From positions 252,296 through 316,295 of the forward strand of contig JALJOM010000003.1 of the NCBI GenBank assembly GCA_024304885.1: DNA of 64,000 nt, written 5' to 3'. Both the position numbers and the translations under genes were made by a program. Shown in pieces: positions 1 to 64,000 of the stretch. A model generated the notes under the pieces. The model was not told the origin of the DNA. It worked only from the letters and a program-made list of their open reading frames with translations, and ran no database searches. Each line of letters begins with the position of its first letter. Positions within the stretch are counted from its first letter, which is position 1. The stretch is from Beijerinckiaceae bacterium (lineage in GTDB: Bacteria; Pseudomonadota; Alphaproteobacteria; Rhizobiales; Beijerinckiaceae).

Positions 1-151
1 GCGCCGCCGCCGAGGTTTCGATCATGCGGCACAAGGCCTGATCGATCGACTCCATCCCGCCCGAGGGATGCGCGGCAGGGACATCCTCGGTCGTCGCCAA
101 AGCCGCGCTGCTGCCGAGACAAGCCATGAGGAACAAGGCACTCGAGCGCAT
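1..151 (-). CDS. Partial lytic murein transglycosylase, N-terminus only
   Basis: Only the first 50 codons are inside the window; the gene runs off the left edge. The translation opens with a good signal peptide (MRSSALFLMACLGSSAALA, residues 1-19), so the product is exported. After about 25 residues it reads LCRMIETSAAA. In soluble lytic transglycosylases of Rhizobiales that stretch sits directly before the catalytic SLT helix, but the catalytic Glu itself is outside the window. The family assignment is therefore an inference from the lead-in motif. The overlapping ORF at 22-237 in another frame lacks these features and was discarded. Confidence 0.55.
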   Translation of the reverse strand, partial: MRSSALFLMACLGSSAALATTEDVPAAHPSGGMESIDQALCRMIETSAAA

Positions 152-296
152 GAAGGGTACCGCATGCCGCGACCGAGATCGGAGGCGCTCGGGCCAAGCA
201 CGACGGCCGAATCCCGCGACGCCTTTCCGCTACACATTTACCTTCTTGGTGCACGAACCGTAAACGACGTCCGGCTCGAAGCGATCGAGCCGGCGC

Positions 297-1634
297 TCAG
301 GCGACGGCTTTGATCGCGCGCCCCGTGCGCTCGACAATCTCGCCGATCTGCGCCTCGCTGATGATCAAGGGCGGGGTGAGGACGATCGTGTCCCCGGCGA
401 GGCGGAGCAGGAGATCGTGGTCGTGGAAGGCGCGATCCATGGCCTCGAAGCCGCGCTTTCCCGGCGCGTCGGGCTTGCCGGCGAGATCGATCGCCGCCGT
501 GAGCCCTAGCGTGCGGATGTCGAGCACGTTGGGAAGCCCCCTCAGCCCGTGGACCGTGTCGGCCCAGATGCCCTCCAGGGCTTTCGCGCGGTCGAATAGG
601 CCTTCCTGCGCATAGAGGTCGAGCGTCGCGAGGCCGGCCGCGCAAGCGAGCGGATGGCCGGAATAGGTATAGCCGTGGAAGAGCTCGACCGCGTGGTCGG
701 GACCCTTCATGAAGGCCTCGTAGATCGGCTTGCGCACGATCACGCCCCCCATCGGCACGGTGCCCGAGGTCACGCCTTTGGCGAAGGTGATCATGTCGGG
801 CACGACACCATAGCGCTCGGCGGCGAAGGCATGGCCGAGGCGGCCGAAGCCCGTGATGACCTCGTCGAAGATCAGGAGAATCCCGTATTTGTCGCAGATT
901 GCGCGGAGCCGTTCGAGATAGCCCTTGGGCGGCGGCAGGACGCCGGTCGAGCCGGCCATGGGCTCGACGATGACGGCGGCAATCGTCGAGGCGTCGTGCA
1001 GGCCGACCAGCCTTTCGAGCTCGTCGGCGAGGTGGGCGCCCCATTCGGGCTCGCCCTTGGTGAAGGCCTGCTCGGCGCGGTTGTAGGTCGCCGGCAGATG
1101 ATCGACGCCGGCCAGCAACATCCCGAACACCTTGCGATTGGGGACCATGCCGCCGACCGCGGTGCCGCCGAAGCAGGCCCCGTGATAGCCGCGCTCGCGC
1201 CCGATCAGGCGCTGGCGCGAGCCCTCGCCGCGGATATTGTGGAAGGCCAGCGCGATCTTCAGCGCGGTATCGACCGCCTCCGAGCCCGAGTTGGCGAAGA
1301 AGACATGGGAGAGGTCGGCGGGGGCGAGCGCGGCGACCCGCGCCGCGAGGGCGAACACTTTCGGATGGCCGAACTGGAACGGCGGCGCGAAGTCGAGCTC
1401 TCCCGCCTGCGCCCTGATCGCCTCGACGATCGGCTCGCGGGAATGGCCGGCATTGGCGCACCAGAGGCCCGCCGTCGCGTCGAGGATCGCGCGACCCTCG
1501 GGCGTATAGTAATGCATGTCCTTGGCCGAGGCGACGATCCGCGGGCTCTGCTTGAAGGCTCGGTTGGCCGTGAACGGCATCCAATAGGCATCGAGATCGT
1601 TGGGGAGGAGGGTTTTCGCGGCGGCGGACGTCAT
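297..1634 (-). CDS. Class III aminotransferase (omega-amino acid--pyruvate / beta-alanine type)
   Basis: This is a 445-residue PLP-dependent fold-type I class III aminotransferase, the usual length for omega-amino acid:pyruvate transaminases. NSGSEA (115-120) binds the cofactor phosphate. FDEVITGFGR (256-265) carries the Asp that contacts the pyridine nitrogen. K286 in TFAKGVTSG is the Schiff-base lysine. The N-terminal pattern DAYWMPFTANRAF is typical of the beta-alanine/omega-amino acid:pyruvate group, which moves an amino group from beta-alanine or another omega-amine to pyruvate. The exact amine substrate cannot be read from sequence. The gene stands alone, transcribed away from the DUF2214 gene. 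The ATG at 1634 starts the conserved N-terminus; a longer out-of-frame reading on the same strand is a shadow. Confidence 0.9.
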   Translation of the reverse strand: MTSAAAKTLLPNDLDAYWMPFTANRAFKQSPRIVASAKDMHYYTPEGRAILDATAGLWCANAGHSREPIVEAIRAQAGELDFAPPFQFGHPKVFALAARVAALAPADLSHVFFANSGSEAVDTALKIALAFHNIRGEGSRQRLIGRERGYHGACFGGTAVGGMVPNRKVFGMLLAGVDHLPATYNRAEQAFTKGEPEWGAHLADELERLVGLHDASTIAAVIVEPMAGSTGVLPPPKGYLERLRAICDKYGILLIFDEVITGFGRLGHAFAAERYGVVPDMITFAKGVTSGTVPMGGVIVRKPIYEAFMKGPDHAVELFHGYTYSGHPLACAAGLATLDLYAQEGLFDRAKALEGIWADTVHGLRGLPNVLDIRTLGLTAAIDLAGKPDAPGKRGFEAMDRAFHDHDLLLRLAGDTIVLTPPLIISEAQIGEIVERTGRAIKAVA

Positions 1635-1793
1635 GGGGGGCTCCGGCAGGGGGGCAGGCCGAACCTAGGGGGGAATCACGGTCGAGGAAACCCGGTTGCC
1701 AGCGGGCAAGAATGATGCCGCGCATCGGCGAGCTATTTTCTGTCACGATATTCCGTCATCGTCTCCACGAGGGTCCTTCAGGAGCGAACAGCC

Positions 1794-2240
1794 GTGCTCA
1801 CCGACTTCCTCCTCGCGAGCCTGCATCACCTCGCGGCCTTCGCCCTCGTCGCGGTCATCGCCTGCGAGCTCGTGCTGCTGCGCCCCGGCCTCGACGCGGC
1901 GACGGCGAAACGGATCGCGATGCTCGACGCCTTCTATGGACTCGCGGCGCTCCTCCTTCTCGTTGCCGGGTTCGGCCGCGTATTCCTCGGTGCGAAGGGC
2001 GGGGACTATTACCTCGGGAGCCTCGCCTTCTGGGCCAAGATCTCGCTCTTCGTCGGGGTCGGCCTCCTGTCGATAGCGCCGACCCTGCGCTTCATGGCGT
2101 GGCGTCGCAAGGTCTCCGGCGACCCGTCGTTTACGCCGGCACAGGAGGACGTGCGGGCGACCAAGCGCTATATCCATGCCGAGGCGGGGCTTCTCGTCCT
2201 CATCCCGATCCTCGCCGCCGCCATGGCGCGGGGCTATTGA
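1794..2240 (+). CDS. DUF2214 family integral membrane protein
   Basis: A 148-residue protein with about four hydrophobic helices (near residues 5-27, 46-68, 78-98 and 128-146) and little soluble mass. The opening LLASLHHLAAFALVAVIACE has the membrane-embedded histidines seen in DUF2214 proteins, which have no settled biochemical role. Translation starts at GTG, with AGGAG about 10 nt upstream. It is divergent from the aminotransferase and converges with the porin gene, leaving a 27-nt gap. No operon partner is visible, so context does not suggest a function. Confidence 0.75.
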   Translation: MLTDFLLASLHHLAAFALVAVIACELVLLRPGLDAATAKRIAMLDAFYGLAALLLLVAGFGRVFLGAKGGDYYLGSLAFWAKISLFVGVGLLSIAPTLRFMAWRRKVSGDPSFTPAQEDVRATKRYIHAEAGLLVLIPILAAAMARGY

Positions 2241-2267
2241 GCGCCTGCGCCCCGGTCGTCGACGGCC

Positions 2268-3782
2268 TCAGAAGCTCACCACGGTACGGACGCCGAACAC
2301 CGCGGCGTCGGGGATGCGCCCGAGGGCCGGGTCGAGCGGATCTGCGATCCCGCCGCCGGGACGAAAGATATATTGGAAATCGGGCTGCACGATCCAGCTC
2401 GGCCCGAGCTGAGCTTGGTAGGTCACCTCGAGCGCGAGTTCGTAGCTTTGGACCGGCGCAGCGTCACCGGAGAAGAAATTGGTGTCGCGATCGAGCGCGC
2501 CGATGGAGGGGGAGAGCCGTGAGAAAGCCACGGCGCAGCCGAATGTATCGTCCGGCCGTTCTGCCGAGAGCCCGATGAAGTTGATGCCCGCGTCCGCATA
2601 GAAGCTCATCAGGTTGCGATTCTGTGGGCTCACCGCGAAGCGCGCAAACCCGCCGATGCCCTTCTTGGCAGCTGCGCCGGGCAGCCGCCAAAGCATCTGG
2701 TCGATCACGCCATAAATCGCGAAATCGCCGTTGTGGACGCGCGGCCGGCCGATGCTCGTCGGATCGGCGAGCGACTTGCCGTCGATCCCGAAACGGGTGT
2801 CGTCGAAGGGCCCGAAATGCTGCCAGCCCCCGAGCTTGACGGTCCCGGCGAGACCCTGTGAGTCCGCATCCTGGTTGTATCTGTATTCCGCCTCGCCGAT
2901 CACGAAGGGCGGATCCTGGAGGCGGAAATTGGTTCCATGCGGATCCCCTATCTCCTGCAGCCCCGTGAACCCCGTCCCGGCCGGGTCCCCGTTGTAGATG
3001 CCGGCACGGAGCGTGAGGGCGTCGGTCGGATCCAGCTCGACACGCACGCCGGGGGTCGAGAGTGGGTAGTTGGGGCCGCCGCCACCAGGAAGGTTCTGGA
3101 GGAACAGGTTCGACCAGCCGAAGGTCACGTTCGCGTAGAGGGTGCTCGCAAAGGCACTGAGGAAGAACTCGTTGTCGGCCGTGAGCTGGCCGATGCGGAT
3201 CGAGGCTCTGCCCTCGAGGAGCTGCTGCTGGAGCCAGAGCTCGAAGAGCCGCGTGGTCGGCCGCGCCGCAAATCCGCTGATCGTCGAATAGTTGAATATG
3301 TTCTTCTCCGACAGGTTGCGGCCCTGGATCTGGTAGGCATTGACACGGAAGCTCGTGCCGGTCAGGCCCGCGAGCTTCTCCAGATCGGCATCGATCGCCA
3401 TGTAGAGGACGCTGCCGTAGGAGGCGCCTTGCTTCACGCCGCCGGTGGGATTTCCGAACGTGTCCTGGATATAGCTCAGCTGAAAGTTGACGCCGCGATC
3501 GAGCAAGGACTTCTTGAAGTCCCCGAGCGGCGGAACGAGCGAGGTGATCGAGGGCTCCTCGGGCGGCGCCAAGGTGACGGGAGCCTCCTTGTGGCCGGTC
3601 GGGTTCGAGGCCGGATGGTGCGCCCGAGCAAGGTCGCAAGGTGGCGCGACGGTGCCCACGAGAACGACAACCCGGAGCAGTACGCGCCGGCACCACGACG
3701 CGGCGCGGCGCGAAAGCCCGCTGCGCCCCTGCGGGACCGCCTGCGGCACCCGGTTGGTACGACGAGGCCCGTTCGGCGGCAT
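2268..3782 (-). CDS. Carbohydrate-selective porin, OprB family
   Basis: The 504-residue product looks like an outer-membrane beta-barrel of the OprB type. An arginine-rich leader with a hydrophobic core (near residues 30-50) is followed by FQLSYIQDTFGNPTGGVKQG and many alternating amphipathic strands. It includes the family-typical RIGQLTADNEFFLS and ends in a terminal Phe (GVRTVVSF), the barrel-assembly signal. OprB porins admit sugars and other small solutes. I chose the ATG at 3782 because residues further upstream are a non-hydrophobic extension. The leader is longer than usual, so a start inside residues 1-35 is possible. No sugar-uptake genes are adjacent, so the substrate is unknown. 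Confidence 0.85.
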   Translation of the reverse strand: MPPNGPRRTNRVPQAVPQGRSGLSRRAASWCRRVLLRVVVLVGTVAPPCDLARAHHPASNPTGHKEAPVTLAPPEEPSITSLVPPLGDFKKSLLDRGVNFQLSYIQDTFGNPTGGVKQGASYGSVLYMAIDADLEKLAGLTGTSFRVNAYQIQGRNLSEKNIFNYSTISGFAARPTTRLFELWLQQQLLEGRASIRIGQLTADNEFFLSAFASTLYANVTFGWSNLFLQNLPGGGGPNYPLSTPGVRVELDPTDALTLRAGIYNGDPAGTGFTGLQEIGDPHGTNFRLQDPPFVIGEAEYRYNQDADSQGLAGTVKLGGWQHFGPFDDTRFGIDGKSLADPTSIGRPRVHNGDFAIYGVIDQMLWRLPGAAAKKGIGGFARFAVSPQNRNLMSFYADAGINFIGLSAERPDDTFGCAVAFSRLSPSIGALDRDTNFFSGDAAPVQSYELALEVTYQAQLGPSWIVQPDFQYIFRPGGGIADPLDPALGRIPDAAVFGVRTVVSF

Positions 3783-4227
3783 AGCGATATCCTCGGACTC
3801 GGAGAGGGGACCGGGGATCGGCCCTGCACACCTCGCGTCTTGCGAGGATGATTTGTCGAGCGGGACGAGAGGGGCAAGAGCACAGAATCCACAGCAGCCC
3901 AAAAAAGCGCGGCCTGCGCCGGCCGTATCGGGAAATGTCCTCGCCGAGGCGCGGGAGCCTTTCCGAGCGAGCCTGCCTGTCACGAGCGGAAGCCCGGCGA
4001 GGAGGGTCGGCTCGCGCTCTCTAACCCGCAAGTGTGCCTCGGGGCCGGGCGAGCCCTCGTCCAAAGCTTCGCGATCGAGAGACATTGCTCGACATTCGGG
4101 CAGCGCGGACTAGATTCTGCGTGCCGAGGCATTGGCCTCTGGCTGCCGCCTCGGTCGAGCCACAGGCCACGTTCTTGCTTGCTGCTGCGACTCCTCGGTC
4201 GGTGACACGATCGGAGTATCGATTGCA
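3783..4227. other. Intergenic stretch without recognisable gene, left of the IS
   Basis: No reading frame here has a convincing start, codon use or family resemblance. The right end is AT-rich just before the IS target site. Because the IS separates this DNA from the Crp/Fnr gene start, the last ~150 nt are probably the original upstream region of that regulator. Confidence 0.5.
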
Positions 4228-4235
4228 TATTATAT

Positions 4236-4260
4236 GGGGATTATCCCCTTGACGCAAGTA
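4236..4260 (+). repeat. Left terminal inverted repeat of the IS1595 element
   Basis: This 25-bp end begins GGGGATTATCCCC, itself a 13-bp palindrome, and matches the reverse complement of 6589-6613 exactly. The TATTATAT target duplication abuts it on the left. Confidence 0.95.
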
Positions 4261-4297
4261 CGCTCCTATGGCATAGTCACGGCCATAGGAGATCGAC

Positions 4298-5224
4298 ATG
4301 GAACCCCGCAAGCGTAAGCGCCCTTCGAAGGCTGGACAGAAAGAGAGCAACGTCCAGGCTTTTTCGGTTCGCGAGTTCTTCGCGACCTTCCCGAATGACG
4401 ACGCTTGCCTGACGCGGGTTATGGAAGTTCGTTTCGGCCTTCGCCATACGTGCGGCAAGTGCGGCACCGAGACGACGTTTCACAAGATCACCGGGCGCCG
4501 CGCCTTCGCGTGCGCAGCTTGCGGCGACCATCTCTATCCGTGCGCCGGAACGATCTTCGAAGACAGCCGGACGCCGCTGCAAACGTGGTTCTATGCGATC
4601 TATCTCTTCATCGCGACGCGCCACGGCGTCAGCGGTAAGGAGCTGCAACGCACCCTCGGCGTCACATACAAGACCGCATGGCGCATCGGCCATCAAATCC
4701 GCTCTCTCATGGAGAAGGCGGACGGCTTCGAAATGCTCAAAGGTCATGTCGAACTCGACGAGGCTTATGTGGGCGGGCGTCGCTCTGGAAAGCGCGGGCG
4801 TGGCGCCGAAGGCAAGACCATCGTCATGGGGCTCGCCGAGCGTGGCGGAAAGATTGCGGCTGAAGTGATCCCGAACGTCAAGAAAGAGACGCTTCGCGGC
4901 GTCGTGCTAGAGAAGGTCGAAAAGGGCGCGATCGTCTCGACGGATGAACTCTATTCCTACAATTTACTAGAAGGTGACGGCTACAAGCACGGCCGCGTGA
5001 AGCACGGCGAGAAGGAGTGGAGCTATTACGACTATCGACATGACGCTGTGCATAACACCAATCGCGTCGAGAGCTTTTGGAAGCTCTTCAAGAAGTCGGT
5101 CGCGTCAACGCACATTCATATCAGCGAGAAGCACGCCGAGCGGTACCTTGGCGAGTTCGCTTTCCGCTCGAACCATCGTCACATGCGGAATGCGATGTTT
5201 GATTTGTTGATTGCGGCGCTTTGA
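4298..5224 (+). CDS. IS1595-family (ISXO2-like) transposase
   Basis: The 308-residue transposase moves the surrounding element. It has an N-terminal zinc ribbon (CGKC near residue 51 and CAAC about 20 residues later), a helix-turn-helix-like segment (ELQRTLGVTYKTAWRIGHQI) and the ISXO2-like catalytic domain. That domain carries acidic residues in ELDEAYVGG, STDELYSY and the NTNRVESFWKLFKK block, consistent with the DDE/N-type active site of IS1595. Length is normal for the family and no frameshift or internal stop is present. It starts 38 nt inside the left inverted repeat. Its 3' end overlaps the convergent small ORF. Confidence 0.95.
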   Translation: MEPRKRKRPSKAGQKESNVQAFSVREFFATFPNDDACLTRVMEVRFGLRHTCGKCGTETTFHKITGRRAFACAACGDHLYPCAGTIFEDSRTPLQTWFYAIYLFIATRHGVSGKELQRTLGVTYKTAWRIGHQIRSLMEKADGFEMLKGHVELDEAYVGGRRSGKRGRGAEGKTIVMGLAERGGKIAAEVIPNVKKETLRGVVLEKVEKGAIVSTDELYSYNLLEGDGYKHGRVKHGEKEWSYYDYRHDAVHNTNRVESFWKLFKKSVASTHIHISEKHAERYLGEFAFRSNHRHMRNAMFDLLIAAL

Positions 5225-5372
5225 TTAGCGCCGCGGTCAAGGTGGTGAAGGCGCCGATGTCAATCGGCCCGACGCCGCGGGCTTCCTCTTGCTCAATAAA
5301 CGCGTCAAGGCGCCCGCTGCTAACGGCCTCAGCTAATGTTAAGCGATCAGGCGACTTGTCCATCATCCCCAA
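5121..5372 (-). CDS. Small IS passenger protein, possible antitoxin partner
   Basis: This 83-residue ORF is translated after the VapD-like gene, overlapping its end by 26 nt, and ends inside the 3' part of the opposing transposase gene. The first ~50 residues (KLTLAEA-like start, then GRLDAFIEQEEARGVG) look like an acidic helical domain. The C-terminal third (GSSGKRTRQGTARRASR) is basic and runs antiparallel to transposase codons. Possible starts are at 5372, 5366 and 5363. Coupling to a VapD-like toxin suggests an antitoxin role, but that is inference; the part overlapping the transposase could be non-coding. Confidence 0.5.
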   Translation of the reverse strand: MGMMDKSPDRLTLAEAVSSGRLDAFIEQEEARGVGPIDIGAFTTLTAALIKAPQSTNQTSHSACDDGSSGKRTRQGTARRASR

Positions 5373-5733
5373 GCCGTAGGCGATTGTTTATCGCTGGCAT
5401 AAGATCGTTGTCTTCGTCTACCCGCAGCATCCTCAGATCGCGCACTGCCGGACCGAACCAGGCGAATCTCCGGTCTGCCTCTTGGACTGCCATGACGCAA
5501 CGGACAGCATCCGACGATTCGTCGCCGAAATAAACGCTACCCTGCTTGCGCGTGAAGCCAAACTGGGAGAACACTGACTCAATCTTAGGGTAACACGTCC
5601 CACGGTAATTCTGACCGCAAAGCTTTTCCGCTGTTGCAGTATCAAGATCGAAAGCTATTGCGTACACCCTGTTCGCCTTTCGGATGGCCGTCGCGCGCGG
5701 CTTGGCCTTAGAACGAATTGGAATCACAGGCAT
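5347..5733 (-). CDS. VapD-like protein (putative ribonuclease toxin) carried by the IS
   Basis: The 128-residue product matches the VapD pattern. VYAIAFDLDTATAEK opens a ferredoxin-like fold, then come FGFTRKQGSVYFGDE and the family-typical end WFGPAVRDLRMLRVDEDND. Known VapD proteins are Cas2-like ribonucleases, some paired with the antitoxin VapX. A basic N-terminal extension of about 20 residues (IPIRSKAKPRATAIRKANR) precedes the domain and is unusual for VapD. The gene is inside the IS1595 element, so it moves with it. The active-site Asp of the FDLD motif is intact. Toxicity is inferred from family membership. Confidence 0.75.
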   Translation of the reverse strand: MPVIPIRSKAKPRATAIRKANRVYAIAFDLDTATAEKLCGQNYRGTCYPKIESVFSQFGFTRKQGSVYFGDESSDAVRCVMAVQEADRRFAWFGPAVRDLRMLRVDEDNDLMPAINNRLRLGDDGQVA

Positions 5734-5805
5734 GAGTCATCTTCCCGAAAAGCATCGATGGACACTCTTCGGTATAGACGAACCCGGCGAATTGTGCTAG
5801 CAGAA

Positions 5806-5830
5806 AAGCGCCGGGGGAACCCCGGCGCTT
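5806..5830 (-). terminator. Rho-independent terminator, minus strand
   Basis: An 11-bp GC-rich stem (AAGCGCCGGGG paired with CCCCGGCGCTT) closes on a 3-nt loop. On the minus strand it is followed by a T-rich run (TTTTCTGC). It lies between the winged-helix-like gene and the VapD-like gene, so it should end transcription of the former and separate the two passengers. Confidence 0.7.
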
Positions 5831-5937
5831 CCCCGCTTTAAGCTAACAAGGCGGTTTGCCACATAGGGATACTCCTTTCCTTGAGTGGCGCCTTGCGTGA
5901 TCCGTCCGGCAAGATTTCTCACGCGAGGCAGGGAACC

Positions 5938-6450
5938 TCAAACAGCGTCCGCCGCATCACGGTTGGGCGCTGTTTCTGTTTCAGCTTCAAAAAAGCCAAA
6001 TCGTTTGGCGGCGTTTTCCGTAACGAGCCACGTTCCGGGAAGGTCGCCAGACTCCGCAACGTAGTGATGCTCTTTGTACGAAAGCATCCGATTCCGCGCA
6101 TCGCTTGGCTTAAGATTGATCCCGTGTCGCTCTGCTAGCTTTATCAAGCTAGACTCTGGGAACCCGGCGTCCCCGAAACTGCGCCATGCATCTCGCAGAA
6201 TAGCTTTCCACGTATTTGAGATCGCCCCGGGCTGTCGCCCCCCTCGATATCCGGTGGACAATGGCGCACCGGAGCCGGCTTCACCCTGTCCGGTGCGCCT
6301 GACCCGCCCCATATCTGGCGGCAAGCGATCGGCAATAATTCGCATGCCTCGCAGCTCCGCCTCGGCGATTTCGATGCGATGCCGCAGGTCTGCGATCTCC
6401 GCCTCCTTAGCAGCGATCGGGTCAGTTTTGATGTCGGCGTGGAATGACAT
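5938..6450 (-). CDS. IS passenger protein with coiled coil and winged-helix-like domain
   Basis: The 170-residue protein has no name I recognise. Residues 10-45 (AAKEAEIADLRHRIEIAEAE) form a short coiled coil. Residues 55-80 are a Gly/Arg-rich linker. Residues 80-160 (WKAILRDAWRSFGDAGFPES through TWLVTENAAKRFGFFE) read like a winged-helix DNA-binding fold. A terminator follows its 3' end. Its position just inside the right end of the IS1595 element suggests a passenger regulator or target-site factor, but no function is shown. Confidence 0.6.
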   Translation of the reverse strand: MSFHADIKTDPIAAKEAEIADLRHRIEIAEAELRGMRIIADRLPPDMGRVRRTGQGEAGSGAPLSTGYRGGRQPGAISNTWKAILRDAWRSFGDAGFPESSLIKLAERHGINLKPSDARNRMLSYKEHHYVAESGDLPGTWLVTENAAKRFGFFEAETETAPNRDAADAV

Positions 6451-6588
6451 GCGCGCTTATATGACACGCGCTACGCCGCATGTAAAGTGCGGCGCGAAAA
6501 ATTTTGAATCAAAATCAAACGCTTGCGCGAATAGCGCCGCGCGTCCGATATGCCAGTCTATCCGTGCTATAAAAGGAACAAGCCGCGC

Positions 6589-6613
6589 TACTTGCGTCAA
6601 GGGGATAATCCCC
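6589..6613 (-). repeat. Right terminal inverted repeat of the IS1595 element
   Basis: Exact inverted copy of 4236-4260, ending GGGGATAATCCCC and followed by the second copy of TATTATAT at 6614-6621. Confidence 0.95.
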
Positions 6614-6635
6614 TATTATATTATAGGGGCGACCC

Positions 6636-7370
6636 GTGCTTCAAAAATCCGACGATCGCAAGACCGCCAACCGCATCCTGCTCGCGCTACCTCCGGCGAC
6701 CTTCGAGCGCATCCGATCCAATCTGGAACATGTCGACCTCGTAAGGGGGCAGATCGTCTACCATGTAGATTTGCCGATCAATGAACTCTACTTCGTGGAT
6801 CGAGGGCTGATCTCACTCGTCAAGACAATGCAGGATGGTCGGACAGTAGAGATCGGTGCTGTCGGAATCGAGGGTGTCACGGGCTGCAACGCTCTCTTCG
6901 GCATGGAAAGTGCCATCCTGGAGTCGATTGTCCAGCTCCCGGGTTCCGCCCTTCGGGTCCGTGCCGACACCCTGCGCAAGGAGATGGCGGCGGACGGGGC
7001 CTTGCGCGGCTATATCCAGAAATATGCTCACTTCGCCGTCGCCCAGCTGGCGCAGACCGCTGCCTGCAACCGCCTGCATTCGCTCGAGGAACGCTGCTGC
7101 CGATGGCTCCTGATCGCGCACGACAATGCCCGATCGGACAGCTTTCGGCTCACCCATGAATTTCTAGCAATGATGCTCGGGGTGCAGCGGAGCGGCGTGT
7201 CCCTGACGGCGAGCATCCTGCAGAAGGCGGGCTTGATCTGCTACGCTCGCGGGATCGTCACCGTCACCGACAGGCCGGGCCTCGAAGCGGCGGCTTGCGA
7301 GTGCTACCGGGCGATCCACGCGCAGCTCGACCGGTTGTTCGGCTCGCCGAAAAAGGCCCGCGGCCTTTGA
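6636..7370 (+). CDS. Crp/Fnr-family transcriptional regulator
   Basis: A 244-residue regulator. Residues 15-125 are a cyclic-nucleotide-binding-type beta-barrel (GQIVYHVDLPINELYFVDRG). After a dimerisation helix, residues 150-220 form a Crp-type helix-turn-helix (LTHEFLAMMLGVQRSGVSLT). The Fnr-type cysteine cluster is absent, so it is not an oxygen-sensing FNR; its ligand is unknown. It resembles the abundant Crp_2 regulators of Rhizobiales. The start is GTG with AGGGG about 8 nt upstream. The IS1595 target duplication ends only 14 nt before the start, so the native promoter is displaced by about 2.4 kb and transcription must now start within the IS end or be lost. Confidence 0.88.
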   Translation: MLQKSDDRKTANRILLALPPATFERIRSNLEHVDLVRGQIVYHVDLPINELYFVDRGLISLVKTMQDGRTVEIGAVGIEGVTGCNALFGMESAILESIVQLPGSALRVRADTLRKEMAADGALRGYIQKYAHFAVAQLAQTAACNRLHSLEERCCRWLLIAHDNARSDSFRLTHEFLAMMLGVQRSGVSLTASILQKAGLICYARGIVTVTDRPGLEAAACECYRAIHAQLDRLFGSPKKARGL

Positions 7371-7754
7371 ACGTCAGGCCAGGATTTTAGGCCGTTTGTT
7401 CGATATCGCACCGACATTTCGGACGGCGACGGTTATTCTCGGGCTCGGGTCGAGGTCGATTTCCGATCAAATTCGAAAGCAAACGATGTTCATGATGTGT
7501 CGCGAGCTCTCGTTGCAACCGCGCACCACGGTCCGTTTCGCGGCAAATTGCTCTGAATGGTCGGGAGGACGGGGCATGGATGCCTGCAGGGCATGACGGG
7601 CCCGCGTGGCCCCGGCCGGCGCCATCGCTCGAGACGGATCGAGCGGCAAACTCGCGCTTTCGCGAAAGGCGGGGCAGCGCGCTGTCCTCCCGACCCGGTG
7701 AACGTGCGGCCGCCCTGCCGGGACATCCTGGAACGGTGCGTGCGGCACCTCGTC
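7371..7754. other. Intergenic stretch with no recognised gene
   Basis: I see no gene I can support here. The open frame that reaches the next gene from position 7557 has arginine-rich, proline-rich residues typical of a shadow reading in high-GC DNA, so I start that gene at 7755 instead. Confidence 0.4.
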
Positions 7755-8156
7755 ATGGAAACCGAGGAGGCGGTATTGCGACGCGAAGAGCGGCATTGCA
7801 GGCGGCTCCGCGACCCGAGCGGAGCCACGCGGAAGGTCACTATCTCGGAATGTATCGCGATCGCGGATCTCGTTTCGATCTCGGTATTCCCGGATGGCGT
7901 CCTCCGCGCCGAGCACGAGACGCTGCTCGCGAGCTATCGGTCCAACTTGTGGCGTGGCCCGTCGACCGTGGCGGACATGATCATGCACGATATACGTTGC
8001 TTCCTGGATCTCGGGATAATGCAACGGGCCAAGAATCTAGCAGTCGTACTGTGGCTGTTCTTATCCGAATATCCGCAAGCCGGTTATGTCTGCGTCATGT
8101 GTGAATATTTCCATACGACATGCCAATATCGTGTCGATATCCGATGTGTGAGATGA
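7755..8156 (+). CDS. Unnamed small protein, paralogue of the protein at 26342-26713
   Basis: I do not recognise a named family. Residues from TISECIAIADL to FLSEYPQA align without a gap over 80 residues to the minus-strand protein at 26342-26713. By hand I count about 28 identities, including A.HE.LL.SY, D.R.FLDLG, VL and LSE. Two paralogues with such conserved blocks argue that both are real. The domain looks all-helical and cytoplasmic. The start is uncertain: ATG 7755 gives 133 residues, but the family core begins about 20 residues later. The stop overlaps the next ATG by four bases (ATGA), suggesting coupling. Confidence 0.6.
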   Translation: METEEAVLRREERHCRRLRDPSGATRKVTISECIAIADLVSISVFPDGVLRAEHETLLASYRSNLWRGPSTVADMIMHDIRCFLDLGIMQRAKNLAVVLWLFLSEYPQAGYVCVMCEYFHTTCQYRVDIRCVR

Positions 8157-8392
8157 ACATGCAAGATGATCCCTTTCTCGGCATGTGCGCTTGGGCCGAG
8201 ACCACGGAAACCTCGGATTTCTTGTCGATAACTTTTTTCATAATGACGAGGCGATTGTGCCGTCACCTGGAGAAGCTGGACGCGCTCCCGTTGGACGAGC
8301 GTTTCGATTTCCAGGTCTTTTTCGGCTGCAAGGAATTCCTCTACCTCGGTAAATCGAGTAGTGGCTCCGCCCTGTGGACCGACCTCGCGTGA
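8153..8392 (+). CDS. Hypothetical protein coupled to the preceding gene
   Basis: A 79-residue ORF whose ATG overlaps the stop of the preceding gene (ATGA), the main reason to list it. It has no similarity I recognise. Visible features are an acidic start (MNMQDDPFLGMCAWAE), a basic helix (TRRLCRHLEKLDALP) and an aromatic strand (FDFQVFFGCKEFLYLG). Codon use is less GC-biased at third positions than in core genes nearby, so it may be acquired or decaying. Confidence 0.35.
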   Translation: MNMQDDPFLGMCAWAETTETSDFLSITFFIMTRRLCRHLEKLDALPLDERFDFQVFFGCKEFLYLGKSSSGSALWTDLA

Positions 8393-8493
8393 GCCGGATA
8401 GCTCGCGACCAGTCGGGTCGGCGGGTATCCGCATCGACATGGGTCTCGGGGGCAATCTCCAGCGAAGCGGCGGCGCTCCGCTGGACGATGTTC

Positions 8494-8599
8494 CAGGGCG
8501 GGTTTCCGATTCTGTCGAATCGGATAGCCGCTCTGGATTTTTGTTGTGTCGCAATTTGACGACGCGAGGTGGTATCCGCTTCGCTGGAAATTGCGCTCG
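8494..8599 (+). repeat. Class A palindromic repeat (composite with class B)
   Basis: The first arm has TTTCCGATTCTG...GAATCGGA flanked by GCGG/CCGC. The second arm is GGTATCC with GCAATTT/AAATTGC flanks. It joins directly to the class B copy that follows. Confidence 0.75.
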
Positions 8600-8749
8600 A
8601 GCGGGATGCGGAAAAGTTGACACCGGTTTTCCGGCGCAATCGAGTTTACGCAGCTTGCGTAAACTTATCTGCTTATCCCGCTCCGAACTTTTGGAATCGA
8701 TCACGTGTCATGACTTTGGATCGAGTCGATCCAAGGTCATCGTGATCTA
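8598..8749 (+). repeat. Class B palindromic repeat
   Basis: The unit runs from GAGCGGGATG to GTGATCTA. It contains an outer stem GAGCGGGAT/ATCCCGCTC, a TTTACGCA...TGCGTAAA arm and a TTGGATCGA/TCGATCCAA palindrome inside GATCACG...CGTGATC. Nearly the same sequence recurs at 13235-13386 and 42309-42460. Its last three bases are the stop codon of the DUF533 gene. Confidence 0.85.
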
Positions 8750-9580
8750 ATGCGGACCAGCCGCATGGGCCGCGGCAGCTTGTTTGTAGCGCGCGACGAG
8801 ATCCGGATCGAGGGCCAGCGCCTCGGCGAGGCGTTGGAGGAATCGCATCTCGGGCTCCGACGAGGCGACGAGATGTGCGGTGGCATAGACCTCGAGGCCG
8901 AGCTCCTTCGACGACCCCACGCCCTTCGCGATCTCCTCGATCGAGGCGGGATGCTGTATTTCAGCCTCGAGAAACTCGACGGCCTGCGCGTCGAGCCCAC
9001 CTTCCTTCAGTTCGCCGATGATCCTCGCCCGTTCCGACGGATCGACGTCCCCATCGGCGGCCGCGGTCGCGATCATCGCGCGAACCAGTAGAAGTGCGGA
9101 CTCGTCGGTGAGCGCTTCTTCGGAGAATCCGGATTCGCTCGGAGCCGCTGTCAATTGCTCGAGGCCCGGCACGCCTTCTGTCAGGGGGCGTCCCTCCTGG
9201 TAGTTCCGGTATGCCTTGTAGGCGAGGCCACCGATTGCGGCGAGGCCTCCCAGCTTGACGGCTTTCATGGTCGCCTCTCGGCCGCCTTTGGTGCCGAGCA
9301 GAAGAGCCGCGAGCCCGCCGAGGGCGGCTGTGGTTCCGGCCGGGTTCTGCTCGACGATTTCCCGAGCCTTGCCGATGTAGCCCGATGCGCCTGTGCCTTG
9401 AAGCCTGTCCTGAACCTGTTCGAGCGCCCCAGAAACCGCGGCCGAGGTCTGATCGGCCATATCCGAAGCCGCCTGCTTGCCCCGTTCGAGGGACTCCTTG
9501 GCGGCATCGGCAATGGCTTGGGCGTGCGGGCCGAGATTGCCTTGCGTGAGCGCGTTCAAGAGTTCCTTCGCGTTGAGCAT
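8747..9580 (-). CDS. DUF533 / TerB-like protein
   Basis: The 277-residue product starts at an ATG preceded by GGAGAG. Residues 1-70 are helical and polar (MLNAKELLNALTQGN, then a QTSAAVSGALEQVQDR region). Residues 85-125 are Gly/Ala-rich and weakly hydrophobic (AALGGLAALLLGTKGGREA). Residues 165-270 match the DUF533/TerB-like helical domain (LLLVRAMIATAAADGDVDPS with an EF-hand-like acidic run, then EVYATAHLVA). Homologues such as YebE are inner-membrane associated and stress-linked, without a defined activity. The TAG stop lies in the end of the adjacent class B repeat, so its last residues may differ from orthologues. Confidence 0.82.
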   Translation of the reverse strand: MLNAKELLNALTQGNLGPHAQAIADAAKESLERGKQAASDMADQTSAAVSGALEQVQDRLQGTGASGYIGKAREIVEQNPAGTTAALGGLAALLLGTKGGREATMKAVKLGGLAAIGGLAYKAYRNYQEGRPLTEGVPGLEQLTAAPSESGFSEEALTDESALLLVRAMIATAAADGDVDPSERARIIGELKEGGLDAQAVEFLEAEIQHPASIEEIAKGVGSSKELGLEVYATAHLVASSEPEMRFLQRLAEALALDPDLVARYKQAAAAHAAGPH

Positions 9581-9617
9581 GTGCTTCTCTCCTTCGAGTA
9601 AAGGCAAGCGCCAGCTG

Positions 9618-9754
9618 GAGCAATTTCCGGCGAGCCGGACACCGGTTCGCATATCGATCTCGATGTTTCGATAGATCGACATCGATACGAAATTGCGACA
9701 AAACAAGAATGTAGAGCGGGTTTCCGATTCCGTCGGATCGGAAACCGCTCTAGG
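9618..9754 (+). repeat. Class A' palindromic repeat (long variant)
   Basis: Two class A arms (GAGCAATTTCC...GAAATTGC and GCGGGTTTCCGATTC...GATCGGAAACCGC) enclose an extra inner palindrome, ATCTCGATG...CATCGAT. The inner palindrome is also found near 43160-43195 and 47680-47725. Confidence 0.8.
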
Positions 9755-9834
9755 TCGAACGCTGACGAGATTGTGCTATTATTGGATGGGTCAATGATCC
9801 GATCGGAACACATTTCGGCTAGAGCGGGTTCCGA

Positions 9835-10132
9835 TCAGAATGCATCAAAACCTGCGGTGGCGAAGAAGTTCGTGCATTCGGTGGGCGTGAAGCAATCGAC
9901 GAGGCGGCCGATCCCATTCCACAGTCCCGTGACGGTGCAGTCATTGCGAGCGAAGCGCGGCGATCGGCGGCCTTGCGCAGATGCGCTTCGAGCTTGGAGA
10001 ACGCTTTCTCGATCGGCGAAGCGAGCCAGAGGCTCCGCCGAGCGAAGGTCGGTGGAGTGGCGAGTGGAGGTTTGAAGTCCGGGCTGTAGGGCGGCAGGTA
10101 GAGAAGGCTCGCGCCGGCGGCCTCGATGTGAC
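9835..10132 (-). pseudogene. IS630-family transposase remnant (C-terminal part)
   Basis: Reading the minus strand in pieces gives IEAAGASLLYLPPYSPDF, then SPIEKAFSKLEAHLRKAADR, then in another frame GLWNGIGRLVDCFTPTECTN. These are consecutive blocks of the IS630 DDE domain C-terminus. An extra run of about 18 codons splits SPDF from PIE, and a frameshift follows the RKAADR block. No intact gene or inverted ends remain, so the element is dead. Confidence 0.8.
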
Positions 10133-10164
10133 CCGAGCGGCGGTCGCCGCCGAGCGCCTTCGGC

Positions 10165-10250
10165 CGCGCGTCGCCTTGCGACCGTTGCCGAGCTCGAGTT
10201 CGCCCTTGAAGTCCGCGCACCAGAGATCATTGGGCGCCGCGCCGGTGGAC
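10165..10250 (-). pseudogene. IS481-like integrase core fragment
   Basis: On the minus strand the DNA reads APNDLWCADFKGELELGNGR, which is the first catalytic-Asp block of IS481/IS3-type integrases (LWCADFKG). The similarity stops after about 25 codons and the IS630 remnant begins. It is a short piece in a mobile-element graveyard. Confidence 0.6.
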
Positions 10251-10426
10251 TCCTCGACACCCCGCCGTCCGGGCCGATCTCGGCCGGACCTGCCATCGAC
10301 GAGCTTCCCGGCCCCGTCGCGTCCGCCTTCCGCGCGCGATCTGCCCGCGAATTAGCTTCGAAGCAACCCTCGTGATAAGGTGACACGCGTCGAGCGGCAC
10401 CGTCGCGCATCCAGTCCCGTCGCGGC

Positions 10427-10975
10427 ATGAACGTATTCCATTACGGCAGCATCCCGAACCTGATCACGCTCGGCCGCCTGGCACTCGTGCCGGTGATCGT
10501 CGCGATGATCACGGCGGAGCGCTGGACGGAGGTCTTCGTTTTCTTCGTGATCGCGGGACTCTCTGACGCGCTCGACGGCTGGATCGCCAAGACCTTCGAT
10601 CTCAAGACCGTTCTCGGCGCCTATCTCGATCCGCTCGCCGACAAGGCTCTCTTGGTCTCGATCTATGTGGCGCTCGCGATCGTCGGTGCGGTGCCGCCTT
10701 GGCTCACCATCCTCGTCGTCTCCCGCGACCTGATGATCATCGGGGCCTTCATGGTCTCCTGGTTCCTCGACAAGCCGATGGCCGTGCGTCCGATCCTCGT
10801 CTCGAAGCTGAATACCGCGGCGCAGATCGGCTTCGCGGCGGCGGTCATCGCCGTCAAGGCCTTCGAGATTCCGGTCGGCATGTGGTTCGACATCGGTGCC
10901 TATGGTGTCGCGACGCTGACGTTCGTTTCGATGGGCGCCTATTTCGCGCAATGGGTCCGGCACATGAGCCTGTGA
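10427..10975 (+). CDS. pgsA: CDP-diacylglycerol--glycerol-3-phosphate phosphatidyltransferase-like enzyme
   Basis: A 182-residue inner-membrane CDP-alcohol phosphatidyltransferase with about five or six hydrophobic helices. The signature is D47xxD50G51xxA54K55, G64, D68, D72 (SDALDGWIAK then LGAYLDPLADK), which binds the metal and CDP group. A Lys replaces the usual Arg after DGxxA. PgsA-type enzymes make phosphatidylglycerophosphate, the precursor of phosphatidylglycerol. Size and N-terminus (IPNLITLGRLALVPV) fit PgsA, though a cardiolipin-synthase-like CDP-alcohol enzyme cannot be excluded. The AI-2E permease and hdaA follow on the same strand. Confidence 0.8.
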   Translation: MNVFHYGSIPNLITLGRLALVPVIVAMITAERWTEVFVFFVIAGLSDALDGWIAKTFDLKTVLGAYLDPLADKALLVSIYVALAIVGAVPPWLTILVVSRDLMIIGAFMVSWFLDKPMAVRPILVSKLNTAAQIGFAAAVIAVKAFEIPVGMWFDIGAYGVATLTFVSMGAYFAQWVRHMSL

Positions 10976-11111
10976 AGGTTCGCGCGAAGTGCACGACAGC
11001 GCGACGCCTGGAGCATTCTTCCGGCGAGGGGATCGCGGTTGGTGTCGCGAGAATGCGACGCGCGAGGATGGCGAGCTGCACGCCGAGCAGCTGTCGCGAA
11101 AGGTGTGGGCG

Positions 11112-12224
11112 ATGCGGGTCCAATGGCAGATCGCGTTCTGGGGCGGGTCCTTCCTGTTCTTCGTCCTGATGCTCTGGCTGTTCAGCGGCGTCCTCCTGCC
11201 GTTCATGGCCGGGCTCGCGCTCGGCTACCTCCTCGATCCCGTCGCGGACCGGCTGGAGAAGCTCGGGCTCGGGCGGCTCGCCGCCACGCTCGTGATCATG
11301 GGCACCTTCATGCTGGGGTTCATCCTCGTCTTCGTCCTCGTCGCGCCGATCCTCGGCCGCCAGCTCACGATGTTCATCGAGGCGCTGCCGGCCTATGTCG
11401 CCACGTTGCAGGAGCTGATCTCCCAGGTCAGCCGGCAGGTCTCGCAAGAATACGGCGCCTTCCTGTCCGAGAAGCTCGGCCTCGAGCTGCCGACGCCGAC
11501 GGATATCCGCAGCTCGACGAGCGATCTCCTCGGCCAGGCGACGCAATGGGCGGCCTCCCTCCTGAGATCGGTCTGGACCAACGGGACGGCGCTCGTCGGC
11601 CTGATGTCGCTCCTCTTCGTGACCCCGGTCGTCGGCTTCTACATGCTGCTCGACTGGGACAAGCTCGTCGTGACCATCGACAACCTCGTGCCGTTGCGCC
11701 ATCGCGAGACGGTGCGCATGCTCGCGCGCGAGATCGATGCCGCGCTCGCGGGCTTCCTCCGCGGCCAGTCGCTCGTCTGCCTGTTTCTCGGCTTCTGGTA
11801 CGGGACCGGGCTTTCGTTGATCGGGCTGAATTTCGGACTGTTGATCGGAATCTCGGCGGGGCTCCTGAGCTTCATCCCCTATATCGGGTCCCTGACCGCG
11901 CTCGTCCTCTCCTCGGCGATCGCGATCGTCCAGGGCTGGCCGAGCTGGAACCTGCTCGCCATGGCGCTCGGCGTCTTCCTGACCGGCCAGTTCCTCGAGG
12001 GCAATATCCTGTCTCCGAAGCTCGTCGGCGATTCCGTCGGGCTTCACCCGGTCTGGCTGATCTTCGCGCTGCTCGCGTTCGGCAGCATGTTCGGATTCAC
12101 CGGTCTCATCGTGGCGGTGCCCCTTGCGGCCGCCACGGGGGTGGTGCTGCGCTTCGCGGTGTCGCGCTACCGTGAAAGCAAGCTCTATCGAGGTGTCGGC
12201 GAGGAAAGCCTGCCCCACGGATAG
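11112..12224 (+). CDS. AI-2E family transporter (PerM-like permease)
   Basis: The 370-residue inner-membrane protein has paired N-terminal helices (IAFWGGSFLFFVLMLWLFSG). A soluble segment of about 130 residues follows (MFIEALPAYVATLQELISQV). The conserved C-terminal helix group includes GLLIGISAGLLSFIPYIGS and FLEGNILSPKLVGDSVGLHP. These are signature regions of the AI-2E/PerM family, whose members export small molecules or drive sodium efflux; substrate is unknown here. I place the start at 11112 because upstream codons to 10989 are polar and do not match the family. It ends one base before the hdaA start, so the two are probably cotranscribed. Confidence 0.88.
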   Translation: MRVQWQIAFWGGSFLFFVLMLWLFSGVLLPFMAGLALGYLLDPVADRLEKLGLGRLAATLVIMGTFMLGFILVFVLVAPILGRQLTMFIEALPAYVATLQELISQVSRQVSQEYGAFLSEKLGLELPTPTDIRSSTSDLLGQATQWAASLLRSVWTNGTALVGLMSLLFVTPVVGFYMLLDWDKLVVTIDNLVPLRHRETVRMLAREIDAALAGFLRGQSLVCLFLGFWYGTGLSLIGLNFGLLIGISAGLLSFIPYIGSLTALVLSSAIAIVQGWPSWNLLAMALGVFLTGQFLEGNILSPKLVGDSVGLHPVWLIFALLAFGSMFGFTGLIVAVPLAAATGVVLRFAVSRYRESKLYRGVGEESLPHG

Positions 12225-12225
12225 G

Positions 12226-13089
12226 ATGGCTGCGATGGCCGACCCGCCTGCCGAGGACGCGCCCGAGGCCGTCCCGCATCCGCGGCAGCTCGCCCTCGAC
12301 CTCGCGCCGGGGCCAAGCTTCGATCCAGAGGACTTTCTCGTCTCGGGATCGAACGAGCGCGCCTATGCGCTCGTGGAGACCTGGCCGGACTGGCCGGATC
12401 CCGTCCTACTCTTGATCGGTCCGCCGGGATCCGGAAAGAGCCATCTCGGCGCCATCTGGGCAGCGAAGGCCGGTGCCCGCCGTGTGTCGGCCACCGGGCT
12501 CGCCGCGGCCGATCTCGATGCTTTCGCAGCGACGCCACTGCTCATCGAGGATCTCGACCGGGCGGGCCTGGATCAGGACGCGTTTGGATCGAATCGATTG
12601 AAACGCATGAACGTGATCGAGTCCGAGAGCGTAGAGCGGGATGTGGGCGGAGGGCCGGTGTCTGCCCTTCCTCGTCCCGCTCTCGTGCAGGCTCCCTTGT
12701 TCCATCTTCTCAACCTCGTGCGTGAGCGCGGCCCCGGGCTGCTTCTCACGGCCCGCACCCCGCCCGAGGCTTGGGGCCTCGCTCTCGCCGATCTCGTCTC
12801 GAGGCTGCGTCTCGCGCCGCGTGCCGAGATCGGCCACCCGGACGACGCCTTGATGCGGGCAGTGCTCGTCAAGCTCCTCGTCGAGCGCCAGCTCGTGGTC
12901 GATACGCGGCTCGTCGACTATGCCGCCCTGCGGCTCGGCCGCTCGCTCGATGCCGCGCGGCGCTTCGTCGAGGAGATCGATCGCCGCGCCTTGTCGCGCA
13001 AGGCGCGGATCACCCGCACGCTGGCCGCAGAGGTCCTCCGCGCGCTGGAGAGCCTCGAGGAGGCGGAGGATCGCACCCCCCGAGCCTGA
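12226..13089 (+). CDS. hdaA: HdaA-type DnaA regulatory ATPase with in-frame repeat insertion
   Basis: HdaA/Hda promotes hydrolysis of DnaA-bound ATP after initiation and works with the DNA clamp. RQLALDLAPGPSFDPEDFLV opens the family domain. The Walker A is GPPGSGKS near residue 67. Walker B-like LLIEDLDR lies near residue 106 and sensor-1-like LLLTAR near residue 170. The N-terminal QLALDL matches a clamp-binding motif. At 288 residues it is about 40 longer than usual. The excess lies between GLD (about residue 115) and ALFHLLNLV-like sequence, and is encoded by a class B palindromic repeat in frame. ATG 12226 is chosen; ATG 12235 is also possible. The insertion sits after Walker B, so activity may be altered. 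Confidence 0.85.
   Translation: MAAMADPPAEDAPEAVPHPRQLALDLAPGPSFDPEDFLVSGSNERAYALVETWPDWPDPVLLLIGPPGSGKSHLGAIWAAKAGARRVSATGLAAADLDAFAATPLLIEDLDRAGLDQDAFGSNRLKRMNVIESESVERDVGGGPVSALPRPALVQAPLFHLLNLVRERGPGLLLTARTPPEAWGLALADLVSRLRLAPRAEIGHPDDALMRAVLVKLLVERQLVVDTRLVDYAALRLGRSLDAARRFVEEIDRRALSRKARITRTLAAEVLRALESLEEAEDRTPRA
12571..12685 (-). repeat. Class B palindromic repeat inside the hdaA coding sequence
   Basis: This segment is an inverted, diverged class B unit. TTTGGATCGAATCGATTGA corresponds to the TTGGATCGA/TCGATCCAA core, ATGAACGTGATCGA follows, and then the outer stem GAGCGGGAT...GTCCCGCTC. It adds about 39 codons without a stop or frame change. Confidence 0.85.
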
Positions 13090-13118
13090 TCGCGCCCGCC
13101 GCCTCGGTGCGCGGGCTC

Positions 13119-13234
13119 ACAGCGGTTTCCGATCCGGCCGAATCGGAAACCGACTCTATATTATTGATTCGGCGTTATTGATTCGGCGCAGTTCCGCGAC
13201 GCGAAGTGGGATCCAACTCGCTGGAACTTGCTCG
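13119..13234 (+). repeat. Class A palindromic repeat (composite with class B)
   Basis: It begins AGCGGTTTCCGATCC...GAATCGGAAACCG. A small internal duplication of ATTGATTCGGCG follows, then the second arm GCGAAGTGGGATCC. It joins directly to a class B unit, the same arrangement as at 8494-8749. Confidence 0.8.
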
Positions 13235-13386
13235 AGAGCGGGACGAGGAAAAGTGGACACCGGTTTTCCGGCGCAATCGCGTTTACGCAGATTGCGTAAA
13301 CTTATCTACCTATCCCGCTCTGAACTTTTGGACTCGATCACGTTTCATGACCTTGGATCGAGTCGATCCAAGATCATCGTGATCTA
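13235..13386 (+). repeat. Class B palindromic repeat
   Basis: A near-complete copy running from GAGCGGGACGAGG to GTGATCTA. Its final CTA is, on the minus strand, the TAG stop of the following secreted-protein gene. Confidence 0.85.
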
Positions 13387-14010
13387 GGGGCCGACGTAGC
13401 GGATGGTACGGCCCTTCGGGTCGGTGATGAGGAGGCCGCCGTCCTCTTGCGCGGCTGCCGAGCGTCCCGTGACGAGGCTTCGCGCGGGCTCGGCGCGGGC
13501 CGCGCCGGTGCCGCGAGCATCGAGCGCCGCGAGCGCGGCGCGCTCCTGCTTGCCGAGCCCTTTGACCTCGCTGAGGCGCGCGAAATTCTCGGGCGTATGG
13601 CGATTGCCGCGCGGCCCGGTGAAAATCCGGATCCCGTTCGGCGTCATGACCGCGTCGCCGCCGCGAAGGCTGCTGTCGTCCATGAAATCCCGCGAGGCCA
13701 GCGGCAGGCCGGAGGGGCGGGAGCGCTCGGCGAGATGGAGCTTGCGGGCAGCCGGGCGAAGCGCCTTCTTCTTCTGCACCGGAGCGGCCCGCTGGACCGG
13801 TTGCTCGGGTTCCTGCCTGAAGGGAGCCCAGAGCGGCGACTTCGGGTTGAACAGGAAATCGAAGAAATCCGCGTGCGCCGGCGCGGGGGCGGCCAGGATC
13901 GCGAGCAGAGAGACGGCGAGCACGGCAGAGCCGCTCCGAAAGGCCGGGGCTCGTCCGAACGAGGCGAAAGGTTCGAGACGCATCGGGCTAACTCGCGCGG
14001 CTGCAGGCAT
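13384..14010 (-). CDS. Hypothetical secreted protein
   Basis: The 208-residue product has a clear signal peptide (hydrophobic VLAVSLLAILAAPAPAHA, cleavage near residue 47 after AHA). DFFDFLFNPKSPLWAPF follows, then a basic, Ala/Arg-rich low-complexity middle and the end GGLLITDPKGRTIRYVGP. It is probably periplasmic. I do not recognise a domain. An internal start at MRLEPF (position 13983) would give a more normal signal peptide. Its stop codon is supplied by the abutting class B repeat. Confidence 0.6.
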   Translation of the reverse strand: MPAAARVSPMRLEPFASFGRAPAFRSGSAVLAVSLLAILAAPAPAHADFFDFLFNPKSPLWAPFRQEPEQPVQRAAPVQKKKALRPAARKLHLAERSRPSGLPLASRDFMDDSSLRGGDAVMTPNGIRIFTGPRGNRHTPENFARLSEVKGLGKQERAALAALDARGTGAARAEPARSLVTGRSAAAQEDGGLLITDPKGRTIRYVGP

Positions 14011-14239
14011 GAAGGCTCCAGATCGGCATGAAGAAACGCTCTCGACTCATCGGTGTGTTCGGGACGACCGCAGTGCGCCGGCTCACGAGGCCCGGCCGTG
14101 CGCGTGCAGCCTCGGCTCTGCTAACGCGCGAGATCGCCGAAGAGTTCGCCGCCGGGACCCCGAGATTTCTCGGAAGGGGGTGCAACGCACCCGAACGATC
14201 CTGCGGAGCTCCCGAGGCGATTGCCCGCCGGAGCAGCCT

Positions 14240-15115
14240 TCAGGCACCGCGCAAGATCCGCTCGTATTCCTCGCGCACGAGGGGAGCGCCATAGCGCCGC
14301 TCGAGCCGCAGGATCGTGAAATGGCCGTGCGCGACGGTCTGGAAATGATCGACGAAGGCGTAGTTGATGGCAGCGCCCGTGGCGGCACCGATGACGGGGA
14401 TCGCCTGGGCGGCGAGCTTCTGGGACACCGCCGCACCGAACCGCGCCGAGATCATCGCGAGATAGCGCGCGAGGAACGACGAAGCTTCGGTCGCCGAGCC
14501 GCGGCCGAGATAGAACCGCGCGGCCTCGCCGACGGTCGTCGCCAGCAGGGCCCGGATCGCGAAATATCCGGCGTCGAGGATTGCCTCGTCCTCGAGCCCG
14601 ACCGCGGCTGCGGGCGCCGCGCGTCCGCCGCCGAGGCCGAAGACGGCGAGGCAGGCCAGCATGGTCGCGGGGTCGCCGAGGTCCTCGCCCTCGTTGCGGG
14701 CGATATCGGCGATCGAGCGGAGCATGATCGTCGTCGTGAAGGGGAGCTCGACGAGAAGGCTCGACAGGCCGAAGGCCCCGCCGGCACCTCCGGCCAGCGC
14801 GGCGATGCCTTTGTGGAACCCACGACGATCTCGTAGCGGCTGCCGGGCCAGGCTCCGGAGCGCGACGTTCAAGGAGGCTTCGAGGGCCGGGCCGGCCACC
14901 CGGCTCGCCATTTGCGAGATATGCGAGGGAATCGGCCAGCGGATGATGCCGACCTCGCGGCGCACCAAGGCGGTGAGCCGTGAGGCGAAGCTATGGCGCT
15001 CGAGCTCTCCGACGGCGCGCAGGAGCGCGTCGCGGTCGTCGGCCGAAAGCCCGCCGTCCCGGCAGGCAACCTCCCGTGCGGGGGACGCCGCGCGGGCCGC
15101 AAGCTCGAAGCTCAT
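14240..15115 (-). CDS. EcsC family protein
   Basis: A 291-residue member of the EcsC family. The central block GFHKGIAALAGGAGGAFGLS then LVELPFTTTIMLRSIADIA and NEGEDLGDPATMLACLAVFG is diagnostic. The closing part (AAQAIPVIGAATGAAINYAF) is a hydrophobic glycine-rich hairpin also shared by the family. EcsC was named from a Bacillus ABC-transporter locus, but its function is unsettled and this copy has no transporter beside it. The protein is amphipathic and likely membrane-associated. It is probably transcribed on its own. Confidence 0.88.
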   Translation of the reverse strand: MSFELAARAASPAREVACRDGGLSADDRDALLRAVGELERHSFASRLTALVRREVGIIRWPIPSHISQMASRVAGPALEASLNVALRSLARQPLRDRRGFHKGIAALAGGAGGAFGLSSLLVELPFTTTIMLRSIADIARNEGEDLGDPATMLACLAVFGLGGGRAAPAAAVGLEDEAILDAGYFAIRALLATTVGEAARFYLGRGSATEASSFLARYLAMISARFGAAVSQKLAAQAIPVIGAATGAAINYAFVDHFQTVAHGHFTILRLERRYGAPLVREEYERILRGA

Positions 15116-15242
15116 GATCGAAACCCTCTCGAGATCGTACCGCTTTTCCGCAAGAGCATAGCGCAGGCCCCACCCCGCACCGATGGAAATATTGGCTGCA
15201 AGCCCCGATGGCCAGAGCCCGAATGCCGAGCGTCCGCGTCCA

Positions 15243-15353
15243 GCGCGGGATGAGGAAAAGTGGATACCGGTTTTCCGCCCGCATCCCGCTCAGTCTTGAG
15301 AATCGATCACGTTCATGAATTTGGATCGGTTCGATCCGAATTCATCGTGATCT
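15243..15353 (+). repeat. Class B palindromic repeat, shortened
   Basis: The outer stem GCGGGATGAGG/CATCCCGC and the terminal GATCACG...CGTGATC palindrome are present. The TTTACGCA...TGCGTAAA middle arm of longer copies is deleted. It lies just downstream of the aldo/keto reductase gene. Confidence 0.8.
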
Positions 15354-15360
15354 CGCCTCG

Positions 15361-16338
15361 TCAGCCGGCCTTGGCCAAGGCCGTGAGAATGAACTTCTCG
15401 ACGAAGGGAATCACGTCCGTGCGAGGCTTTCTCGCCGCGCGCGTGCAATTTCGGTCGATATGGGATGAATCGAACATGGACACCAGCACGACCCCCTTCG
15501 GATTGCTGGCGAAGGCATGGTCGAGGAGCAGCTCGCTCGTCATGAAGGGCGGGCCGTAGCCGAGCTGCGATGCCAACGAGGCGAGGCGCCCGCCGTCTCC
15601 GACGAGGAGCCGGGCGAGGCGTTCGAGGACCGCCAGGCCGAACACGCCGTAATGAACGAGGAAGCGCGACGAGCGCTCGCCGGGATCGATGTTCAAGCTC
15701 TCGATCGCGGGATCGAACATGCTGTGGCGGAGCTGGAAGATGGGGAAGGGTGCCGAGGCTCGGATCGCAGCCTCGACGGCCTCGGGCGATCCGTCGACGG
15801 CGAGGCTGCGGGCATAGCCCTTGTCTATCATGCGGGTCAGCGCGGCGATCAGCGCCGGATCCGAGCAGTCCTCCGGGCTCGGATCGTGGAGCGCGAGAAC
15901 ATCTACGCAGTCCGTCCGCAATCGCCGCAGGCTCTCGACGACGGAGGCCTCGAGCCGGTCGGCGTCCAAGGTCCGCGTCCTCGTCGGGCCGCGCATCGTC
16001 GGGCCTTCGCTGCCCCCGAGGATCGGCAGCAAGGACAGCGCGCCTCGCGCCAGCGGCCGAAGGATACGCCTGAACGCGGATGAACGGGGGCGGACGCCGC
16101 CGATCTTGGTGCAGATGACGATCCGGTCGCGGCGTCCCAAGGCGAAACGCCCGAGCACGTTCTCGGCTTCGCCGTCGCCGTAGAACGGCGCGACATCGTA
16201 CCAGGTGACACCGCGCTCGAATGCATGGTCCAGCGCGCGCCGTCCGCGTGCCTCCGATATCCAGGACCCGAGCTGGCCACATCCGAAGCCCAGGGCCGAG
16301 ACCTCGCGCCCGAGCGCCGAAACATCGACCGTCCTCAT
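15361..16338 (-). CDS. Aldo/keto reductase family oxidoreductase
   Basis: A 325-residue protein of the NAD(P)H-dependent aldo/keto reductase superfamily. LGFGCGQLG (near residues 15-23) opens the TIM barrel. The catalytic tetrad candidates are Asp and Tyr in TWYDVAPFYG, Lys in ICTKIGG and His in LALHDPS. The C-terminal part is divergent from standard members. It resembles the L-fucose/D-threo-aldose dehydrogenase branch at the N-terminus, but substrate cannot be assigned. The ATG at 16338 begins the family-typical MRTVDVSALGREVSALGFG. The long upstream extension in frame is a shadow. Confidence 0.85.
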   Translation of the reverse strand: MRTVDVSALGREVSALGFGCGQLGSWISEARGRRALDHAFERGVTWYDVAPFYGDGEAENVLGRFALGRRDRIVICTKIGGVRPRSSAFRRILRPLARGALSLLPILGGSEGPTMRGPTRTRTLDADRLEASVVESLRRLRTDCVDVLALHDPSPEDCSDPALIAALTRMIDKGYARSLAVDGSPEAVEAAIRASAPFPIFQLRHSMFDPAIESLNIDPGERSSRFLVHYGVFGLAVLERLARLLVGDGGRLASLASQLGYGPPFMTSELLLDHAFASNPKGVVLVSMFDSSHIDRNCTRAARKPRTDVIPFVEKFILTALAKAG

Positions 16339-16670
16339 CCCTCGATCTCCCACTCGCTCCCGCCGCGTCGTGCCGACTCCGACCGTCGCGCGGGAGCAGC
16401 GGACCCCGATGCCGACGGAAGGGAGAGGCGCGACAGGCGGTGACGCTCGGCGAAATCCGCGAACCCGGTCCGCTCGTTCGCACGGCCCGGCCGAGCACCG
16501 CCGCCACATGCGGAATTTGCGGACGAGCGGTACGGTTTCTTTGAATGATACTCCATTTCGGGGAATTTTGCGCGGACGAACCCGAATGGAAGGGGAGTGC
16601 CCACACTCCGGGCCCGGCTCGTTCCCCGTCGGCTCGCTGCGAGCTCGAGGTCTCGACGACCGGCTGCTCC
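16339..16670. other. Intergenic stretch between aldo/keto reductase and IS66 accessory gene
   Basis: I find no gene here. In an intact IS66 element the TnpB gene would begin at the left end of the neighbouring OrfA, but no TnpB-like start is visible on the minus strand, which supports OrfA being an orphan. Confidence 0.5.
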
Positions 16671-17180
16671 TCACGCCTCGCGCAATGTGTCGAGAACGAG
16701 CTTCAGGGTGGCTCGGTCGATACCGCTCGGCACACGCACGACGGCCGAGCCGATCGCGATCTCGATCCGAGCGGCGCACCTTGCCGGCGCCTCGGGCCAC
16801 GCGCCCGAGCATAGGCTGTCGGCGTGCGTCACGAAAATGCGATGATGCATCTCCTCCGTGCCTGCATTCCTCGCGGTCGCATCGGAAGTTGCGCGGCGTC
16901 CGGATTGGGCGTCGTGACGGTGCGGTGCCGGCACGGTCGCGGGGAGCGCGGTGCCTCCGCCCTGGCGTGCGATCTTGCGCCAGGCGAAGAGCTGCGACGC
17001 CGCAATGTGGTGGCGTCGCGCGAAGGCGCAGACAGACTCGTGGCTCGCCAAGCTCTCGGCGACGAGGCGGGCTTTCTCCTCGGGCGTGAAGGTTCTCCGT
17101 TTAGCGACCGGGGGGAAGATGTCCGGCTGGCGGACCGGCTCCGGCCGGCTCCGCGTGGGGATATCGATCGTGTCGAGCAT
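16671..17180 (-). CDS. Orphan IS66 accessory protein TnpA (OrfA)
   Basis: The 169-residue product matches IS66 OrfA. A helix-turn-helix block (RRTFTPEEKARLVAESLASH, then VCAFARRHHIAASQLFAWRK) is followed by a variable Ala/Arg-rich middle. The conserved C-terminal strand pair IEIAIGSAVVRVPSGID with a terminal helix (ATLKLVLDTLREA) closes it. In complete IS66 elements OrfA acts with TnpB and the TnpC transposase. Neither is nearby and no inverted ends are visible, so this is a stranded remnant. The ATG at 17180 is preferred; 17288 adds a non-conserved basic extension. Confidence 0.75.
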   Translation of the reverse strand: MLDTIDIPTRSRPEPVRQPDIFPPVAKRRTFTPEEKARLVAESLASHESVCAFARRHHIAASQLFAWRKIARQGGGTALPATVPAPHRHDAQSGRRATSDATARNAGTEEMHHRIFVTHADSLCSGAWPEAPARCAARIEIAIGSAVVRVPSGIDRATLKLVLDTLREA

Positions 17181-17433
17181 GAAAACCTCGGGATTCGAGG
17201 CGGGCGCCACGGCGGCGGCGCGCGACCTCTCGCGATAGGAATGAACTCGTTGACGAAGCGCGGTGGCGACGCGCGGCGGATGGCGCAAAGATGCGGTCGG
17301 CGGGATCGCGTGCCGGCAGGCGCGACTCCGGGATCACGGCGCACCGCGAGATCGCGCCGGCCGAGATCGCCGACTCCTTTGCCTGCACCGGACAAGAGGA
17401 TCGCCCCGGTCGAGCCGCGTGCCCGCATCCGTC

Positions 17434-17796
17434 TTAGGCTTGTGGCGGGCCTCGTGCGGTGAAATGGACCGCGGCAGGAAAATGCAGCTCGTTGCAAAGC
17501 GCCGGTACCCAGGCAATCGTCTCGCCGAAGCGGCGTGCGATGTCGTCCGGCGCCGAGGCTGGAATGCCGCAGCAGCTCGACGCGCAGCCTATGATGCAGC
17601 AACCGCAGTCGTGCGCGGGATGCGGGGAGGCAGGAAGATCTCCGCCCGCGCGGTCCGTCGTGCAGGTGATCGCGGCTTCCGTGAGGAAAAGCAGCGACGG
17701 CGCTCTGCCCGAGGCGGCCTGCAACAGCAAGCCGCAGGTCGCGACGAGCGCGAAGGCGACACGTGCGGATGCTGAAGCGCGCCGGAATCCTTGCAT
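17434..17796 (-). CDS. Small cysteine-rich exported protein, DUF2946-like
   Basis: The 120-residue protein has a signal peptide or anchor (VAFALVATCGLLLQAASG). A histidine/cysteine cluster follows (HDCGCCIIGCASSCCG), reminiscent of DUF2946-type small proteins thought to act at the membrane or bind metal. The assignment is tentative and no metal-handling genes are next to it. It lies between the orphan IS66 gene and a DUF3309 pseudogene. The ATG at 17796 gives the expected leader. Confidence 0.55.
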   Translation of the reverse strand: MQGFRRASASARVAFALVATCGLLLQAASGRAPSLLFLTEAAITCTTDRAGGDLPASPHPAHDCGCCIIGCASSCCGIPASAPDDIARRFGETIAWVPALCNELHFPAAVHFTARGPPQA

Positions 17797-18092
17797 ATGC
17801 GGAGGCTACCACGCTGCGGCTTTGCCGCAAAGCGGGGTGATGCCGGCGCGCGTCCGGACTCCGACCTGCCGGCGCCGGGCGAGCCTCGTTCACCGCCGCC
17901 GCCGACCCGCGCCCGAGTCGGCGCGAGAGGACCCGGCATTCGGCTCGCGCCGCGAGGTCGCGACGACGCAATCCGACGTGACCTGCGCGAATGAATCACC
18001 GAGAGGCCGAAGCTCGAGTCGGCTCGACGACGTGCATATCGAAGCCCGGGAACCATCCGAGATCCACCGAGTTACCAGCGCCACGATAAACC

Positions 18093-18268
18093 ATGGTGGA
18101 GAGATACAGTCACACCGGAACCTTGCTGCTCGTTCTCGTCTTGCTGATGCTTGTGGGTGCGTTTCCGGCGTGGCCATACAGCCGTGGTTGGGCTACGGCC
18201 CTTCGGGCATTTTGGGAATCCTCCTCGTCCTCCTCGTCGTCATGCTCTTGACACGAGGGACGATATGA
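18093..18268 (+). pseudogene. Frameshifted DUF3309 small membrane protein
   Basis: The first frame from ATG 18093 reads LLLVLVLLMLVGAFPAWPYS then RGW. The next frame continues with GYGPSGILGILLVLLVVMLL. Together they spell a DUF3309 protein of about 58 residues with its typical WPYSRGWGYGPSG core. One G is missing in the run near 18190 (TGGGCTAC where TGGGGCTAC would keep the frame). It is either a real one-base deletion or a sequencing error. Downstream are two other small envelope proteins. Confidence 0.7.
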
Positions 18269-18385
18269 GCCCCGTCCGTCGGGGTTCGCGCGCCCGAGGC
18301 TCGATGCTCGAGATCGAGTGGAACACACACGTAGATACCGGTGGAGCGCACCTACCCACACACCGCGACAACCAGGAGTCGGCGA

Positions 18386-18703
18386 ATGACCACGGACAAG
18401 GTATACCAGAGCATCAGCGACTTCGGCGAGGAATTGGCGTCGCTGCGCGATGATGTCGCGAAATTGACATCCTCGATAACCGATCTCGTACGTAACCAGG
18501 CCTCGTCGGCGGCGACCACGGTGGCGGATAGTGTAGATCAAGCGCGCCAGAAGGTCAGCGATACCGCCAGCGATGCGCAGTACCGCGTCAAATCCGCGGC
18601 CAGCGAGATCGAAGCCTCGATCGAGCGCAATCCCTTGTCGGCCGTCATGATCGCACTTGTCGCCGGACTGCTGGTCGGCCTGTTCACCCGAACGGCAAGG
18701 TAG
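18386..18703 (+). CDS. DUF883 / YqjD-like membrane-anchored protein
   Basis: A 105-residue protein. A long amphipathic, heptad-rich helix (residues 8-75, DFGEELASLRDDVAKLTSSI) leads to one C-terminal membrane segment (LSAVMIALVAGLLVGLFTR), the layout of ElaB/YqjD/DUF883 proteins. Those bind ribosomes at the inner membrane in stationary phase in E. coli; the role here is inferred. AGGAG lies 8 nt before the ATG. It is followed after 4 nt by a holin-like membrane protein, mirroring the yqjD-yqjE pairing, and is close to the stress-response locus. Confidence 0.82.
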   Translation: MTTDKVYQSISDFGEELASLRDDVAKLTSSITDLVRNQASSAATTVADSVDQARQKVSDTASDAQYRVKSAASEIEASIERNPLSAVMIALVAGLLVGLFTRTAR

Positions 18704-18707
18704 CGCA

Positions 18708-19298
18708 ATGGCGGTGAAATCTCTCATCGAAGGGATTGCGGAGGATGCCACAGCGCCGATCGCCCAGATCGGCGGGCGGCTCATAGTGACGGCAGCGCTT
18801 TCGGCTCTAGCGATCGTCAGCGCAGCTGCCGCCGCGGTGTTCCTGACCTCGGCCCTCTATACGACCGTCGAGCGCGTATTCGGTGGGCTCGAGGCCATGC
18901 TCGCGGTCGGCGGGCTGTATCTTGTCGTTGCTGCCGGCTTTGCGGTTGCGGTGTTCCTGCGGTCGCCGGCGCGGAGCTCGACAGCGATGCAGACCTCCAT
19001 GGAGGAGGGCGCCCGCATGGCGGCGATCGCCCCGCTCGAGACTGCGCGCTCGGACGCAGCAGCGTCGGGAGGTCGGGAGTCCGAACTCGGCCGCTCGCTC
19101 GAGCGCCTCGCTCTGCCGGTGCTCGATCTGCTCCGTGAGCAGGGCATGGAACGCGAGCGTGTCGCGCTTGCGGCAGCAGTCATGGCCGCCAAGGAAATGC
19201 GGCCATGGATGCTCGTCGGCCTTTCGATGGTCGTCGGCGTCGCGGTCGGCTCTTTCGCTCGGACCCGCTACAAGCCTCGCGCTCAGACGACCACTTGA
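18708..19298 (+). CDS. Phage holin / YqjE-like (DUF1469-type) membrane protein
   Basis: The 197-residue protein has two adjacent membrane helices (residues 22-45 and 62-84: ALAIVSAAAAAVFLTSALYT and AMLAVGGLYLVVAAGFAVAV). A soluble helical stretch and a third C-terminal helix (MLVGLSMVVGVAVGSFA) follow. This matches the phage-holin superfamily III/YqjE group, which is chromosomal and not phage-linked. It is cotranscribed with the YqjD-like gene. Its 3' end overlaps the convergent phyR gene by 16 bp. Confidence 0.75.
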   Translation: MAVKSLIEGIAEDATAPIAQIGGRLIVTAALSALAIVSAAAAAVFLTSALYTTVERVFGGLEAMLAVGGLYLVVAAGFAVAVFLRSPARSSTAMQTSMEEGARMAAIAPLETARSDAAASGGRESELGRSLERLALPVLDLLREQGMERERVALAAAVMAAKEMRPWMLVGLSMVVGVAVGSFARTRYKPRAQTTT

Positions 19299-20107
19299 TC
19301 TCTTCGGGCCTCGTCCTTGCGATGCGCCGCGCGATCGAAGAACAGTGCCTGGGAAATGACGGCCTTCAGGCTGTCCACCCCGAACGGCTTGGTGATGAGG
19401 AAGGCCGGCTCCGGCGGCGTTCCCGTGAGGAAGCGCTCGGGATAGGCGGTGATGAAGACGACCGGGACCGAGAAGGCCCCGAGAATCTGGTTCACCGCAT
19501 CGAGGCCGGAGCTCCCATCGGCGAGCTGGATATCGGCGAGGATCAAGCCCGGGCGCTCGCGCTCGACCGCCTCCACGGCTTCCCGGTGGGTCCGCGCGAC
19601 CGCGGTGACACGGTGGCCTTGCTCCTCGACCAGCGTCTGCAGATCGAGCGCGATGAAGGGCTCGTCCTCGATAATCAGGACGTCGGTCCTGATCTGGTCG
19701 GCGATCTCCTTGCCGGCGGCATCGATCAAGTCGGTCGCCTCGGAGACCGTGCATCCGAGGGTCGCGGCGACCTCGGAGGTCTCGAACCCTTCGAGCGAGC
19801 TCAGCAAGAACGCAATGCGCGGGCGCAAGGTGATGGCGTCGAGGTTGCGCCGCGCGCCGACCTCGTCGCCGCTGAGCTCGATCTGGTCCACGTGGCCGTT
19901 GACCGGCAGCGATCCCCAGACCTCGAGGAACAAGCGGTAGAGGCTGGTGCGGACGTTCTCGTCCGGGCGGATCGCCGTCGGGTCTCCGACGATCGTCTCC
20001 AGCGTGGCCAGCACGTAAGCGTCACCTCCGGCTTGCGTGCCGGTCAAGGCCCGTGCGAAACGGCGGAGATAGGGGACGTAGGCAGAGATCTCCTGCGAGA
20101 TGGACAT
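19283..20107 (-). CDS. phyR: General stress response anti-anti-sigma regulator PhyR
   Basis: PhyR, when phosphorylated, binds NepR and releases the sigma factor EcfG. The 274-residue protein has the diagnostic layout. Residues 1-135 are an EcfG-like sigma domain (YVPYLRRFARALTG, then SSLEGFETSEVAATLG). Residues 140-262 are a receiver with acidic pocket EDE (147-149) and phospho-acceptor D192 (LILADIQLADGSSG). Threonine (FITAYPE) and lysine (LITKPFG) switch residues are present. The gene is divergent from nepR-ecfG and has its own EcfG-type promoter, giving positive feedback. Confidence 0.97.
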   Translation of the reverse strand: MSISQEISAYVPYLRRFARALTGTQAGGDAYVLATLETIVGDPTAIRPDENVRTSLYRLFLEVWGSLPVNGHVDQIELSGDEVGARRNLDAITLRPRIAFLLSSLEGFETSEVAATLGCTVSEATDLIDAAGKEIADQIRTDVLIIEDEPFIALDLQTLVEEQGHRVTAVARTHREAVEAVERERPGLILADIQLADGSSGLDAVNQILGAFSVPVVFITAYPERFLTGTPPEPAFLITKPFGVDSLKAVISQALFFDRAAHRKDEARRDQVVV

Positions 20108-20139
20108 TGATGAGGTCCTCCTGGCCGACCGATCGAGGA

Positions 20140-20164
20140 AACGGCCCGAACGGGCGCGGGTTCC
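20140..20164 (-). promoter_or_regulatory. EcfG-dependent promoter of phyR
   Basis: On the minus strand the sequence is GGAAC, then 16 nt, then CGTT. This matches the alphaproteobacterial general-stress promoter consensus (GGAAC N16-17 CGTT). It lies about 35 nt upstream of the phyR ATG. Confidence 0.85.
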
Positions 20165-20187
20165 GGGCGGTCGCACCCGAGGCGGCA

Positions 20188-20212
20188 GGAACTTTGCCGG
20201 ATGCCGAACGTT
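20188..20212 (+). promoter_or_regulatory. EcfG-dependent promoter of nepR-ecfG
   Basis: On the plus strand GGAAC (20188-20192) is followed by 16 nt and CGTT (20209-20212), a perfect consensus hit. It faces away from the phyR promoter 23 nt to the left. Confidence 0.87.
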
Positions 20213-20291
20213 CAAAGACGTTTTCGCGGCCGATCTTATATCATGACCGAGCCATTTCAAGGTGCCGGGTCGGCGCGCGGCGAACGGCGCG

Positions 20292-20330
20292 AGCGCTGCC
20301 CGATCCGGCCGGATCGGACAGCGGCTCTAG
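20292..20330 (+). repeat. Class A repeat, single arm
   Basis: One hairpin arm only (CCGATCCGGCCGGATCGG followed by CGGCTCTAG), between the nepR promoter and the nepR start, so it would lie in the nepR leader transcript. Confidence 0.6.
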
Positions 20331-20380
20331 GCGTGAAGAACCAGAGGCTCGCCGTGAGGTGATCCGACCGAGGGGGTATC

Positions 20381-20725
20381 ATGGCAAGCGACGACAACCG
20401 AAGCAATGGCGGGAGTCGAGTCACACAAGCGTCGAAGCTCAACCGAGGACAAGTCGAGAAGGGCACGAGCGGCGTCCTCGGAGCCGCCGTGCAGGAAAGG
20501 CGCACGGAAGGTCGGGAGAAGAGCTTTGCAGGTGTCCCTGGCGCGGAACGGTCGCGATACCCATCTCTGAAGCCGGACCTCGCAGACCAGATCGGGGCCC
20601 GGTTGCGGAGCGTCTACGACGACGTGCTGGTGCAGCCCGTGCCGGAACGCTTTCTCGAGCTCTTGCGCCAGCTCGAGAGCGCGCCCGGAGCGTCCTTTGC
20701 TCGAGCGAAGAAGGACGGCACGTGA
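20381..20725 (+). CDS. nepR: Anti-sigma factor NepR
   Basis: NepR sequesters EcfG until phosphorylated PhyR takes its place. The 114-residue protein has a variable polar N-terminus. The conserved helical core is near residues 65-98 (LADQIGARLRSVYDDVLVQP then VPERFLELLRQLE), the region that wraps around the sigma factor. The N-terminal 60 residues are longer and more basic than in many NepR proteins. The stop overlaps the ecfG GTG start (GTGA), so translation is coupled and the regulator and sigma factor are made in linked amounts. Confidence 0.93.
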   Translation: MASDDNRSNGGSRVTQASKLNRGQVEKGTSGVLGAAVQERRTEGREKSFAGVPGAERSRYPSLKPDLADQIGARLRSVYDDVLVQPVPERFLELLRQLESAPGASFARAKKDGT

Positions 20726-21357
20726 GCATAACGGACGACGCGCTGGCGGCCGCCGGGACATCCGCGTCAACTGCGCCCGCACCGGAGACGAGCACTCGGA
20801 TGACAGCGGACCTGCTCGCCGTCATCCCCAACCTGCGCGCTTTCGCCGTCTCGCTCTGCGGCAACCTCGACCGCGCCGACGATCTCGTCCAGGAAACCCT
20901 CGTCAAGGCTTGGAGCAACCTCGATTCCTTCGTCGAGGGCACCAACCTCAGGGCCTGGCTCTTCACGATCCTGCGCAATATCTACTACTCGGAATACCGC
21001 AAGCGGCGGCGGGAGGTCGCGGATCCGGACGGATCCATCGCGGGCCGGCTCGCGACCGTCCCGGCTCAGGACGGTCATATGGATCTGCTCGACTTCCGCG
21101 ACGCCTTGCAGAAATTGCCGACCGATCAGCGCGAGGCCCTGATCCTGATCGGCGCCTCCGGGCTGTCCTACGAGGAGGCGGCGGGCGTCTGCGGCTGCGC
21201 CGTCGGCACCATGAAGAGCCGCGTCAATCGGGCGAGGAGCCGCCTCGTCGACCTGCTCGCGATCGGTTCCGGCAACGACTTCGGCAAGGACGCGGAATGG
21301 CCCGACGCGACCTCGCTTCTCGCGAACGAGCGCTATCGCCGCGAAGGCAGCGACTGA
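20722..21357 (+). CDS. ecfG: General stress ECF sigma factor EcfG (SigT/RpoE2 type)
   Basis: The 211-residue ECF15-type sigma factor directs RNA polymerase to GGAAC/CGTT promoters. Region 2 spans residues 33-100 (LRAFAVSLCGNLDRADDLVQ, then TNLRAWLFTILRNIYYSEYR). Region 4 spans residues 125-190 (LPTDQREALILIGASGLSYE, then GTMKSRVNRARSRL). The start is GTG overlapping the nepR stop. An ATG at 20801 (MTADLLAVIPNLRAF) would remove a low-complexity N-terminus and is a possible alternative. Confidence 0.95.
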   Translation: MSITDDALAAAGTSASTAPAPETSTRMTADLLAVIPNLRAFAVSLCGNLDRADDLVQETLVKAWSNLDSFVEGTNLRAWLFTILRNIYYSEYRKRRREVADPDGSIAGRLATVPAQDGHMDLLDFRDALQKLPTDQREALILIGASGLSYEEAAGVCGCAVGTMKSRVNRARSRLVDLLAIGSGNDFGKDAEWPDATSLLANERYRREGSD

Positions 21358-21374
21358 AGCCGCCGTTCGCCGCC

Positions 21375-22250
21375 TCAGTTCGCCAGCCAGCCGAGATAGA
21401 CCGCGACGAGCAGGAAGACCCCCATCGCGCCGCGATAGACGACGAAGGGCCAGGCCGAGAAGCGCTCGAGGATACGCAGCAAGCCCCAGATCGCGGCAAA
21501 GGCGGAGATCGACGCGATCACGAGCCCGAACAAGAGGATCGACCAGCCGTGGGCGTCGAGGCTCACGTAGTGCAGCTCCCACAATTCCTTGATGCCCGCG
21601 GCGGTGATCGCGGGGAGGCCGAGCAGGAAGGCGAAGCGAGCGGCCTCTTCGCGCCGGAAATCCAGGAACAAGGCCGCGGTCAAGGTCGAGCCCGAGCGGG
21701 AGATGCCCGGGATCAAGGCGCCGACCTGGGCGAGCCCGATGATCAGTGCGTCGCGCAAGGTCGCATGGTGCAAGGTGCGCTTGTGCCTCGAATAGATCTC
21801 CGCGAGCGCGAGCAGGGCGGACATGGTGATGCAGGACACCCCGATCACGGTCAGCGTGCGCAGCGGAGAGCCGCAGGCGTTGAGGACCGGAGCCAGCAAG
21901 AGCCCCGCGGCGACGATCGGCAGCGTCCCGAGGACGAGCCAGGACGCGAATCGGAAGTTCCAATCGCCGAAATCGCGTCGGATCGCGGCACGGATCGAGC
22001 CGAAGGCCAGGCCGCGCACGTCGGACCAGAAATAGCTGATGACCGCGGCCACCGCGGCGAGCTGCATCGCGGCCGAGAAGGCCGATCCCGGATCCTGCCA
22101 GCCGAGCAAGGCCGGAACGATCCGCATATGCGCGGTCGAGGAGATGGGCAGGAGCTCCGTCAGGCCCTGGACGACGCCGAGGACGGCGACCTTGGCATAG
22201 CCGAGCGCGACGAATCCCGTATCGAGACCTTCGGTACAGGCGGAGGCCAT
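21375..22250 (-). CDS. uppP: Undecaprenyl-diphosphatase (BacA/UppP family)
   Basis: UppP removes the terminal phosphate from undecaprenyl diphosphate at the inner membrane, recycling the lipid carrier for peptidoglycan and other glycans. The 291-residue protein has about eight helices and both signature motifs: GLTELLPISSTAH near residue 28 and PGISRSGST near residue 183. The first motif contains the catalytic Glu and Ser. Length is normal. The start at 22250 gives the expected short N-terminus. It converges with ecfG. Upstream lies a field of mobile-element remnants. Confidence 0.95.
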   Translation of the reverse strand: MASACTEGLDTGFVALGYAKVAVLGVVQGLTELLPISSTAHMRIVPALLGWQDPGSAFSAAMQLAAVAAVISYFWSDVRGLAFGSIRAAIRRDFGDWNFRFASWLVLGTLPIVAAGLLLAPVLNACGSPLRTLTVIGVSCITMSALLALAEIYSRHKRTLHHATLRDALIIGLAQVGALIPGISRSGSTLTAALFLDFRREEAARFAFLLGLPAITAAGIKELWELHYVSLDAHGWSILLFGLVIASISAFAAIWGLLRILERFSAWPFVVYRGAMGVFLLVAVYLGWLAN

Positions 22251-22629
22251 GAGCTGATTTCCCGGGCTTGGACAAGACGAATCGGCGCGCGGGTGCCGGC
22301 GCGCTCCGCTTCTTCCAGACTCCGGCGCCGAGATCAATCGGTAACGGTCGATTGCGGGAACGCCGAGCACTGCTTCGCCTCGTTTGCTCGAAACGAGTCG
22401 AGCCTGCGAGATCGCGTGGCGCGCGGGGTTTCGAGCCCTGCGAAGCATTGGGCCCGCTAGCGCCGCCTTGGCCGGAAGTGACGCCCGGGTTTCGAGCTCG
22501 GACTCCGTCGTCGCACGAAAAGATCCGTGTAGCCGTGGCGGATGAGCAAGTGGCCAGCTCGAGCTGCTTTTGCCGACGAACCAACCCGGGCCGCAAGGCT
22601 GCGATGACCGCCGCATCCTCAGCGGCATC

Positions 22630-22840
22630 ATGCATGTCGTGAAGATCGGTTGCCGCTGGGTCGAGTGCCCGAAAGAATACGGTCCCGCGAAGACGATCTA
22701 CGATCGCTTCGCCCGGTGAAGCGGCCGCGCCATCTGGCAGACGATCTTCGAGGTCGTCGCGGCAGCATCCGAGCCTCCGGCCGAGGTTGCCCTGGACAGC
22801 TCCCACGTCAAGGCACAACGCTGCGCCAGCGGCGAAGGCG
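22630..22840 (+). pseudogene. IS5-family (IS427-like) transposase fragment
   Basis: The plus strand reads VVKIGCRWVECPKEYGP, then TIYDRFAR, a TGA stop, then IWQTIFEVVAAASEPPAEVA and LDSSHVKAQRCASG. These are consecutive N-terminal blocks of IS5/IS427 transposases, including the first catalytic Asp (LDSSHVKAQR). An internal stop and the missing C-terminal half show it is inactive. Confidence 0.8.
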
Positions 22841-22861
22841 TCGAGCTATCCGACCGTCCCG

Positions 22862-23107
22862 GCCGTGCTGATCGGTTGGCTTGGGCAGCATAGTGACTAC
22901 GCTGGACAGGGGCTCGGAGAAGCCCTGCAGTTCGACGCGATCAAGACCGTGGCGACCGCGCCGATCGAGTCGCACGCCATTTTCGCCGGCGGCATCTACG
23001 ACCATGCGGTGGCGTTCTATGAGGCCTTCGGCTGCGCGACTTTGATCTTGCGGCCGCGCATCCTCTATCTGCCGGTGACGACGGCGTTGAGCCTGCTGTC
23101 CCCTTGA
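22862..23107 (+). pseudogene. GNAT acetyltransferase C-terminal fragment
   Basis: The frame reads LIGWLGQHSDYAGQGLGEAL, the acetyl-CoA pyrophosphate loop (Q/R-x-x-G-x-G/A), and continues to YDHAVAFYEAFGCATL and RPRILYLPVTTALSLL. This is the C-terminal half of a GNAT domain of the type found in TacT-like toxins. The N-terminal half and any antitoxin gene are missing; the frame abuts the IS5 fragment. It is a remnant. Confidence 0.7.
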
Positions 23108-23237
23108 GTTTTGCCGCCTCCGCCCTACGCCATTTCCGCCCCGCGCCGCCGCGCGCAAGTATTTTTACGCCACGGCACGCGGAGGCTTCGAGCGTAAAAA
23201 CGCTATTCTTTCAACGTCTTCATTCGGTGATTCTGAC

Positions 23238-23460
23238 ACAATGGCCGGACCTCGCAAGGAACGCTCGCCGACCGCATCCGGCTGGACGGCGGCGGTTACC
23301 GCCGCGACCACCTCCGCGCCCTGGCCCAGCGCGTCGAGGTCGCGGACACCGGGGTCCGGATCATGGGATCGAAGTCCGAACTACTGCGTACCCTGGTCGC
23401 CGCCTCAGGCGGGAAATCGGTCGCAGTCGGTGTTCAGAGTTCTGTTCTGAAATGGCGCGC
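23238..23460 (+). pseudogene. Site-specific recombinase C-terminal remnant at a tRNA gene
   Basis: The plus-strand frame GTLADRIRLDGGGYRRDHLR, then ALAQRVEVADTGVRIMGSKS and ELLRTLVAAS, matches the extreme C-terminus of large recombinases that sit beside tRNA genes in alphaproteobacteria. It runs straight into the opposing tRNA-Arg (KWRARRDSNSRP). Nothing of the catalytic domain remains. It marks a former integration at the tRNA 3' end. Confidence 0.7.
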
Positions 23461-23529
23461 CCGGAGAGATTCGAACTCCCGACCCCTAGATTCGAAGTCT
23501 AGTGCTCTATCCAGCTGAGCTACGGGCGC
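23453..23529 (-). tRNA. tRNA-Arg (anticodon UCG)
   Basis: The minus strand folds as a 77-nt cloverleaf: acceptor stem GCGCCCG/CGGGCGC, D arm GCTCAGCTGGATAGAGC, anticodon stem CTAGA/TCTAG with loop CTTCGAA, and T arm with GTTCGAATC. The 3' CCA is encoded. The anticodon TCG reads CGA arginine codons. Its 3' end touches the recombinase remnant, as expected for an attachment site. Confidence 0.96.
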
Positions 23530-23540
23530 CTTCTCGGTAT

Positions 23541-25790
23541 TTACACGAACTTGTTGCTCTTCGGGAACCCCCGTGGCGCCGGGCGTCCGGCCTCGCCGCG
23601 GTCGCCGATCCATTCGGAAAGCTCCGCACCGCCAAGGCTGAAGTTCCGGCCCGCGGGATCCTTCCAGGACAGACCGTCGGCGACCCGAAGCACCTTGGCG
23701 TCGGAAATCCCGCCCTCGCGATATTTCTGCAGGCGAACGCCTTTGCCGCGCGCCATCTCCGGCACCTGCGAGAGCGGAAATACGAGCAGCTTGTGGTTCT
23801 CGCCCACGACCGCCACGTGGTCGCCGTCGGCCACCACACACAATGCGGCGATCGCGGGCGCATCCACATTCAACAGGAGCTTGCCCTTGCGGGTGCCCCC
23901 GATCATCTCGTCCTGGCCGGCGACGAAGCCGCGCCCGTCGCTCGACGCGACCAGCATCCGCGTGCCGGGCACATAGGGAAACACCGCCCGAATCGCCGCG
24001 CCTTCCTCGATATCGGCCATGAGGCGTAGCGGCTCGCCGTTGCCGCGCCCGCCCGGCAATTTCCCGACATCGAGCGTGAAGATCTTGCCGTCGCTCGAGA
24101 GCACGAGGATCTTCGACGTGGTCTCGGCGAAGAAGGAAACGTCCAGCCGGTCGTCGCCCTTGAACTGGAGGCCCGTAAGATCGGCGACCTGACCCTTCAA
24201 CGCGCGGATCCAACCCTTCTCGGAGACCACGATCGTGACCGGCTCGCGCTCGATCATCGCTTCCGCGAGATCGCTGTCGGCGATGACCGGCGCCGACGCG
24301 AAGCTCGTCCGACGTCGCCCGAGCTTGGTCTGCGGGCCGTATTTTTTCTTGAGCTCGCGGATCTGCGCGGCGACCGTCTTCCATTGCTGCGCAACATCGC
24401 CGAGCAGCCGCTCGATCTCGCCTTTCTCCTCGAGCAGCTCGTCGTTCTCCTTGCGCAGCTCCATCTCCTCGAGCCGGCGCAAGCTGCGCAGCCGCGTGTC
24501 GAGGATGTAGTTCACCTGCAACTCGGTGAGGTCGAAGGTCGCAACGAGCATTTCCTTCGGCTCGTCCTCCTCGCGGATGATGCGGATCACCTCGTCGAGG
24601 TGGAGGAAGACGATCAGCATGCCGGCGACGAGCTCGAGCCGGCGGATGATCTCGGCGAGCCTGTGGCGCGAGCGGCGCAGCAGCACCTCGCGGCGATGGT
24701 CGAGCCATTGGCGCAGCGCCTCGTCGAGCGAGACCACGCGCGGCACCACACCATCGACGAGCACGTTCATGTTGAGCGGAAAGCGCACCTCGAGCTCGGT
24801 GAGGCGGAAGAGCTGCGCCATCATCATCTCGGGATCGACCGTGCGGGCGCGCGGCTCGACGACGATACGCACGTCCTCGGCGGATTCGTCGCGGATGTCG
24901 CCGACGAGCGGCAGCTTCTTCTCGGCGAGAAGCTCGGCGATCTTCTCGATCAGCCGCGACTTCTGCACCATGTAGGGGATCTCGCTGACGACCACGCTCC
25001 AGGTGCCGCGGCCGGCCTCCTCCCTCGACCAGCCCGCGCGCAGCCGGAACGAGCCGCGGCCGGTCCGGTAGGCCTCGGCGATCGAGTCCTTCGGCTCGAC
25101 GATGATGCCGCCGGTCGGGAAGTCGGGGCCGGGCACGATGGCCAGGAGGTCGTCGGTCGAAGCTCTCGGATGCTGGATCATGTGGAGCGCGGCGTCGCAG
25201 AGCTCGGCGAGGTTGTGGGGCGGGATCGAGGTCGCCATGCCGACGGCGATCCCCTGCGCGCCATTGGCGAGCAGGTTCGGCAGCGCCGCAGGCAGGACGA
25301 TCGGCTCCTGCTGGTCTCCTGAGTAGTTCTCGCGGAAATCGATCGCGTCCTCGCCGATCCCCTCGAGCAGGAGGCGCGCGATATCGGTCATGCGCGCTTC
25401 CGTGTAGCGATAGGCGGCCGCCGCGTCGCCGTCGATATTGCCGAAGTTGCCTTGCCCGTCGACGAGCGGATAGCGCGAGGAGAAATCCTGCGCGAGGCGC
25501 ACGAGCGCCTCGTAGATCGCCTGGTCGCCGTGGGGATGGAACGAGCCCATCACGTCGCCGACGATCTTCGCGCATTTCTTGAAGGCCGTGCCCGGGTCGA
25601 GCCGGAGTACCTGCATCCCGTAGAGGATGCGCCGATGCACCGGCTTCAGCCCGTCTCGGGCGTCGGGCAGGGCGCGGCCCGTGATCGTCGAGAGCGCGTA
25701 GGAGAGGTAGCGTTCCTCGAGCGCGTCGCGAAGATTGACGAGCTCGGTGCTCCCGGACGGTGCGGGCGGCGGCGAGTGTCTTTTTCCCAT
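23541..25790 (-). CDS. parC: DNA topoisomerase IV subunit A
   Basis: ParC with ParE decatenates daughter chromosomes. The 749-residue protein has the typical N-terminus ([20 protein letters not shown]), the quinolone-region-like segment [20 protein letters not shown] and the catalytic tyrosine in AYRYTEAR (near Y129). A coiled-coil tower domain covers roughly residues 370-490. A C-terminal beta-propeller of about 230 residues ends the protein. The absence of the long GyrA-box propeller supports ParC over GyrA. The ATG at 25790 is a few bases from a class A repeat, so its promoter lies within or beyond that repeat. Confidence 0.95.
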
Positions 25791-25802
25791 GGGGCGATCG
25801 CC

Positions 25803-25897
25803 AGAGCGGCGTCCGATCCGGAAACCTGCTCTACAGTGTTGATTTCTCGCATTTTCGCGACACAAACCGGTCTCCGGTTCGCTGCAAGACGCTCTAG
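25803..25897 (+). repeat. Class A palindromic repeat
   Basis: AGAGCGGCGTCCGATCCGGA is followed by GCATTTTCGCGACACAAACC, GGTTCGCTGC and the end GCTCTAG. It starts 12 nt upstream of the parC ATG. Confidence 0.75.
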
Positions 25898-26076
25898 CGA
25901 TCGCCTCGGACGCGCGCAAGGGCCGTTGCGTTCGGGTCCACAGATGCTCCGGCTTCGGCGCTTCGCGACGTTTCGCGCGACCTGTTGCGCGGCTGCACTA
26001 GTGCGCCGCGCCGGCATCGCCTAGTCAGCAACAGAGGCCGCGCCGCCGCGCGGCGAGATTTACGGACCAGGCGATC

Positions 26077-26283
26077 ATGATGAGCAAAGCGGTTTCGATC
26101 ATCGGCTTGCTGGTGAGCCTCGGCGTCTTGTTCGCCGCCTATACGGTCACTCCGGAAGCGGCCGACGCAGGCCTGCGCGCCGAAACGAGCCTCGGCAACG
26201 GCTGCGTCCGCCGCGAGATCGCGCTCGACGAAGGCTATGGGGTGAGCCGGAAGGAGATGCGGCTCGTCTGCGCCGAGAACTGA
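26077..26283 (+). CDS. Small hypothetical exported or membrane-anchored protein
   Basis: A 68-residue product with one N-terminal hydrophobic helix (VSIIGLLVSLGVLFAAYTV). A short periplasmic-type tail follows with two cysteines (GNGCVRREIALDEGYGVSRK, then LVCAEN) that could form a disulphide. It matches no named family I know. The gene is divergent from parC. Confidence 0.5.
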   Translation: MMSKAVSIIGLLVSLGVLFAAYTVTPEAADAGLRAETSLGNGCVRREIALDEGYGVSRKEMRLVCAEN

Positions 26284-26341
26284 GCGCGGGGCACCGGATG
26301 GGAACGGGCACGGGATTGCCGAGACGAGGTCTTGCCGCCGA

Positions 26342-26713
26342 TCATGCCGCCGCGCCAGTTCGCGATCGCCGCTGGTCGCGTTCGGAGTGCGGAGCCGGAC
26401 GCCAGCCCCTGACCCCTTTTGCCTCGAGCGCTCCCGTTCGTTCCGGCGATGATGCGGCCGGTCGCGCGTCTCGATCTTCCGAAAGAAGGCGTCGCAGCAC
26501 GATCAAGCGATCCCCGGCCTGCCGCGTCGCCCCGAGATCGAGGAAATTGCGCAGGTCGTTCACGACCAAGCCACAGAGCGCCGTTCGGCTCAGGCTCGTG
26601 ATCGAGGCATAGCTCCGCAGCAGGGCCTCGTGCCGGGCGGATGGTGTCACGCCCAGGATCACCTCGTGCGACGAGAGCCCGGCGGCAGCAGCGCATTGGG
26701 GCAAGCTCATCAT
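26342..26713 (-). CDS. Unnamed small protein, paralogue of the protein at 7755-8156
   Basis: A 123-residue product whose core (LPQCAAAAGLSSHEVILG, then SARHEALLRSYASIT, NDLRNFLDLGATRQA and LSEDRDA) aligns gap-free with the protein at 7755-8156. The core appears helical. The C-terminal ~40 residues are arginine-rich and variable. I chose ATG 26713 because GGAG lies 6 nt upstream; 26731 is an alternative. It is divergent from the BON-domain gene. Function is unknown. Confidence 0.6.
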   Translation of the reverse strand: MMSLPQCAAAAGLSSHEVILGVTPSARHEALLRSYASITSLSRTALCGLVVNDLRNFLDLGATRQAGDRLIVLRRLLSEDRDARPAASSPERTGALEAKGVRGWRPAPHSERDQRRSRTGAAA

Positions 26714-26963
26714 GGCGCTCTCCACGAGCATGATCCGAACCCTCGGCCATCTTCGGCCACGGTGATGGTGTCGACATTACGGCCTGTGTCATTTCGACGC
26801 AAGCGGATTCTCCCGGCCGGTCGAGGCCGGCGCCGGGCAGTGCGCGAACGGCGCGCGACAGGCGAGCAGGTATTTCGCTGCCCATTGACGCAACCGAGCC
26901 TCATTACGATTTTTTTTCAAGGAATGGACCAAGATCAAATCAGACGCTCTCGGTTGGTGCAAT

Positions 26964-27341
26964 GTGAGCCCGAACAACGATCGAAACTCCCGAGATTCGC
27001 ACGAGTGCACGATGGTAGCTTCGCACCAGCTCGAGACGCCGCTGCCCCATATGTTCGAGCCCACCGACAACGAGATCGCTCGCGCTGTGATGGAACGCTT
27101 CGAATGGAGCGTGCAGGTGCCCGAGGACAGGATCGACGTGAAGGTTCTGAACGGGCGTGTCACCCTGATCGGGTGGGTCGATTGGCGCTATCAACGGCTC
27201 GCGGCGGAAGCGGTCCTTCATGACATCGCCGGCATTCGCGGCATCACCAACCTGGTCAGGGTTAGGCCGCAACCCTATGATGCCGATGTGCGCGAGAAGG
27301 TCGTCGATCTCGCCTGGATCTGGCAGCATGGGTGCTGCTGA
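26964..27341 (+). CDS. BON-domain protein
   Basis: The 125-residue protein contains one BON domain (residues 33-102): EIARAVMERFEWSVQVPEDR, then IDVKVLNGRVTLIGWVDW, ending GIRGITNLVRVRP. The closing pattern (glycine, then I..V.N.+.V) is typical. BON domains bind phospholipid or other surfaces in envelope-stress proteins such as OsmY. No signal peptide is evident, so this copy may be cytoplasmic, as are similar small alphaproteobacterial BON proteins. The start could be a later Met (residue 17 or 30). Confidence 0.82.
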   Translation: MSPNNDRNSRDSHECTMVASHQLETPLPHMFEPTDNEIARAVMERFEWSVQVPEDRIDVKVLNGRVTLIGWVDWRYQRLAAEAVLHDIAGIRGITNLVRVRPQPYDADVREKVVDLAWIWQHGCC

Positions 27342-28182
27342 CCTTTTCGCAGGGTCGGGCCTCGAGCCCACGACATGCCGAAGCCGTATCCGCGGGAAGC
27401 GAGCTGGTCGAGCATCGGGTTCGACGCTCGACATCGCGCCACGCGTCAAATGCTGCGGACGACCTGTTCGATCTCGCTGCACCGCTCCGCCGCTGATCGA
27501 CGGCTCGGGCCACCGACGGCACCACACGGGTTCGGGAGATTGCCGTTTCGTGTCACGGCGCTCGAATCCCGGCCCTCCCGTCCCGCTCGTGAGGTGGACC
27601 GGCGAGCCTCCGTCCGTCACGGCTCGCGACGGATGCGGGATGCCCGACACCGCGGCATGCATCTCTTTAGCATCTGCGCGAGGCCTGCTTCCGGGCGTGT
27701 GACCGGCGCGGCAGTCCAGGATTGCGGGGAGCCTCGGCAGGATCATCGCACAGGAGAGCGCTTGAGGCCGGGCGGACGGGTAAGGTCCGTCCGGCCTGTT
27801 CTTGGAGGCAGATTCTGCTTATGATGAATTATAACACTTGTCAAGTGTCATTTCTTCGTCTTTTTCGGGAGATTCGATTGCGGCGCTTGCACCGATCCGA
27901 ATGCGATGTGCGGCACATGACCGGTGCGTCGGACGGTCCGTCGACTTGCCGTGCAACGACAAGGTAAAGCGTTTCGAGATGAATATCTTGACGCAGTCTC
28001 GCGGCGGGGGTCAGTCGCCGCGTCAGGATAAAGTCTCTGTCGAAACGATCGGCGGGAGCGCCTTGGCTCCGCAGCAGGCCGAATGTCGAATATATCCTCA
28101 GCAAGAATAACTTTGAGTGATCCTTACGTCAAATGGATGATGCGAGCGAGCATGAGGTTCGCGCACTCTCGATCGAGCAGGG
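27342..28182. other. 840-bp stretch without a supportable gene
   Basis: ORFs on both strands here have shadow-like composition. One plus-strand frame begins MPKPYPRE at 27375, the first residues of IS3 OrfA proteins, but nothing after it matches. The 27800-28110 part is lower in GC, with a GCGGCG...CGCCGC inverted repeat near 28000. It may be decayed mobile DNA. Confidence 0.4.
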
Positions 28183-28932
28183 TCAAGCGGGCGCGCGGAA
28201 GCTCAGCACGCGATCCTGCCGGAAATCATAGACCTTGCCGGTCACCGGCCAGCCCGGCAGGCAGAGCGACACCACGGCCGGTGCGAACTCTTCCGGCGTT
28301 CTCAAAGTATTGGGGTCCTCGCCCGGCATCGCCTCGGCACGCATGCGGGTGCGCAAGGGTCCCGGATCGGCGACCATGACCTTGACCGGCGAAATGTTCA
28401 TGGTCTCGGCCGCGTAGGTTCGCGCCATCATGTCGATCGCGGCCTTGGAGATCGCATAAGGTCCGAGATAGGGCTTGGCCTCGCCCGGGTGTCCGGCTCC
28501 CGAGGAGACAAAGACGACACGTCCCGCGGGCGCCGCACGCAAGAGCATGTCGAGTGAACGCACGAGCCTCCAATTGGCGGTGACGTTGACCGCGAGCACG
28601 TCGTCCCATTGCTCGGGATCGACATGGGCGAGAGGGCTGACCGGGCCGAGAATTGCTCCATTGGCCACGAAAATATCGAGCTTTCCCCAGCGCGCGAAGA
28701 TCGCGGCGCCGAGCCGGTCGAGCGCCTCGAAATCCTTGAGGTCGCATGGCACGAGGGTCGCCTCGCCCCCGCCGCCGCGGATCGCGTCGTCGAGCTCCTC
28801 GAGCGCCCCTTGGGTGCGGGCGAGCGCAACCACATGCGCGCCGGCGCGGGCGAGCCCGAGCGCGACGGCACGCCCGATGCCGCGCGAGGCACCCGTCACC
28901 AGGGCGATACGGCCAGAGAGGGGAGAGGGCAT
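28183..28932 (-). CDS. Short-chain dehydrogenase/reductase (SDR)
   Basis: A 249-residue classical SDR. The NAD(P) motif is TGASRGIG near residue 12. The VANGAI block (NNAG equivalent) is near residue 88. The catalytic Ser is in VFVSSGAG, and YAISK holds the catalytic Tyr and Lys. NAG is replaced by NGA in the structural motif, a mild deviation seen in some subfamilies. The substrate cannot be inferred. The ATG at 28932 starts the conserved PLSGRIALVTGAS region; the upstream Met at 28959 adds nine residues without support. Confidence 0.88.
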   Translation of the reverse strand: MPSPLSGRIALVTGASRGIGRAVALGLARAGAHVVALARTQGALEELDDAIRGGGGEATLVPCDLKDFEALDRLGAAIFARWGKLDIFVANGAILGPVSPLAHVDPEQWDDVLAVNVTANWRLVRSLDMLLRAAPAGRVVFVSSGAGHPGEAKPYLGPYAISKAAIDMMARTYAAETMNISPVKVMVADPGPLRTRMRAEAMPGEDPNTLRTPEEFAPAVVSLCLPGWPVTGKVYDFRQDRVLSFRAPA

Positions 28933-28992
28933 CCGACTGGCTCCGCAGGCGTCGAGCATGATCCGGCGAGCGTGGATCCGGCTCTCCCGAAA

Positions 28993-29116
28993 TTGCTCTC
29001 CCCCGAGGCTCGGAGCACTTCCCAGCGAGGCGGCTGCCGGTTCACGTCGCGAAAATGCGACAACGCAAGACTTTAGAGCTGGCTTCCGATTCCACCGGAT
29101 CGGAAGCCAGCTCTAG
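28993..29116 (+). repeat. Class A palindromic repeat, expanded
   Basis: An arm with GGTTCACGTCGCGAAAATGCG is followed by AGAGCTGGCTTCCGATTC and GGATCGGAAGCCAGCTCTAG. Compensating changes (CTGGCTT/AAGCCAG instead of GCGGTTT/AAACCGC) keep the stem paired, which argues for selection on structure. Confidence 0.8.
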
Positions 29117-29152
29117 GCCAGGACGGACGCGAGGACAACAGACAGCGCGAGA

Positions 29153-30025
29153 TCAATGCCCGGGGCGTGGCCGGCTCTCGGGCTTCACCCGCTCGATCGG
29201 GGCTCGGACCATATTGCCCCATTCGGTCCAGGAGCCGTCGTAGTTGCGGACATCCGGGTAGCCGAGCAAATATTTCAGCGCGAACCAGGAATGGCTCGAC
29301 CGCTCGCCGATCCGGCAATAGGCGATGACCGGATGCTCGGGCGTCACGCCTTCCGCCTCGTAGAGCGCGTGAAGCTCGTCGGCGGACTTGAACGTGCCGT
29401 TCTCGTTGCAGGCCGAGGACCAGGGGATGTTGTGGGCGCCGGGGATGTGCCCGCCCCTCTGGCAGGTCTCCGCGACGCCGGGCGGCGCGAGAAGCTCGCC
29501 GGAATATTCCTCCGGGCTGCGGACATCGACGAGCTCCGCGTCGTGCTCGGTGATCGCGCGCCTGACATCCGGCATGAAGGCACGGATCGAGAGATCCGGA
29601 TCCCGCGCCTCGTAATGCGTGAACCCGAGCTCCGGCACTTCCATCGTCAGCTCGCGCCCCTCGCAGAGCCATTTCCTGCGGCCGCCGTCCATGAGCCTCA
29701 CGTCCGCGTGGCCGTAGATCTTCATCTGCCACAGCGCCCAGGCGGCGAACCAATTGTCGTTGTCGCCGTAGAGGATCACCGTGGTGTCGTTGGCGATCCC
29801 CGATTCCTCCATGAGCCGCTCGAAATCGGCCTTGGGGATGATGTCGCGCTGGACCGTGTCGCAGAGCTGGTCCGTCCAGCTCCAACCGAGCGCGCCGGGG
29901 ATGTGGCCGAGATCATAGGCGCTCGTCAGGACATCGACCTCGACGATACGGACGTCCGGATCTTGCCGGTGAGACGCGACCCAGGCCGTATCGACGAGCA
30001 TTTCCGGGTGTGCATAGCCGCCCAT
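29153..30025 (-). CDS. Sulfurtransferase with two rhodanese domains
   Basis: The 290-residue protein has an inactive N-terminal rhodanese domain (residues 5-125, VDTAWVASHRQDPDVRIVEV) and a catalytic one (residues 150-275). The latter's Cys lies in YCRIGERSSHSWF. The active-site loop CRIGER is of the thiosulfate sulfurtransferase type found in SseA/CysA-like proteins rather than the CGSGVT loop of mercaptopyruvate enzymes. It transfers sulfane sulfur to an acceptor such as cyanide or a thiol. The start at 30025 gives the expected short leader; 30049 is also in frame. Confidence 0.88.
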   Translation of the reverse strand: MGGYAHPEMLVDTAWVASHRQDPDVRIVEVDVLTSAYDLGHIPGALGWSWTDQLCDTVQRDIIPKADFERLMEESGIANDTTVILYGDNDNWFAAWALWQMKIYGHADVRLMDGGRRKWLCEGRELTMEVPELGFTHYEARDPDLSIRAFMPDVRRAITEHDAELVDVRSPEEYSGELLAPPGVAETCQRGGHIPGAHNIPWSSACNENGTFKSADELHALYEAEGVTPEHPVIAYCRIGERSSHSWFALKYLLGYPDVRNYDGSWTEWGNMVRAPIERVKPESRPRPGH

Positions 30026-30247
30026 ATCGTCCTCCGAGGCTGCGCGCACGTCCTCGGGCGATCTAGGGCGAGCCGCTGCGCGGTCAAGCCGGTAGCGCCT
30101 TCCGCGTTGACGCCGCTCGGTCGGGTTTGGCCTCGACTTCGCCGCACGACGGACGTATCGGAGTCGCGCGGCATTTCGAAGTCACTTCCGCCGGCCTCGC
30201 GGGGCCGGCTCGAGTGCGGCGAGGCTCGCGTCAGTGAGGCGCTCCCG

Positions 30248-31387
30248 ATGGAAATTCCGGACGGCCCGACGTTCAAGAGCTCGCGGTCGAGGGATGCGAT
30301 CACCTTCGAGCTCGCTGGTCGCTGGACGATCGGGGCTTCGGCTGCGCTCGAGGACGGCGCACGCGCCGTTTTCGCGGAGGCGTCGAAGGTACGGCGCGCC
30401 GTCCTCGACCTCGGCGCCGTCGCGGCTCTCGATACCGCCGGCGCTTGGCTCATCGACAAGACCCGCCGGGAGCTCGCGGCTGCCGGTGTCGAGGCCAGGC
30501 TCGAGCGGGTCAGGCCGGAATACGGGATCCTGCTCGAGGAGGCCCATTACCGGCAATTCGAGGCGCCGAGCGGAAAACGTCGTCTTTACGCCGCCGTGCT
30601 GCTCGCCGACATCGGCGAAAGTGTCGTCAGCTTCGGCAAGGACGTCCTGGCCGGCGTGAGCTTCCTCGGCGAGGTCGTGGCCTCGCTTCTCGGCACGATC
30701 ATCGCGCCCTTGCGCTTTCGCGCGATCTCGCTCGTCTTCCACATCGAGCAGATCGGCTTTCGCAGCGTCCCGATCATCGGACTCATCAATTTCCTCGTCG
30801 GCTGCATCGTCGCCCAGCAAGGCATCTTCCAGCTGCAGCGCTTCGGGGCCTCGACCTTCGCCGTCGATCTCATCGGGATCCTCGTGCTTCGCGAGCTCGG
30901 CGTCCTCTTGACCTCCATCATGATCGCCGGCCGCTCCGGCTCCGCAGTCACGGCGGAGATCGGCTCGATGAAGATGCGCGAGGAGATCGACGCCTTGAAG
31001 GTCATGGGCCTGCGCCCGGTCGAGGTCCTGATCGTGCCGCGCATCCTCGCGCTCGTGATCAGCCTGCCGCTGCTCACCTTCATCGCCGACATGGCGGCCT
31101 TGTTCGGCGGGCTCCTCGTCGCCTGGGGCTACGGCGGGATCAATCCGGCGGCTTTCATGGCGCGCTTGCAATCGGCGATCGGCGAGAACACCTTCCTCGT
31201 CGGGATCATCAAGGCCCCCTTCATGGCGCTCGTCATCGGGATCATCGCCTCGATGGAGGGCCTCGCGGTCGCGGGCTCTGCCGAATCGCTCGGGCGCAGG
31301 GTCACCGCCTCGGTCGTGAAATCGATCTTCATGGTGATCGTGCTCGACGGGTTCTTCGCTGTCTTCTTTGCCGGGATCCGCTATTGA
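30248..31387 (+). CDS. mlaE: MlaE-type ABC permease with N-terminal STAS domain
   Basis: The inner-membrane permease of a phospholipid-trafficking ABC system. The 379-residue protein has an MlaB-like STAS domain fused at the front (residues 1-100: ITFELAGRWTIGASAALED then LDLGAVAALDTAGAWLIDK). The MlaE core follows (residues 125-379), with ELGVLLTSIMIAGRSGSA, EIGSMKMREEIDALKVMG and the closing YGGINPAAF region. STAS fusion replaces a separate mlaB gene, common in alphaproteobacteria. ATG 30248 begins the STAS domain. It heads a four-gene operon. Confidence 0.93.
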   Translation: MEIPDGPTFKSSRSRDAITFELAGRWTIGASAALEDGARAVFAEASKVRRAVLDLGAVAALDTAGAWLIDKTRRELAAAGVEARLERVRPEYGILLEEAHYRQFEAPSGKRRLYAAVLLADIGESVVSFGKDVLAGVSFLGEVVASLLGTIIAPLRFRAISLVFHIEQIGFRSVPIIGLINFLVGCIVAQQGIFQLQRFGASTFAVDLIGILVLRELGVLLTSIMIAGRSGSAVTAEIGSMKMREEIDALKVMGLRPVEVLIVPRILALVISLPLLTFIADMAALFGGLLVAWGYGGINPAAFMARLQSAIGENTFLVGIIKAPFMALVIGIIASMEGLAVAGSAESLGRRVTASVVKSIFMVIVLDGFFAVFFAGIRY

Positions 31388-31401
31388 GTACCGCTCTTTC
31401 G

Positions 31402-32205
31402 ATGCATGAAGCTTCCGCCGCGACGGCGCCGGGGCGGGGCGGCCGCGACCTCGCCATCTCCGTGCGCGACCTCGTCGTGGGCTTCGGCGACACACTCGTC
31501 GTGCGTGGGCTCGACCTCGATGTCTATCGCGGCGAGGTTCTGGGCTTCGTCGGCGGCTCGGGCACCGGCAAATCCGTGCTGACCCGCACGATCCTCGGCC
31601 TGGAGCGCAAGCGCAGCGGGCGAATAGAGGTCTTCGGCGAGGACCTCGACAAGGCCTCGGCCGCGGACCATGCCCGGATCGAGCGGCGCATGGGCGTGAT
31701 GTTCCAGCAGGGCGCGCTTTTCTCCAACCTGACCGTCAAGCAGAACATCCAGGTGCCGATGCGCGAGCATCTGCGCTTGTCGCCCCGATTTGCCGACGAG
31801 CTCGCCATGCTGAAGCTCGCCCTCGTCGGGCTCGATCTCGATGCCGCCGACAAGCTTCCCGCGCAATTGTCCGGCGGCATGATCAAGCGGGCGGCGCTGG
31901 CGCGCGCGCTCGCGCTCGACCCCGAGCTCGTGTTCCTGGACGAGCCGACCTCGGGCCTCGACCCGATCGGCGCCGCCGATTTCGACGAGCTGATCGCGAC
32001 CTTGCAAAAGACTCTCGGCCTCACCGTCTTCATGGTGACGCATGATCTCGACAGCATCTACGCGATATGCGACCGCGTCGCCGCGCTGGCCGAAGGCAAG
32101 GTGATCGCCGCAGGCCCGATCTCGACCTTGCTCGCCTCCGACCACCCGTGGGTTCACGCCTATTTCCACGGCACGCGGGCGCGTCGGTTCCAGGACGTGC
32201 AATGA
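31402..32205 (+). CDS. mlaF: MlaF-type ABC transporter ATP-binding protein
   Basis: A 267-residue ATPase that powers the MlaE permease. Walker A is GGSGTGKS near residue 49. The Q-loop is in VMFQQGALFSNLTVKQN, the signature is LSGGMIKRAALARAL, Walker B is LVFLDEPTSGLDP and the switch His is in VTHDLDS. The LSGGMIKR signature is characteristic of the Mla/Ttg2 group. An in-frame TTG at 31384 overlaps the mlaE stop and is an alternative start. Confidence 0.94.
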   Translation: MHEASAATAPGRGGRDLAISVRDLVVGFGDTLVVRGLDLDVYRGEVLGFVGGSGTGKSVLTRTILGLERKRSGRIEVFGEDLDKASAADHARIERRMGVMFQQGALFSNLTVKQNIQVPMREHLRLSPRFADELAMLKLALVGLDLDAADKLPAQLSGGMIKRAALARALALDPELVFLDEPTSGLDPIGAADFDELIATLQKTLGLTVFMVTHDLDSIYAICDRVAALAEGKVIAAGPISTLLASDHPWVHAYFHGTRARRFQDVQ

Positions 32206-32251
32206 TCAACGTGCTATAATCACTGAAGTAGACGATCACCGGACTCGCCCC

Positions 32252-33265
32252 ATGGAAACCCGCGCCAACTACGCCTTGATCGGCCTTTTCACCCTGGCGG
32301 TCATTGCCGGAGCCTTCGGCTTCGTCTTGTGGTTCGCGGGCGCCGAGAAACGCGGCAAGCAGGAGACCTACAAGATCCTCTTCAGCGGATCGATCTCCGG
32401 TCTCAATCTCGGGGGCTGGGTCCTCTTCAACGGCGTGCGGGTCGGATCGGTCACGCATATCGCGCTCCTGCCCGAGGATCCGTCCGAGGTCTATGCCCTG
32501 ATCGACATCGATGCGACGGTCCCGGTCCGATCCGATACGAAGGCGAGGCTCGAATATACCGGCTTCACGGGGGTCGCCTCGGTCGCCTTGACCGGCGGCG
32601 CGACCAATGCGCCGCCGCTCGCCCGCACGAACGGACCGCCGGTGATTTTCGCCGAGCGCTCGGAATTCCAGGACCTCATCCAGTCGGCGCGCCAGGTCGC
32701 GAGCGAGGCCTCGAGCTTTCTCGCCAAAGGCAACAAGCTCCTCGACGACAACTCGGCCTCGCTCTCGGCCTCGCTGAAGAATGCCGAGATTTTTACCGCA
32801 TCGCTGGCCACGAATGCGGACGGGATCAAGGAGTTCATGGCGACCCTGAAGCCCTTGACGGTAAAGCTCGACAGCCTCGTCTCCAACGCGGACAATGTCA
32901 TGAAATCCGTCGATCCTGCCGACGTGAAGACGATCGTCGCGAATTTCTCGTCCCTGTCCGGCAAGCTCGACCGCGCGGCCAACAAGATCGACGGGGTCCT
33001 CGCCGGTCTCGACAGCTTCCTCGGCAAGGGCGATACGAAAGGCGCCTTCGCCGAGGTGGGCGACGCGGCGAAGTCCATCCGCAAGGTCGCCGACAACCTC
33101 AACAAGTTCGCGACGGCGGGACTGCGGCAGTACGAGGCGCTCGCCGTGGACGGCCGCAAGACCCTCGGCGAGATCAATCGTGCGCTTCGCTCGATCGAGG
33201 ACAACCCGCAGCAATTCCTGTTCGGCAAGTCGCAGCAGCTTCCGACCTTCTCCGGCGCGCGCTGA
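32252..33265 (+). CDS. mlaD: MlaD-type MCE-domain protein
   Basis: The 337-residue substrate-binding partner of the MlaEF transporter. One N-terminal anchor (residues 7-29, YALIGLFTLAVIAGAFGFVL) precedes an MCE domain (residues 38-118, YKILFSGSISGLNLGGWVLF then LEYTGFTGVASVALTGG). A long helical periplasmic tail follows (residues 130-310) with heptad repeats that would form the hexamer needle or channel. MCE hexamers shuttle phospholipids between membranes. Length and tail fit the long alphaproteobacterial type. Confidence 0.93.
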   Translation: METRANYALIGLFTLAVIAGAFGFVLWFAGAEKRGKQETYKILFSGSISGLNLGGWVLFNGVRVGSVTHIALLPEDPSEVYALIDIDATVPVRSDTKARLEYTGFTGVASVALTGGATNAPPLARTNGPPVIFAERSEFQDLIQSARQVASEASSFLAKGNKLLDDNSASLSASLKNAEIFTASLATNADGIKEFMATLKPLTVKLDSLVSNADNVMKSVDPADVKTIVANFSSLSGKLDRAANKIDGVLAGLDSFLGKGDTKGAFAEVGDAAKSIRKVADNLNKFATAGLRQYEALAVDGRKTLGEINRALRSIEDNPQQFLFGKSQQLPTFSGAR

Positions 33266-33277
33266 CCCGGTGCCCCC

Positions 33278-33904
33278 ATGGAAGTCATGAGGCCTCAGCG
33301 GCCGGCTCTCTCCGTCCACGCGTGGGACGCAGCCCCGCGATCGAGCGCGCATCTCGTGCTCGCCGGTGCGGCCATCGCCCTGCTCGCCGCCTGCGCCGGC
33401 CCGCCGCGGACGGCCTATGATGTCTCCGCCGCGGAGAGCGGGCTTCCGGCGCGCGCGCCGCGCGGCCAGCTCGCGGTCTTCGAGCCCGTCGCGATCGAGC
33501 CCGTCGTCTCCGACCGGATCGTGGTGCGCACGAGCCCCGAAACTCTCGCGACGCTCGGCGGGGCGCAATGGGTCGATCGGCTGCCCGTGCTGGTCCAGAC
33601 CCGGCTCGTCGAGAGCTTCGAGAACGCGCGCGTCCTGCGTGCCGTCGGCCGGTCCGGCATCGTCGCCGACCACACTCTCCACACCGAGATTCGCCGCTTC
33701 GAGCTCGATTCGAGCCGGGGCGCGGTTTCGGTCGAGATTTTCGCCAGGCTTTCGGGAGCGAGCGGCCAGGCCGTCGGCGGGCGGTTGTTCTCGGCGCGCA
33801 TCCCCGTGGCGAGCGACGATCCGGGCTATGTGGCGGCGGCGCTCAACGCGGCGCTGAAGGAGGTCTTGCGCCAGATCGTGGTCTGGACCGCGCAGAAGGT
33901 GTGA
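33278..33904 (+). CDS. ABC-type transport auxiliary lipoprotein (PqiC-like)
   Basis: A 208-residue outer-membrane lipoprotein candidate. The lipobox LLAAC has its Cys near residue 39. YDVSAAESGLP and the PqiC/DUF330-type fold follow (LAVFEPVAIEPVVSDRIVVR then WVDRLPVLVQTRLVESFENA). PqiC-type lipoproteins assist MCE systems at the outer membrane. It is the last gene of the mla operon, 12 nt after mlaD. The N-terminus before the hydrophobic stretch is long, so the true start may be a later codon. Confidence 0.85.
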   Translation: MEVMRPQRPALSVHAWDAAPRSSAHLVLAGAAIALLAACAGPPRTAYDVSAAESGLPARAPRGQLAVFEPVAIEPVVSDRIVVRTSPETLATLGGAQWVDRLPVLVQTRLVESFENARVLRAVGRSGIVADHTLHTEIRRFELDSSRGAVSVEIFARLSGASGQAVGGRLFSARIPVASDDPGYVAAALNAALKEVLRQIVVWTAQKV

Positions 33905-33924
33905 GCAAAGGCGTTGCCGACGTG

Positions 33925-34203
33925 CTAATCGGAATTTGAGTCGCTGGCTGTTTTCTTGAGAAGTGCTGCGCCAAAAGCCCGAATAGCGGCGTCCTCGTTA
34001 GCAGCCATCATTTTCAATGCAACGGATTCGAAGCTTTCACTCGAAATCCGAAGCTGAACATCGGTCACACCGCCACCTTTGGATGGCATCTTGAATTCAA
34101 TAGAGAACTCATGTTCAGAATACCCGTTTCCAAGTCTTTCGCTATATGGGTCGTCTGACCAACTCCTGGCTGTTTCTCCGGAACGAAACGCTTTGATTGT
34201 CAT
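33925..34203 (-). CDS. Hypothetical protein in the low-GC Vsr/methyltransferase island
   Basis: The 92-residue protein from ATG 34203 (MTIKAFRSGETARSWSDDPY) has alternating polar strands (HEFSIEFKMPSKGGGVTDVQ, then LRISSESFESVALKMMAANE) and a short C-terminal helix. I do not recognise it. Its DNA is clearly lower in GC than the mla genes 20 nt away. It lies downstream of vsr on the same strand, so it may be part of the same acquired segment. ATG 34254 gives an alternative with 17 more residues. Confidence 0.5.
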   Translation of the reverse strand: MTIKAFRSGETARSWSDDPYSERLGNGYSEHEFSIEFKMPSKGGGVTDVQLRISSESFESVALKMMAANEDAAIRAFGAALLKKTASDSNSD

Positions 34204-34425
34204 AGATTTATTCCCAAGGGTATTTGCTCCACTGCTATCGCTGTTCCTATGCAATACTGTGTCGACTCAATTCATTCTTGAATAGCGCGCATGGGTTCGG
34301 TGTTTGTCACTTATTTCATCGGCGCACGACCGCGTCCCTTTTGGGTCAGTCAGGCGCTGAGTCAAAAGCCTCGCTTTTGTATTGTCAATCAAAATTAGCA
34401 GAGGGCAATGAATATGTAATATCAT
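34204..34425. other. Low-GC spacer with terminator-like hairpin
   Basis: This spacer is AT-rich compared with all flanking genes. CAAAAGC/GCTTTTG at about 34362-34378 could end vsr transcription on the minus strand. No gene is visible. The composition supports horizontal acquisition of the island. Confidence 0.4.
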
Positions 34426-34881
34426 TCAGAATCTTCGAATTGAGTTGTTTCGTGCCTTGCGCCCGTTTTGACGGGTCACGATTCGCCCGATCCGATGCTC
34501 GAGCGCTGGCGGGTCGAGCCCCTCGCACTCCCAGATCACCGCCACGTGGAATCCGAGCGCGCGGAGCGCCTTGATCTTCTTCGCGTCGCGTCGGCGGTTT
34601 GCGGAAAACTTTTCCAACCAGAAATCTTGGTTGCGTGTGGGGATCGTGCCGCGCACGCAATGCTTGTGGTGGTGCCAGAAGCAGCCGTTGACGAAGATCG
34701 CCCAGTGTTTCGACTTGTTGGCGAAGTCCGGCGATCCCGGCAGGGTCCGCACGTTGCGTCGATAGAAGATGTTGTGGGCGCGGAGCGCCGTGGCGACGAG
34801 ATCCTCTACATGCGTCTTGTGCTGGCGCACGCGTTTCATCAGGGCCGAGCGCACGGGGTCGGTCGGAAGGTGGATCGTCAT
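34426..34881 (-). CDS. vsr: Very short patch repair endonuclease (Vsr)
   Basis: Vsr nicks beside T:G mismatches that arise when 5-methylcytosine deaminates. The 151-residue protein has the core features: an early Glu (HVEDLVATALRAHNIFYRRN), the catalytic Asp in GSPDF and the metal/zinc histidines and Cys in FVNGCFWHHHKHC. The later RRRDAKKIKALRALGFHVAV with VIWECE is also conserved. It overlaps the upstream methyltransferase by four bases (ATGA), the standard coupling. The last ~15 residues are basic and variable. Confidence 0.95.
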   Translation of the reverse strand: MTIHLPTDPVRSALMKRVRQHKTHVEDLVATALRAHNIFYRRNVRTLPGSPDFANKSKHWAIFVNGCFWHHHKHCVRGTIPTRNQDFWLEKFSANRRRDAKKIKALRALGFHVAVIWECEGLDPPALEHRIGRIVTRQNGRKARNNSIRRF

Positions 34882-36047
34882 TGCGCGGCTTCCGCATAGG
34901 CACGCGAGTGCGTCGAGCCTAAACGGCCTTGCACCCGCATCAAATGCTCGTGCAGCCGCTCTCGAAACCCCTCGACGAAGCGAAGCCGGCTTCGCGTCGT
35001 GCGTTCGAGGAACCCAGCCGTCGCGCGCGCAGACAACAAGTCTCCGGGAAATTGCAGGAACTCGGTGAGCGGCGCGCGATCATTCCAAACCGGGAAGGCG
35101 GAGATCTCGACGGCACGACGCATTTTTCCGTCGTAGCGCGCGGCGCGTGGCCAGCGTCCCGGCACCAAAGCACGGTCGCGGTCGGTGTCGTAGGTGCCGG
35201 GGCAGGCGAGGCGTTCCCCTAGCCATTCCGCGACCGGGACTGTCACGGCATTGCCGACGAGCGACCAGCGCCACGACGCGCGGCCGACGGTCTCGGCGGG
35301 CTTGGTCCAATCCACCGGAAATCCTTGCAGCCGCTCGGCGTCGCGAATTTCGGGCGTCATGACCGTGCCGTCGGGCAGGAGAATCGCCGGAGGCGAGGCG
35401 ATCCCGATCGTGGAGCCGTTCTTCAGGGTCGGGATCGCGTCGGGCGCCCAACCGAGGCCCCGGATCCCCTCGGTCCAATAAAATCCATGGGCATGGGTGT
35501 CGAGGCGGGTCTCGGGCACGGCAGGTGTCACCTCGTCGGCGAGAAGTACGTCGGCGGGATTGCCGACGAGGCTCGCGACGAAGAGCACGCGCTCGCGCCG
35601 CTGCGGCACGAAACCTTGCGAGTTCACCACCCGATAGGCCCAGGCATAGCCGCGCGCCTCGATCTCGCCGACGAGCCGATGCATCGCGCGGCCCTGGTCG
35701 AGATGCAGCATGAAGGAGACGTTCTCGAGCACGAGCCATGGTGGGCGCCGCTTGTCGATCAGCCGGAACACATGATCGACGAGGCCGGAGCGCCTTCCGC
35801 CGATCCCGGCCGTTTGCCCCGCCTGGCTCAGATCCTGGCAGGGAAAGCCCGCGGTCACGAGGTCGATCCCGCGCGGAAGCGCTTTCACCTCGCGGATGTC
35901 GCCGAGGTTCGCAACCTCCGGAAAACGCGCCGCGAGCACCGCGACCGCCGGGTCCCAGATTTCGCTGAAGGCGACCGTCTCGTGCCCGGCCCTCTGGAGC
36001 CCGAGCTCCAATCCGCCGATGCCGGCGAACAAGGCGGCTGTTCTCAT
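34878..36047 (-). CDS. DNA (cytosine-5-)-methyltransferase
   Basis: A 389-residue C5 methyltransferase. Motif I is LFAGIGGLELGLQRAG (5-20), motif IV is GFPCQDLSQAG with the catalytic Cys, motif VI is LENVS and motif VIII is PQRRERV. Motifs IX/X are near RLQGFPVDW and VGNAV. The 90-residue C-terminal tail after motif X is an extension of unknown role. The target is not readable; pairing with Vsr says its deaminated sites are repaired. No restriction endonuclease is adjacent, so it is either an orphan or a remnant of a restriction system. Confidence 0.93.
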   Translation of the reverse strand: MRTAALFAGIGGLELGLQRAGHETVAFSEIWDPAVAVLAARFPEVANLGDIREVKALPRGIDLVTAGFPCQDLSQAGQTAGIGGRRSGLVDHVFRLIDKRRPPWLVLENVSFMLHLDQGRAMHRLVGEIEARGYAWAYRVVNSQGFVPQRRERVLFVASLVGNPADVLLADEVTPAVPETRLDTHAHGFYWTEGIRGLGWAPDAIPTLKNGSTIGIASPPAILLPDGTVMTPEIRDAERLQGFPVDWTKPAETVGRASWRWSLVGNAVTVPVAEWLGERLACPGTYDTDRDRALVPGRWPRAARYDGKMRRAVEISAFPVWNDRAPLTEFLQFPGDLLSARATAGFLERTTRSRLRFVEGFRERLHEHLMRVQGRLGSTHSRAYAEAAQ

Positions 36048-36157
36048 CTGCGGGGGACCTACGCCAGGGACCGCTCAGCGATGAGCCCGACAGTGGACGC
36101 CTGTCAACGCTGAGGCGCCGGAGCTTCGGAGTCATCCAGAGGATTTCGCTTCGGGCG

Positions 36158-36261
36158 CTAGATCGCTTTGCGATCCGCTCGGATCGGAAAGCGATCTACT
36201 TCTTTGTTTTATCGCATTTTCGCGACGCGAACCGGGGTCCGGTTCGCTGGAAAATGCTCTG
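36158..36261 (+). repeat. Class A palindromic repeat
   Basis: A full unit. Arm one is TAGATCGCTTTGCGATCC with CGGATCGGAAAGCGATCTA. The spacer is CTTCTTTGTTTTATCGC. Arm two is GAACCGGGGTCCGGTTC between GCATTTTC and GAAAATGC. Arm one shows compensated stem changes (ATCGCTTT/AAAGCGAT). It lies 59 nt upstream of the antiporter start. Confidence 0.85.
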
Positions 36262-36320
36262 GCCGGGCGCTTGCTTCCCTTGTAGACGAGACGGACCGCC
36301 CACGACCTGGAAACCTCGCG

Positions 36321-38681
36321 ATGGAACACAGCACGACCCTCATCGCGACCGTCGCGGCGGCGCTCGGCCTCGCCCTCGTCGGCGGGCTGCTCGCCGTGAA
36401 GCTGCGGCTGCCCGCGATCGTCGGCTATCTCCTGGCCGGCGTGATCATCGGTCCTTTCACGCCCGGCTATGTCGCCGACGCGTCCGTTGCCGATCAGCTC
36501 GCCGAGATCGGCGTGATGCTGCTCATGTTCGGCGTCGGACTGCATTTCTCGCTCGAGGACCTCGGCTCCGTCCGCAAGATCGCCGTGCCCGGGGCGGTGC
36601 TTCAAATCCTCGCCGCGACGGCCCTCGGCGCCGTTGTCGGGACGGCCTGGGGCTGGTCGCTCGGCGCGTCCTTGATCTTCGGCCTCGCGCTGTCCGTCGC
36701 GAGCACCGTCGTGCTGCTCCGGGCGCTCGAGGATCTGAGCCTGCTCGGCTCGGTGAACGGGCAGATCGCAGTCGGCTGGCTCGTGGTGGAGGATCTCGTC
36801 ACGGTTCTCGTCCTCGTGCTTCTGCCGCCGCTCGCCGGATTGATGGGGGGCAAGGGCGCCGCCGCGGACCCGATGGCGCTTGCGGCGACGCTCGGGCTCA
36901 CGCTCGCCAAGATCGCGGCTTTCGTCACGATCATGCTGGTCGTCGGCCGGCGGCTGTTTCCTTGGCTCTTGTGGCATGTCGCGGGCACGGGCTCGCGCGA
37001 GCTGTTCACGCTCTGCACCGTCGCAGCGGCCCTGAGCCTCGCCTTCGGTGCCGCCGAGCTCTTCGGCGTATCCTTCGCGCTCGGGGCCTTCTTCGCCGGC
37101 ATGGTCATCCAGGAGTCCGAGTTCAGCCATCGTGCGGCGGAAGATTCCTCGTCCATCCGCGATGCCTTCACCGTTTTGTTCTTCGTCTCGGTGGGCATGC
37201 TCTTCGATCCGACGATCCTCGTCGAGGACCCGGTCCGGGTCGGTATCGTCGTCGCCATCATCGTGCTCGGAAAGTCGCTCGCCGCCGCCGCGCTCGTGCT
37301 CGCCTTTCGCTATCCCCTGAACACCGCGCTCACCGTCTCCGCCGGCCTCGCCCAGATCGGGGAATTCTCGTTCATCCTCGCCGGGCTCGGGCAGGACCTC
37401 GGCCTCATCTCGACCGAAGGCGAGAGCCTGGTCCTCGCCGGTGCGATGATCTCGATCAGCCTCAATCCCCTCGTCTTCAAGGCCATAGCGCCGCTTCAAG
37501 CCTGGCTGCGCCGACGCTCGAGCCTCGCCCGCAAGCTCGAGCATCCCGAAAGCCCTCTCGCCGAGCTGCCTCTCACGACCGAGGACAAATATCTGAAGAA
37601 GCAGATTGTTCTCGTCGGCTACGGCCGGGTCGGGCGACGGATCGCCGAGAGGCTGATCACGAACGATATCCCTTTCGTGGTCGTAGACGAAAACCTCGAA
37701 ACCGTCGGCCACTTGCGTGCAAAGGGCATTCCGGCAGTCGCGGGCGATGCCTCGGATCCGACGGTGCTCGTGCAATCCCATATCAAGGACGCGAGCATGC
37801 TCGTCATCGGCACGTCCGACATCCTCGACGTTCGATCCATCGTCGAGATCGCCCGCAGGGTGAACCCGGCGATCGAGATCGTCATTCGGACCCACGACGA
37901 GGAAGAATCCCAGCTGCTCGAGCACGAGCGCTGCGGAAGAGTGTTTTTCGGCGAAGGCGAGCTCGCCGCCGGTATGGCTCGGCATGTGCTCGAGCGCTAC
38001 GGCCGAGACAATCTTCCCCCGCCGGCCTTTACGGAAACCTCCGTCATGGTGGATGATGCGAGGCACGGCCAGCCATCGGCCGGGGACCGTCCGCGCGACG
38101 ACGCGGGTGCAAGGGGGGATGGCGTGGAACAGCCCGACCAGGCGGAGCTCGCAGACCTCATCCTCGCCGTTGCCGCGGGTGACCGTGGCGCCTACCGGCA
38201 GCTCTACGACAAGACGGCGCCGAAACTATTCGGAATCGTGCTGCGTATGATCCGAGACCGGTCCATGGCGGAAGATATCCTTCAAGACGTCTTCCTCCGC
38301 GTTTGGCGCAACGCCGGCAATTTCGCGCCGCAGACCGGCTCGGCGATGGCGTGGCTGAGCTCGATCGCGCGCAATCGCACGATCGATGTCCTGCGCCAGA
38401 AGAGCCTCGTGCTGCCTGACCGTGACGAGCCGGGCATCGACTGGCAGGAGATGATCGCCGACCCGCGCGATCGAGAGGTGGAGTTCATGGACGTCTCGGC
38501 GCTGCGCCATTGCCTTTCCGAGATCGAGGAGCCTGCGCGCAGCTGCGTCCTTCTCGCTTATTACGAAGGCTATTCGCGCGAGGAGCTCGCGGCGCGCTAC
38601 GAGCGGCCCGTGAACACGATCAAGACCTGGCTCCATCGCAGCCTCCTCGCCCTGAAATCTTGCCTGGAGAGCCTCGCATGA
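36321..38681 (+). CDS. CPA2 cation:proton antiporter (YbaL/KefB-like) read through into an ECF sigma factor
   Basis: One uninterrupted 786-codon frame. Residues 1-400 are a 12-13 helix CPA2 exchanger (VGYLLAGVIIGPFTPGYVAD, then GVGLHFSLEDLG). Residues 430-550 are a TrkA-N/RCK domain (KKQIVLVGYGRVGRRIAERL) that binds NAD(H) and gates transport. After VLERYGRDNLPPPAF, where relatives normally end, there is no stop. A linker of about 25 polar residues leads straight into a complete ECF sigma factor. Either a true fusion is made, or the antiporter lost its stop and the sigma factor is also translated from its own GTG at 38124. I translated 37980-38130 by hand to confirm the open frame. Confidence 0.8.
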   Translation: MEHSTTLIATVAAALGLALVGGLLAVKLRLPAIVGYLLAGVIIGPFTPGYVADASVADQLAEIGVMLLMFGVGLHFSLEDLGSVRKIAVPGAVLQILAATALGAVVGTAWGWSLGASLIFGLALSVASTVVLLRALEDLSLLGSVNGQIAVGWLVVEDLVTVLVLVLLPPLAGLMGGKGAAADPMALAATLGLTLAKIAAFVTIMLVVGRRLFPWLLWHVAGTGSRELFTLCTVAAALSLAFGAAELFGVSFALGAFFAGMVIQESEFSHRAAEDSSSIRDAFTVLFFVSVGMLFDPTILVEDPVRVGIVVAIIVLGKSLAAAALVLAFRYPLNTALTVSAGLAQIGEFSFILAGLGQDLGLISTEGESLVLAGAMISISLNPLVFKAIAPLQAWLRRRSSLARKLEHPESPLAELPLTTEDKYLKKQIVLVGYGRVGRRIAERLITNDIPFVVVDENLETVGHLRAKGIPAVAGDASDPTVLVQSHIKDASMLVIGTSDILDVRSIVEIARRVNPAIEIVIRTHDEEESQLLEHERCGRVFFGEGELAAGMARHVLERYGRDNLPPPAFTETSVMVDDARHGQPSAGDRPRDDAGARGDGVEQPDQAELADLILAVAAGDRGAYRQLYDKTAPKLFGIVLRMIRDRSMAEDILQDVFLRVWRNAGNFAPQTGSAMAWLSSIARNRTIDVLRQKSLVLPDRDEPGIDWQEMIADPRDREVEFMDVSALRHCLSEIEEPARSCVLLAYYEGYSREELAARYERPVNTIKTWLHRSLLALKSCLESLA
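38124..38681 (+). CDS. ECF RNA polymerase sigma factor (SigK-like), internal start
   Basis: From GTG 38124 the frame encodes a 185-residue protein, exactly ECF size. Region 2 is near residues 20-90 (YRQLYDKTAPKLFGIVLRMI, then MAEDILQDVFLRVWRNAGNF). Region 4 is near residues 125-180 (RSCVLLAYYEGYSREELAAR then VNTIKTWLHRSL). AAGGGGGG lies 5 nt upstream, a strong ribosome site inside the antiporter frame, so independent translation is likely. It overlaps the RskA-type anti-sigma gene by ATGA, as usual for SigK/RskA pairs. The target promoter is unknown. Confidence 0.8.
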   Translation: MEQPDQAELADLILAVAAGDRGAYRQLYDKTAPKLFGIVLRMIRDRSMAEDILQDVFLRVWRNAGNFAPQTGSAMAWLSSIARNRTIDVLRQKSLVLPDRDEPGIDWQEMIADPRDREVEFMDVSALRHCLSEIEEPARSCVLLAYYEGYSREELAARYERPVNTIKTWLHRSLLALKSCLESLA

Positions 38682-39394
38682 GCGACGACGACGAGGTGCT
38701 CGCCGGGGAATATGTGCTGGGCACGCTCGAGGCGGACGAGCGGACCGTCTTCACGACCGTGCTGACCCAGGATCAGGAGAAGCGCGATCTCGTCGCCCGA
38801 TGGGAGGCGCGCCTCGCGCCGCTCGCGACGCGCATGCCCGAGGTCCTGCCTCCGAGCAGGGTCTGGAACCGGATCGTCGACTCCTTGTTCGGCGCCCCCG
38901 AGGTGCCGCCGCTGCGTATCGTCGAAGGCGGTCTCGTGGTCGAGGATACGGCTCGGCTACGTCGTTCGCGCAACTTCTGGTGCGGCTTTTCCGTCGCGAG
39001 CGGCGCGCTCGCGGCCTCGCTCGCGATCCTCGTCGCCTATCAGGAGACCTTGCGCCGCTGGGGGAGCGAACCCTCCTACCTCGCCGTGGTGAATCGCGGC
39101 GGCGCCGAGCCGGCGCTCATCGTCCGGGTCGATCTCGCCAAGGGCCAAGTCTTCGTGCGGCCGGTCTCGACCGAGGTTCCCGCCGGCAAGAGCCTCGAGC
39201 TCTGGTACATCGGCGCGGGCAAGGCTCCCGTCTCGATGGGTCTCGTCGATCGTGACCTCGAGCGCGTGCCGCTGCCTGAAGGCGCCAAGGTGGAGAGGGC
39301 GACCTTCGCCGTCACCGTCGAGCCTGAGGGCGGCTCGCCGACCGGCGACCCGACCGGCCCGATCGTCTATTCCGGCCAGCTGATCCGGGAGTGA
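38678..39394 (+). CDS. Anti-sigma factor, RskA (anti-sigma-K) family
   Basis: The 238-residue protein has an N-terminal sigma-binding segment (EVLAGEYVLGTLEADERTVF). One membrane helix follows (near residues 100-120, FSVASGALAASLAILVAYQE). A periplasmic RskA domain makes up the rest (LAVVNRGGAEPALIVRVDLA, then GKSLELWYIG and SMGLVDR). Such factors hold the sigma factor at the membrane until an envelope signal triggers release. There is no zinc-binding HxxxCxxC cluster. It overlaps the sigma gene by four bases. Confidence 0.92.
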   Translation: MSDDDEVLAGEYVLGTLEADERTVFTTVLTQDQEKRDLVARWEARLAPLATRMPEVLPPSRVWNRIVDSLFGAPEVPPLRIVEGGLVVEDTARLRRSRNFWCGFSVASGALAASLAILVAYQETLRRWGSEPSYLAVVNRGGAEPALIVRVDLAKGQVFVRPVSTEVPAGKSLELWYIGAGKAPVSMGLVDRDLERVPLPEGAKVERATFAVTVEPEGGSPTGDPTGPIVYSGQLIRE

Positions 39395-39437
39395 GGCGCA
39401 GCTTCCCCCTGCGGAAGAATTCCGCCATTCTCCGGCC

Positions 39438-41012
39438 ATGGAAGACGAGGCGAGGACCAACGCGCCGGAGCTCACCGTCGCGGAATTGTCGAACGCGCTG
39501 AAACGGACGATCGAGGACCGGTTCGGCTATGTTCGCGTGCGCGGAGAAATCTCCAACTATCGCGGGCCGCATTCCTCCGGTCATTGCTATTTTTCCTTGA
39601 AGGACCAGAGCGCGCGAATCGATGCCGTGATCTGGAAGGGCACCTTCGCGCGCCTGAGGACCAAGCCCGAGGAGGGCCTCGAGGTCATCGCGACCGGCAA
39701 GGTCACGACCTATCCCGGGAAATCCGCCTATCAAATCGTCGTCGAGGCGCTCGAGCCCGCAGGCGTCGGCGCGATCATGGCGCTGCTCGAGGAGCGCAGG
39801 CGCAAGCTCGCCGCCGAAGGCCTCTTCGACGAGGCGCGCAAGCAGCTCCTGCCGTATTTGCCGCGGCGGATCGGCGTCGTGACCTCGCCGACCGGAGCGG
39901 TGATCCGCGACATCCTGCACAGGCTCGCCGAAAGGTTCCCGTGCCATGTCGTGGTGTGGCCGGTGCGGGTCCAGGGGGAAACCTCCGCCGCGGAGGTCGC
40001 GGCCGCGATCCGGGGCTTCAACGAGCTGCCGGAGGAAGGCCCCCTGCGCCGGCCGGATGTCGTCATCGTCGCGCGCGGGGGAGGCTCGCTCGAGGATCTG
40101 TGGAGCTTCAACGAGGAGGTCGTCGTCCGCGCGGCGGCCGACAGCCTCGTGCCGCTGATCGCCGCAGTCGGCCACGAGACGGACTGGACCCTGATCGACC
40201 ATGCCGCCGATCTGCGCGCGCCGACCCCGACGGCGGCCGCCGAGAAGGCGGTGCCGGTGCGCTCCGAGCTGCTCGCCGAGGTCGCCGATCTCGGCCGGCG
40301 CCATGCCGGCGCGATGTTTCGCCTCGTCGAGCGCGAGAAGGCCGCGTTGCGCGCGCTCGCGCGTGCCTTGCCGCAGGCCGAGGCCCTCGTCGCCCTGCCG
40401 CGCCAGCGCCTCGATACCGCCTCGACCCGCCTCTCCGGCATGTTCTCGAGGGCGCAGGATCGCCGCCGCATCGGCCTCTCGTTGCTGGCCCATCGCCTCT
40501 CCCGGCAATCGCCCCATGCACGGCTTGCCCGGACCGGGGAGCGTCTCGGCGCGCTCGAGCAGAGGCTGCGGCGCGCGCTCGCGACCGCGCAGGAGCGGCG
40601 GGTGCAGACGCTCGGCCATGTGGGCTCTCGCCTTGCCGCCGCGCGCGCGACTTATGTGCAGGTTGCTCGAGAGCGTGTGGCTTCGGCGCGCCATCGCCTC
40701 GACAGCCTGTCGGGGCGGCTCGTGCATGGTGCCCGGCAGCTTCTGACGGTCGAGCGTCGCAGGGTCGCGACGCTCGGCCAAGTGCTCGGCACGCTCGGCT
40801 ACCGCCAAGTGCTCGCGCGCGGCTTCGCGCTGGTGCGCGGCGAGGACGGCAAGCCGATCCGGCTCGCGGCCCAGGTTGAGGAGGGTATGAGGCTCGACCT
40901 CGAATTCGCCGACGGCCACAAGCCGGCGGTTGCCGGCCAAGCGCCGAAGAGTCCGACGAAGAAGGCGGCCGCCAAAGCCCCACGCAAGCGCGAGCAGGAA
41001 TCGTTGTTCTGA
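39438..41012 (+). CDS. xseA: Exodeoxyribonuclease VII large subunit
   Basis: XseA with XseB degrades single-stranded DNA. The 524-residue protein has an OB fold at the front (residues 10-105, VRVRGEISNYRGPHSSGHCY). The catalytic core contains VTSPTGAVIRDILHRL, IVARGGGSLEDLWSFNEE, AVGHETDWTLID and ADLRAPTPTAAAE. Long coiled coils follow (residues 285-440). A C-terminal basic tail (KSPTKKAAAKAPRKREQE) is an alphaproteobacterial extension. xseB is not in the window. Confidence 0.96.
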   Translation: MEDEARTNAPELTVAELSNALKRTIEDRFGYVRVRGEISNYRGPHSSGHCYFSLKDQSARIDAVIWKGTFARLRTKPEEGLEVIATGKVTTYPGKSAYQIVVEALEPAGVGAIMALLEERRRKLAAEGLFDEARKQLLPYLPRRIGVVTSPTGAVIRDILHRLAERFPCHVVVWPVRVQGETSAAEVAAAIRGFNELPEEGPLRRPDVVIVARGGGSLEDLWSFNEEVVVRAAADSLVPLIAAVGHETDWTLIDHAADLRAPTPTAAAEKAVPVRSELLAEVADLGRRHAGAMFRLVEREKAALRALARALPQAEALVALPRQRLDTASTRLSGMFSRAQDRRRIGLSLLAHRLSRQSPHARLARTGERLGALEQRLRRALATAQERRVQTLGHVGSRLAAARATYVQVARERVASARHRLDSLSGRLVHGARQLLTVERRRVATLGQVLGTLGYRQVLARGFALVRGEDGKPIRLAAQVEEGMRLDLEFADGHKPAVAGQAPKSPTKKAAAKAPRKREQESLF

Positions 41013-41039
41013 ACGGCCACGGGCCAAATCGACCAAATA

Positions 41040-41065
41040 GGGGCCGCCCCTCGCGAGGCGGCCCC
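41040..41065. terminator. GC-rich hairpin downstream of xseA
   Basis: GGGGCCGCC and GGCGGCCCC pair around CCTCGCGA. It lies between the convergent xseA and sulfonate-binding-protein genes, a place where a two-way terminator would act. There is no T run, so termination is inferred only. Confidence 0.45.
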
Positions 41066-41138
41066 GTGCGCTCCGGGCGGTGCGTCCACCCGCCGCGTCC
41101 TTCGCGCCGACGGCCGGAGGGAAGCCTCGGCACGAAGC

Positions 41139-42227
41139 TCAGTTGATCTTGGCGTCCTTGCTCGGCTCGCCCCTGGCATTGTAGAGCGCCCAAACGTCCT
41201 GTAGGCCCGGCTGCTTCAAGGCCTCTTCGACGAACCTCGGCTCGGCCCAGCTCTTCACGTCGAAGGTGGCGTTGATGATCCCCGCGTCCTTCGCTCTTGC
41301 GACCTTCGACTGAAAGGCGGCGAGCGTGTATTCGTCGAGGCGAGGCGAGGAGAAGAACGCGAGATCCGAGATCGAGGCGAGGAAATTGCGCTGGTTGGTG
41401 GGATCGACCCCGCTGCGTTGTGCCGTCTCGGTCAGGTAGGCTTCCCGGTTCTCGGGTCGATAGATGAATTGGCGCGTCCTGACCGTCACGTTGACGATTC
41501 TCTGCGTCAGATCGGGATGCGCGGCGACGAAGTCGGCCGATCCGACGAAAGCGGCCTGGTTCAGGACATCCTTGCCGAGATCCTTCGTGCTCGTCACGAT
41601 CTTGACGCTGCCCTTGTCGCGCAGCGGCAGGATCTGGCCGCCGGTCCAGATGGCATCGACCTCCTTGCTCGCCACGGCAGCCGACCCGGGATTGAACTCG
41701 AGGTTCAGGAGTCTGACGTCGCCATCCTTCAGCGACGCATTCGCGAGCACCTTCTTGAACACGACCTCGAGATTCGTGCCCTTCTGGAGCGCAACGCGCT
41801 TACCCTTCAGGTCCTCGATCTTGGAGATCGCGGAATCCGGAGCGACCGCGAGATAGTAGAGACCGCCGCGCCCCCCGGCGAGGAGACGCGTGTTGCTGCC
41901 GTTCGCCTGTCCGTTGATCGCGGCGAGATCGCCGACGAAAGCGAAGTCGAGCTGCTTTTGCACCAAGGCGTCGTTGATGACAGCGTTGCCGCCTTTGAAA
42001 TATTTCCACTCGATCTTGACGTCGTCCTTCGCGAATTCTTGCTCCAGAAGCTTACGGGCATCGGTGAAGGTCGCCTGCGAGATACCGGCCGAGGGGGCCG
42101 CCGCGCCGACGCTTTGATTGCCGGCACCAATCCTGATGACAGTCGCCGCGTTCGCCGAGGCGAGCGCGGCTTCGAGCCCGAGAGCCGTTATCATTGCCGC
42201 CGTATGCACGAGCTTGTTGAATCGCAT
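41139..42227 (-). CDS. ABC transporter substrate-binding protein, sulfonate/taurine type
   Basis: A 362-residue periplasmic protein with a signal peptide (AAMITALGLEAALASANA, cleavage near residue 27). The SsuA/TauA/NMT1-type fold includes FKGGNAVINDALVQKQLDFA, LAAINGQANGSNTRLLAG, LKGKRVALQKGTNLEVVF and VDAIWTGGQ. It probably binds an aliphatic sulfonate or a related organosulfur or amine compound, but the ligand is not readable. No permease or ATPase is near, so it is an orphan. GAGGAG lies 8 nt upstream. The 42262-42300 region upstream is very AT-rich and includes TTGACT, a likely promoter. Confidence 0.85.
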   Translation of the reverse strand: MRFNKLVHTAAMITALGLEAALASANAATVIRIGAGNQSVGAAAPSAGISQATFTDARKLLEQEFAKDDVKIEWKYFKGGNAVINDALVQKQLDFAFVGDLAAINGQANGSNTRLLAGGRGGLYYLAVAPDSAISKIEDLKGKRVALQKGTNLEVVFKKVLANASLKDGDVRLLNLEFNPGSAAVASKEVDAIWTGGQILPLRDKGSVKIVTSTKDLGKDVLNQAAFVGSADFVAAHPDLTQRIVNVTVRTRQFIYRPENREAYLTETAQRSGVDPTNQRNFLASISDLAFFSSPRLDEYTLAAFQSKVARAKDAGIINATFDVKSWAEPRFVEEALKQPGLQDVWALYNARGEPSKDAKIN

Positions 42228-42308
42228 GCTGTGTCTCCTCGATGAGATGCGGCGCCTCGACGCCTATATATTAAGTCTATATTTTTTATAGAAAGTCAAT
42301 GGCGAACG

Positions 42309-42460
42309 AGAGCGGGATGAGGAAAAGCGGACACCGGTTTTCCGGCGCAATCGCGTTTACGCAGATTGCGTAAACTTATCTGCCTATCCCGCTCCGAACT
42401 TTTGGAATCGATCACGTTTCATGACTTTGGATCGAGTGGATCCAAAATCATCGTGATCTG
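42309..42460 (+). repeat. Class B palindromic repeat
   Basis: A full copy starting GAGAGCGGGATGAGG and ending TCATCGTGATCT. Nearly identical to 13235-13386, including TTTACGCAGATTGCGTAAA, so these copies are recent or conserved. It lies upstream of the promoter region of the sulfonate-binding gene. Confidence 0.87.
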
Positions 42461-42639
42461 AGCGCGATCCCGAGCCGAAGGAATCATCAGGCTCTCGGTT
42501 GTGGCTCGTGGAGAGGAAACACCGTGCCGAGCCACGCAACAACGAACTTTATTTCTACGAGACTATGCGATGATTGCCCGCGGGTGCCGACGACGCGCCG
42601 GGGTGTGTCGATCGAGCTCGGATCACGAAGGAGGATGGC

Positions 42640-43122
42640 GTGAGGTCGATCCATGTGGGAACTTCGGGAGTTGTCCTTGCGATGCTTGCCGCGTGCTCGG
42701 CATTCGTTGCCGATTCGGACAGGCATTTCGTCTACGTCCAGCCCGAAGAGGTTGCGTTCAAGAGCCCGCTCGGCGTAGGCCCGCAACAAGCCGTGATCTT
42801 CGGGGATCCGTCGAAGGAAGGCGTCTATGTCATCCGCGTGAAGTTTCCGCCGGGGACACATTCGAACCCGCATTTCCATTCGAAGGACCGGCACGCGACC
42901 GTGATAAAGGGCGTGTGGTGGAACGGTACCGGCGAGGAACTGGATTTCAGGAAGGCCGAGCCGATGAAGGCGGGCTCCTATGTGCTGCATCCGGCCGGCG
43001 GGATCCATTGGGACGGCGCGGGCGAGGAGGAGGTCATCGTCCAGATCGTGGGGGTGGGGCCGGTCGATACTGTTCCGGTCGGCCCACCGGGCCCCACGGC
43101 CGGCTATTGGCCGAAGCCTTAG
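42640..43122 (+). CDS. Exported cupin-domain protein
   Basis: The 160-residue protein begins at GTG with AAGGAGG 5 nt upstream. A hydrophobic leader (SGVVLAMLAACSAFVA) ends in AACS, so it could be a lipoprotein. The rest is a cupin barrel: THSNPHFHSKDRHATVIKG supplies histidines of the metal site, and HPAGGIHWDGAGEEEVIVQI the second motif. Similar cupins have no clear substrate; the fold suits a small dioxygenase or sugar-binding role. It has no operon partner. Confidence 0.8.
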   Translation: MRSIHVGTSGVVLAMLAACSAFVADSDRHFVYVQPEEVAFKSPLGVGPQQAVIFGDPSKEGVYVIRVKFPPGTHSNPHFHSKDRHATVIKGVWWNGTGEELDFRKAEPMKAGSYVLHPAGGIHWDGAGEEEVIVQIVGVGPVDTVPVGPPGPTAGYWPKP

Positions 43123-43222
43123 CGCGATTTCCAGAGAAGTGGATACCGCTTCACATTGCGATCTCGATGCTTCGATAGATCGACATCGACGTGAAATCGC
43201 GACAAGACACGGAGCTGGAGCG
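43122..43222 (+). repeat. Class A' palindromic repeat
   Basis: CGATTTCCAGAGAAGTGGAT opens the unit and GAAATCGCG closes the stem. The inner arm ATCTCGATGCTTCGATAGATCGACATCGA is like that at 9650-9690. The copy lies between the cupin and b561 genes. Confidence 0.7.
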
Positions 43223-43233
43223 GCACGCGACCT

Positions 43234-44487
43234 CTACTCCGCGCGTGCGTGAAGCGACATGTAGCCGACGCGTGCCTTGGCCGCGGAAAAGCCCAGCCAC
43301 AGGGCAATTCCGACTCCGACGAAATGAGCGATGAGCAACATGAAATTGACGATGAGCACGAAGACGTCGAGCGCGCGAATGATATTGTTGGGATCGGTTA
43401 TGGCGATCCCCGGCGGCTGCGAGATCGTCTTCACCACCAGCAAGGCGATGCTCATCGCCACCCCGACGAACGAGATCAAGATGCCGAGGCCGCCGATCAC
43501 GAGCCCTGACCATAGGAACCAGAAGGCAATGCGCTTCTCGTGATGGAGATAGTCGAGCGGTACGTGCGCGACTTTCCTGCTCGCTCGCACGTAGAAAAAT
43601 GCAAGCACGATCGCGGGAATCAACAACGTAAATCCGGCATAGCCCCAATAGATGGCATCGCCGAAGCCTGGCCTGCTCGGACTGAATGCTTTTCCTGACG
43701 ACGCAAAAACCAACAAGAGCGCGATGATCAGGCCGAGCACGAACTGAAGCCAGAAATCGATCCAACCGAAAAGTCGTAAATCCCGAGCGAGCTTGTTGGC
43801 GGTCTTGGTCACGACGCGGTTTTGCGTCTCTTCGAGCGCTGTCTCGTGAACCTCGACGACGATCGGCACTTCGACTGCCGGCGCGCGTAGCTCCGGTATC
43901 GCCGCTACCTTTTCCTGCGGCTCGTCCCGCCCGACCGATTCGTCGCCTCTCGTGGCCGGCGCTGGTTGTTCCGGCGCGATCGCGCGGCGTCCGAGACGAG
44001 CCCAGCCGGAGAGTGTGACTGCGAGGAAAATCAACCCGCCGGCGACGAATGCGCCGGTTCGATGGATGTCGCCGAGATGTTGCGCGGTGATGATTGGTGC
44101 CGCGTCCCATCCGGGGAGCTGGATCCCCCAGTAGGAGAGGGGCCGCCCGCCGGCGGCGGCTTCGAGAAATCCGCTGACGATCACGACAACCAAGGACAAA
44201 TACAGAAGAAAATTCGCCGCATCCGCCACGCGCTTTCGCCGTTGTGACCGTGCATCGAGAGCGTGGACGGGGCCGCGGATCGTCCACAGCAACGCTCGGA
44301 GGACGATGAGAACGGCACAGCTGAGCCCCAGCGAGACGTGCGACGCCACCCAGGAGTCTCGATCGGGTTCCGCGAGGCCCCCATGTCGCATGACCCAGCC
44401 CGATGCCAGCAGGACCAGGCTCCCGAGGATCAAGAGCCAATGGATTACGCTCGACACGAGGCGTATGCCTCCACGATCTGCCGGCAT
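43234..44487 (-). CDS. Cytochrome b561-like domain fused to a DUF3611 membrane domain
   Basis: The 417-residue protein has two membrane halves. Residues 1-165 resemble a bacterial cytochrome b561: four helices with heme-ligand histidines in SSVIHWLLILGS, WVASHVSLGLS and ITAQHLGDIHRTGAF. Residues 225-417 match DUF3611 (RDLRLFGWIDFWLQFVLGLI, then LGILISFVGVAMSIALLVV). A charged loop of about 60 residues joins them. A link of electron transfer to this second domain is speculative. ATG 44487 with GAGGAA upstream is preferred; 44493 is possible. Confidence 0.75.
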   Translation of the reverse strand: MPADRGGIRLVSSVIHWLLILGSLVLLASGWVMRHGGLAEPDRDSWVASHVSLGLSCAVLIVLRALLWTIRGPVHALDARSQRRKRVADAANFLLYLSLVVVIVSGFLEAAAGGRPLSYWGIQLPGWDAAPIITAQHLGDIHRTGAFVAGGLIFLAVTLSGWARLGRRAIAPEQPAPATRGDESVGRDEPQEKVAAIPELRAPAVEVPIVVEVHETALEETQNRVVTKTANKLARDLRLFGWIDFWLQFVLGLIIALLLVFASSGKAFSPSRPGFGDAIYWGYAGFTLLIPAIVLAFFYVRASRKVAHVPLDYLHHEKRIAFWFLWSGLVIGGLGILISFVGVAMSIALLVVKTISQPPGIAITDPNNIIRALDVFVLIVNFMLLIAHFVGVGIALWLGFSAAKARVGYMSLHARAE

Positions 44488-44729
44488 GTACATTTCCTCG
44501 GGGTGAGAACAGAACAGGTCGAAAAAAATCGCGTGCCTACCGAGCCGGCGACGCGGGCGTGCTACAAATAGCGGAACGTCCTCCGGGCGAGATTGATCCA
44601 AGCCAATCTCGACAACGGGCCGCAAAGGAGAACGTCGGCGGATCGGGCTCTGAACGTACTCCTTTATGGTCGCTCGATCGCGTTCTCGTGACGCGCGGAC
44701 GCGCGACGGCCGGCTTTGCCGAAGATGCT

Positions 44730-45335
44730 CTAGAAATCCACCCGCGCCCTGATCGCCGCGGCGAGCGTGCCCTCGTCGAGATAATCGAGCTCGCCGCCGA
44801 GCGGCACGCCATGGGCGAGTCGGGTGGTCTTGATCCCGAGATCGGCCAGGAGATCGAGCACATAATGTGCTGTCGTCTGGCCCTCGACGGTGGCATTCAC
44901 CGCGAGGATCACCTCCTCCACCTTCTCGGCTTGCACCCGATCGACGAGGCTCGCGAGATTGAGATCCTTCGGGCCGATGCCGTCGAGCGGCGACAAGGTG
45001 CCCCCGAGCACGTGATAGCGGGCATTCAGCGCCGCCGCGCGTTCGAGCGCCCAGAGGTCGGCGACCGTCTCGACGACGACGAGCTTCTTCGGGTCACGCC
45101 GCTCGTCCCGGCACAAGCTGCAGGGGTCGCAGGTATCGACATTGCCGCAAACCGAGCAGGGCGCGATCTTCTCCCGCGCCGCCTGCATCGCGTCGGCGAG
45201 GGGCCCGAGCAGCTCGTCGCGCTTGCGCAAGAGATGCAAGGCCGCCCGGCGCGCCGAGCGGGGGCCGAGACCCGGGAGCTTCGCCAGCAATTGGATGAGC
45301 CGCTCGATCTCCGTCCCGGCCTTGACGCTCGCCAT
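44730..45335 (-). CDS. recR: Recombination mediator protein RecR
   Basis: RecR with RecO and RecF loads RecA at gaps. The 201-residue protein has helix-hairpin-helix residues ([17 protein letters not shown]), a four-Cys zinc finger ([16 protein letters not shown], near residues 58-73) and a Toprim domain ([16 protein letters not shown]). The C-terminal Walker-B-like part ends [20 protein letters not shown]. It is the last gene of the dnaX-ybaB-recR operon, 9 nt after ybaB. Confidence 0.97.
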
Positions 45336-45344
45336 CGGAAAGCG

Positions 45345-45671
45345 TCACCCGAAGGGCAGCTTCAAGCCGGGCGGCAGGCCGAGGCCGGAGGCCATGCCGC
45401 GCATCTTTTCCTCCATGAGCCGTTCCGCCTTCTTGCGGGCGTCGTCATGCGCGGTGACGATCAGATCCTCGAGAATCTCGCGCTCCGAGGGCTTCAGGAG
45501 CTGGTCGTCGATCGTGATGCCCTTGAGCTGGCCCTTGGCGCTGAGCGTGACGCGGACCATGCCGCCGCCGGCCTGGCCCTCGACCTCGAGCCGCTCCATC
45601 TCGGCCTGCATCTCCTGCATCTTTTCTTGCATCGCTTGGGCTTGCTTCATCAAACCCATCATGTCGCGCAT
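45345..45671 (-). CDS. YbaB/EbfC family nucleoid-associated protein
   Basis: The 108-residue dimeric DNA-binding protein matches YbaB/EbfC. MMGLMKQAQAMQEKMQEMQA is followed by the family-typical EVEGQAGGGMVRVTLSAKGQ, LKGITIDDQLL and a C-terminal helix (DDARKKAERLMEEKM). It may organise the nucleoid or aid RecR and DnaX, with which it is nearly always linked. It lies between them. Confidence 0.95.
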   Translation of the reverse strand: MRDMMGLMKQAQAMQEKMQEMQAEMERLEVEGQAGGGMVRVTLSAKGQLKGITIDDQLLKPSEREILEDLIVTAHDDARKKAERLMEEKMRGMASGLGLPPGLKLPFG

Positions 45672-45725
45672 CTTTGTTCCCTTTCTCGGGCTCGGCCTCG
45701 CCGCAGCGGTCCTACGAAACGTCTA

Positions 45726-47591
45726 TCAGGGATCGAGATCGACCGGGACCTCTTCGAAAACCTCCCGCTCGCCGTCGTGAGGCTCCGCGGCCGCGCCGCC
45801 CGCCGGTGCCGGCTCGGGGGGCGTCGACGGGCGCACGGCGACGATCTCCGCGCCCGGAAACGTGGCGAGAACGCTCCTGACCAGCGGATCGGCGTGCAAG
45901 TCCTCGGCCGCTGCTCGCGCGGCGGCATCCTCGCGCTCCTTCAGCGTGGGTGCGCCCGGCTCGTTGGAAACGACGACCATCCAGCGCTCGCCGGTCCATT
46001 CCGTGAGCCGTCGCGTGAGGTCCTGCACGACCGTACGGGCGCAGCCGGGCTCGAGCCCGAGCTCGATCCGTAAAGGCTCGAAACGCACGAGCCTCACATC
46101 GCGTTCGAGCGCCCGCTTCAGGAGAGGATCGCGCTTCTGGCCGGCCAGGGCGACGATATCCTCGAAACAGGAGAGCCGAGGCAGCGGCGCGCTCGGAGCG
46201 GTCGTGGGGAGGGGCCTCGCTGCTACCGCCGCCGTTGCAGGGGACGCGGCGCCAAGCGCGGCGCCAAGCGGTTCGCGTCCTTGCGCTGGAGGTCGCGGCG
46301 CCGAGGAGGCGCCGCCGAGCGGCTCTGCAAGGCGGCTCTCCAGCTTGCGCAGCGCCTCGTCGGGAGTCGGCAGGTCTGCGGCATAGGCGAGACGCACGAG
46401 CACCATATGGGCGGCGGCGAGCGGACGCGGCGAATCCTTCACGTCCTCGAGGCCTTTCAGGAGCAATTGCCAGGTGCGGGTCAGGACCGGTATCGACAGG
46501 GCCTCGGCGAGCTCGCCGCCGCGACGGGCTTCGTCGGGCGTGATCGAGCCGTCCTGCACGGCGGCGGGCACGAGCTTCAGGCGCGTGACGAGATGGACGA
46601 AGTCGGCGAGCTCGACGAGCACCTGGGCCGGATCCGCGCCGCACTCGTAGAGCGCGTCGATCCCGGTCAAGGCCTCGCTGATCTTGCCGTGCATGACGAG
46701 CTCGAAGAGATCGATGATCCGGCCGTGATCGGCGGTGCCGAGCATGCTTTGCACCGACTCGGCCGTGACCTCGACCGGCCGGGCGCCTCCGCCATGCGCG
46801 ATCGCCTGGTCGAGCAGCGAGAGCGCGTCCCGGACCGAGCCCTCGGCGGCCCGCGCGATCAGGAGGAGCGCCTCGGGCTCGATTCCGACTGCTTCCATCG
46901 TGCAAATCTTCGCGAGATGGTCGATCAGCACCTTGGTCTCGATCCGGCGCAGGTCGAACCTCTGGCACCGCGAGCGCACCGTCACCGGAACCTTCTCGAT
47001 CTCGGTCGTCGCGAAGACGAAACGCACGTGCTCGGGAGGCTCTTCCAGCGTCTTCAAGAGGCCGTTGAAGGCCTGCTTCGAGAGCATGTGCACCTCGTCG
47101 ATGATATAGACCTTGGTGCGTGCCGACATCGGCCGGTATTGCGCATTGGCGATGATCTCGCGAACGTCGTCGATGCCGGTATGGGACGCGGCATCCATCT
47201 CGATGACATCGACGTGGCGGGACTCGATGATCGCCCGGCAATGGACCCCGAGCTCCGGCATATGGATGGTCGGCCGGGTGATCGCGGGCTCGGAGCCGCG
47301 TGCGGGAAGCTCGTAGTTGAAGGCGCGGGCGAGGATGCGTGCGGTCGTCGTCTTGCCGACCCCGCGCACGCCGGTCAGGATATAGGCTTGATGGATGCGG
47401 CCGAGGTCGAACGCATTCGAGAGCGTCCTGACCATGGCCTCCTGGCCGATCAGGTCCTCGAATCGCGCCGGCCGATACTTGCGGGCGAGCACGAGATAGG
47501 GAGAGGCGGGGGCTTTCTCGGCAGGCGCGGTGATCGGCAGGGCGAGCTCGGCTTCGCCACTCTCGGTCCGGTCCGTGCGGTCGTCTTGCAT
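45726..47591 (-). CDS. dnaX: DNA polymerase III subunits gamma and tau
   Basis: DnaX is the motor of the clamp loader. The 621-residue protein has Walker A GVRGVGKTTTA (near residue 61), DEVHMLSKQAFNGLLKTLEE and an SRC motif (VRSRCQRFDLRR). Domains III-V follow, with a Pro/Ala-rich linker at about residues 410-470. The zinc module is reduced to ELGVHCRAI, as in other alphaproteobacteria. No A-rich slippery site is evident, so a separate gamma form is not suggested. ATG 47591 is used; 32 upstream codons read through a class A' repeat. Confidence 0.96.
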   Translation of the reverse strand: MQDDRTDRTESGEAELALPITAPAEKAPASPYLVLARKYRPARFEDLIGQEAMVRTLSNAFDLGRIHQAYILTGVRGVGKTTTARILARAFNYELPARGSEPAITRPTIHMPELGVHCRAIIESRHVDVIEMDAASHTGIDDVREIIANAQYRPMSARTKVYIIDEVHMLSKQAFNGLLKTLEEPPEHVRFVFATTEIEKVPVTVRSRCQRFDLRRIETKVLIDHLAKICTMEAVGIEPEALLLIARAAEGSVRDALSLLDQAIAHGGGARPVEVTAESVQSMLGTADHGRIIDLFELVMHGKISEALTGIDALYECGADPAQVLVELADFVHLVTRLKLVPAAVQDGSITPDEARRGGELAEALSIPVLTRTWQLLLKGLEDVKDSPRPLAAAHMVLVRLAYAADLPTPDEALRKLESRLAEPLGGASSAPRPPAQGREPLGAALGAASPATAAVAARPLPTTAPSAPLPRLSCFEDIVALAGQKRDPLLKRALERDVRLVRFEPLRIELGLEPGCARTVVQDLTRRLTEWTGERWMVVVSNEPGAPTLKEREDAAARAAAEDLHADPLVRSVLATFPGAEIVAVRPSTPPEPAPAGGAAAEPHDGEREVFEEVPVDLDP

Positions 47592-47628
47592 CGAGAGGGC
47601 CTGCCGGCGGAGGCGCTCCGGGCGCGAG

Positions 47629-47757
47629 CTAGAGCGCCTTCCCCACCGAAAGCGTCTCGGGATTTTTCCGGTGCCGCATTGTCGCATCGATGTCGATCAA
47701 TCGAAACATCGAGATCGATATGCGAACCGGTACCCGGTCCGCTGGAAAATGCGCCGG
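47629..47757 (-). repeat. Class A' palindromic repeat, inverted
   Basis: GCATCGATGTCGATCAATCG with AAACATCGAGATCGATATGC is the inner palindrome in reverse orientation. GAACCGGTACCCGGTCCGC and GAAAATGCG form the outer arm. It lies between dnaX and the SRP RNA, so the dnaX promoter is within or beyond it. Confidence 0.7.
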
Positions 47758-47761
47758 GGGT

Positions 47762-47870
47762 GGGAGGCTGGACAGAGACCCGCCCGGTCTCGTTAGGGCT
47801 GCTTCCTTCCGGACCTGACCCGGTTGGCGAGTGGTGCGTCCACCGCCAACCTCCCGGCCCCTATTTGGAA
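47762..47870 (-). ncRNA. ffs: Signal recognition particle RNA, small bacterial type (4.5S)
   Basis: The minus strand contains the invariant apical loops GTCAGGTCCGGAAGGAAGCA, the Ffh-binding site. A perfect stem lies on its 5' side (GGTTGGCG/CGCCAACC with loop GTGGACGCACCACT), and the outer stem GGGAGG/CCTCCC closes it. This is the usual alphaproteobacterial form and location, upstream of dnaX. Confidence 0.93.
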
Positions 47871-47991
47871 CATGCGGGGGGATTTCGCAAGCGGGGCGAG
47901 TTTTTCGCGGCAGCCGGTGCCGTTGAAAAAGTCGCGGTCGCGCCAATCTACAAAATGCGGCGGCCGCTCGATTCGAAGAAGGGCGTGAACC

Positions 47992-48261
47992 ATGAGCGAT
48001 CCATCGACAGCGGAAAACCTGGCGCATGCAGGGGCGACAGATCCTATGATCAAAGCTGCGATCGCCGCCGAACGGCAGCGCTGCATCGACCGCGTGCTGA
48101 CCTATGCCGCGCTCAGGGATCAGGCTGCCGTCAATCTGGACAAGGCTGCGGCCGGTTCCGGCCCCGAGAAGCCGAGCGAGGGCGCGGCCGAGCGCGTGCG
48201 GGCGCAAGCAGACGTGGCGCGTGACATAGCGCGCTTCTTGGGCGAGGAGGCAAACGCCTGA
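47992..48261 (+). CDS. Small hypothetical protein between the two SRP RNAs
   Basis: The 89-residue product is almost entirely charged helix (KAAIAAERQRCIDRVLTYAA, then LDKAAAGSGPEKPSEG and RVRAQADVARDIARFLGEEA), with no signal or membrane part. I do not recognise a family. It opposes both RNA genes. Its stop is next to the end of the second SRP-like sequence. Confidence 0.5.
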   Translation: MSDPSTAENLAHAGATDPMIKAAIAAERQRCIDRVLTYAALRDQAAVNLDKAAAGSGPEKPSEGAAERVRAQADVARDIARFLGEEANA

Positions 48262-48267
48262 ACCGGC

Positions 48268-48356
48268 CGGCCGAGAAGGGTGTTCGGGCTGCTTCCTTCC
48301 GGACCTGACACGGTCGGCGAGTGGTGCGTCCAGCGCCAGCCTCCTTGCCCCTATTT
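48268..48356 (-). ncRNA. Second, degenerate SRP RNA copy
   Basis: The core loop GTCAGGTCCGGAAGGAAGCA and the flanking CTGGACGCACCACTCGCC are kept. The stem that is perfect in copy 1 now has a C-A mismatch and a T-G pair (GGCTGGCG/CGCCGACC), the GTGG/CCAC stem has a mismatch (CTGG), and the outer GGGAGG/CCTCCC stem is lost. It is probably a duplicated pseudogene, or a diverged second SRP RNA. Confidence 0.75.
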
Positions 48357-48434
48357 GGACTTTCGGCGTGCCTGTCCCAACCTTATTGATAAGAGCGCGA
48401 CGCGGCGCATGGCGGCGACTGGAAGAGCGCGATC

Positions 48435-49166
48435 GTGCCGGAGAGGCTCGTGCACAGCAAAGCTCTCGTCTTGTTCTCCGGCGGGCAGGATTCGACGACC
48501 TGCCTCGCCTTTGCGCTCGAGCGTTACCCTCACGTCGAGACGATCGGCTTCGACTATCGGCAGAGGCATCGCGTCGAGCTGGAGCGGCGGGAGAGCATAA
48601 GGGCGGCGCTCCACCGCGACTTCCCGAGATGGCACGGCCGCCTCGGCGAGGATCATCTCGTCCGGATCGATGCGCTCGCGGATGTCTCTACGACGGCGCT
48701 GACGCGCGACATCGAGATCGTGATGGACGAGAAAGGCCTGCCCAATACCTTCGTGCCGGGGCGCAACCTTCTGTTCCTGACCTTCGCCGGCGCCGTCGCC
48801 TATCGCCGCGGCCTGAAGGTGATCGTCGGCGGCATGTGCGAGACGGATTTCTCCGGCTATCCGGATTGCCGCGACGACACGATCAAGGCAATGCAGCTCG
48901 CGCTCAACCTCGGGATGGACGCCCGATTCGTCGTCGAGACGCCGTTGATGTGGCTCGACAAGGCCGCGACCTGGCGGCTCGCGGAAGAGCTCGGCGGGAG
49001 CGCGCTCGTCGATCTCGTCGTCGAGGAGACCCACACCTGCTATCTCGGCGAGCGCGGCGCGCGCCACGACTGGGGCTATGGCTGCGGAACCTGCCCGGCG
49101 TGCAAGCTCAGGGCCGAGGGCTGGCGGAAATATTCGATCGACAAACGCTCCCTGCAGTCGAAATAG
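48435..49166 (+). CDS. queC: 7-cyano-7-deazaguanine synthase
   Basis: QueC turns 7-carboxy-7-deazaguanine into preQ0 using ATP and ammonia, for queuosine or related deazapurines. The 243-residue protein has the PP-loop SGGQDSTT (near residue 16), [38 protein letters not shown] and the zinc Cys cluster [13 protein letters not shown]. Start is GTG with a weak upstream GGAAG. No other queuosine gene is in the window. Confidence 0.95.
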
Positions 49167-49257
49167 AGCACGCTTGCGGCTTCAGAGCAGCTTCCAGCGA
49201 GGTGGACTCCGCTTCGCGCGTCCATTTCGGCCGGCACGCGAGGTCGGCATACGAGAC

Positions 49258-49362
49258 TAGAGCGGTTTCCGATCCAGCTGAATCGGAAACCAGCTCTACA
49301 TTCTTGTTTTATCGCGATTTCACGACGCGAAGTGGTATCCACTTCGCTGGAAATTGCTCTAG
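49258..49362 (+). repeat. Class A palindromic repeat
   Basis: A full typical unit: TAGAGCGGTTTCCGATCC...GAATCGGAAACCAGCTCTA, spacer CATTCTTGTTTTATC, then GCGATTTC, GACGCGAAGTGGTATCCACT and GAAATTGCTCTAG. It lies between the convergent queC and cysG genes. Confidence 0.87.
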
Positions 49363-49384
49363 CCGCAGACGTGTGGAATAAAAT

Positions 49385-50857
49385 TCAGCCCGATCCAACG
49401 AGTGCGGGTGCATCCGCTGCAGCGTCGCGGGTGACCGCCCCGCCGAACGCAGTTCCGATCAGGATGATGCAAGGGCCGGTCGGCGCCTCGGCTTCGACCT
49501 TGCCTGCGACCGTCGCGATGGTGCCGGAAATCGTCCGCTCGTCGGGCCAGGTCGCGCGCTCGACGACGACGACCGGGGTCGCAGGATCGATCCCCTCCGC
49601 GAGAAGCCGCTCGGCGAGCGCGGCGCAGGTGCGCGCGCCCATGTAGACGACGCTCGAGGCTCGCGCGTCGCAGAGCGAGCGCCAGTCGAGATCGTCGGGC
49701 AATCGCCCGTCGTGGGCATGAGCCGTGACGAATTGCACGCGCCTCGCCTTGTCGCGCTCGGTCAGCGAGAGGCGTAGCGAGGCCGCAGCACCGAGCGCCG
49801 CGGTCACGCCCGGCACCACCTCGTAAAAGAGCCCCGCGGCTTCGAGGCCGGCGATCTCCTCGTTGGCGCGACCGAAGATCATCGGATCGCCGCCCTTGAG
49901 GCGCACCACGCGCTTGCCCTCCTGCGCCCGCTCGATCATGAGCGAGACGATATGGCCCTGCCGGCAGGACGGCCGGTAGCCGCGCTTGCCGACCGAGATT
50001 TTCTCGGCTTCGCGGCGGGCCATCTCGACGATCGCCGGCGAGACGAGATCGTCGTAGAGGACGACATCGGCCGATTGCAGGACCCTCAGCGCCTTCAGCG
50101 TCAGAAGCTCCGGGTCGCCCGGACCCGCCCCGACGAGCGCGACCGAGCCTTTGGCATCCTCGGGCGCGGCTGCGGCCCGCGCCAGCAAGTGGTCGAGATC
50201 GCCCTCGTCCGGGCGCAGGTGGCGCGCATCGAGCGCCCGGGAAACGAAACGCTCCCAGAACGCACGGCGCGCCTTGGCGGGGAGCCGAAGCTCGGCGAGC
50301 TTCCGCCGCCACGTCCGCGCGGCCTCTGCCCAGAGCGCGAGCTCGCGCGGCAGCAGGGCTTCGAGACGCCCGCGCAGGGCCTGCGCCAGCATCGGGGCCG
50401 TGCCCTCGGTCGAGACGCCGACAACGAGCGGGGAACGATCGACGATCGCCCCGAAGTTGAAATCGGAACTTTCCGGACGATCGATCACGTTCACAGGAAC
50501 GCCCGCAGCCGCAGCGACATTCTTGAAGGCCGCGGCCTCGTCGCCGCTTTCGACATCGGCGACCGCGAGGACGGCGCCGGCGAGATCTTCCGCCGTCCAA
50601 GCGCGCTCGACGAGCCGCATCGTCGGGCAACGGAGCGCGAGGTCGCGCAGGCGCGGATCTGGCTTCGGACTGAAGATCTCGAGCCTAGCTCCGGCCGCAT
50701 GAAGGAGCTCGGCCTTCCACAGCGCGGCCGGCGAGCCGCCGCACAGGACGACCCGTTTCCCGGTCAGGGCGAAGAACAAAGGCAGGGTGGCGAGCCAGCG
50801 CATCGGCGGACGGCCGAGCTCGAGGAGGTCGGTGAGCGGCGAAGCAATCTCGTTCAT
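49385..50857 (-). CDS. cysG: Siroheme synthase (CysG-type multifunctional)
   Basis: The 490-residue protein joins two functions. Residues 1-230 form the precorrin-2 dehydrogenase/ferrochelatase domain (GKRVVLCGGSPAALWKAELL, where GGSPAALWK replaces the more common GGGxVAxRK). Residues 240-480 form the uroporphyrinogen-III C-methyltransferase (VALVGAGPGDPELLTLKALR, RLKGGDPMIFGRANEE, VVPGVTAALGAAA). Siroheme serves sulfite and nitrite reductases. ATG 50857 is used; a much longer frame upstream is a shadow. Possible weakening of the first NAD-binding motif is noted. Confidence 0.93.
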   Translation of the reverse strand: MNEIASPLTDLLELGRPPMRWLATLPLFFALTGKRVVLCGGSPAALWKAELLHAAGARLEIFSPKPDPRLRDLALRCPTMRLVERAWTAEDLAGAVLAVADVESGDEAAAFKNVAAAAGVPVNVIDRPESSDFNFGAIVDRSPLVVGVSTEGTAPMLAQALRGRLEALLPRELALWAEAARTWRRKLAELRLPAKARRAFWERFVSRALDARHLRPDEGDLDHLLARAAAAPEDAKGSVALVGAGPGDPELLTLKALRVLQSADVVLYDDLVSPAIVEMARREAEKISVGKRGYRPSCRQGHIVSLMIERAQEGKRVVRLKGGDPMIFGRANEEIAGLEAAGLFYEVVPGVTAALGAAASLRLSLTERDKARRVQFVTAHAHDGRLPDDLDWRSLCDARASSVVYMGARTCAALAERLLAEGIDPATPVVVVERATWPDERTISGTIATVAGKVEAEAPTGPCIILIGTAFGGAVTRDAAADAPALVGSG

Positions 50858-51001
50858 GGAGCTTGCGATATTAGCGCGGCCGCGGGATGAAAACCAATGG
50901 CAATGCGCGGCCGAGCGGCAGTAGTGTCGCCATGCGTCGGCTCGGCGCGACCTCGACACTTCGAGACGACCGGGAAAGATCGGCGTGGCGCGGAGATATT
51001 C

Positions 51002-51226
51002 ATGGCAGAGAGCATCGACAACCTCGTTCTCGAGCATTTGTGCCATATTCGCGGGTCCATGGACCGGTCGGAGCAACGCCTCGACGACCTGACGCTTCGG
51101 GTCGGGCGGATCGAGACGAACATCGCGCGAATCCATGTCGCCTCGGCCGAGCATTCGGGGTGCTTCGATCGGCTCGAGGCGCGCGTCGCACGGATCGAGA
51201 AGCGCCTCGACCTCGCCGATGCATAA
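51002..51226 (+). CDS. Small coiled-coil hypothetical protein
   Basis: A 74-residue protein, nearly all heptad-patterned (SIDNLVLEHLCHIRGSMDRS, then DLTLRVGRIETNIARIH and RLEARVARIEKRLDL). It resembles the small coiled-coil proteins common in alphaproteobacteria near addiction modules and regulators, but none is nearby. Function is unknown. It is the first gene rightwards from cysG and may be cotranscribed with the binding-protein gene. Confidence 0.65.
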   Translation: MAESIDNLVLEHLCHIRGSMDRSEQRLDDLTLRVGRIETNIARIHVASAEHSGCFDRLEARVARIEKRLDLADA

Positions 51227-51259
51227 GCGGTCGCGTCCCTGCCGAGTACCTTGAGCGCC

Positions 51260-52102
51260 ATGCGACGGATTTCGAGATGCACGTCTGCAGCTTTCGTCGT
51301 CCTTGCGGCGCTCGGATGCCTGCCGGCACCGGCCGCGGACGGCTTCGTCCCGAGCTTCCGGGATCCTCACCACAAGATCGAGAAGCCCGATCTTTCATCT
51401 CTGCGCAACCTGCGCTTCCTGACCGAGGACGATTTTCCGCCGTTCCATTTCGCTCTGCCGGACGGAACCTTGGCAGGCTTCGACATCGACCTCGCCCGCG
51501 CGATTTGCGAGGAGCTGAAGATCCCCTGCACGATCCAGGCGCGCCGCTTCGACACCTTGGTCGAGAGCCTCGATGCGGACAAAGGCGACGCGATGATGGG
51601 CTCGATCCGGATCGACGCGAGATCACGCGACGAGCTCGATTTCACCCTTCCCTACATGCTGACGCCCGCGCGGTTCGTCGTGCCCGCCACGACGCGCCTG
51701 ACCGAGGTGGCGCCCGAGTCGATGCCGGGAAAGAGGATCGGGGTCCTCGCCGCGAGCGCGCATGATGCGTATCTCGCGACGTTCTTCCCCGAGACGACGA
51801 GAAAGACCTACGAGTCGCAGGCCAGCCTGCGCGACGGGCTCGTGAGGCGCGAGATCGACGCCCTTTTCGGCGATGCCCTTTCGCTGAGCTTCTGGCTTCA
51901 GGCGCAGGATGGAGCGCAATGCTGCCGCTTCCTCGGCGGACCCTACATCGATCGCCGCTACTTCGGGGAAGGCGTGGCGATCGCCGTCAAGAAGGGCAAC
52001 GATTCCGTCCGCCAGGCGCTCGACTACGCGCTCGCTACGTTGGCAGCGCGCGGCACCACTACCGAGCTCTACCTGAAATATTTTCCGCTCTCGCCCTTTT
52101 GA
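51260..52102 (+). CDS. Periplasmic amino-acid-type substrate-binding protein (SBP_bac_3)
   Basis: The 280-residue protein has a signal peptide (AAFVVLAALGCLPAPAADG). The SBP family 3 fold is clear: LRFLTEDDFPPFHF, GTLAGFDIDLARAICEELKI, GDAMMGSIRIDARSRDELDF, KRIGVLAASAHDAYL and AIAVKKGNDSVRQALDYAL. It most resembles binding proteins for polar amino acids. The catalytic-looking GFDIDL block is complete. No transporter subunits follow, so it may serve a distant system or a sensor. ATG 51260 is preferred; TTG 51251 is in frame. Confidence 0.88.
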   Translation: MRRISRCTSAAFVVLAALGCLPAPAADGFVPSFRDPHHKIEKPDLSSLRNLRFLTEDDFPPFHFALPDGTLAGFDIDLARAICEELKIPCTIQARRFDTLVESLDADKGDAMMGSIRIDARSRDELDFTLPYMLTPARFVVPATTRLTEVAPESMPGKRIGVLAASAHDAYLATFFPETTRKTYESQASLRDGLVRREIDALFGDALSLSFWLQAQDGAQCCRFLGGPYIDRRYFGEGVAIAVKKGNDSVRQALDYALATLAARGTTTELYLKYFPLSPF

Positions 52103-52250
52103 GCGGCGCGTCCGGCCGGTCATGTTCGGCTAGATGTCGTCGTCGTTCCACAGGCGCATCGGCGTTCGTCCTCGCAGCGGCGCCGCCGGAGGCTTTGCAG
52201 AGCTGCCTCGCGGTTCCGATGAATCGGAACTCCGGCTCGGCACATCCACC

Positions 52251-52838
52251 TTACAGGTAGCGCTCGAGCTCGCGCGCGGCTTGCTTCGGCGGCTTCGCCA
52301 GGTTGACGGCGCTCACGAAGCGCCCCGTCTTGTCCACGAGATAGACGGCTGCGGTATGGTCCACCGTATAGTCGCCGTTCTCGCCCGGAACCTTCTTGAC
52401 ATAGACCTTGAAGGCCTTGGCGATCGCCTCGGTCCTCGCCTTGTCGCCGGTCAGGCCGATGATGCGCGGATCGAAGCTTTCGAGATAGGACTTCAAGAGG
52501 TCCGGCGTGTCGCGCTCCGGATCGACGCTGACGAAGAGCGCCGCGATCTTCTTGTCCGGCCCCATGGTCTTGAAGACCGTCGAGATATCGTACAAGGCCG
52601 TCGGGCAGAAATCGGGGCAATGAGTATAGCCGAAAAAGACGAGATAGGGCCGACCCGCGAGGTCCTTGTCGGTGACGGTCCGTCCGTCCTGCGCGGTCAT
52701 GGAAAAGGGGCCGCCGATCGACGGTGCGCCTCGCCGAACCGCATCGGGCAAGAGCCCGTAGGCGATCACCGCCAGGGCTGCCAGCCCGACCGCGAACCCC
52801 CACACGATCAAGGACAGTTGCCGTGAAGCTTTCGTCAT
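52251..52838 (-). CDS. SCO1/SenC family copper-handling protein
   Basis: The 195-residue protein is anchored by one helix (LSLIVWGFAVGLAALAVIAY). A thioredoxin-like SCO domain follows (GPFSMTAQDGRTVTDKDLAG, then LVFFGYTHCPDFCPTAL). The CPDFC cysteines and the histidine in VDHTAAVYL are the copper ligands. SCO proteins deliver copper to the Cu(A) site of cytochrome oxidase. No oxidase gene is in the window. A mild anomaly is its position facing the zinc-type ABC operon. Confidence 0.93.
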   Translation of the reverse strand: MTKASRQLSLIVWGFAVGLAALAVIAYGLLPDAVRRGAPSIGGPFSMTAQDGRTVTDKDLAGRPYLVFFGYTHCPDFCPTALYDISTVFKTMGPDKKIAALFVSVDPERDTPDLLKSYLESFDPRIIGLTGDKARTEAIAKAFKVYVKKVPGENGDYTVDHTAAVYLVDKTGRFVSAVNLAKPPKQAARELERYL

Positions 52839-52950
52839 GGTCGAGATCATACCCGTTGCCGCGACCAATTCCAGGAAAAGATAATTGATGATTTTTTATG
52901 TCGCAGCTCCAGTGCCCGTCCGTTCCTCGCTTGCCGCGGCGTGATTCAAC

Positions 52951-52958
52951 GTTATAAC
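52951..52958. promoter_or_regulatory. Zur-like GTTATAAC core upstream of the metal ABC operon
   Basis: An 8-bp perfect palindrome GTTATAAC resembles the centre of alphaproteobacterial Zur boxes. It is about 140 nt before the small membrane ORF and 310 nt before the ATPase gene, with a class A repeat between. Zinc control is an inference. Confidence 0.4.
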
Positions 52959-52965
52959 CTTGCTT

Positions 52966-53067
52966 CGAGAATTTCCAGCGAAGCGGAAACCGCTTCGCGT
53001 CGCGAAATTGCGACAATACAAGGGTGTAGAGCGGGTTTCCGATTCTGCCGGATCGGAACCGCTTTAG
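52966..53067 (-). repeat. Class A palindromic repeat
   Basis: CGAGAATTTCCAGCGAAGCG with GCGTCGCGAAATTGCGAC, then GTAGAGCGGGTTTCCGATTC and GGATCGGAACCGCTTTAG. It is in the leader of the metal ABC operon. Confidence 0.8.
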
Positions 53068-53096
53068 TTGCCGCTCTCCTTCGGAGTGACTGCTCG

Positions 53097-53252
53097 GTGC
53101 CGGTTCCCTCGGACCCTCTGGATTCCCGCTCCCTCGCGTCCCGAATCCTGCCCGCCGCGTCCTTGCTGCGGTTCTCGGCCGCGGCGCGACTCGCCGCGGC
53201 CCTCGTCGTGATCGCGGCCTTGTGGGCCGCCACCCTTTGGGCCTTGCGGTGA
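53097..53252 (+). CDS. Small membrane protein preceding the metal ABC operon
   Basis: A GTG-initiated 51-residue frame whose last third is one membrane helix (AARLAAALVVIAALWAATLW). It ends 10 nt before the ATPase gene. Small ORFs like this can be real operon leaders, but I have no family support, and codon choice alone is weak evidence. Confidence 0.35.
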   Translation: MPVPSDPLDSRSLASRILPAASLLRFSAAARLAAALVVIAALWAATLWALR

Positions 53253-53262
53253 CGAGCCTCCT

Positions 53263-54003
53263 ATGAGCGCCGCCATCAGCCTGCGCGACCTGACACTCGG
53301 CTACGACCGTCATCCCGCCGTGCACCATCTCGATGCCGAGATCGAATCCGGCACGCTCGTCGCGATCTGCGGTCCGAACGGCGCAGGCAAGTCCACCCTG
53401 CTCAAGGCGATCGCGGGTGCGATCGTGCCACTGTCCGGCTCGATCGTCCTGCCTCGGGCGAAGCCGCGCGAGATCGCCTATCTGCCGCAATCGGCCGAGA
53501 TCGACAGGACCTTCCCGATCGATGTCTTCGATGTCGTCGCCATGGGGCTCTTCCACACCTGCGGGCTCTTCGGCGGCGTGTCGCGAAGCGATCGGGCGCG
53601 GGTCGCGGCCGCGATCCATGCGGTCGGCCTCGACGGCTTCGAGCGGCGCCCGATCTCGACGCTTTCCGGCGGCCAGCTGCAGCGCATGCTCTTCTCGCGG
53701 CTTCTCGTCCAGGACGCGTCGATCCTCCTCCTCGACGAGCCCTTCACCGCGATCGACTCGAAGACGACGGCGGATCTGCTCGACCTCGTGGCGCGCTGGC
53801 ACGCGGAGCACCGTACCGTCCTCGTCGTCTCGCACGACCTCGACCTCGTCCGGGCACATTTTCCGCAGACGATCCTCCTCGCGCGCGAGCCGATCGCCCG
53901 CGGCAAGACGGAGGCGGTCCTCACGGCGGAGAACCTCGCCGCGGCGCGCAAGATGATCGAGGCTTTCGACCGCCACGCCCATGCTTGCGCGAGGCCGGCA
54001 TGA
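53263..54003 (+). CDS. Metal (zinc-type) ABC transporter ATP-binding protein
   Basis: The 246-residue ATPase of a metal uptake system. Walker A is GPNGAGKST near residue 38, Q-loop YLPQSAEIDRTFPIDVFDVV, signature LSGGQLQRMLFSRLL, Walker B LLLDEPFTAID and switch His SHDLDLV. The YLPQ...FPIDV pattern and the downstream permease and binding protein fit the ZnuC/AztA group. The C-terminal tail (DRHAHACARPA) has a short His/Cys run. It is first in the three-gene operon. Confidence 0.92.
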   Translation: MSAAISLRDLTLGYDRHPAVHHLDAEIESGTLVAICGPNGAGKSTLLKAIAGAIVPLSGSIVLPRAKPREIAYLPQSAEIDRTFPIDVFDVVAMGLFHTCGLFGGVSRSDRARVAAAIHAVGLDGFERRPISTLSGGQLQRMLFSRLLVQDASILLLDEPFTAIDSKTTADLLDLVARWHAEHRTVLVVSHDLDLVRAHFPQTILLAREPIARGKTEAVLTAENLAAARKMIEAFDRHAHACARPA

Positions 54004-54045
54004 GCGCGCCTCGCCGCCGTCCCCGCGCTGCCGCCGAGGTCCGGG

Positions 54046-54915
54046 ATGCTCTATGATCTTTTCGTCGCGCCCTTCGTCGAGTTCGAGTTCATGCGGCGCG
54101 CGCTCGTCGGCTCCTGCGCCCTGGCGCTTTCCGGCCCGCCGCTCGGCCTCTTCCTCGTCCTGCGGCGCATGTCGCTCACGGGGGATGCGGTCGCCCATGC
54201 GATCCTGCCCGGCGCCGCGATCGGCTATCTCCTCTCCGGCCTGTCGCTTTGGGCCATGACGATCGGCGGTCTCGTGGCCGGCCTCCTCGTCGCGATCGGC
54301 TCCGGCGTGGCGGCACGCGCGACGATTCTCCGCGAGGACGCGACGCTCGCCGCCTTCTACCTCGTCTCGCTCGCCCTCGGCGTCACGCTCGTCTCCTCGC
54401 GCGGCTCGAATATCGACCTCCTGCATGTCCTCTTCGGCAGCGTGCTCGCCCTCGACGACGCAACGCTCGTGTTCCTCGTCGGCGTGGCGAGCGTGACCCT
54501 CGCGGCCTTCGCGCTCCTCTACCGGGCCCTCGTGATCGAGACCGTCGATCCGTCGTTTCTGGCGTCGGTGAGCCGCGCAGGGGGGCTGACGCAGAGCCTC
54601 TTCCTCGCGCTCGTGGTCTTGCACCTCGTCGCCGGATTTCACGCGCTCGGTACCTTGCTGGCGGTCGGCATGATGATGCTGCCCGCCGCCTCGGCGCGGC
54701 TCGTCTCGACCAACATGACGGCGATGATCGGCATCGCCGCCGCGCTCGGCCTGCTCGCGAGCTATGCCGGCCTCGTCCTGTCCTTCCAATCGGCGCTGCC
54801 GTCCGGCCCGCTGATCATTCTGGTGGCGGGCCTGCTTTATCTTCTGGCCCTGGTCTTCGGACCGGCCGGCGGGCTCGTCCGGCTCCTGAAGCCGAGGCAC
54901 CATCTCGAGGCGTGA
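54046..54915 (+). CDS. Metal (zinc/manganese-type) ABC transporter permease
   Basis: The 289-residue inner-membrane permease of the ABC-3 family has about eight helices. Typical blocks are FEFMRRALVGSCALALSGPP, LRRMSLTGDAVAHAILPGAA and a C-terminal FHALGTLLAVGMMMLPAASA. It sits between the ATPase (42 nt earlier) and the binding protein (3 nt later). Metal specificity cannot be read from this subunit. Confidence 0.92.
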   Translation: MLYDLFVAPFVEFEFMRRALVGSCALALSGPPLGLFLVLRRMSLTGDAVAHAILPGAAIGYLLSGLSLWAMTIGGLVAGLLVAIGSGVAARATILREDATLAAFYLVSLALGVTLVSSRGSNIDLLHVLFGSVLALDDATLVFLVGVASVTLAAFALLYRALVIETVDPSFLASVSRAGGLTQSLFLALVVLHLVAGFHALGTLLAVGMMMLPAASARLVSTNMTAMIGIAAALGLLASYAGLVLSFQSALPSGPLIILVAGLLYLLALVFGPAGGLVRLLKPRHHLEA

Positions 54916-54918
54916 CCG

Positions 54919-55827
54919 ATGAAACCCGTGGGAGGCCCCATGCAGCGCGCTGGCTACGTTATATCCTTGCTACTCGGCTTGTGGGCGTGCCCCGCATGGG
55001 CCGAGCCGGCGTCGCGCCTGCCCGTCGTCGCGAGCTTCTCGATCCTGGCCGATCTCGCGCGCCATGTCGGCGGTGATCGAATAGAGGTCACCGCGCTGGT
55101 CGGTCCCGACGGCGATGCCCATGCCTATCAGCCGACGCCGGCCGACACCAAGGCGCTGCGCGACGCGAGGCTCGTCGTCGTGAACGGGCTCGGCTTCGAA
55201 GGCTGGATCGACCGGCTGGTGAAAACCTCGAGGACAAAGGCGCCGGTCGTCGTCGCGACGAAGGGTGTCGCCCCGCGCCAGGACGAGGAGGCGCATGGCG
55301 GCACGGATCCGCATGCCTGGCAGTCGATCGCCAATGTGAAAATCTATGTCGGGAATATTCGTGACGGGCTCGCCGCGGTCGATCCCGACGCGGCCGAGAT
55401 CTATCGCGCCAATGCGGAGGCCTATCTCGGCGAGCTCGCCGCGCTCGAAGCCGACGTCGCGGCGGCGGTCGCGACGATCCCGCCGGAGCGGCGCAAGATC
55501 ATCACGACCCATGATGCGTTCGGTTATTTCGGCGCCGCCTATGGCCTCGAGTTCATCGCGCCGGAGGGCGTCGCGACGGAAGCCGAGCCGAGCGCGCGAG
55601 ACGTGGCGCGGATCATCCGGCAGATCGAGGCAAAGAAAATTCCGGCGGTCTTCATGGAGAACATCACGAATCCGCGCACCATCCGCCGGATCGCGGCCGA
55701 AAGCGGGGCGCGGGTCGGCGGCACGTTGTTCTCCGACGCGCTGTCACCGCAAGACGGCCCGGCCGCCACCTATCTCGACATGATGCGCCACAACGCGAAA
55801 GAGCTCTCGAGCGCGCTCGCTCGATGA
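54919..55827 (+). CDS. Metal ABC transporter substrate-binding protein (ZnuA/AztC-like)
   Basis: The 302-residue periplasmic protein has a signal peptide (YVISLLLGLWACPAWA, cleavage after AWA near residue 28). Cluster A-I motifs are PVVASFSILADLARHVGG, the metal-site His in GDAHAYQPTPAD, GTDPHAWQ, TTHDAFGYFGA and the Asp in LFSDALSPQDG. Three His plus one Asp indicate Zn2+ or Mn2+. No His-rich loop is present apart from a short EEAHGGTD. This fits AztC-type binders in alphaproteobacteria. It completes the operon. Confidence 0.93.
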   Translation: MKPVGGPMQRAGYVISLLLGLWACPAWAEPASRLPVVASFSILADLARHVGGDRIEVTALVGPDGDAHAYQPTPADTKALRDARLVVVNGLGFEGWIDRLVKTSRTKAPVVVATKGVAPRQDEEAHGGTDPHAWQSIANVKIYVGNIRDGLAAVDPDAAEIYRANAEAYLGELAALEADVAAAVATIPPERRKIITTHDAFGYFGAAYGLEFIAPEGVATEAEPSARDVARIIRQIEAKKIPAVFMENITNPRTIRRIAAESGARVGGTLFSDALSPQDGPAATYLDMMRHNAKELSSALAR

Positions 55828-55840
55828 GTGCCGGGGACGC

Positions 55841-56209
55841 TCAGAACGGAGGGTCGTCGGAGAAGAACGAATCGGAGCCCATCGTATTACGCGAGCGCCG
55901 CTGCGGAACGATGATCGGCGTCGCGCCATGCCCGTAGCCGTAGGGGTAGACGAACCGCGTCTCGCCGGGCTGTGGCACCACATTGGTCGGAGAGTGCGGC
56001 TGGTTAGGGCTCCGAACATGGCCGTATGCCGAGCTGCTTGCCGGCGACTGAGACGGCACCCCGGGATTATAGGACGGCACCCCGGGATTGTAGGACGGCA
56101 CGCCGGGCCCCTGGGAAGGTCCGCCGAACTGCGCGGCGGCGGGCGCTGCAGCGCTAAGGACCACGGCACCCAGGACGGCGAGCCTCGCAGCAACAGTCTT
56201 GCGCAGCAT
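55841..56209 (-). CDS. Small secreted protein with GVPSYNP repeats
   Basis: A 122-residue product with a signal peptide (LAVLGAVVLSAAAPAAAQF). It has GVPSYNP twice in a row followed by GVPSQSP, then the tail FVYPYGYGHGATPIIVPQ. It shares the start, the repeat and the YPYGYG...P.IVPQ end with the next gene, so the two are tandem paralogues. It is Pro/Tyr/Gly-rich, with no enzyme motif, and probably periplasmic or surface-located. Confidence 0.65.
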   Translation of the reverse strand: MLRKTVAARLAVLGAVVLSAAAPAAAQFGGPSQGPGVPSYNPGVPSYNPGVPSQSPASSSAYGHVRSPNQPHSPTNVVPQPGETRFVYPYGYGHGATPIIVPQRRSRNTMGSDSFFSDDPPF

Positions 56210-56265
56210 GCCCTTCTCTCCTGTCGGCTCTCACGCCAGCAAAGTAGCCTAATGCCTCGTGGCTG

Positions 56266-56345
56266 GCCAGCTCGAGCAAATTCCGTCGAAGTGGACCCCG
56301 AAGCGGCTTCGCGTCGCGAGATCGGGACAAAACCCGCTCCGGACG
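56266..56345 (+). repeat. Class A repeat, partial
   Basis: CTCGAGCAAATTCCGTCGAA, GGACCCCGAAGCGGCTTCGCG and GAGATCGGGACAAAACCC form one arm. It separates the two paralogous secreted-protein genes. Confidence 0.6.
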
Positions 56346-56361
56346 TTCGGATGTGGCGCTT

Positions 56362-56763
56362 TCAGAAGAACGGATCCCCGAGATCGCCGTAGAAGGGATT
56401 CTCCATAGTGCCGCGTCGTCGCTGAGGGAAGACGGCCTGCGGTACGACGATGACCGGGCTCGCACCAAAGCCGTAGCCGTAGGGATAGACGACCTGCGGA
56501 TAGGCATATTGCGGATAGACGTATTGCGGAGCCGCGAAGGTCCGACGATGCGGGTGGTGGAAACGCTGCGCATGGCCCTGTCGGAAGCCCGTGCTCGGCA
56601 CCTGGCCCGGAACCCCGGGATTATAGGAAGGCACCCCCGGGCTGAAGGAGGGCCCGGCAGGCCCGGCGTGGGGACGGCCGAATTGCGCCGAAGCCGGCGC
56701 CGTGGCGCCGAGGACGACGGCACCCAGCACGAATAGAATCGAAGCAACATTCTCGCGCCGCAT
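56362..56763 (-). CDS. Small secreted protein, paralogue of the preceding gene
   Basis: A 133-residue product with a signal peptide (ILFVLGAVVLGATAPASAQF), SFSPGVPSYNPGVPG, a His-rich segment (QGHAQRFHHPHRRT), QYVYPQYAYPQVVYPYGYG and a PVIVVPQ end. The start at 56763 aligns with MLRKT of the paralogue and has GGAG at -7; 56775 is also possible. The pair likely arose by tandem duplication, with a class A repeat between the copies. Confidence 0.65.
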   Translation of the reverse strand: MRRENVASILFVLGAVVLGATAPASAQFGRPHAGPAGPSFSPGVPSYNPGVPGQVPSTGFRQGHAQRFHHPHRRTFAAPQYVYPQYAYPQVVYPYGYGFGASPVIVVPQAVFPQRRRGTMENPFYGDLGDPFF

Positions 56764-57382
56764 AGGTTTCTCCATGGCCGGCCCTTCGCCCTCGATATAG
56801 GCCCGAGCCGGCGGATTGCCATTGTGCGGCGCCACATGGCGCGGGCTCGTTCGTGGGAGCGCGGCCTGCGTGAGCAAGCTGATCCATGAGCACCCGCCGC
56901 CGACAGGCGGGCGCAAGGGCTCGCGGTTCCACGATCATTCGCAGGCCTTTCTGTCGTTCTGCGCTTCGCCTGGAGGTGCGGCTGTCGACCCTCTTACCCG
57001 ACCTTTTCGGCGCGAGAACCTTTCGCTGCGCGGAGATGCGTCATTCCCGGGCGCTTGTAGCCTCCGACCTGGCTTGCGCGCGACGAATCCGGACAGCGCA
57101 TGTGCAAGGCCAGACGGTCGCGAAGCGTTTCCCATCACGGCGACAGCACCGATTCCGGCGGTGCGGGCGAAGCAAGCGTCCTTGACAGGGACGATCTGCT
57201 CGCCACATTTGCGGCGTCACAGCGCTCGCGGCCCGGGTTTGCGGCCCGTTGGTCTCCGAACCCGAGTGCCGCCGCTTCCTTGCTCGCCTGCGGATGAATG
57301 GCGAGCTTCGAGTTCCGAGGTGGATGCCGCACGCAACCCCGGCAAAATTCTCGAGCCTCGGAGTGGTGCGGAGAAGCGCCGC
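56764..57382. other. Intergenic stretch without a supportable gene
   Basis: A long plus-strand frame runs through here into the racemase-family gene, but its residues are arginine- and proline-rich and match nothing. I see no repeat unit, RNA or clear promoter. Confidence 0.4.
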
Positions 57383-58171
57383 ATGGCCGACCCCACACGT
57401 CCCGCCAGAATCTGGTATCAGAGCTTCGTGCACCCTACGGAGCAGGCCCCCTATATCGAGCGGCTGCAAGCTCTGCTGGATGCCTGTTCGTCTCCCGGCA
57501 TGAAGTTCGAGGTGCACGGGCTCGACCCGCCGGACCATCTGTTCCATCCTCTGACCGAGTTCCGTTGCGCGGCGCAGACGATCCGCAATGCGCTTCAGGC
57601 CGAGCGCGCCGGCTACGACGTATTCGTCATCGGCCATTTCCAGGAACCGGGACTGCTGGAAATCCGCGGCTCGCTCGACATTCCCGTGGTGGGGCTCGGC
57701 GAGGCGAATTTTCTCGCCGGCATGAGCATGGGGCGTAGGCTCGGCCTCGTGACGATCGATCCCATCTTCATCGATTGGCACGAGCGCCAGATCGGATCTC
57801 ATGGCTTCCGCGAGCGTGTTGCCGGCGTGCGGGCAATCCATGTGGATTTGCCGGGTTTCATGCAGGCCTTCACCGACGAGGCCGCCTACGCTCGGGTTCG
57901 CACGGATTTCGTGGACCAGGTTCGACCGCTGGTCGCCGAGGGCGCCGAGGTCATCCTACCCGCAGGCGGGCTGCCCATGTTGCTCTTTGCCCGTGAATGC
58001 CCCTTCGTGATCGACGCCGCGTTGGTGCTCAATGGCATCGTCGTCGTGGCGAAAGCGGCAGAAATGGCGCTCTCCCTCCACAGGCTGACAGGTTCGGTCG
58101 TGAGCCGGCGCGGCACCTATGCCAAGGCCGCGGCCGCATGCGTGGAGGAATATCTCGGCCGCTTGTGGTGA
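57383..58171 (+). CDS. Aspartate/glutamate/hydantoin racemase-family protein
   Basis: The 262-residue protein belongs to the Asp/Glu racemase superfamily: ARIWYQSFVHPTEQAPYIER, then DVFVIGHFQEPGLLEIRGSL, VVGLGEANFLAGMSMGRRLG and AEVILPAGGLPMLLFARECP. The last Cys (FARECPFVIDAA) could be one catalytic Cys. The first conserved Cys position (VIGHFQEPG) has His instead, so a simple two-Cys racemase is doubtful, and a decarboxylase- or isomerase-like activity is possible. ATG 57383 begins the family domain. Confidence 0.75.
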   Translation: MADPTRPARIWYQSFVHPTEQAPYIERLQALLDACSSPGMKFEVHGLDPPDHLFHPLTEFRCAAQTIRNALQAERAGYDVFVIGHFQEPGLLEIRGSLDIPVVGLGEANFLAGMSMGRRLGLVTIDPIFIDWHERQIGSHGFRERVAGVRAIHVDLPGFMQAFTDEAAYARVRTDFVDQVRPLVAEGAEVILPAGGLPMLLFARECPFVIDAALVLNGIVVVAKAAEMALSLHRLTGSVVSRRGTYAKAAAACVEEYLGRLW

Positions 58172-58177
58172 GCGACG

Positions 58178-59416
58178 TTATCGCCGGCCAGTGCCACCAC
58201 TCTCCCTCAGCCGCCGCAAGATTTCCGTCGACCCATAGCCGTCGGCGGGGTGCTCCGCGATGCTCCTCTGGAACGCATGGATCGCGTCGCGCGAGGCCTG
58301 GCCGAAGCGTCCGTCGATCGTGCCCTTGTAGAAGCCGCGCTGCGCGAGCAGGCGCTGCATTTCCGCCTTGTCGCTGCGGCTCAACATCGGCTCGGGCTCC
58401 GGCCAGCGTGCCCGTACGCCGGGGGCACCCCTGATCCGGTCGGCGAGATGGCCGAGCGACAGCGCGTAGGAATCCGAGTTGTTGTAGGCCTTGAGCACCC
58501 AGTAGTTGTCGCTCAGGAGAAAGGCCGGGCCGCGAGCGCCGGACGGCAGGAACAGCGTCGCCTCGCCATGGTCCGGCAGAGCGGCGCCGTCGGCGCGGCT
58601 GACGCCGCGCTCGGAAAAGGCACGAAAATAGTTGCGCAAGAAAGCGAAGTCGAACCTTTCGGGGAGCCCGACCTCGACGCCCCACGGCAGCCCGGGTCTC
58701 CAGCCCGACGCGCGGAGAAAATTCGCGATCGAGGCGAGAACATCCTGGGGCTTGTCCCAGACGTCGGCGAAGCCAGATCCATCGTAGGCGACGGCATATT
58801 TCAGATAGGCCGACGGCAGGAATTGCGGCCCGCCCATGGCACCCGCCCAGGACCCACGCAGCTTCTCGCGTGGCGCGCCCCTGTCGAGCATCACGAGCGC
58901 GGCGACGAGCTCGTCCTTGAAAATATCACGGTCTTTGCGTGTAAAAGCCAACGTCGCGAGCGAGCGGATGATGTCCTTGCCACCCGCCGCTCTACCGTAG
59001 TCGGTCTCGACGCCATAGGTGGCGATCAGGATGTCGCGCGGCACGCCGAAACGCTGCTCGATCGCGGCGAGCACGTCGCTTTGTTGGCGCAGCATGGCCT
59101 TGCCCTGTGAGACGCGTCGTGCCGTGACGGAATCCGCGAGATAGGCTTTCAGTGGCTTGTCGAACTCGGCCTGCCGGGTCGATGGCTTCGGCGCGGCCGG
59201 ATCCGGCTCGAGGCCGGCGAGCGCCGTGTCGAAAGTCTCGCGACGAACGCCCTTGGCGGCGGCGAGGGGCCAGAGCGATTGCAGAAAATCGCGAAAGGCC
59301 GTGGTCTGCGTGTCGAATGCGGCATAGGGCGAAGGCTCGGCGAAGCCTTCTTGCGGCGCCGCGCAGAGCACGAGGAGCACGAGCGCGAGACATCTGGTGT
59401 CGCCTCGCATCTTCAT
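58178..59416 (-). CDS. Lytic murein transglycosylase (MltB-type)
   Basis: The 412-residue periplasmic enzyme cleaves peptidoglycan glycan strands. A signal peptide (CLALVLLVLCAAPQEGFA) is followed by the SLT-2 domain (residues 30-330) with the catalytic Glu in ATYGVETDYGR and the structural GSWAGAMGGPQFLPSAYLKY. A C-terminal peptidoglycan-binding domain (MQRLLAQRGFYKGTIDGRFG, then ASRDAIHAFQR) ends the protein. The ATG shares one base with the stop of the RND pump gene, so they are cotranscribed, an unusual partner for a pump. A second in-frame ATG is at 59410. Confidence 0.92.
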   Translation of the reverse strand: MKMRGDTRCLALVLLVLCAAPQEGFAEPSPYAAFDTQTTAFRDFLQSLWPLAAAKGVRRETFDTALAGLEPDPAAPKPSTRQAEFDKPLKAYLADSVTARRVSQGKAMLRQQSDVLAAIEQRFGVPRDILIATYGVETDYGRAAGGKDIIRSLATLAFTRKDRDIFKDELVAALVMLDRGAPREKLRGSWAGAMGGPQFLPSAYLKYAVAYDGSGFADVWDKPQDVLASIANFLRASGWRPGLPWGVEVGLPERFDFAFLRNYFRAFSERGVSRADGAALPDHGEATLFLPSGARGPAFLLSDNYWVLKAYNNSDSYALSLGHLADRIRGAPGVRARWPEPEPMLSRSDKAEMQRLLAQRGFYKGTIDGRFGQASRDAIHAFQRSIAEHPADGYGSTEILRRLRESGGTGRR

Positions 59417-62400
59417 CAACCTGCCTTCTCGCGCGTGGGTGCCGGTGGGAGCGTGGCGGGCTTTCGTTCCCGCAGACGTTGGAAAGCTACATAGAGCATG
59501 GGGATCAGGAAGATCGCGATTCCGCTCGCCGCGATCATGCCGGCGAAGACGGGCGTGCCGACCGCGCGCCGGCTGATCTGCGCCGCACCATGAGCCGTGA
59601 CGAGCGGGACGAGGCCGAGGATGAAAGCGAAGGAGGTCATCATGACGGCTCGAAACCGCATCCGCGCGCCGGCGACGGCCGCCTCCATGACGGGGACCCC
59701 CCGCTCGCGCTCCTCCTTGGCGAATTCCACGATGAGGATGCCGTTCTTCGCAGCGAGCGCGATCAGCACCACGAGGCCGATCTGGGCGTAGAGGTCGAGC
59801 GCGAGGCCGAAGCCGAGAATGCCCACGAAGGCCCCGAATCCCGCGACCGCGACCGACAGAAGCACGGGCAGGGGAATGATCCAGCTCTCGTAGAGCGCGA
59901 CGAGAAACAGGTAGGCGAAGACGACGGCGAGCGCGACGATGATGCCCGTCTGCCCGGTTGCCCGCTGCTCCTGGAACGCGGTGCCGGTCCATTCGTAGGA
60001 ATAGCCGGCCGGGAGGGTCTTGCCGGAGACGTCCGCCATGGCGGCGAGCGCTGCGCCCGAGGATACGCCGGGCGCCCCTGACCCATTGATCGTCACGGAG
60101 CGGTAGTTGTTGAAGCGGGTCAGCACCTGCGGGCCCTGCACGGTGCGCAATGCCGCGAGAGACGACATGGGCACCATCTGCCCCGATGCGTTGCGCACGT
60201 AGATTTGCCAGATCGAGGAGATGTCGCGGCGATCGCGCGCCTCGCCTTGGATATTGACCTGCCAGGTGCGTCCGTAGCGGTTGAAATCGTTCACATAGGA
60301 TCCGCCGAGCGTGGCTTGGAGCGCCGAGAAGATGTCGGCGATGTTCACCCCGAGCGCCTGTGCCTTGTCCCGATCGATGTCGAGATAGAGCGATGGGTTG
60401 GTCGCGGTGAAGGTCGAGAAGACGCGGGTGAGCGAGGGGTTCTGGTTCGCCGCCGCGAGAAGCCCTTGCATCGTGCTCGCGATCGCGGCGGGTTCCTGCC
60501 CCTCGAGCGCCTCGAGCTGATACTCGAAGCCGCCGGTCGTCGACAGGCCGATGATGGGCGGCAGGTTGAAGGCGATCACGTTCGCGGTCCTGATCGCCTG
60601 GCTGGCACCGAACACGCGCCCGATCAGCGCTTGTGCCGAATCCGCCGCGCTCGTGCGATCGGCGAAGGGCTTCAGCCGCGCGGCCATGAAGGCGCTGTTC
60701 GGCTGGTTCACGCTGTCGAGCAGGGAGAAGCCGACGACCGCGAAGGTGCTCTGGACTTGCGGCATGGTGAGCAAGAGCTTCTCGACCTGCTTCACCGTCT
60801 CGGCCGTGCGGGAGACGGACGCGGCATCGGGGAGCTGGATCGCCATGAAGAAGACGCCTTGGTCCTCCTCCGGCAAGAAGCCCGTCGGCGTGCGCAGCGA
60901 CAAGAGATAGGTTGCCGCGCCGAAGGCGAGGACGGCGAGGAGAGCCGCGGCCGAGACGCGCACGAGGCGACGCACGACGTAGGCATAGGCGTCGCGCCCG
61001 GCGTCGATCGCGCGGAGGATTCGCAGCATCGTGCGGCCCTTCGGCATCCCGGGCCGCAGCACGATCGCACACAGCGCCGGCGACAGAGTGAGCGCGTTCA
61101 CGGCCGAGATCAGCATCGCGACGCTGATCGTCACCGCGAACTGCCGGAAGAGCTCGCCCGAGACGCCCGGGATGAAGGCGATCGGCACGAACACGGACAG
61201 AAGCACTAGCGTGATCGCGATGATCGGCGCCGTGATCTGACGCATCGCCTTCTTGGTCGCGGCGACGGGACCGAGCTCGGGCTCCTCCTCCATCACGCGC
61301 TCGACATTCTCGACGACAACGATGGCATCGTCGACGACGATGCCGATCGCGAGGACGAGCGCCAGCAGGGAGATCGTGTTGGCCGTATAGCCCATGGCGA
61401 GGAGAACGGCGAAGGTGCCGACGAGGCTCACCGGCACCGCGACCGAGGGGATGATCGTCGCGCGCAAGCTGCCGAGAAAGAGGAAGACGACGAGGACGAC
61501 GAGGACGAAGGCCTCGGCGAGCGTCTTCACCACCTCGTGGACCGTGTCCAGAACGAAGGATGTGGAATCGTAGACGACCTTGTATTTCAGCCCCTTCGGA
61601 AACCGGCTCTCGAGCTTCACCATCTTCTCGTGGAGAAGCGCCGCGGTCGCGACCGCATTGGCGCCGGGAGAGAGCGAGATCCTGACCCCGACCGCCGGCT
61701 GGCCGGAGTACCTCGTCTCGATGTCGAGGTTCTGGGCGCCGATCTCGACCCGCGCGACATCGCGAATCCGCAGCACGGACCCGTTGGGCTCGGCGCGGAG
61801 CACGATCGCGCCGAATTCCTCCGGCGTGGTGAGCCGGCCCCGGGTCTGGAGGTTGAACTGGAACTGCTGGTCGGAATCGATCGGGCGCGCGCCGATCCGC
61901 CCGATCGGCGCCTGTACGTTCTGCGACTGGATCGCCGCCGCGATATCGGAGGGCGCGAGGCCGAGGCTGACGAGGCGCTGCGTGTCGAACCAGACCCGCA
62001 TCGAATATTTGAGATTGCCGAAGAGCGCAGCCTGGCCGACCCCCGGCGTGCGCGCAAGCTCGTCGAGAAGATTGATCGTCGCGTAGTTCGCGATGAAAAG
62101 CGTATCGAGCTTCGCGTCCTCGCCGAACAGCACCATGAATTGCAGGATCGCCGACGAGCGCTTCTGCACCGTGAGGCCCTGCCGCGTCACCTGCGGCGGC
62201 AGGAGCGGAAGCGCGGTCTGGACCCGGTTGTTGACATTGACCGTATCGATATCGGGATCGGTGCCGAGCTCGAAGCTGACGGTCAGGTTGTAGCTGCCGT
62301 CGTTGCCGCTCGTCGACTTCATGTAGATCATCTTGTCGACGCCCACCATCTGGGCTTCGAGCGGCTGAGCGACGGATCTCTCGACGACCTCCGCGGAAGC

Positions 62401-62556
62401 GCCCGGATAGGTCGCGGCGACCTGGACCTGCGGCGGCACGATATCGGGAAACTGGGAGACCGGGATGCGCGCGAGCGCGAGCGCGCCGGCGATCGTCATG
62501 ACGATCGCGATGACGACGGCGAGCCGGGGCCGGTCGATGAAGACGGCGGAGAACAT
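59416..62556 (-). CDS. RND efflux pump inner-membrane transporter (HAE1 family)
   Basis: The 1046-residue pump has the HAE1 layout: helix 1 after [20 protein letters not shown], a porter loop, and six helices near residues 340-560. The proton-relay Asp pair lies in [19 protein letters not shown], and Lys is expected in the later half ([18 protein letters not shown]). Two large periplasmic loops form the drug path. It resembles AcrB/MexB-type proton-driven exporters of hydrophobic compounds; substrates are unknown. It pairs with the adaptor gene upstream. No outer-membrane factor is in the window. Confidence 0.95.
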
Positions 62557-62635
62557 GGCTTTGCTTCGATGCTCCAGAAATCGGCGACCAGACGCCGGCC
62601 GGATCTCGCCTCGGCGCGCGCGCCGATGGGCCTGG

Positions 62636-62739
62636 TAGAGCATTTTCCAGTGAACCGGATACCGGTTCACGTCGCGAAAATGCGACAAAATCAGAATGTA
62701 GAACCGCTTTCCGATTCCGTTGGATCGGAAAGCGCTCTA
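62636..62739 (-). repeat. Class A palindromic repeat
   Basis: AGAGCATTTTCCAGTGAACC, GGTTCACGTCGCGAAAATGC, then GAACCGCTTTCCGATTCC and GGATCGGAAAGCGCTCTA. Its last bases hold the TAG stop of the adaptor gene, and it splits the adaptor from the pump gene in the same operon. Confidence 0.85.
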
Positions 62740-63906
62740 ACGGATCGCCGGCGGCGAATCCGTCGGCGCCGGCGTCGCCGGGCTCGCCAGGACGACCTGT
62801 CCCGGGCGGACCCGCTGCAACCCCTCGACAATGACGAGCTCGCCGACCTCGAGGCCATGCTCGACCGCGGCCGTCGACGGGGTCGACTGGCCGAGCTTCA
62901 CGTCCTGCCTTTGCGCCTTGCTGTCCTTGTCCACGACGTAGACGTAGTCGCCACGCTGATCGGTGAGGACCGCGGCGCGCGGCACGGCGAGAACCTCGAC
63001 CGGCTTCACGCCTTCGAGATAGACCGTCACGAACTCCTGATCCGAAAGCTCGCGTACGGTGCCGCGAGCCGTGCGCACCGGCAGCGGAGGGTTGGGGATG
63101 ACCCCGCGCAGCAGGATCGTGTCGGTTGTGGTATCGACACGGTTGTCGACGAAGTCGAGCCTCGCGGGATGGGTGTAGAGCCGTCCGTCCGGCAGCTTGA
63201 TCCTGATCACGACCGCGTCGAAGCCGCCGAGCGGAACATAGCGCGCGCGCAGCTCGATCACGGTTCGCACGGAGACGGGAAACAGGACATACATGGGGTC
63301 CTGGCCGACGACGGTCACCAATGTGCCGCTTCCCGGGCTCACCACGTTTCCCGGCGTCACCGCGGTGCGACCGATCTTGCCGTCGATCGGCGAGGCGATG
63401 ACCGTATAGTCGAGGTTGATCTGCGATTGCCGCACGCTGGCTCGCGCGCCGTCGAGCTGCGCCGCATAGCTGCGTTGCGTGGCGAGCGTGGCATCGACGT
63501 TCGCTTGCGCGCCGGCTTGCGTCTTGAGAAGGGTTTGCGCGCGCTCGAGCGCGATGTCGGCGTTGCGCAATTGCGCGGCGATCTGGTCGGCTACGGCCTG
63601 CTTCGCGGCGAGATCGGCCTCGAACGGCGGCCGTTCGAGCCTGTAGAGCACGTCGCCCTTCGCGACCTCGGCGCCGTCCCGAAATTCGACCTTGTCGAGG
63701 AATGCGGACACGCGCGCGACGATATCGACCCGCTCGATCGCCTGGATTCGGCCGACGAACTCGTTCGTCTGCGTGATCGGTTGCATCTCGACGCGTGCGA
63801 CGCCGACGCTCGGCGGACCTCCCGGTCCTTGCTGAGCGAGAGCCGCCGTCAGGGCCGCGAGAGCGAGGCCGATTGCCAGGAGGGTCGCGCGAAGGGCACC
63901 AATCAT
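62737..63906 (-). CDS. RND efflux periplasmic adaptor (membrane fusion protein)
   Basis: The 389-residue adaptor links the pump to an outer-membrane channel. A signal peptide (LLAIGLALAALTAALAQQ) is followed by barrel-sandwich and lipoyl halves (EFVGRIQAIERVDIVARVSA then DYTVIASPIDGKIGRTAVTP). A coiled-coil hairpin (residues 98-160), beta-barrel and membrane-proximal domains complete it. No lipobox is present. It precedes the pump gene by 180 nt that contain a class A repeat. The stop codon TAG lies in that repeat. Confidence 0.94.
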   Translation of the reverse strand: MIGALRATLLAIGLALAALTAALAQQGPGGPPSVGVARVEMQPITQTNEFVGRIQAIERVDIVARVSAFLDKVEFRDGAEVAKGDVLYRLERPPFEADLAAKQAVADQIAAQLRNADIALERAQTLLKTQAGAQANVDATLATQRSYAAQLDGARASVRQSQINLDYTVIASPIDGKIGRTAVTPGNVVSPGSGTLVTVVGQDPMYVLFPVSVRTVIELRARYVPLGGFDAVVIRIKLPDGRLYTHPARLDFVDNRVDTTTDTILLRGVIPNPPLPVRTARGTVRELSDQEFVTVYLEGVKPVEVLAVPRAAVLTDQRGDYVYVVDKDSKAQRQDVKLGQSTPSTAAVEHGLEVGELVIVEGLQRVRPGQVVLASPATPAPTDSPPAIR

Positions 63907-64000
63907 CCCGTCGCGATAGCACGCGCCGAGGAAACGACCAAAATCAAGAGAATGCGAAAGCAAGTCCCGGTTTCGGCGCCGTTGCGCCACGGTGGATTTG

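Follow-up and report, generated by a model that had tools for sequence, protein, structure and literature searches.

Palindromic elements that frequently insert in frame into proteins have been described for Rickettsia and Wolbachia, as far as the consulted portions of the sources go (PMC3767692; PMC4224334; PMC10969869). The RPEs are palindromic repeats of 100–150 nt, some of which lie in frame in unrelated genes and others between genes, and the copies in genes encode a conserved peptide (PMC3767692; PMC10969869). Insertions resembling WPEs are reported in frame in addA, addB and priA, where they bring no premature stops except in one case in addA (PMC4224334). Excerpts of PMC10969869 describe in-frame fusions of intragenic MITE open reading frames as not unusual, RPEs as forming them unusually often, and similar protein evolution in other prokaryotes as conceivable. 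The GTAG- and CGTC-tagged REPs are also palindromic and have units of 20–40 bp, the CGTC class being the commonest in the alpha division (excerpts of PMC3733652).

A comparable element lies in the hdaA gene of a Beijerinckiaceae bacterium, in a 64,000-nt stretch of genomic DNA that was analysed as a whole (the window). Like the RPEs, it is a dispersed palindrome in the range of about 100–150 nt (114 nt here, 62 distinct copies, two covarying hairpins) and stands in frame in unrelated genes, namely hdaA, moeA and a chaperone-like gene, with error-prone polymerase and helicase genes in relatives. Unlike the RPEs, it has Hyphomicrobiales hosts without genome reduction, and the two are likened by behaviour and not by sequence. 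The same basis applies to the WPEs, which share the in-frame insertions and differ in host group. The element is short and non-autonomous as MITEs are, but it lacks terminal inverted repeats of 15–30 bp (its ends, CTAGATCACG and CTAGAGCGGG, have only CTAGA in common, as judged by eye), and no parent transposase was found. With REPs it shares the palindromic character, whereas their units of 20–40 bp compare with 114 nt here and no Y1_Tnp match was obtained in the own genome. The peptide was not found as literature text, and a search by title and start of abstract, with incomplete coverage of journals, returned no report of such in-frame elements for Hyphomicrobiales. These data are best read as a mobile palindrome of Hyphomicrobiales that resembles the RPEs and is tolerated within proteins, and the interpretation of the original prediction, an RPE-like in-frame palindromic element inside HdaA, is supported. 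That prediction had also placed such elements in Rickettsia and Wolbachia, which stands, and had called them unusual elsewhere, a view softened by the not unusual MITE fusions (excerpts of PMC10969869).

The hdaA gene and its insert

The hdaA gene (12226-13089, + strand) encodes a DnaA regulatory inactivator of the AAA+ type with 287 residues, insert included. The element occupies 114 nt (12571-12684, +), inverted relative to the class B orientation, and is read as DQDAFGSNRLKRMNVIESESVERDVGGGPVSALPRPAL. It forms residues 116-153 and introduces neither a stop nor a frameshift, as had been predicted; the extra segment expected to be about 39 residues long is real and measures exactly 38. It separates Walker B from the LFHLLN helix. 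The NCBIfam model NF006571 (HdaA) matches the product in two stretches (E 4e-69), the N-terminal part stopping at 103 and the C-terminal part restarting at 106; with the insert present, the score of 232.8 falls below the curated cut-off of 297. The insert is hydrophilic (GRAVY -0.53 vs -0.01 in the remainder of HdaA) and may form an exposed loop. A structure prediction from five sequences gave a poor model (mean pLDDT 47.6). A sequence search of the PDB returned weak Hda matches only (3sc3 and 3bos, E ~0.01), starting at residue 150, and Rfam gave no family at gathering score over 12000-13500, with two matches at chance level (E 0.44 and 0.65).

Alignment placed an N-terminal clamp motif, a P-loop, Walker B and box VII in the protein; box VII is also named in PMC3836487. 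It is very unlikely that hdaA is decaying and tolerates the insert as a gene that has lost its importance. An extra 38 residues are unusual within an AAA+ core, but the open frame is complete, third-position G+C is high on both flanks (0.78 and 0.87), and the P-loop, Walker B, DLVSRLRLAP box and N-terminal QLALDL are kept in the rest of the protein. A second HdaA was likewise absent among the own-genome matches listed, the remaining ones covering query residues 75-163 only, around the insert. The protein presumably acts as HdaA, with the insert translated, as judged from sequence. The description of HdaA as an essential regulator is borne out by the consulted part of PMC3836487 for the Caulobacter protein, not for that of the present species.

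A match to HdaA was found in 59 of 60 genomes, the own genome counted. The relatives aligned were the fetched part of the 58 matching genomes among 59 relatives, together with four named loci, giving 33 sequences (29 genomes and four Microvirga, the closest named relatives found). None of the 33 carries the insert or its residues. In all of them Walker B runs on to LFHLLN without an extra stretch, in line with the original prediction; the aligner places at most three of the relatives' own residues in the insert columns. The insertion into hdaA probably arose in the lineage of the source species. An assembly artefact or chimera could be imagined, repeats being a cause of misassembly, but its probability is practically negligible: the hdaA copy is distinct (the nearest of 20 others is 78% alike), HdaA sequence continues in frame on either side of it, and unrelated genes and genomes show the same pattern.

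The repeat family and its hairpins

Within the window, a repeat search paired 12571-12623 in inverted orientation with 15300-15352 (79%) and 12610-12642 with 13312-13344 (85%). A 141-bp query found at least 42 places in the own genome, itself included, from 195 first-look candidates of which 40 were scored; the other places reached up to E 6.6e-24 at 75–85% identity. By iterated nhmmer, 12685-12571 aligned to model positions 3-118 (E 1e-27, 93 bits), so that the similarity to class B held on proper alignment. Among the 48 copies above 90 bits, drawn from the window and 40 fetched stretches, the hdaA copy scores lowest. Four other class B copies in the window, placed by nhmmer and the gene caller, lie outside called genes: three long forms at 8596-8747, 13232-13384 (just downstream of hdaA) and 42307-42458, and a short form at 15240-15352 (all +).

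The unit measured from tip to tip is 115 nt in 27 of these 48 copies, 114 nt in eight, 111 nt in one and 151 nt, with an extra hairpin, in five; seven have other lengths. Units of 114 and 111 nt are readable in frame because they are divisible by three, whereas 115 nt would shift the frame. Of the six possible frames, the 114-nt consensus leaves one free of stops, and this frame closes with a Leu codon at the tip. CTAG is the consensus sequence of the tips, present on the left in 27/48, on the right in 32/48 and on both sides in 21/48 copies; no empty site was close enough to separate target from element and so to show a target-site duplication. Judged from the sequence and the tips of other copies, the hdaA copy has CTGG on the left (12568-12571, +) and CTCG on the right (12682-12685, +). 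With 150 scored out of 329 candidates, the consensus peptide gave at least 151 matches in the own genome, many being partial; this search supplied the extra 114- and 111-nt copies and favours readable ones. A rough codon-usage gene caller placed 53 of 62 distinct copies outside genes, five at gene edges and four inside genes (hdaA, moeA, mutase and chaperone), all four on the strand of the gene; the caller is crude and put the glyQ copy outside genes.

Two hairpins are predicted in the hdaA copy. The first (12580-12606, +), with arms GCGTTT / AAACGC, is indicated by the fold, its pairs and compensatory changes against the consensus, and the second (12633-12683, +), with arms GAGCGGGA / TCCCGCTC, by the fold. 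Folding of the whole hdaA segment as RNA gave a z of -3.65, with two of 200 shuffles equally good. In 21 stop-free copies (alignment A2, from which L097 was excluded for its divergent end), 95.6% of cells pair, and both-sided changes occur in 12 of 39 pairs. These amount to 37 compensated cells, as against 11.9 in shuffles, and no shuffle of 500 reached this number, a count that, given the kinship among the copies, is not a probability. When the partner was slid by 1–3 columns, at most five compensated cells were left. The hdaA copy forms 35 of the 39 pairs, four of them doubly compensated. Compensatory changes thus preserve the two hairpins across copies, and the conserved unit is therefore the DNA palindrome and not the peptide.

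No constraint at the protein level is seen in the hdaA insert, in which 15 of 22 changes are non-synonymous (71–77% expected). Non-synonymous changes make up 53/96 in the six in-gene copies vs 114/178 in the other 15 (Fisher p 0.16), which leaves room for weak protein-level selection on some in-gene copies. The insert is unlikely to have acquired a function, altering the contact of HdaA with DnaA or the clamp and being kept by selection. Its place beside the catalytic centre, the essential role of the Caulobacter counterpart (consulted part of PMC3836487) and its divergence, at 80.7% identity to the consensus the greatest among the 21 copies and fitting long persistence, would agree with such a role; the non-synonymous share, however, is near the neutral expectation, and with the insert in none of the 33 orthologues its conservation is not measurable. 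As a side observation, unpaired hairpin positions number 18 of 229 cells in the six in-gene copies vs 17 of 573 in the other 15, as if the palindrome were decaying inside genes; these sums were made by hand with no correction for divergence between copies.

In-frame copies in other genes and genomes

From the own genome, 22 stop-free copies were extracted, and six of them (L083, L090, L092, L101, L102 and L111) occupy reading frames supported by a family match: hdaA, moeA, a Ubiq_cyt_C_chap protein, methylmalonyl-CoA mutase, glyQ and hisI. All six share one orientation and one frame. A further copy (L084), which opens a frame that matches hydrolases weakly, was not counted as in-gene. In moeA the element falls between positions 79 and 86 of the MoeA model. 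Close matches in nine of 14 other genomes of the genus end at query residues 99-103 and start again at 138-145, so leaving out the insert; the remaining five gave weaker matches only, perhaps paralogues. In the cytochrome-c-chaperone-like gene the Ubiq_cyt_C_chap domain is broken at 92 of 140, and the 65-residue tail, searched alone, gave no family match. The element of the mutase is near the N-terminus, the model match starting at 34, directly after it, and those of glyQ and hisI are at the N-termini, ahead of the model start; in these three genes the true start codon may lie downstream of the element.

Relatives carry the element as well. With the own genome counted in each case, matches were found in 6/15 genomes of the genus (E 1e-7), 14/298 genomes and 5/43 genera of the family (1e-10), and 4/397 genomes of the order (1e-8), two of them from other families. 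Across the class at 1e-8 the single match in 385 genomes was the own genome, the other 384 sampled, which may or may not include Rickettsiales, giving none to the peptide. Twenty gene-like loci were picked by eye from 40 fetched loci of relatives, and 18 of them match Pfam at 1e-5, including one with a stop inside the element (L129), of which only the downstream part was scanned. L144 matches CoA-ligase models in NCBIfam and none in Pfam at 1e-5, and L137, scanned with Pfam only, had no match at that threshold.

The position of the element within these genes varies. In the error-prone DNA polymerase of genome G011 the match spans the element (model stretch 1-807, element 667-704), and in G170 helicase domains flank it on both sides. 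ACR3 (G011) and NicO (G023) each match in two stretches, of which the best was seen and the far side is inferred. At several other loci the element precedes the first matched domain, and in the DNA polymerase III alpha-type gene of G170 it follows the last one. In G035, abutting units (L151 and L152) are in frame within one open frame.

The original prediction proposed a search for class B units in other open reading frames, and several in-frame copies were found, both in the own genome and among other genera of this family. With similar insertions elsewhere in the genome and in these genera, hdaA is not a singular event. Removal of the segment after transcription or translation, in the manner of an intron or mini-intein, would explain its tolerance in conserved cores such as MoeA. 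Such removal is nevertheless highly improbable, since neither the hdaA peptide nor the consensus peptide contains a cysteine and the tandem in-frame copies of G035 fit simple read-through. Inteins are not known to be as short as 38 residues, which also counts against removal.

The element-bearing Hyphomicrobiales genomes are about 3–6 Mb in size, the own genome being 3.8 Mb. The same peptide in unrelated genes of such genomes suggests that a reduced genome is not required. Hyphomicrobiales hosts may lend themselves more readily to culture and manipulation, and an old question would then be directly testable, namely whether such inserts are carried along neutrally or serve as raw material for changes in proteins.

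Probable spread of the element and fate of the insert

The data are very probably explained by a non-autonomous palindromic element that spread through the genome and is read through in hdaA as a neutral spacer. A two-hairpin element with CTAG tips, usually of 111–116 nt, would have multiplied in this genome and in several relatives, with most copies settling between genes. Where a copy of 114 or 111 nt landed in the right orientation and frame, the protein would gain about 38 hydrophilic residues. The lineage would survive where the insertion site tolerates the extra stretch, so that survival of the host protein would act as the filter. The hdaA insert would most likely drift as a neutral spacer that is translated along with the rest of HdaA.

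A bolder possibility, which seems unlikely, is a lineage-specific protein-insertion element that, through its one translatable frame with the Leu codon at the tip, repeatedly donates hydrophilic loops of 37–39 residues to core proteins in several Hyphomicrobiales genera, some of these loops being used later. The core proteins concerned would include replication, cofactor and tRNA-charging enzymes.

Candidate sources of mobility were also considered. The Y1 transposase family PF01797 had no match in the own genome (0/1), the control search being positive in 5 of 14, and a RAYT link is rejected for the own genome on this ground. A 1.6-kb repeat in G011 (L121 and L125) looked like a possible parent IS, but no transposase was seen in it by eye. 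The copies of this repeat are 99.9% alike over 1641 bases and end in part of the element, and there is a third matching place.

Other dispersed palindromic-looking repeats were noted in the window at 9651-9743, 29013-29105, 36162-36210, 49261-49309, 52966-53058 and 62638-62730. Two stretches of 78 nt (47792-47869 and 48282-48359), 490 bases apart, are 91% alike and resemble SRP (4.5S) RNA.
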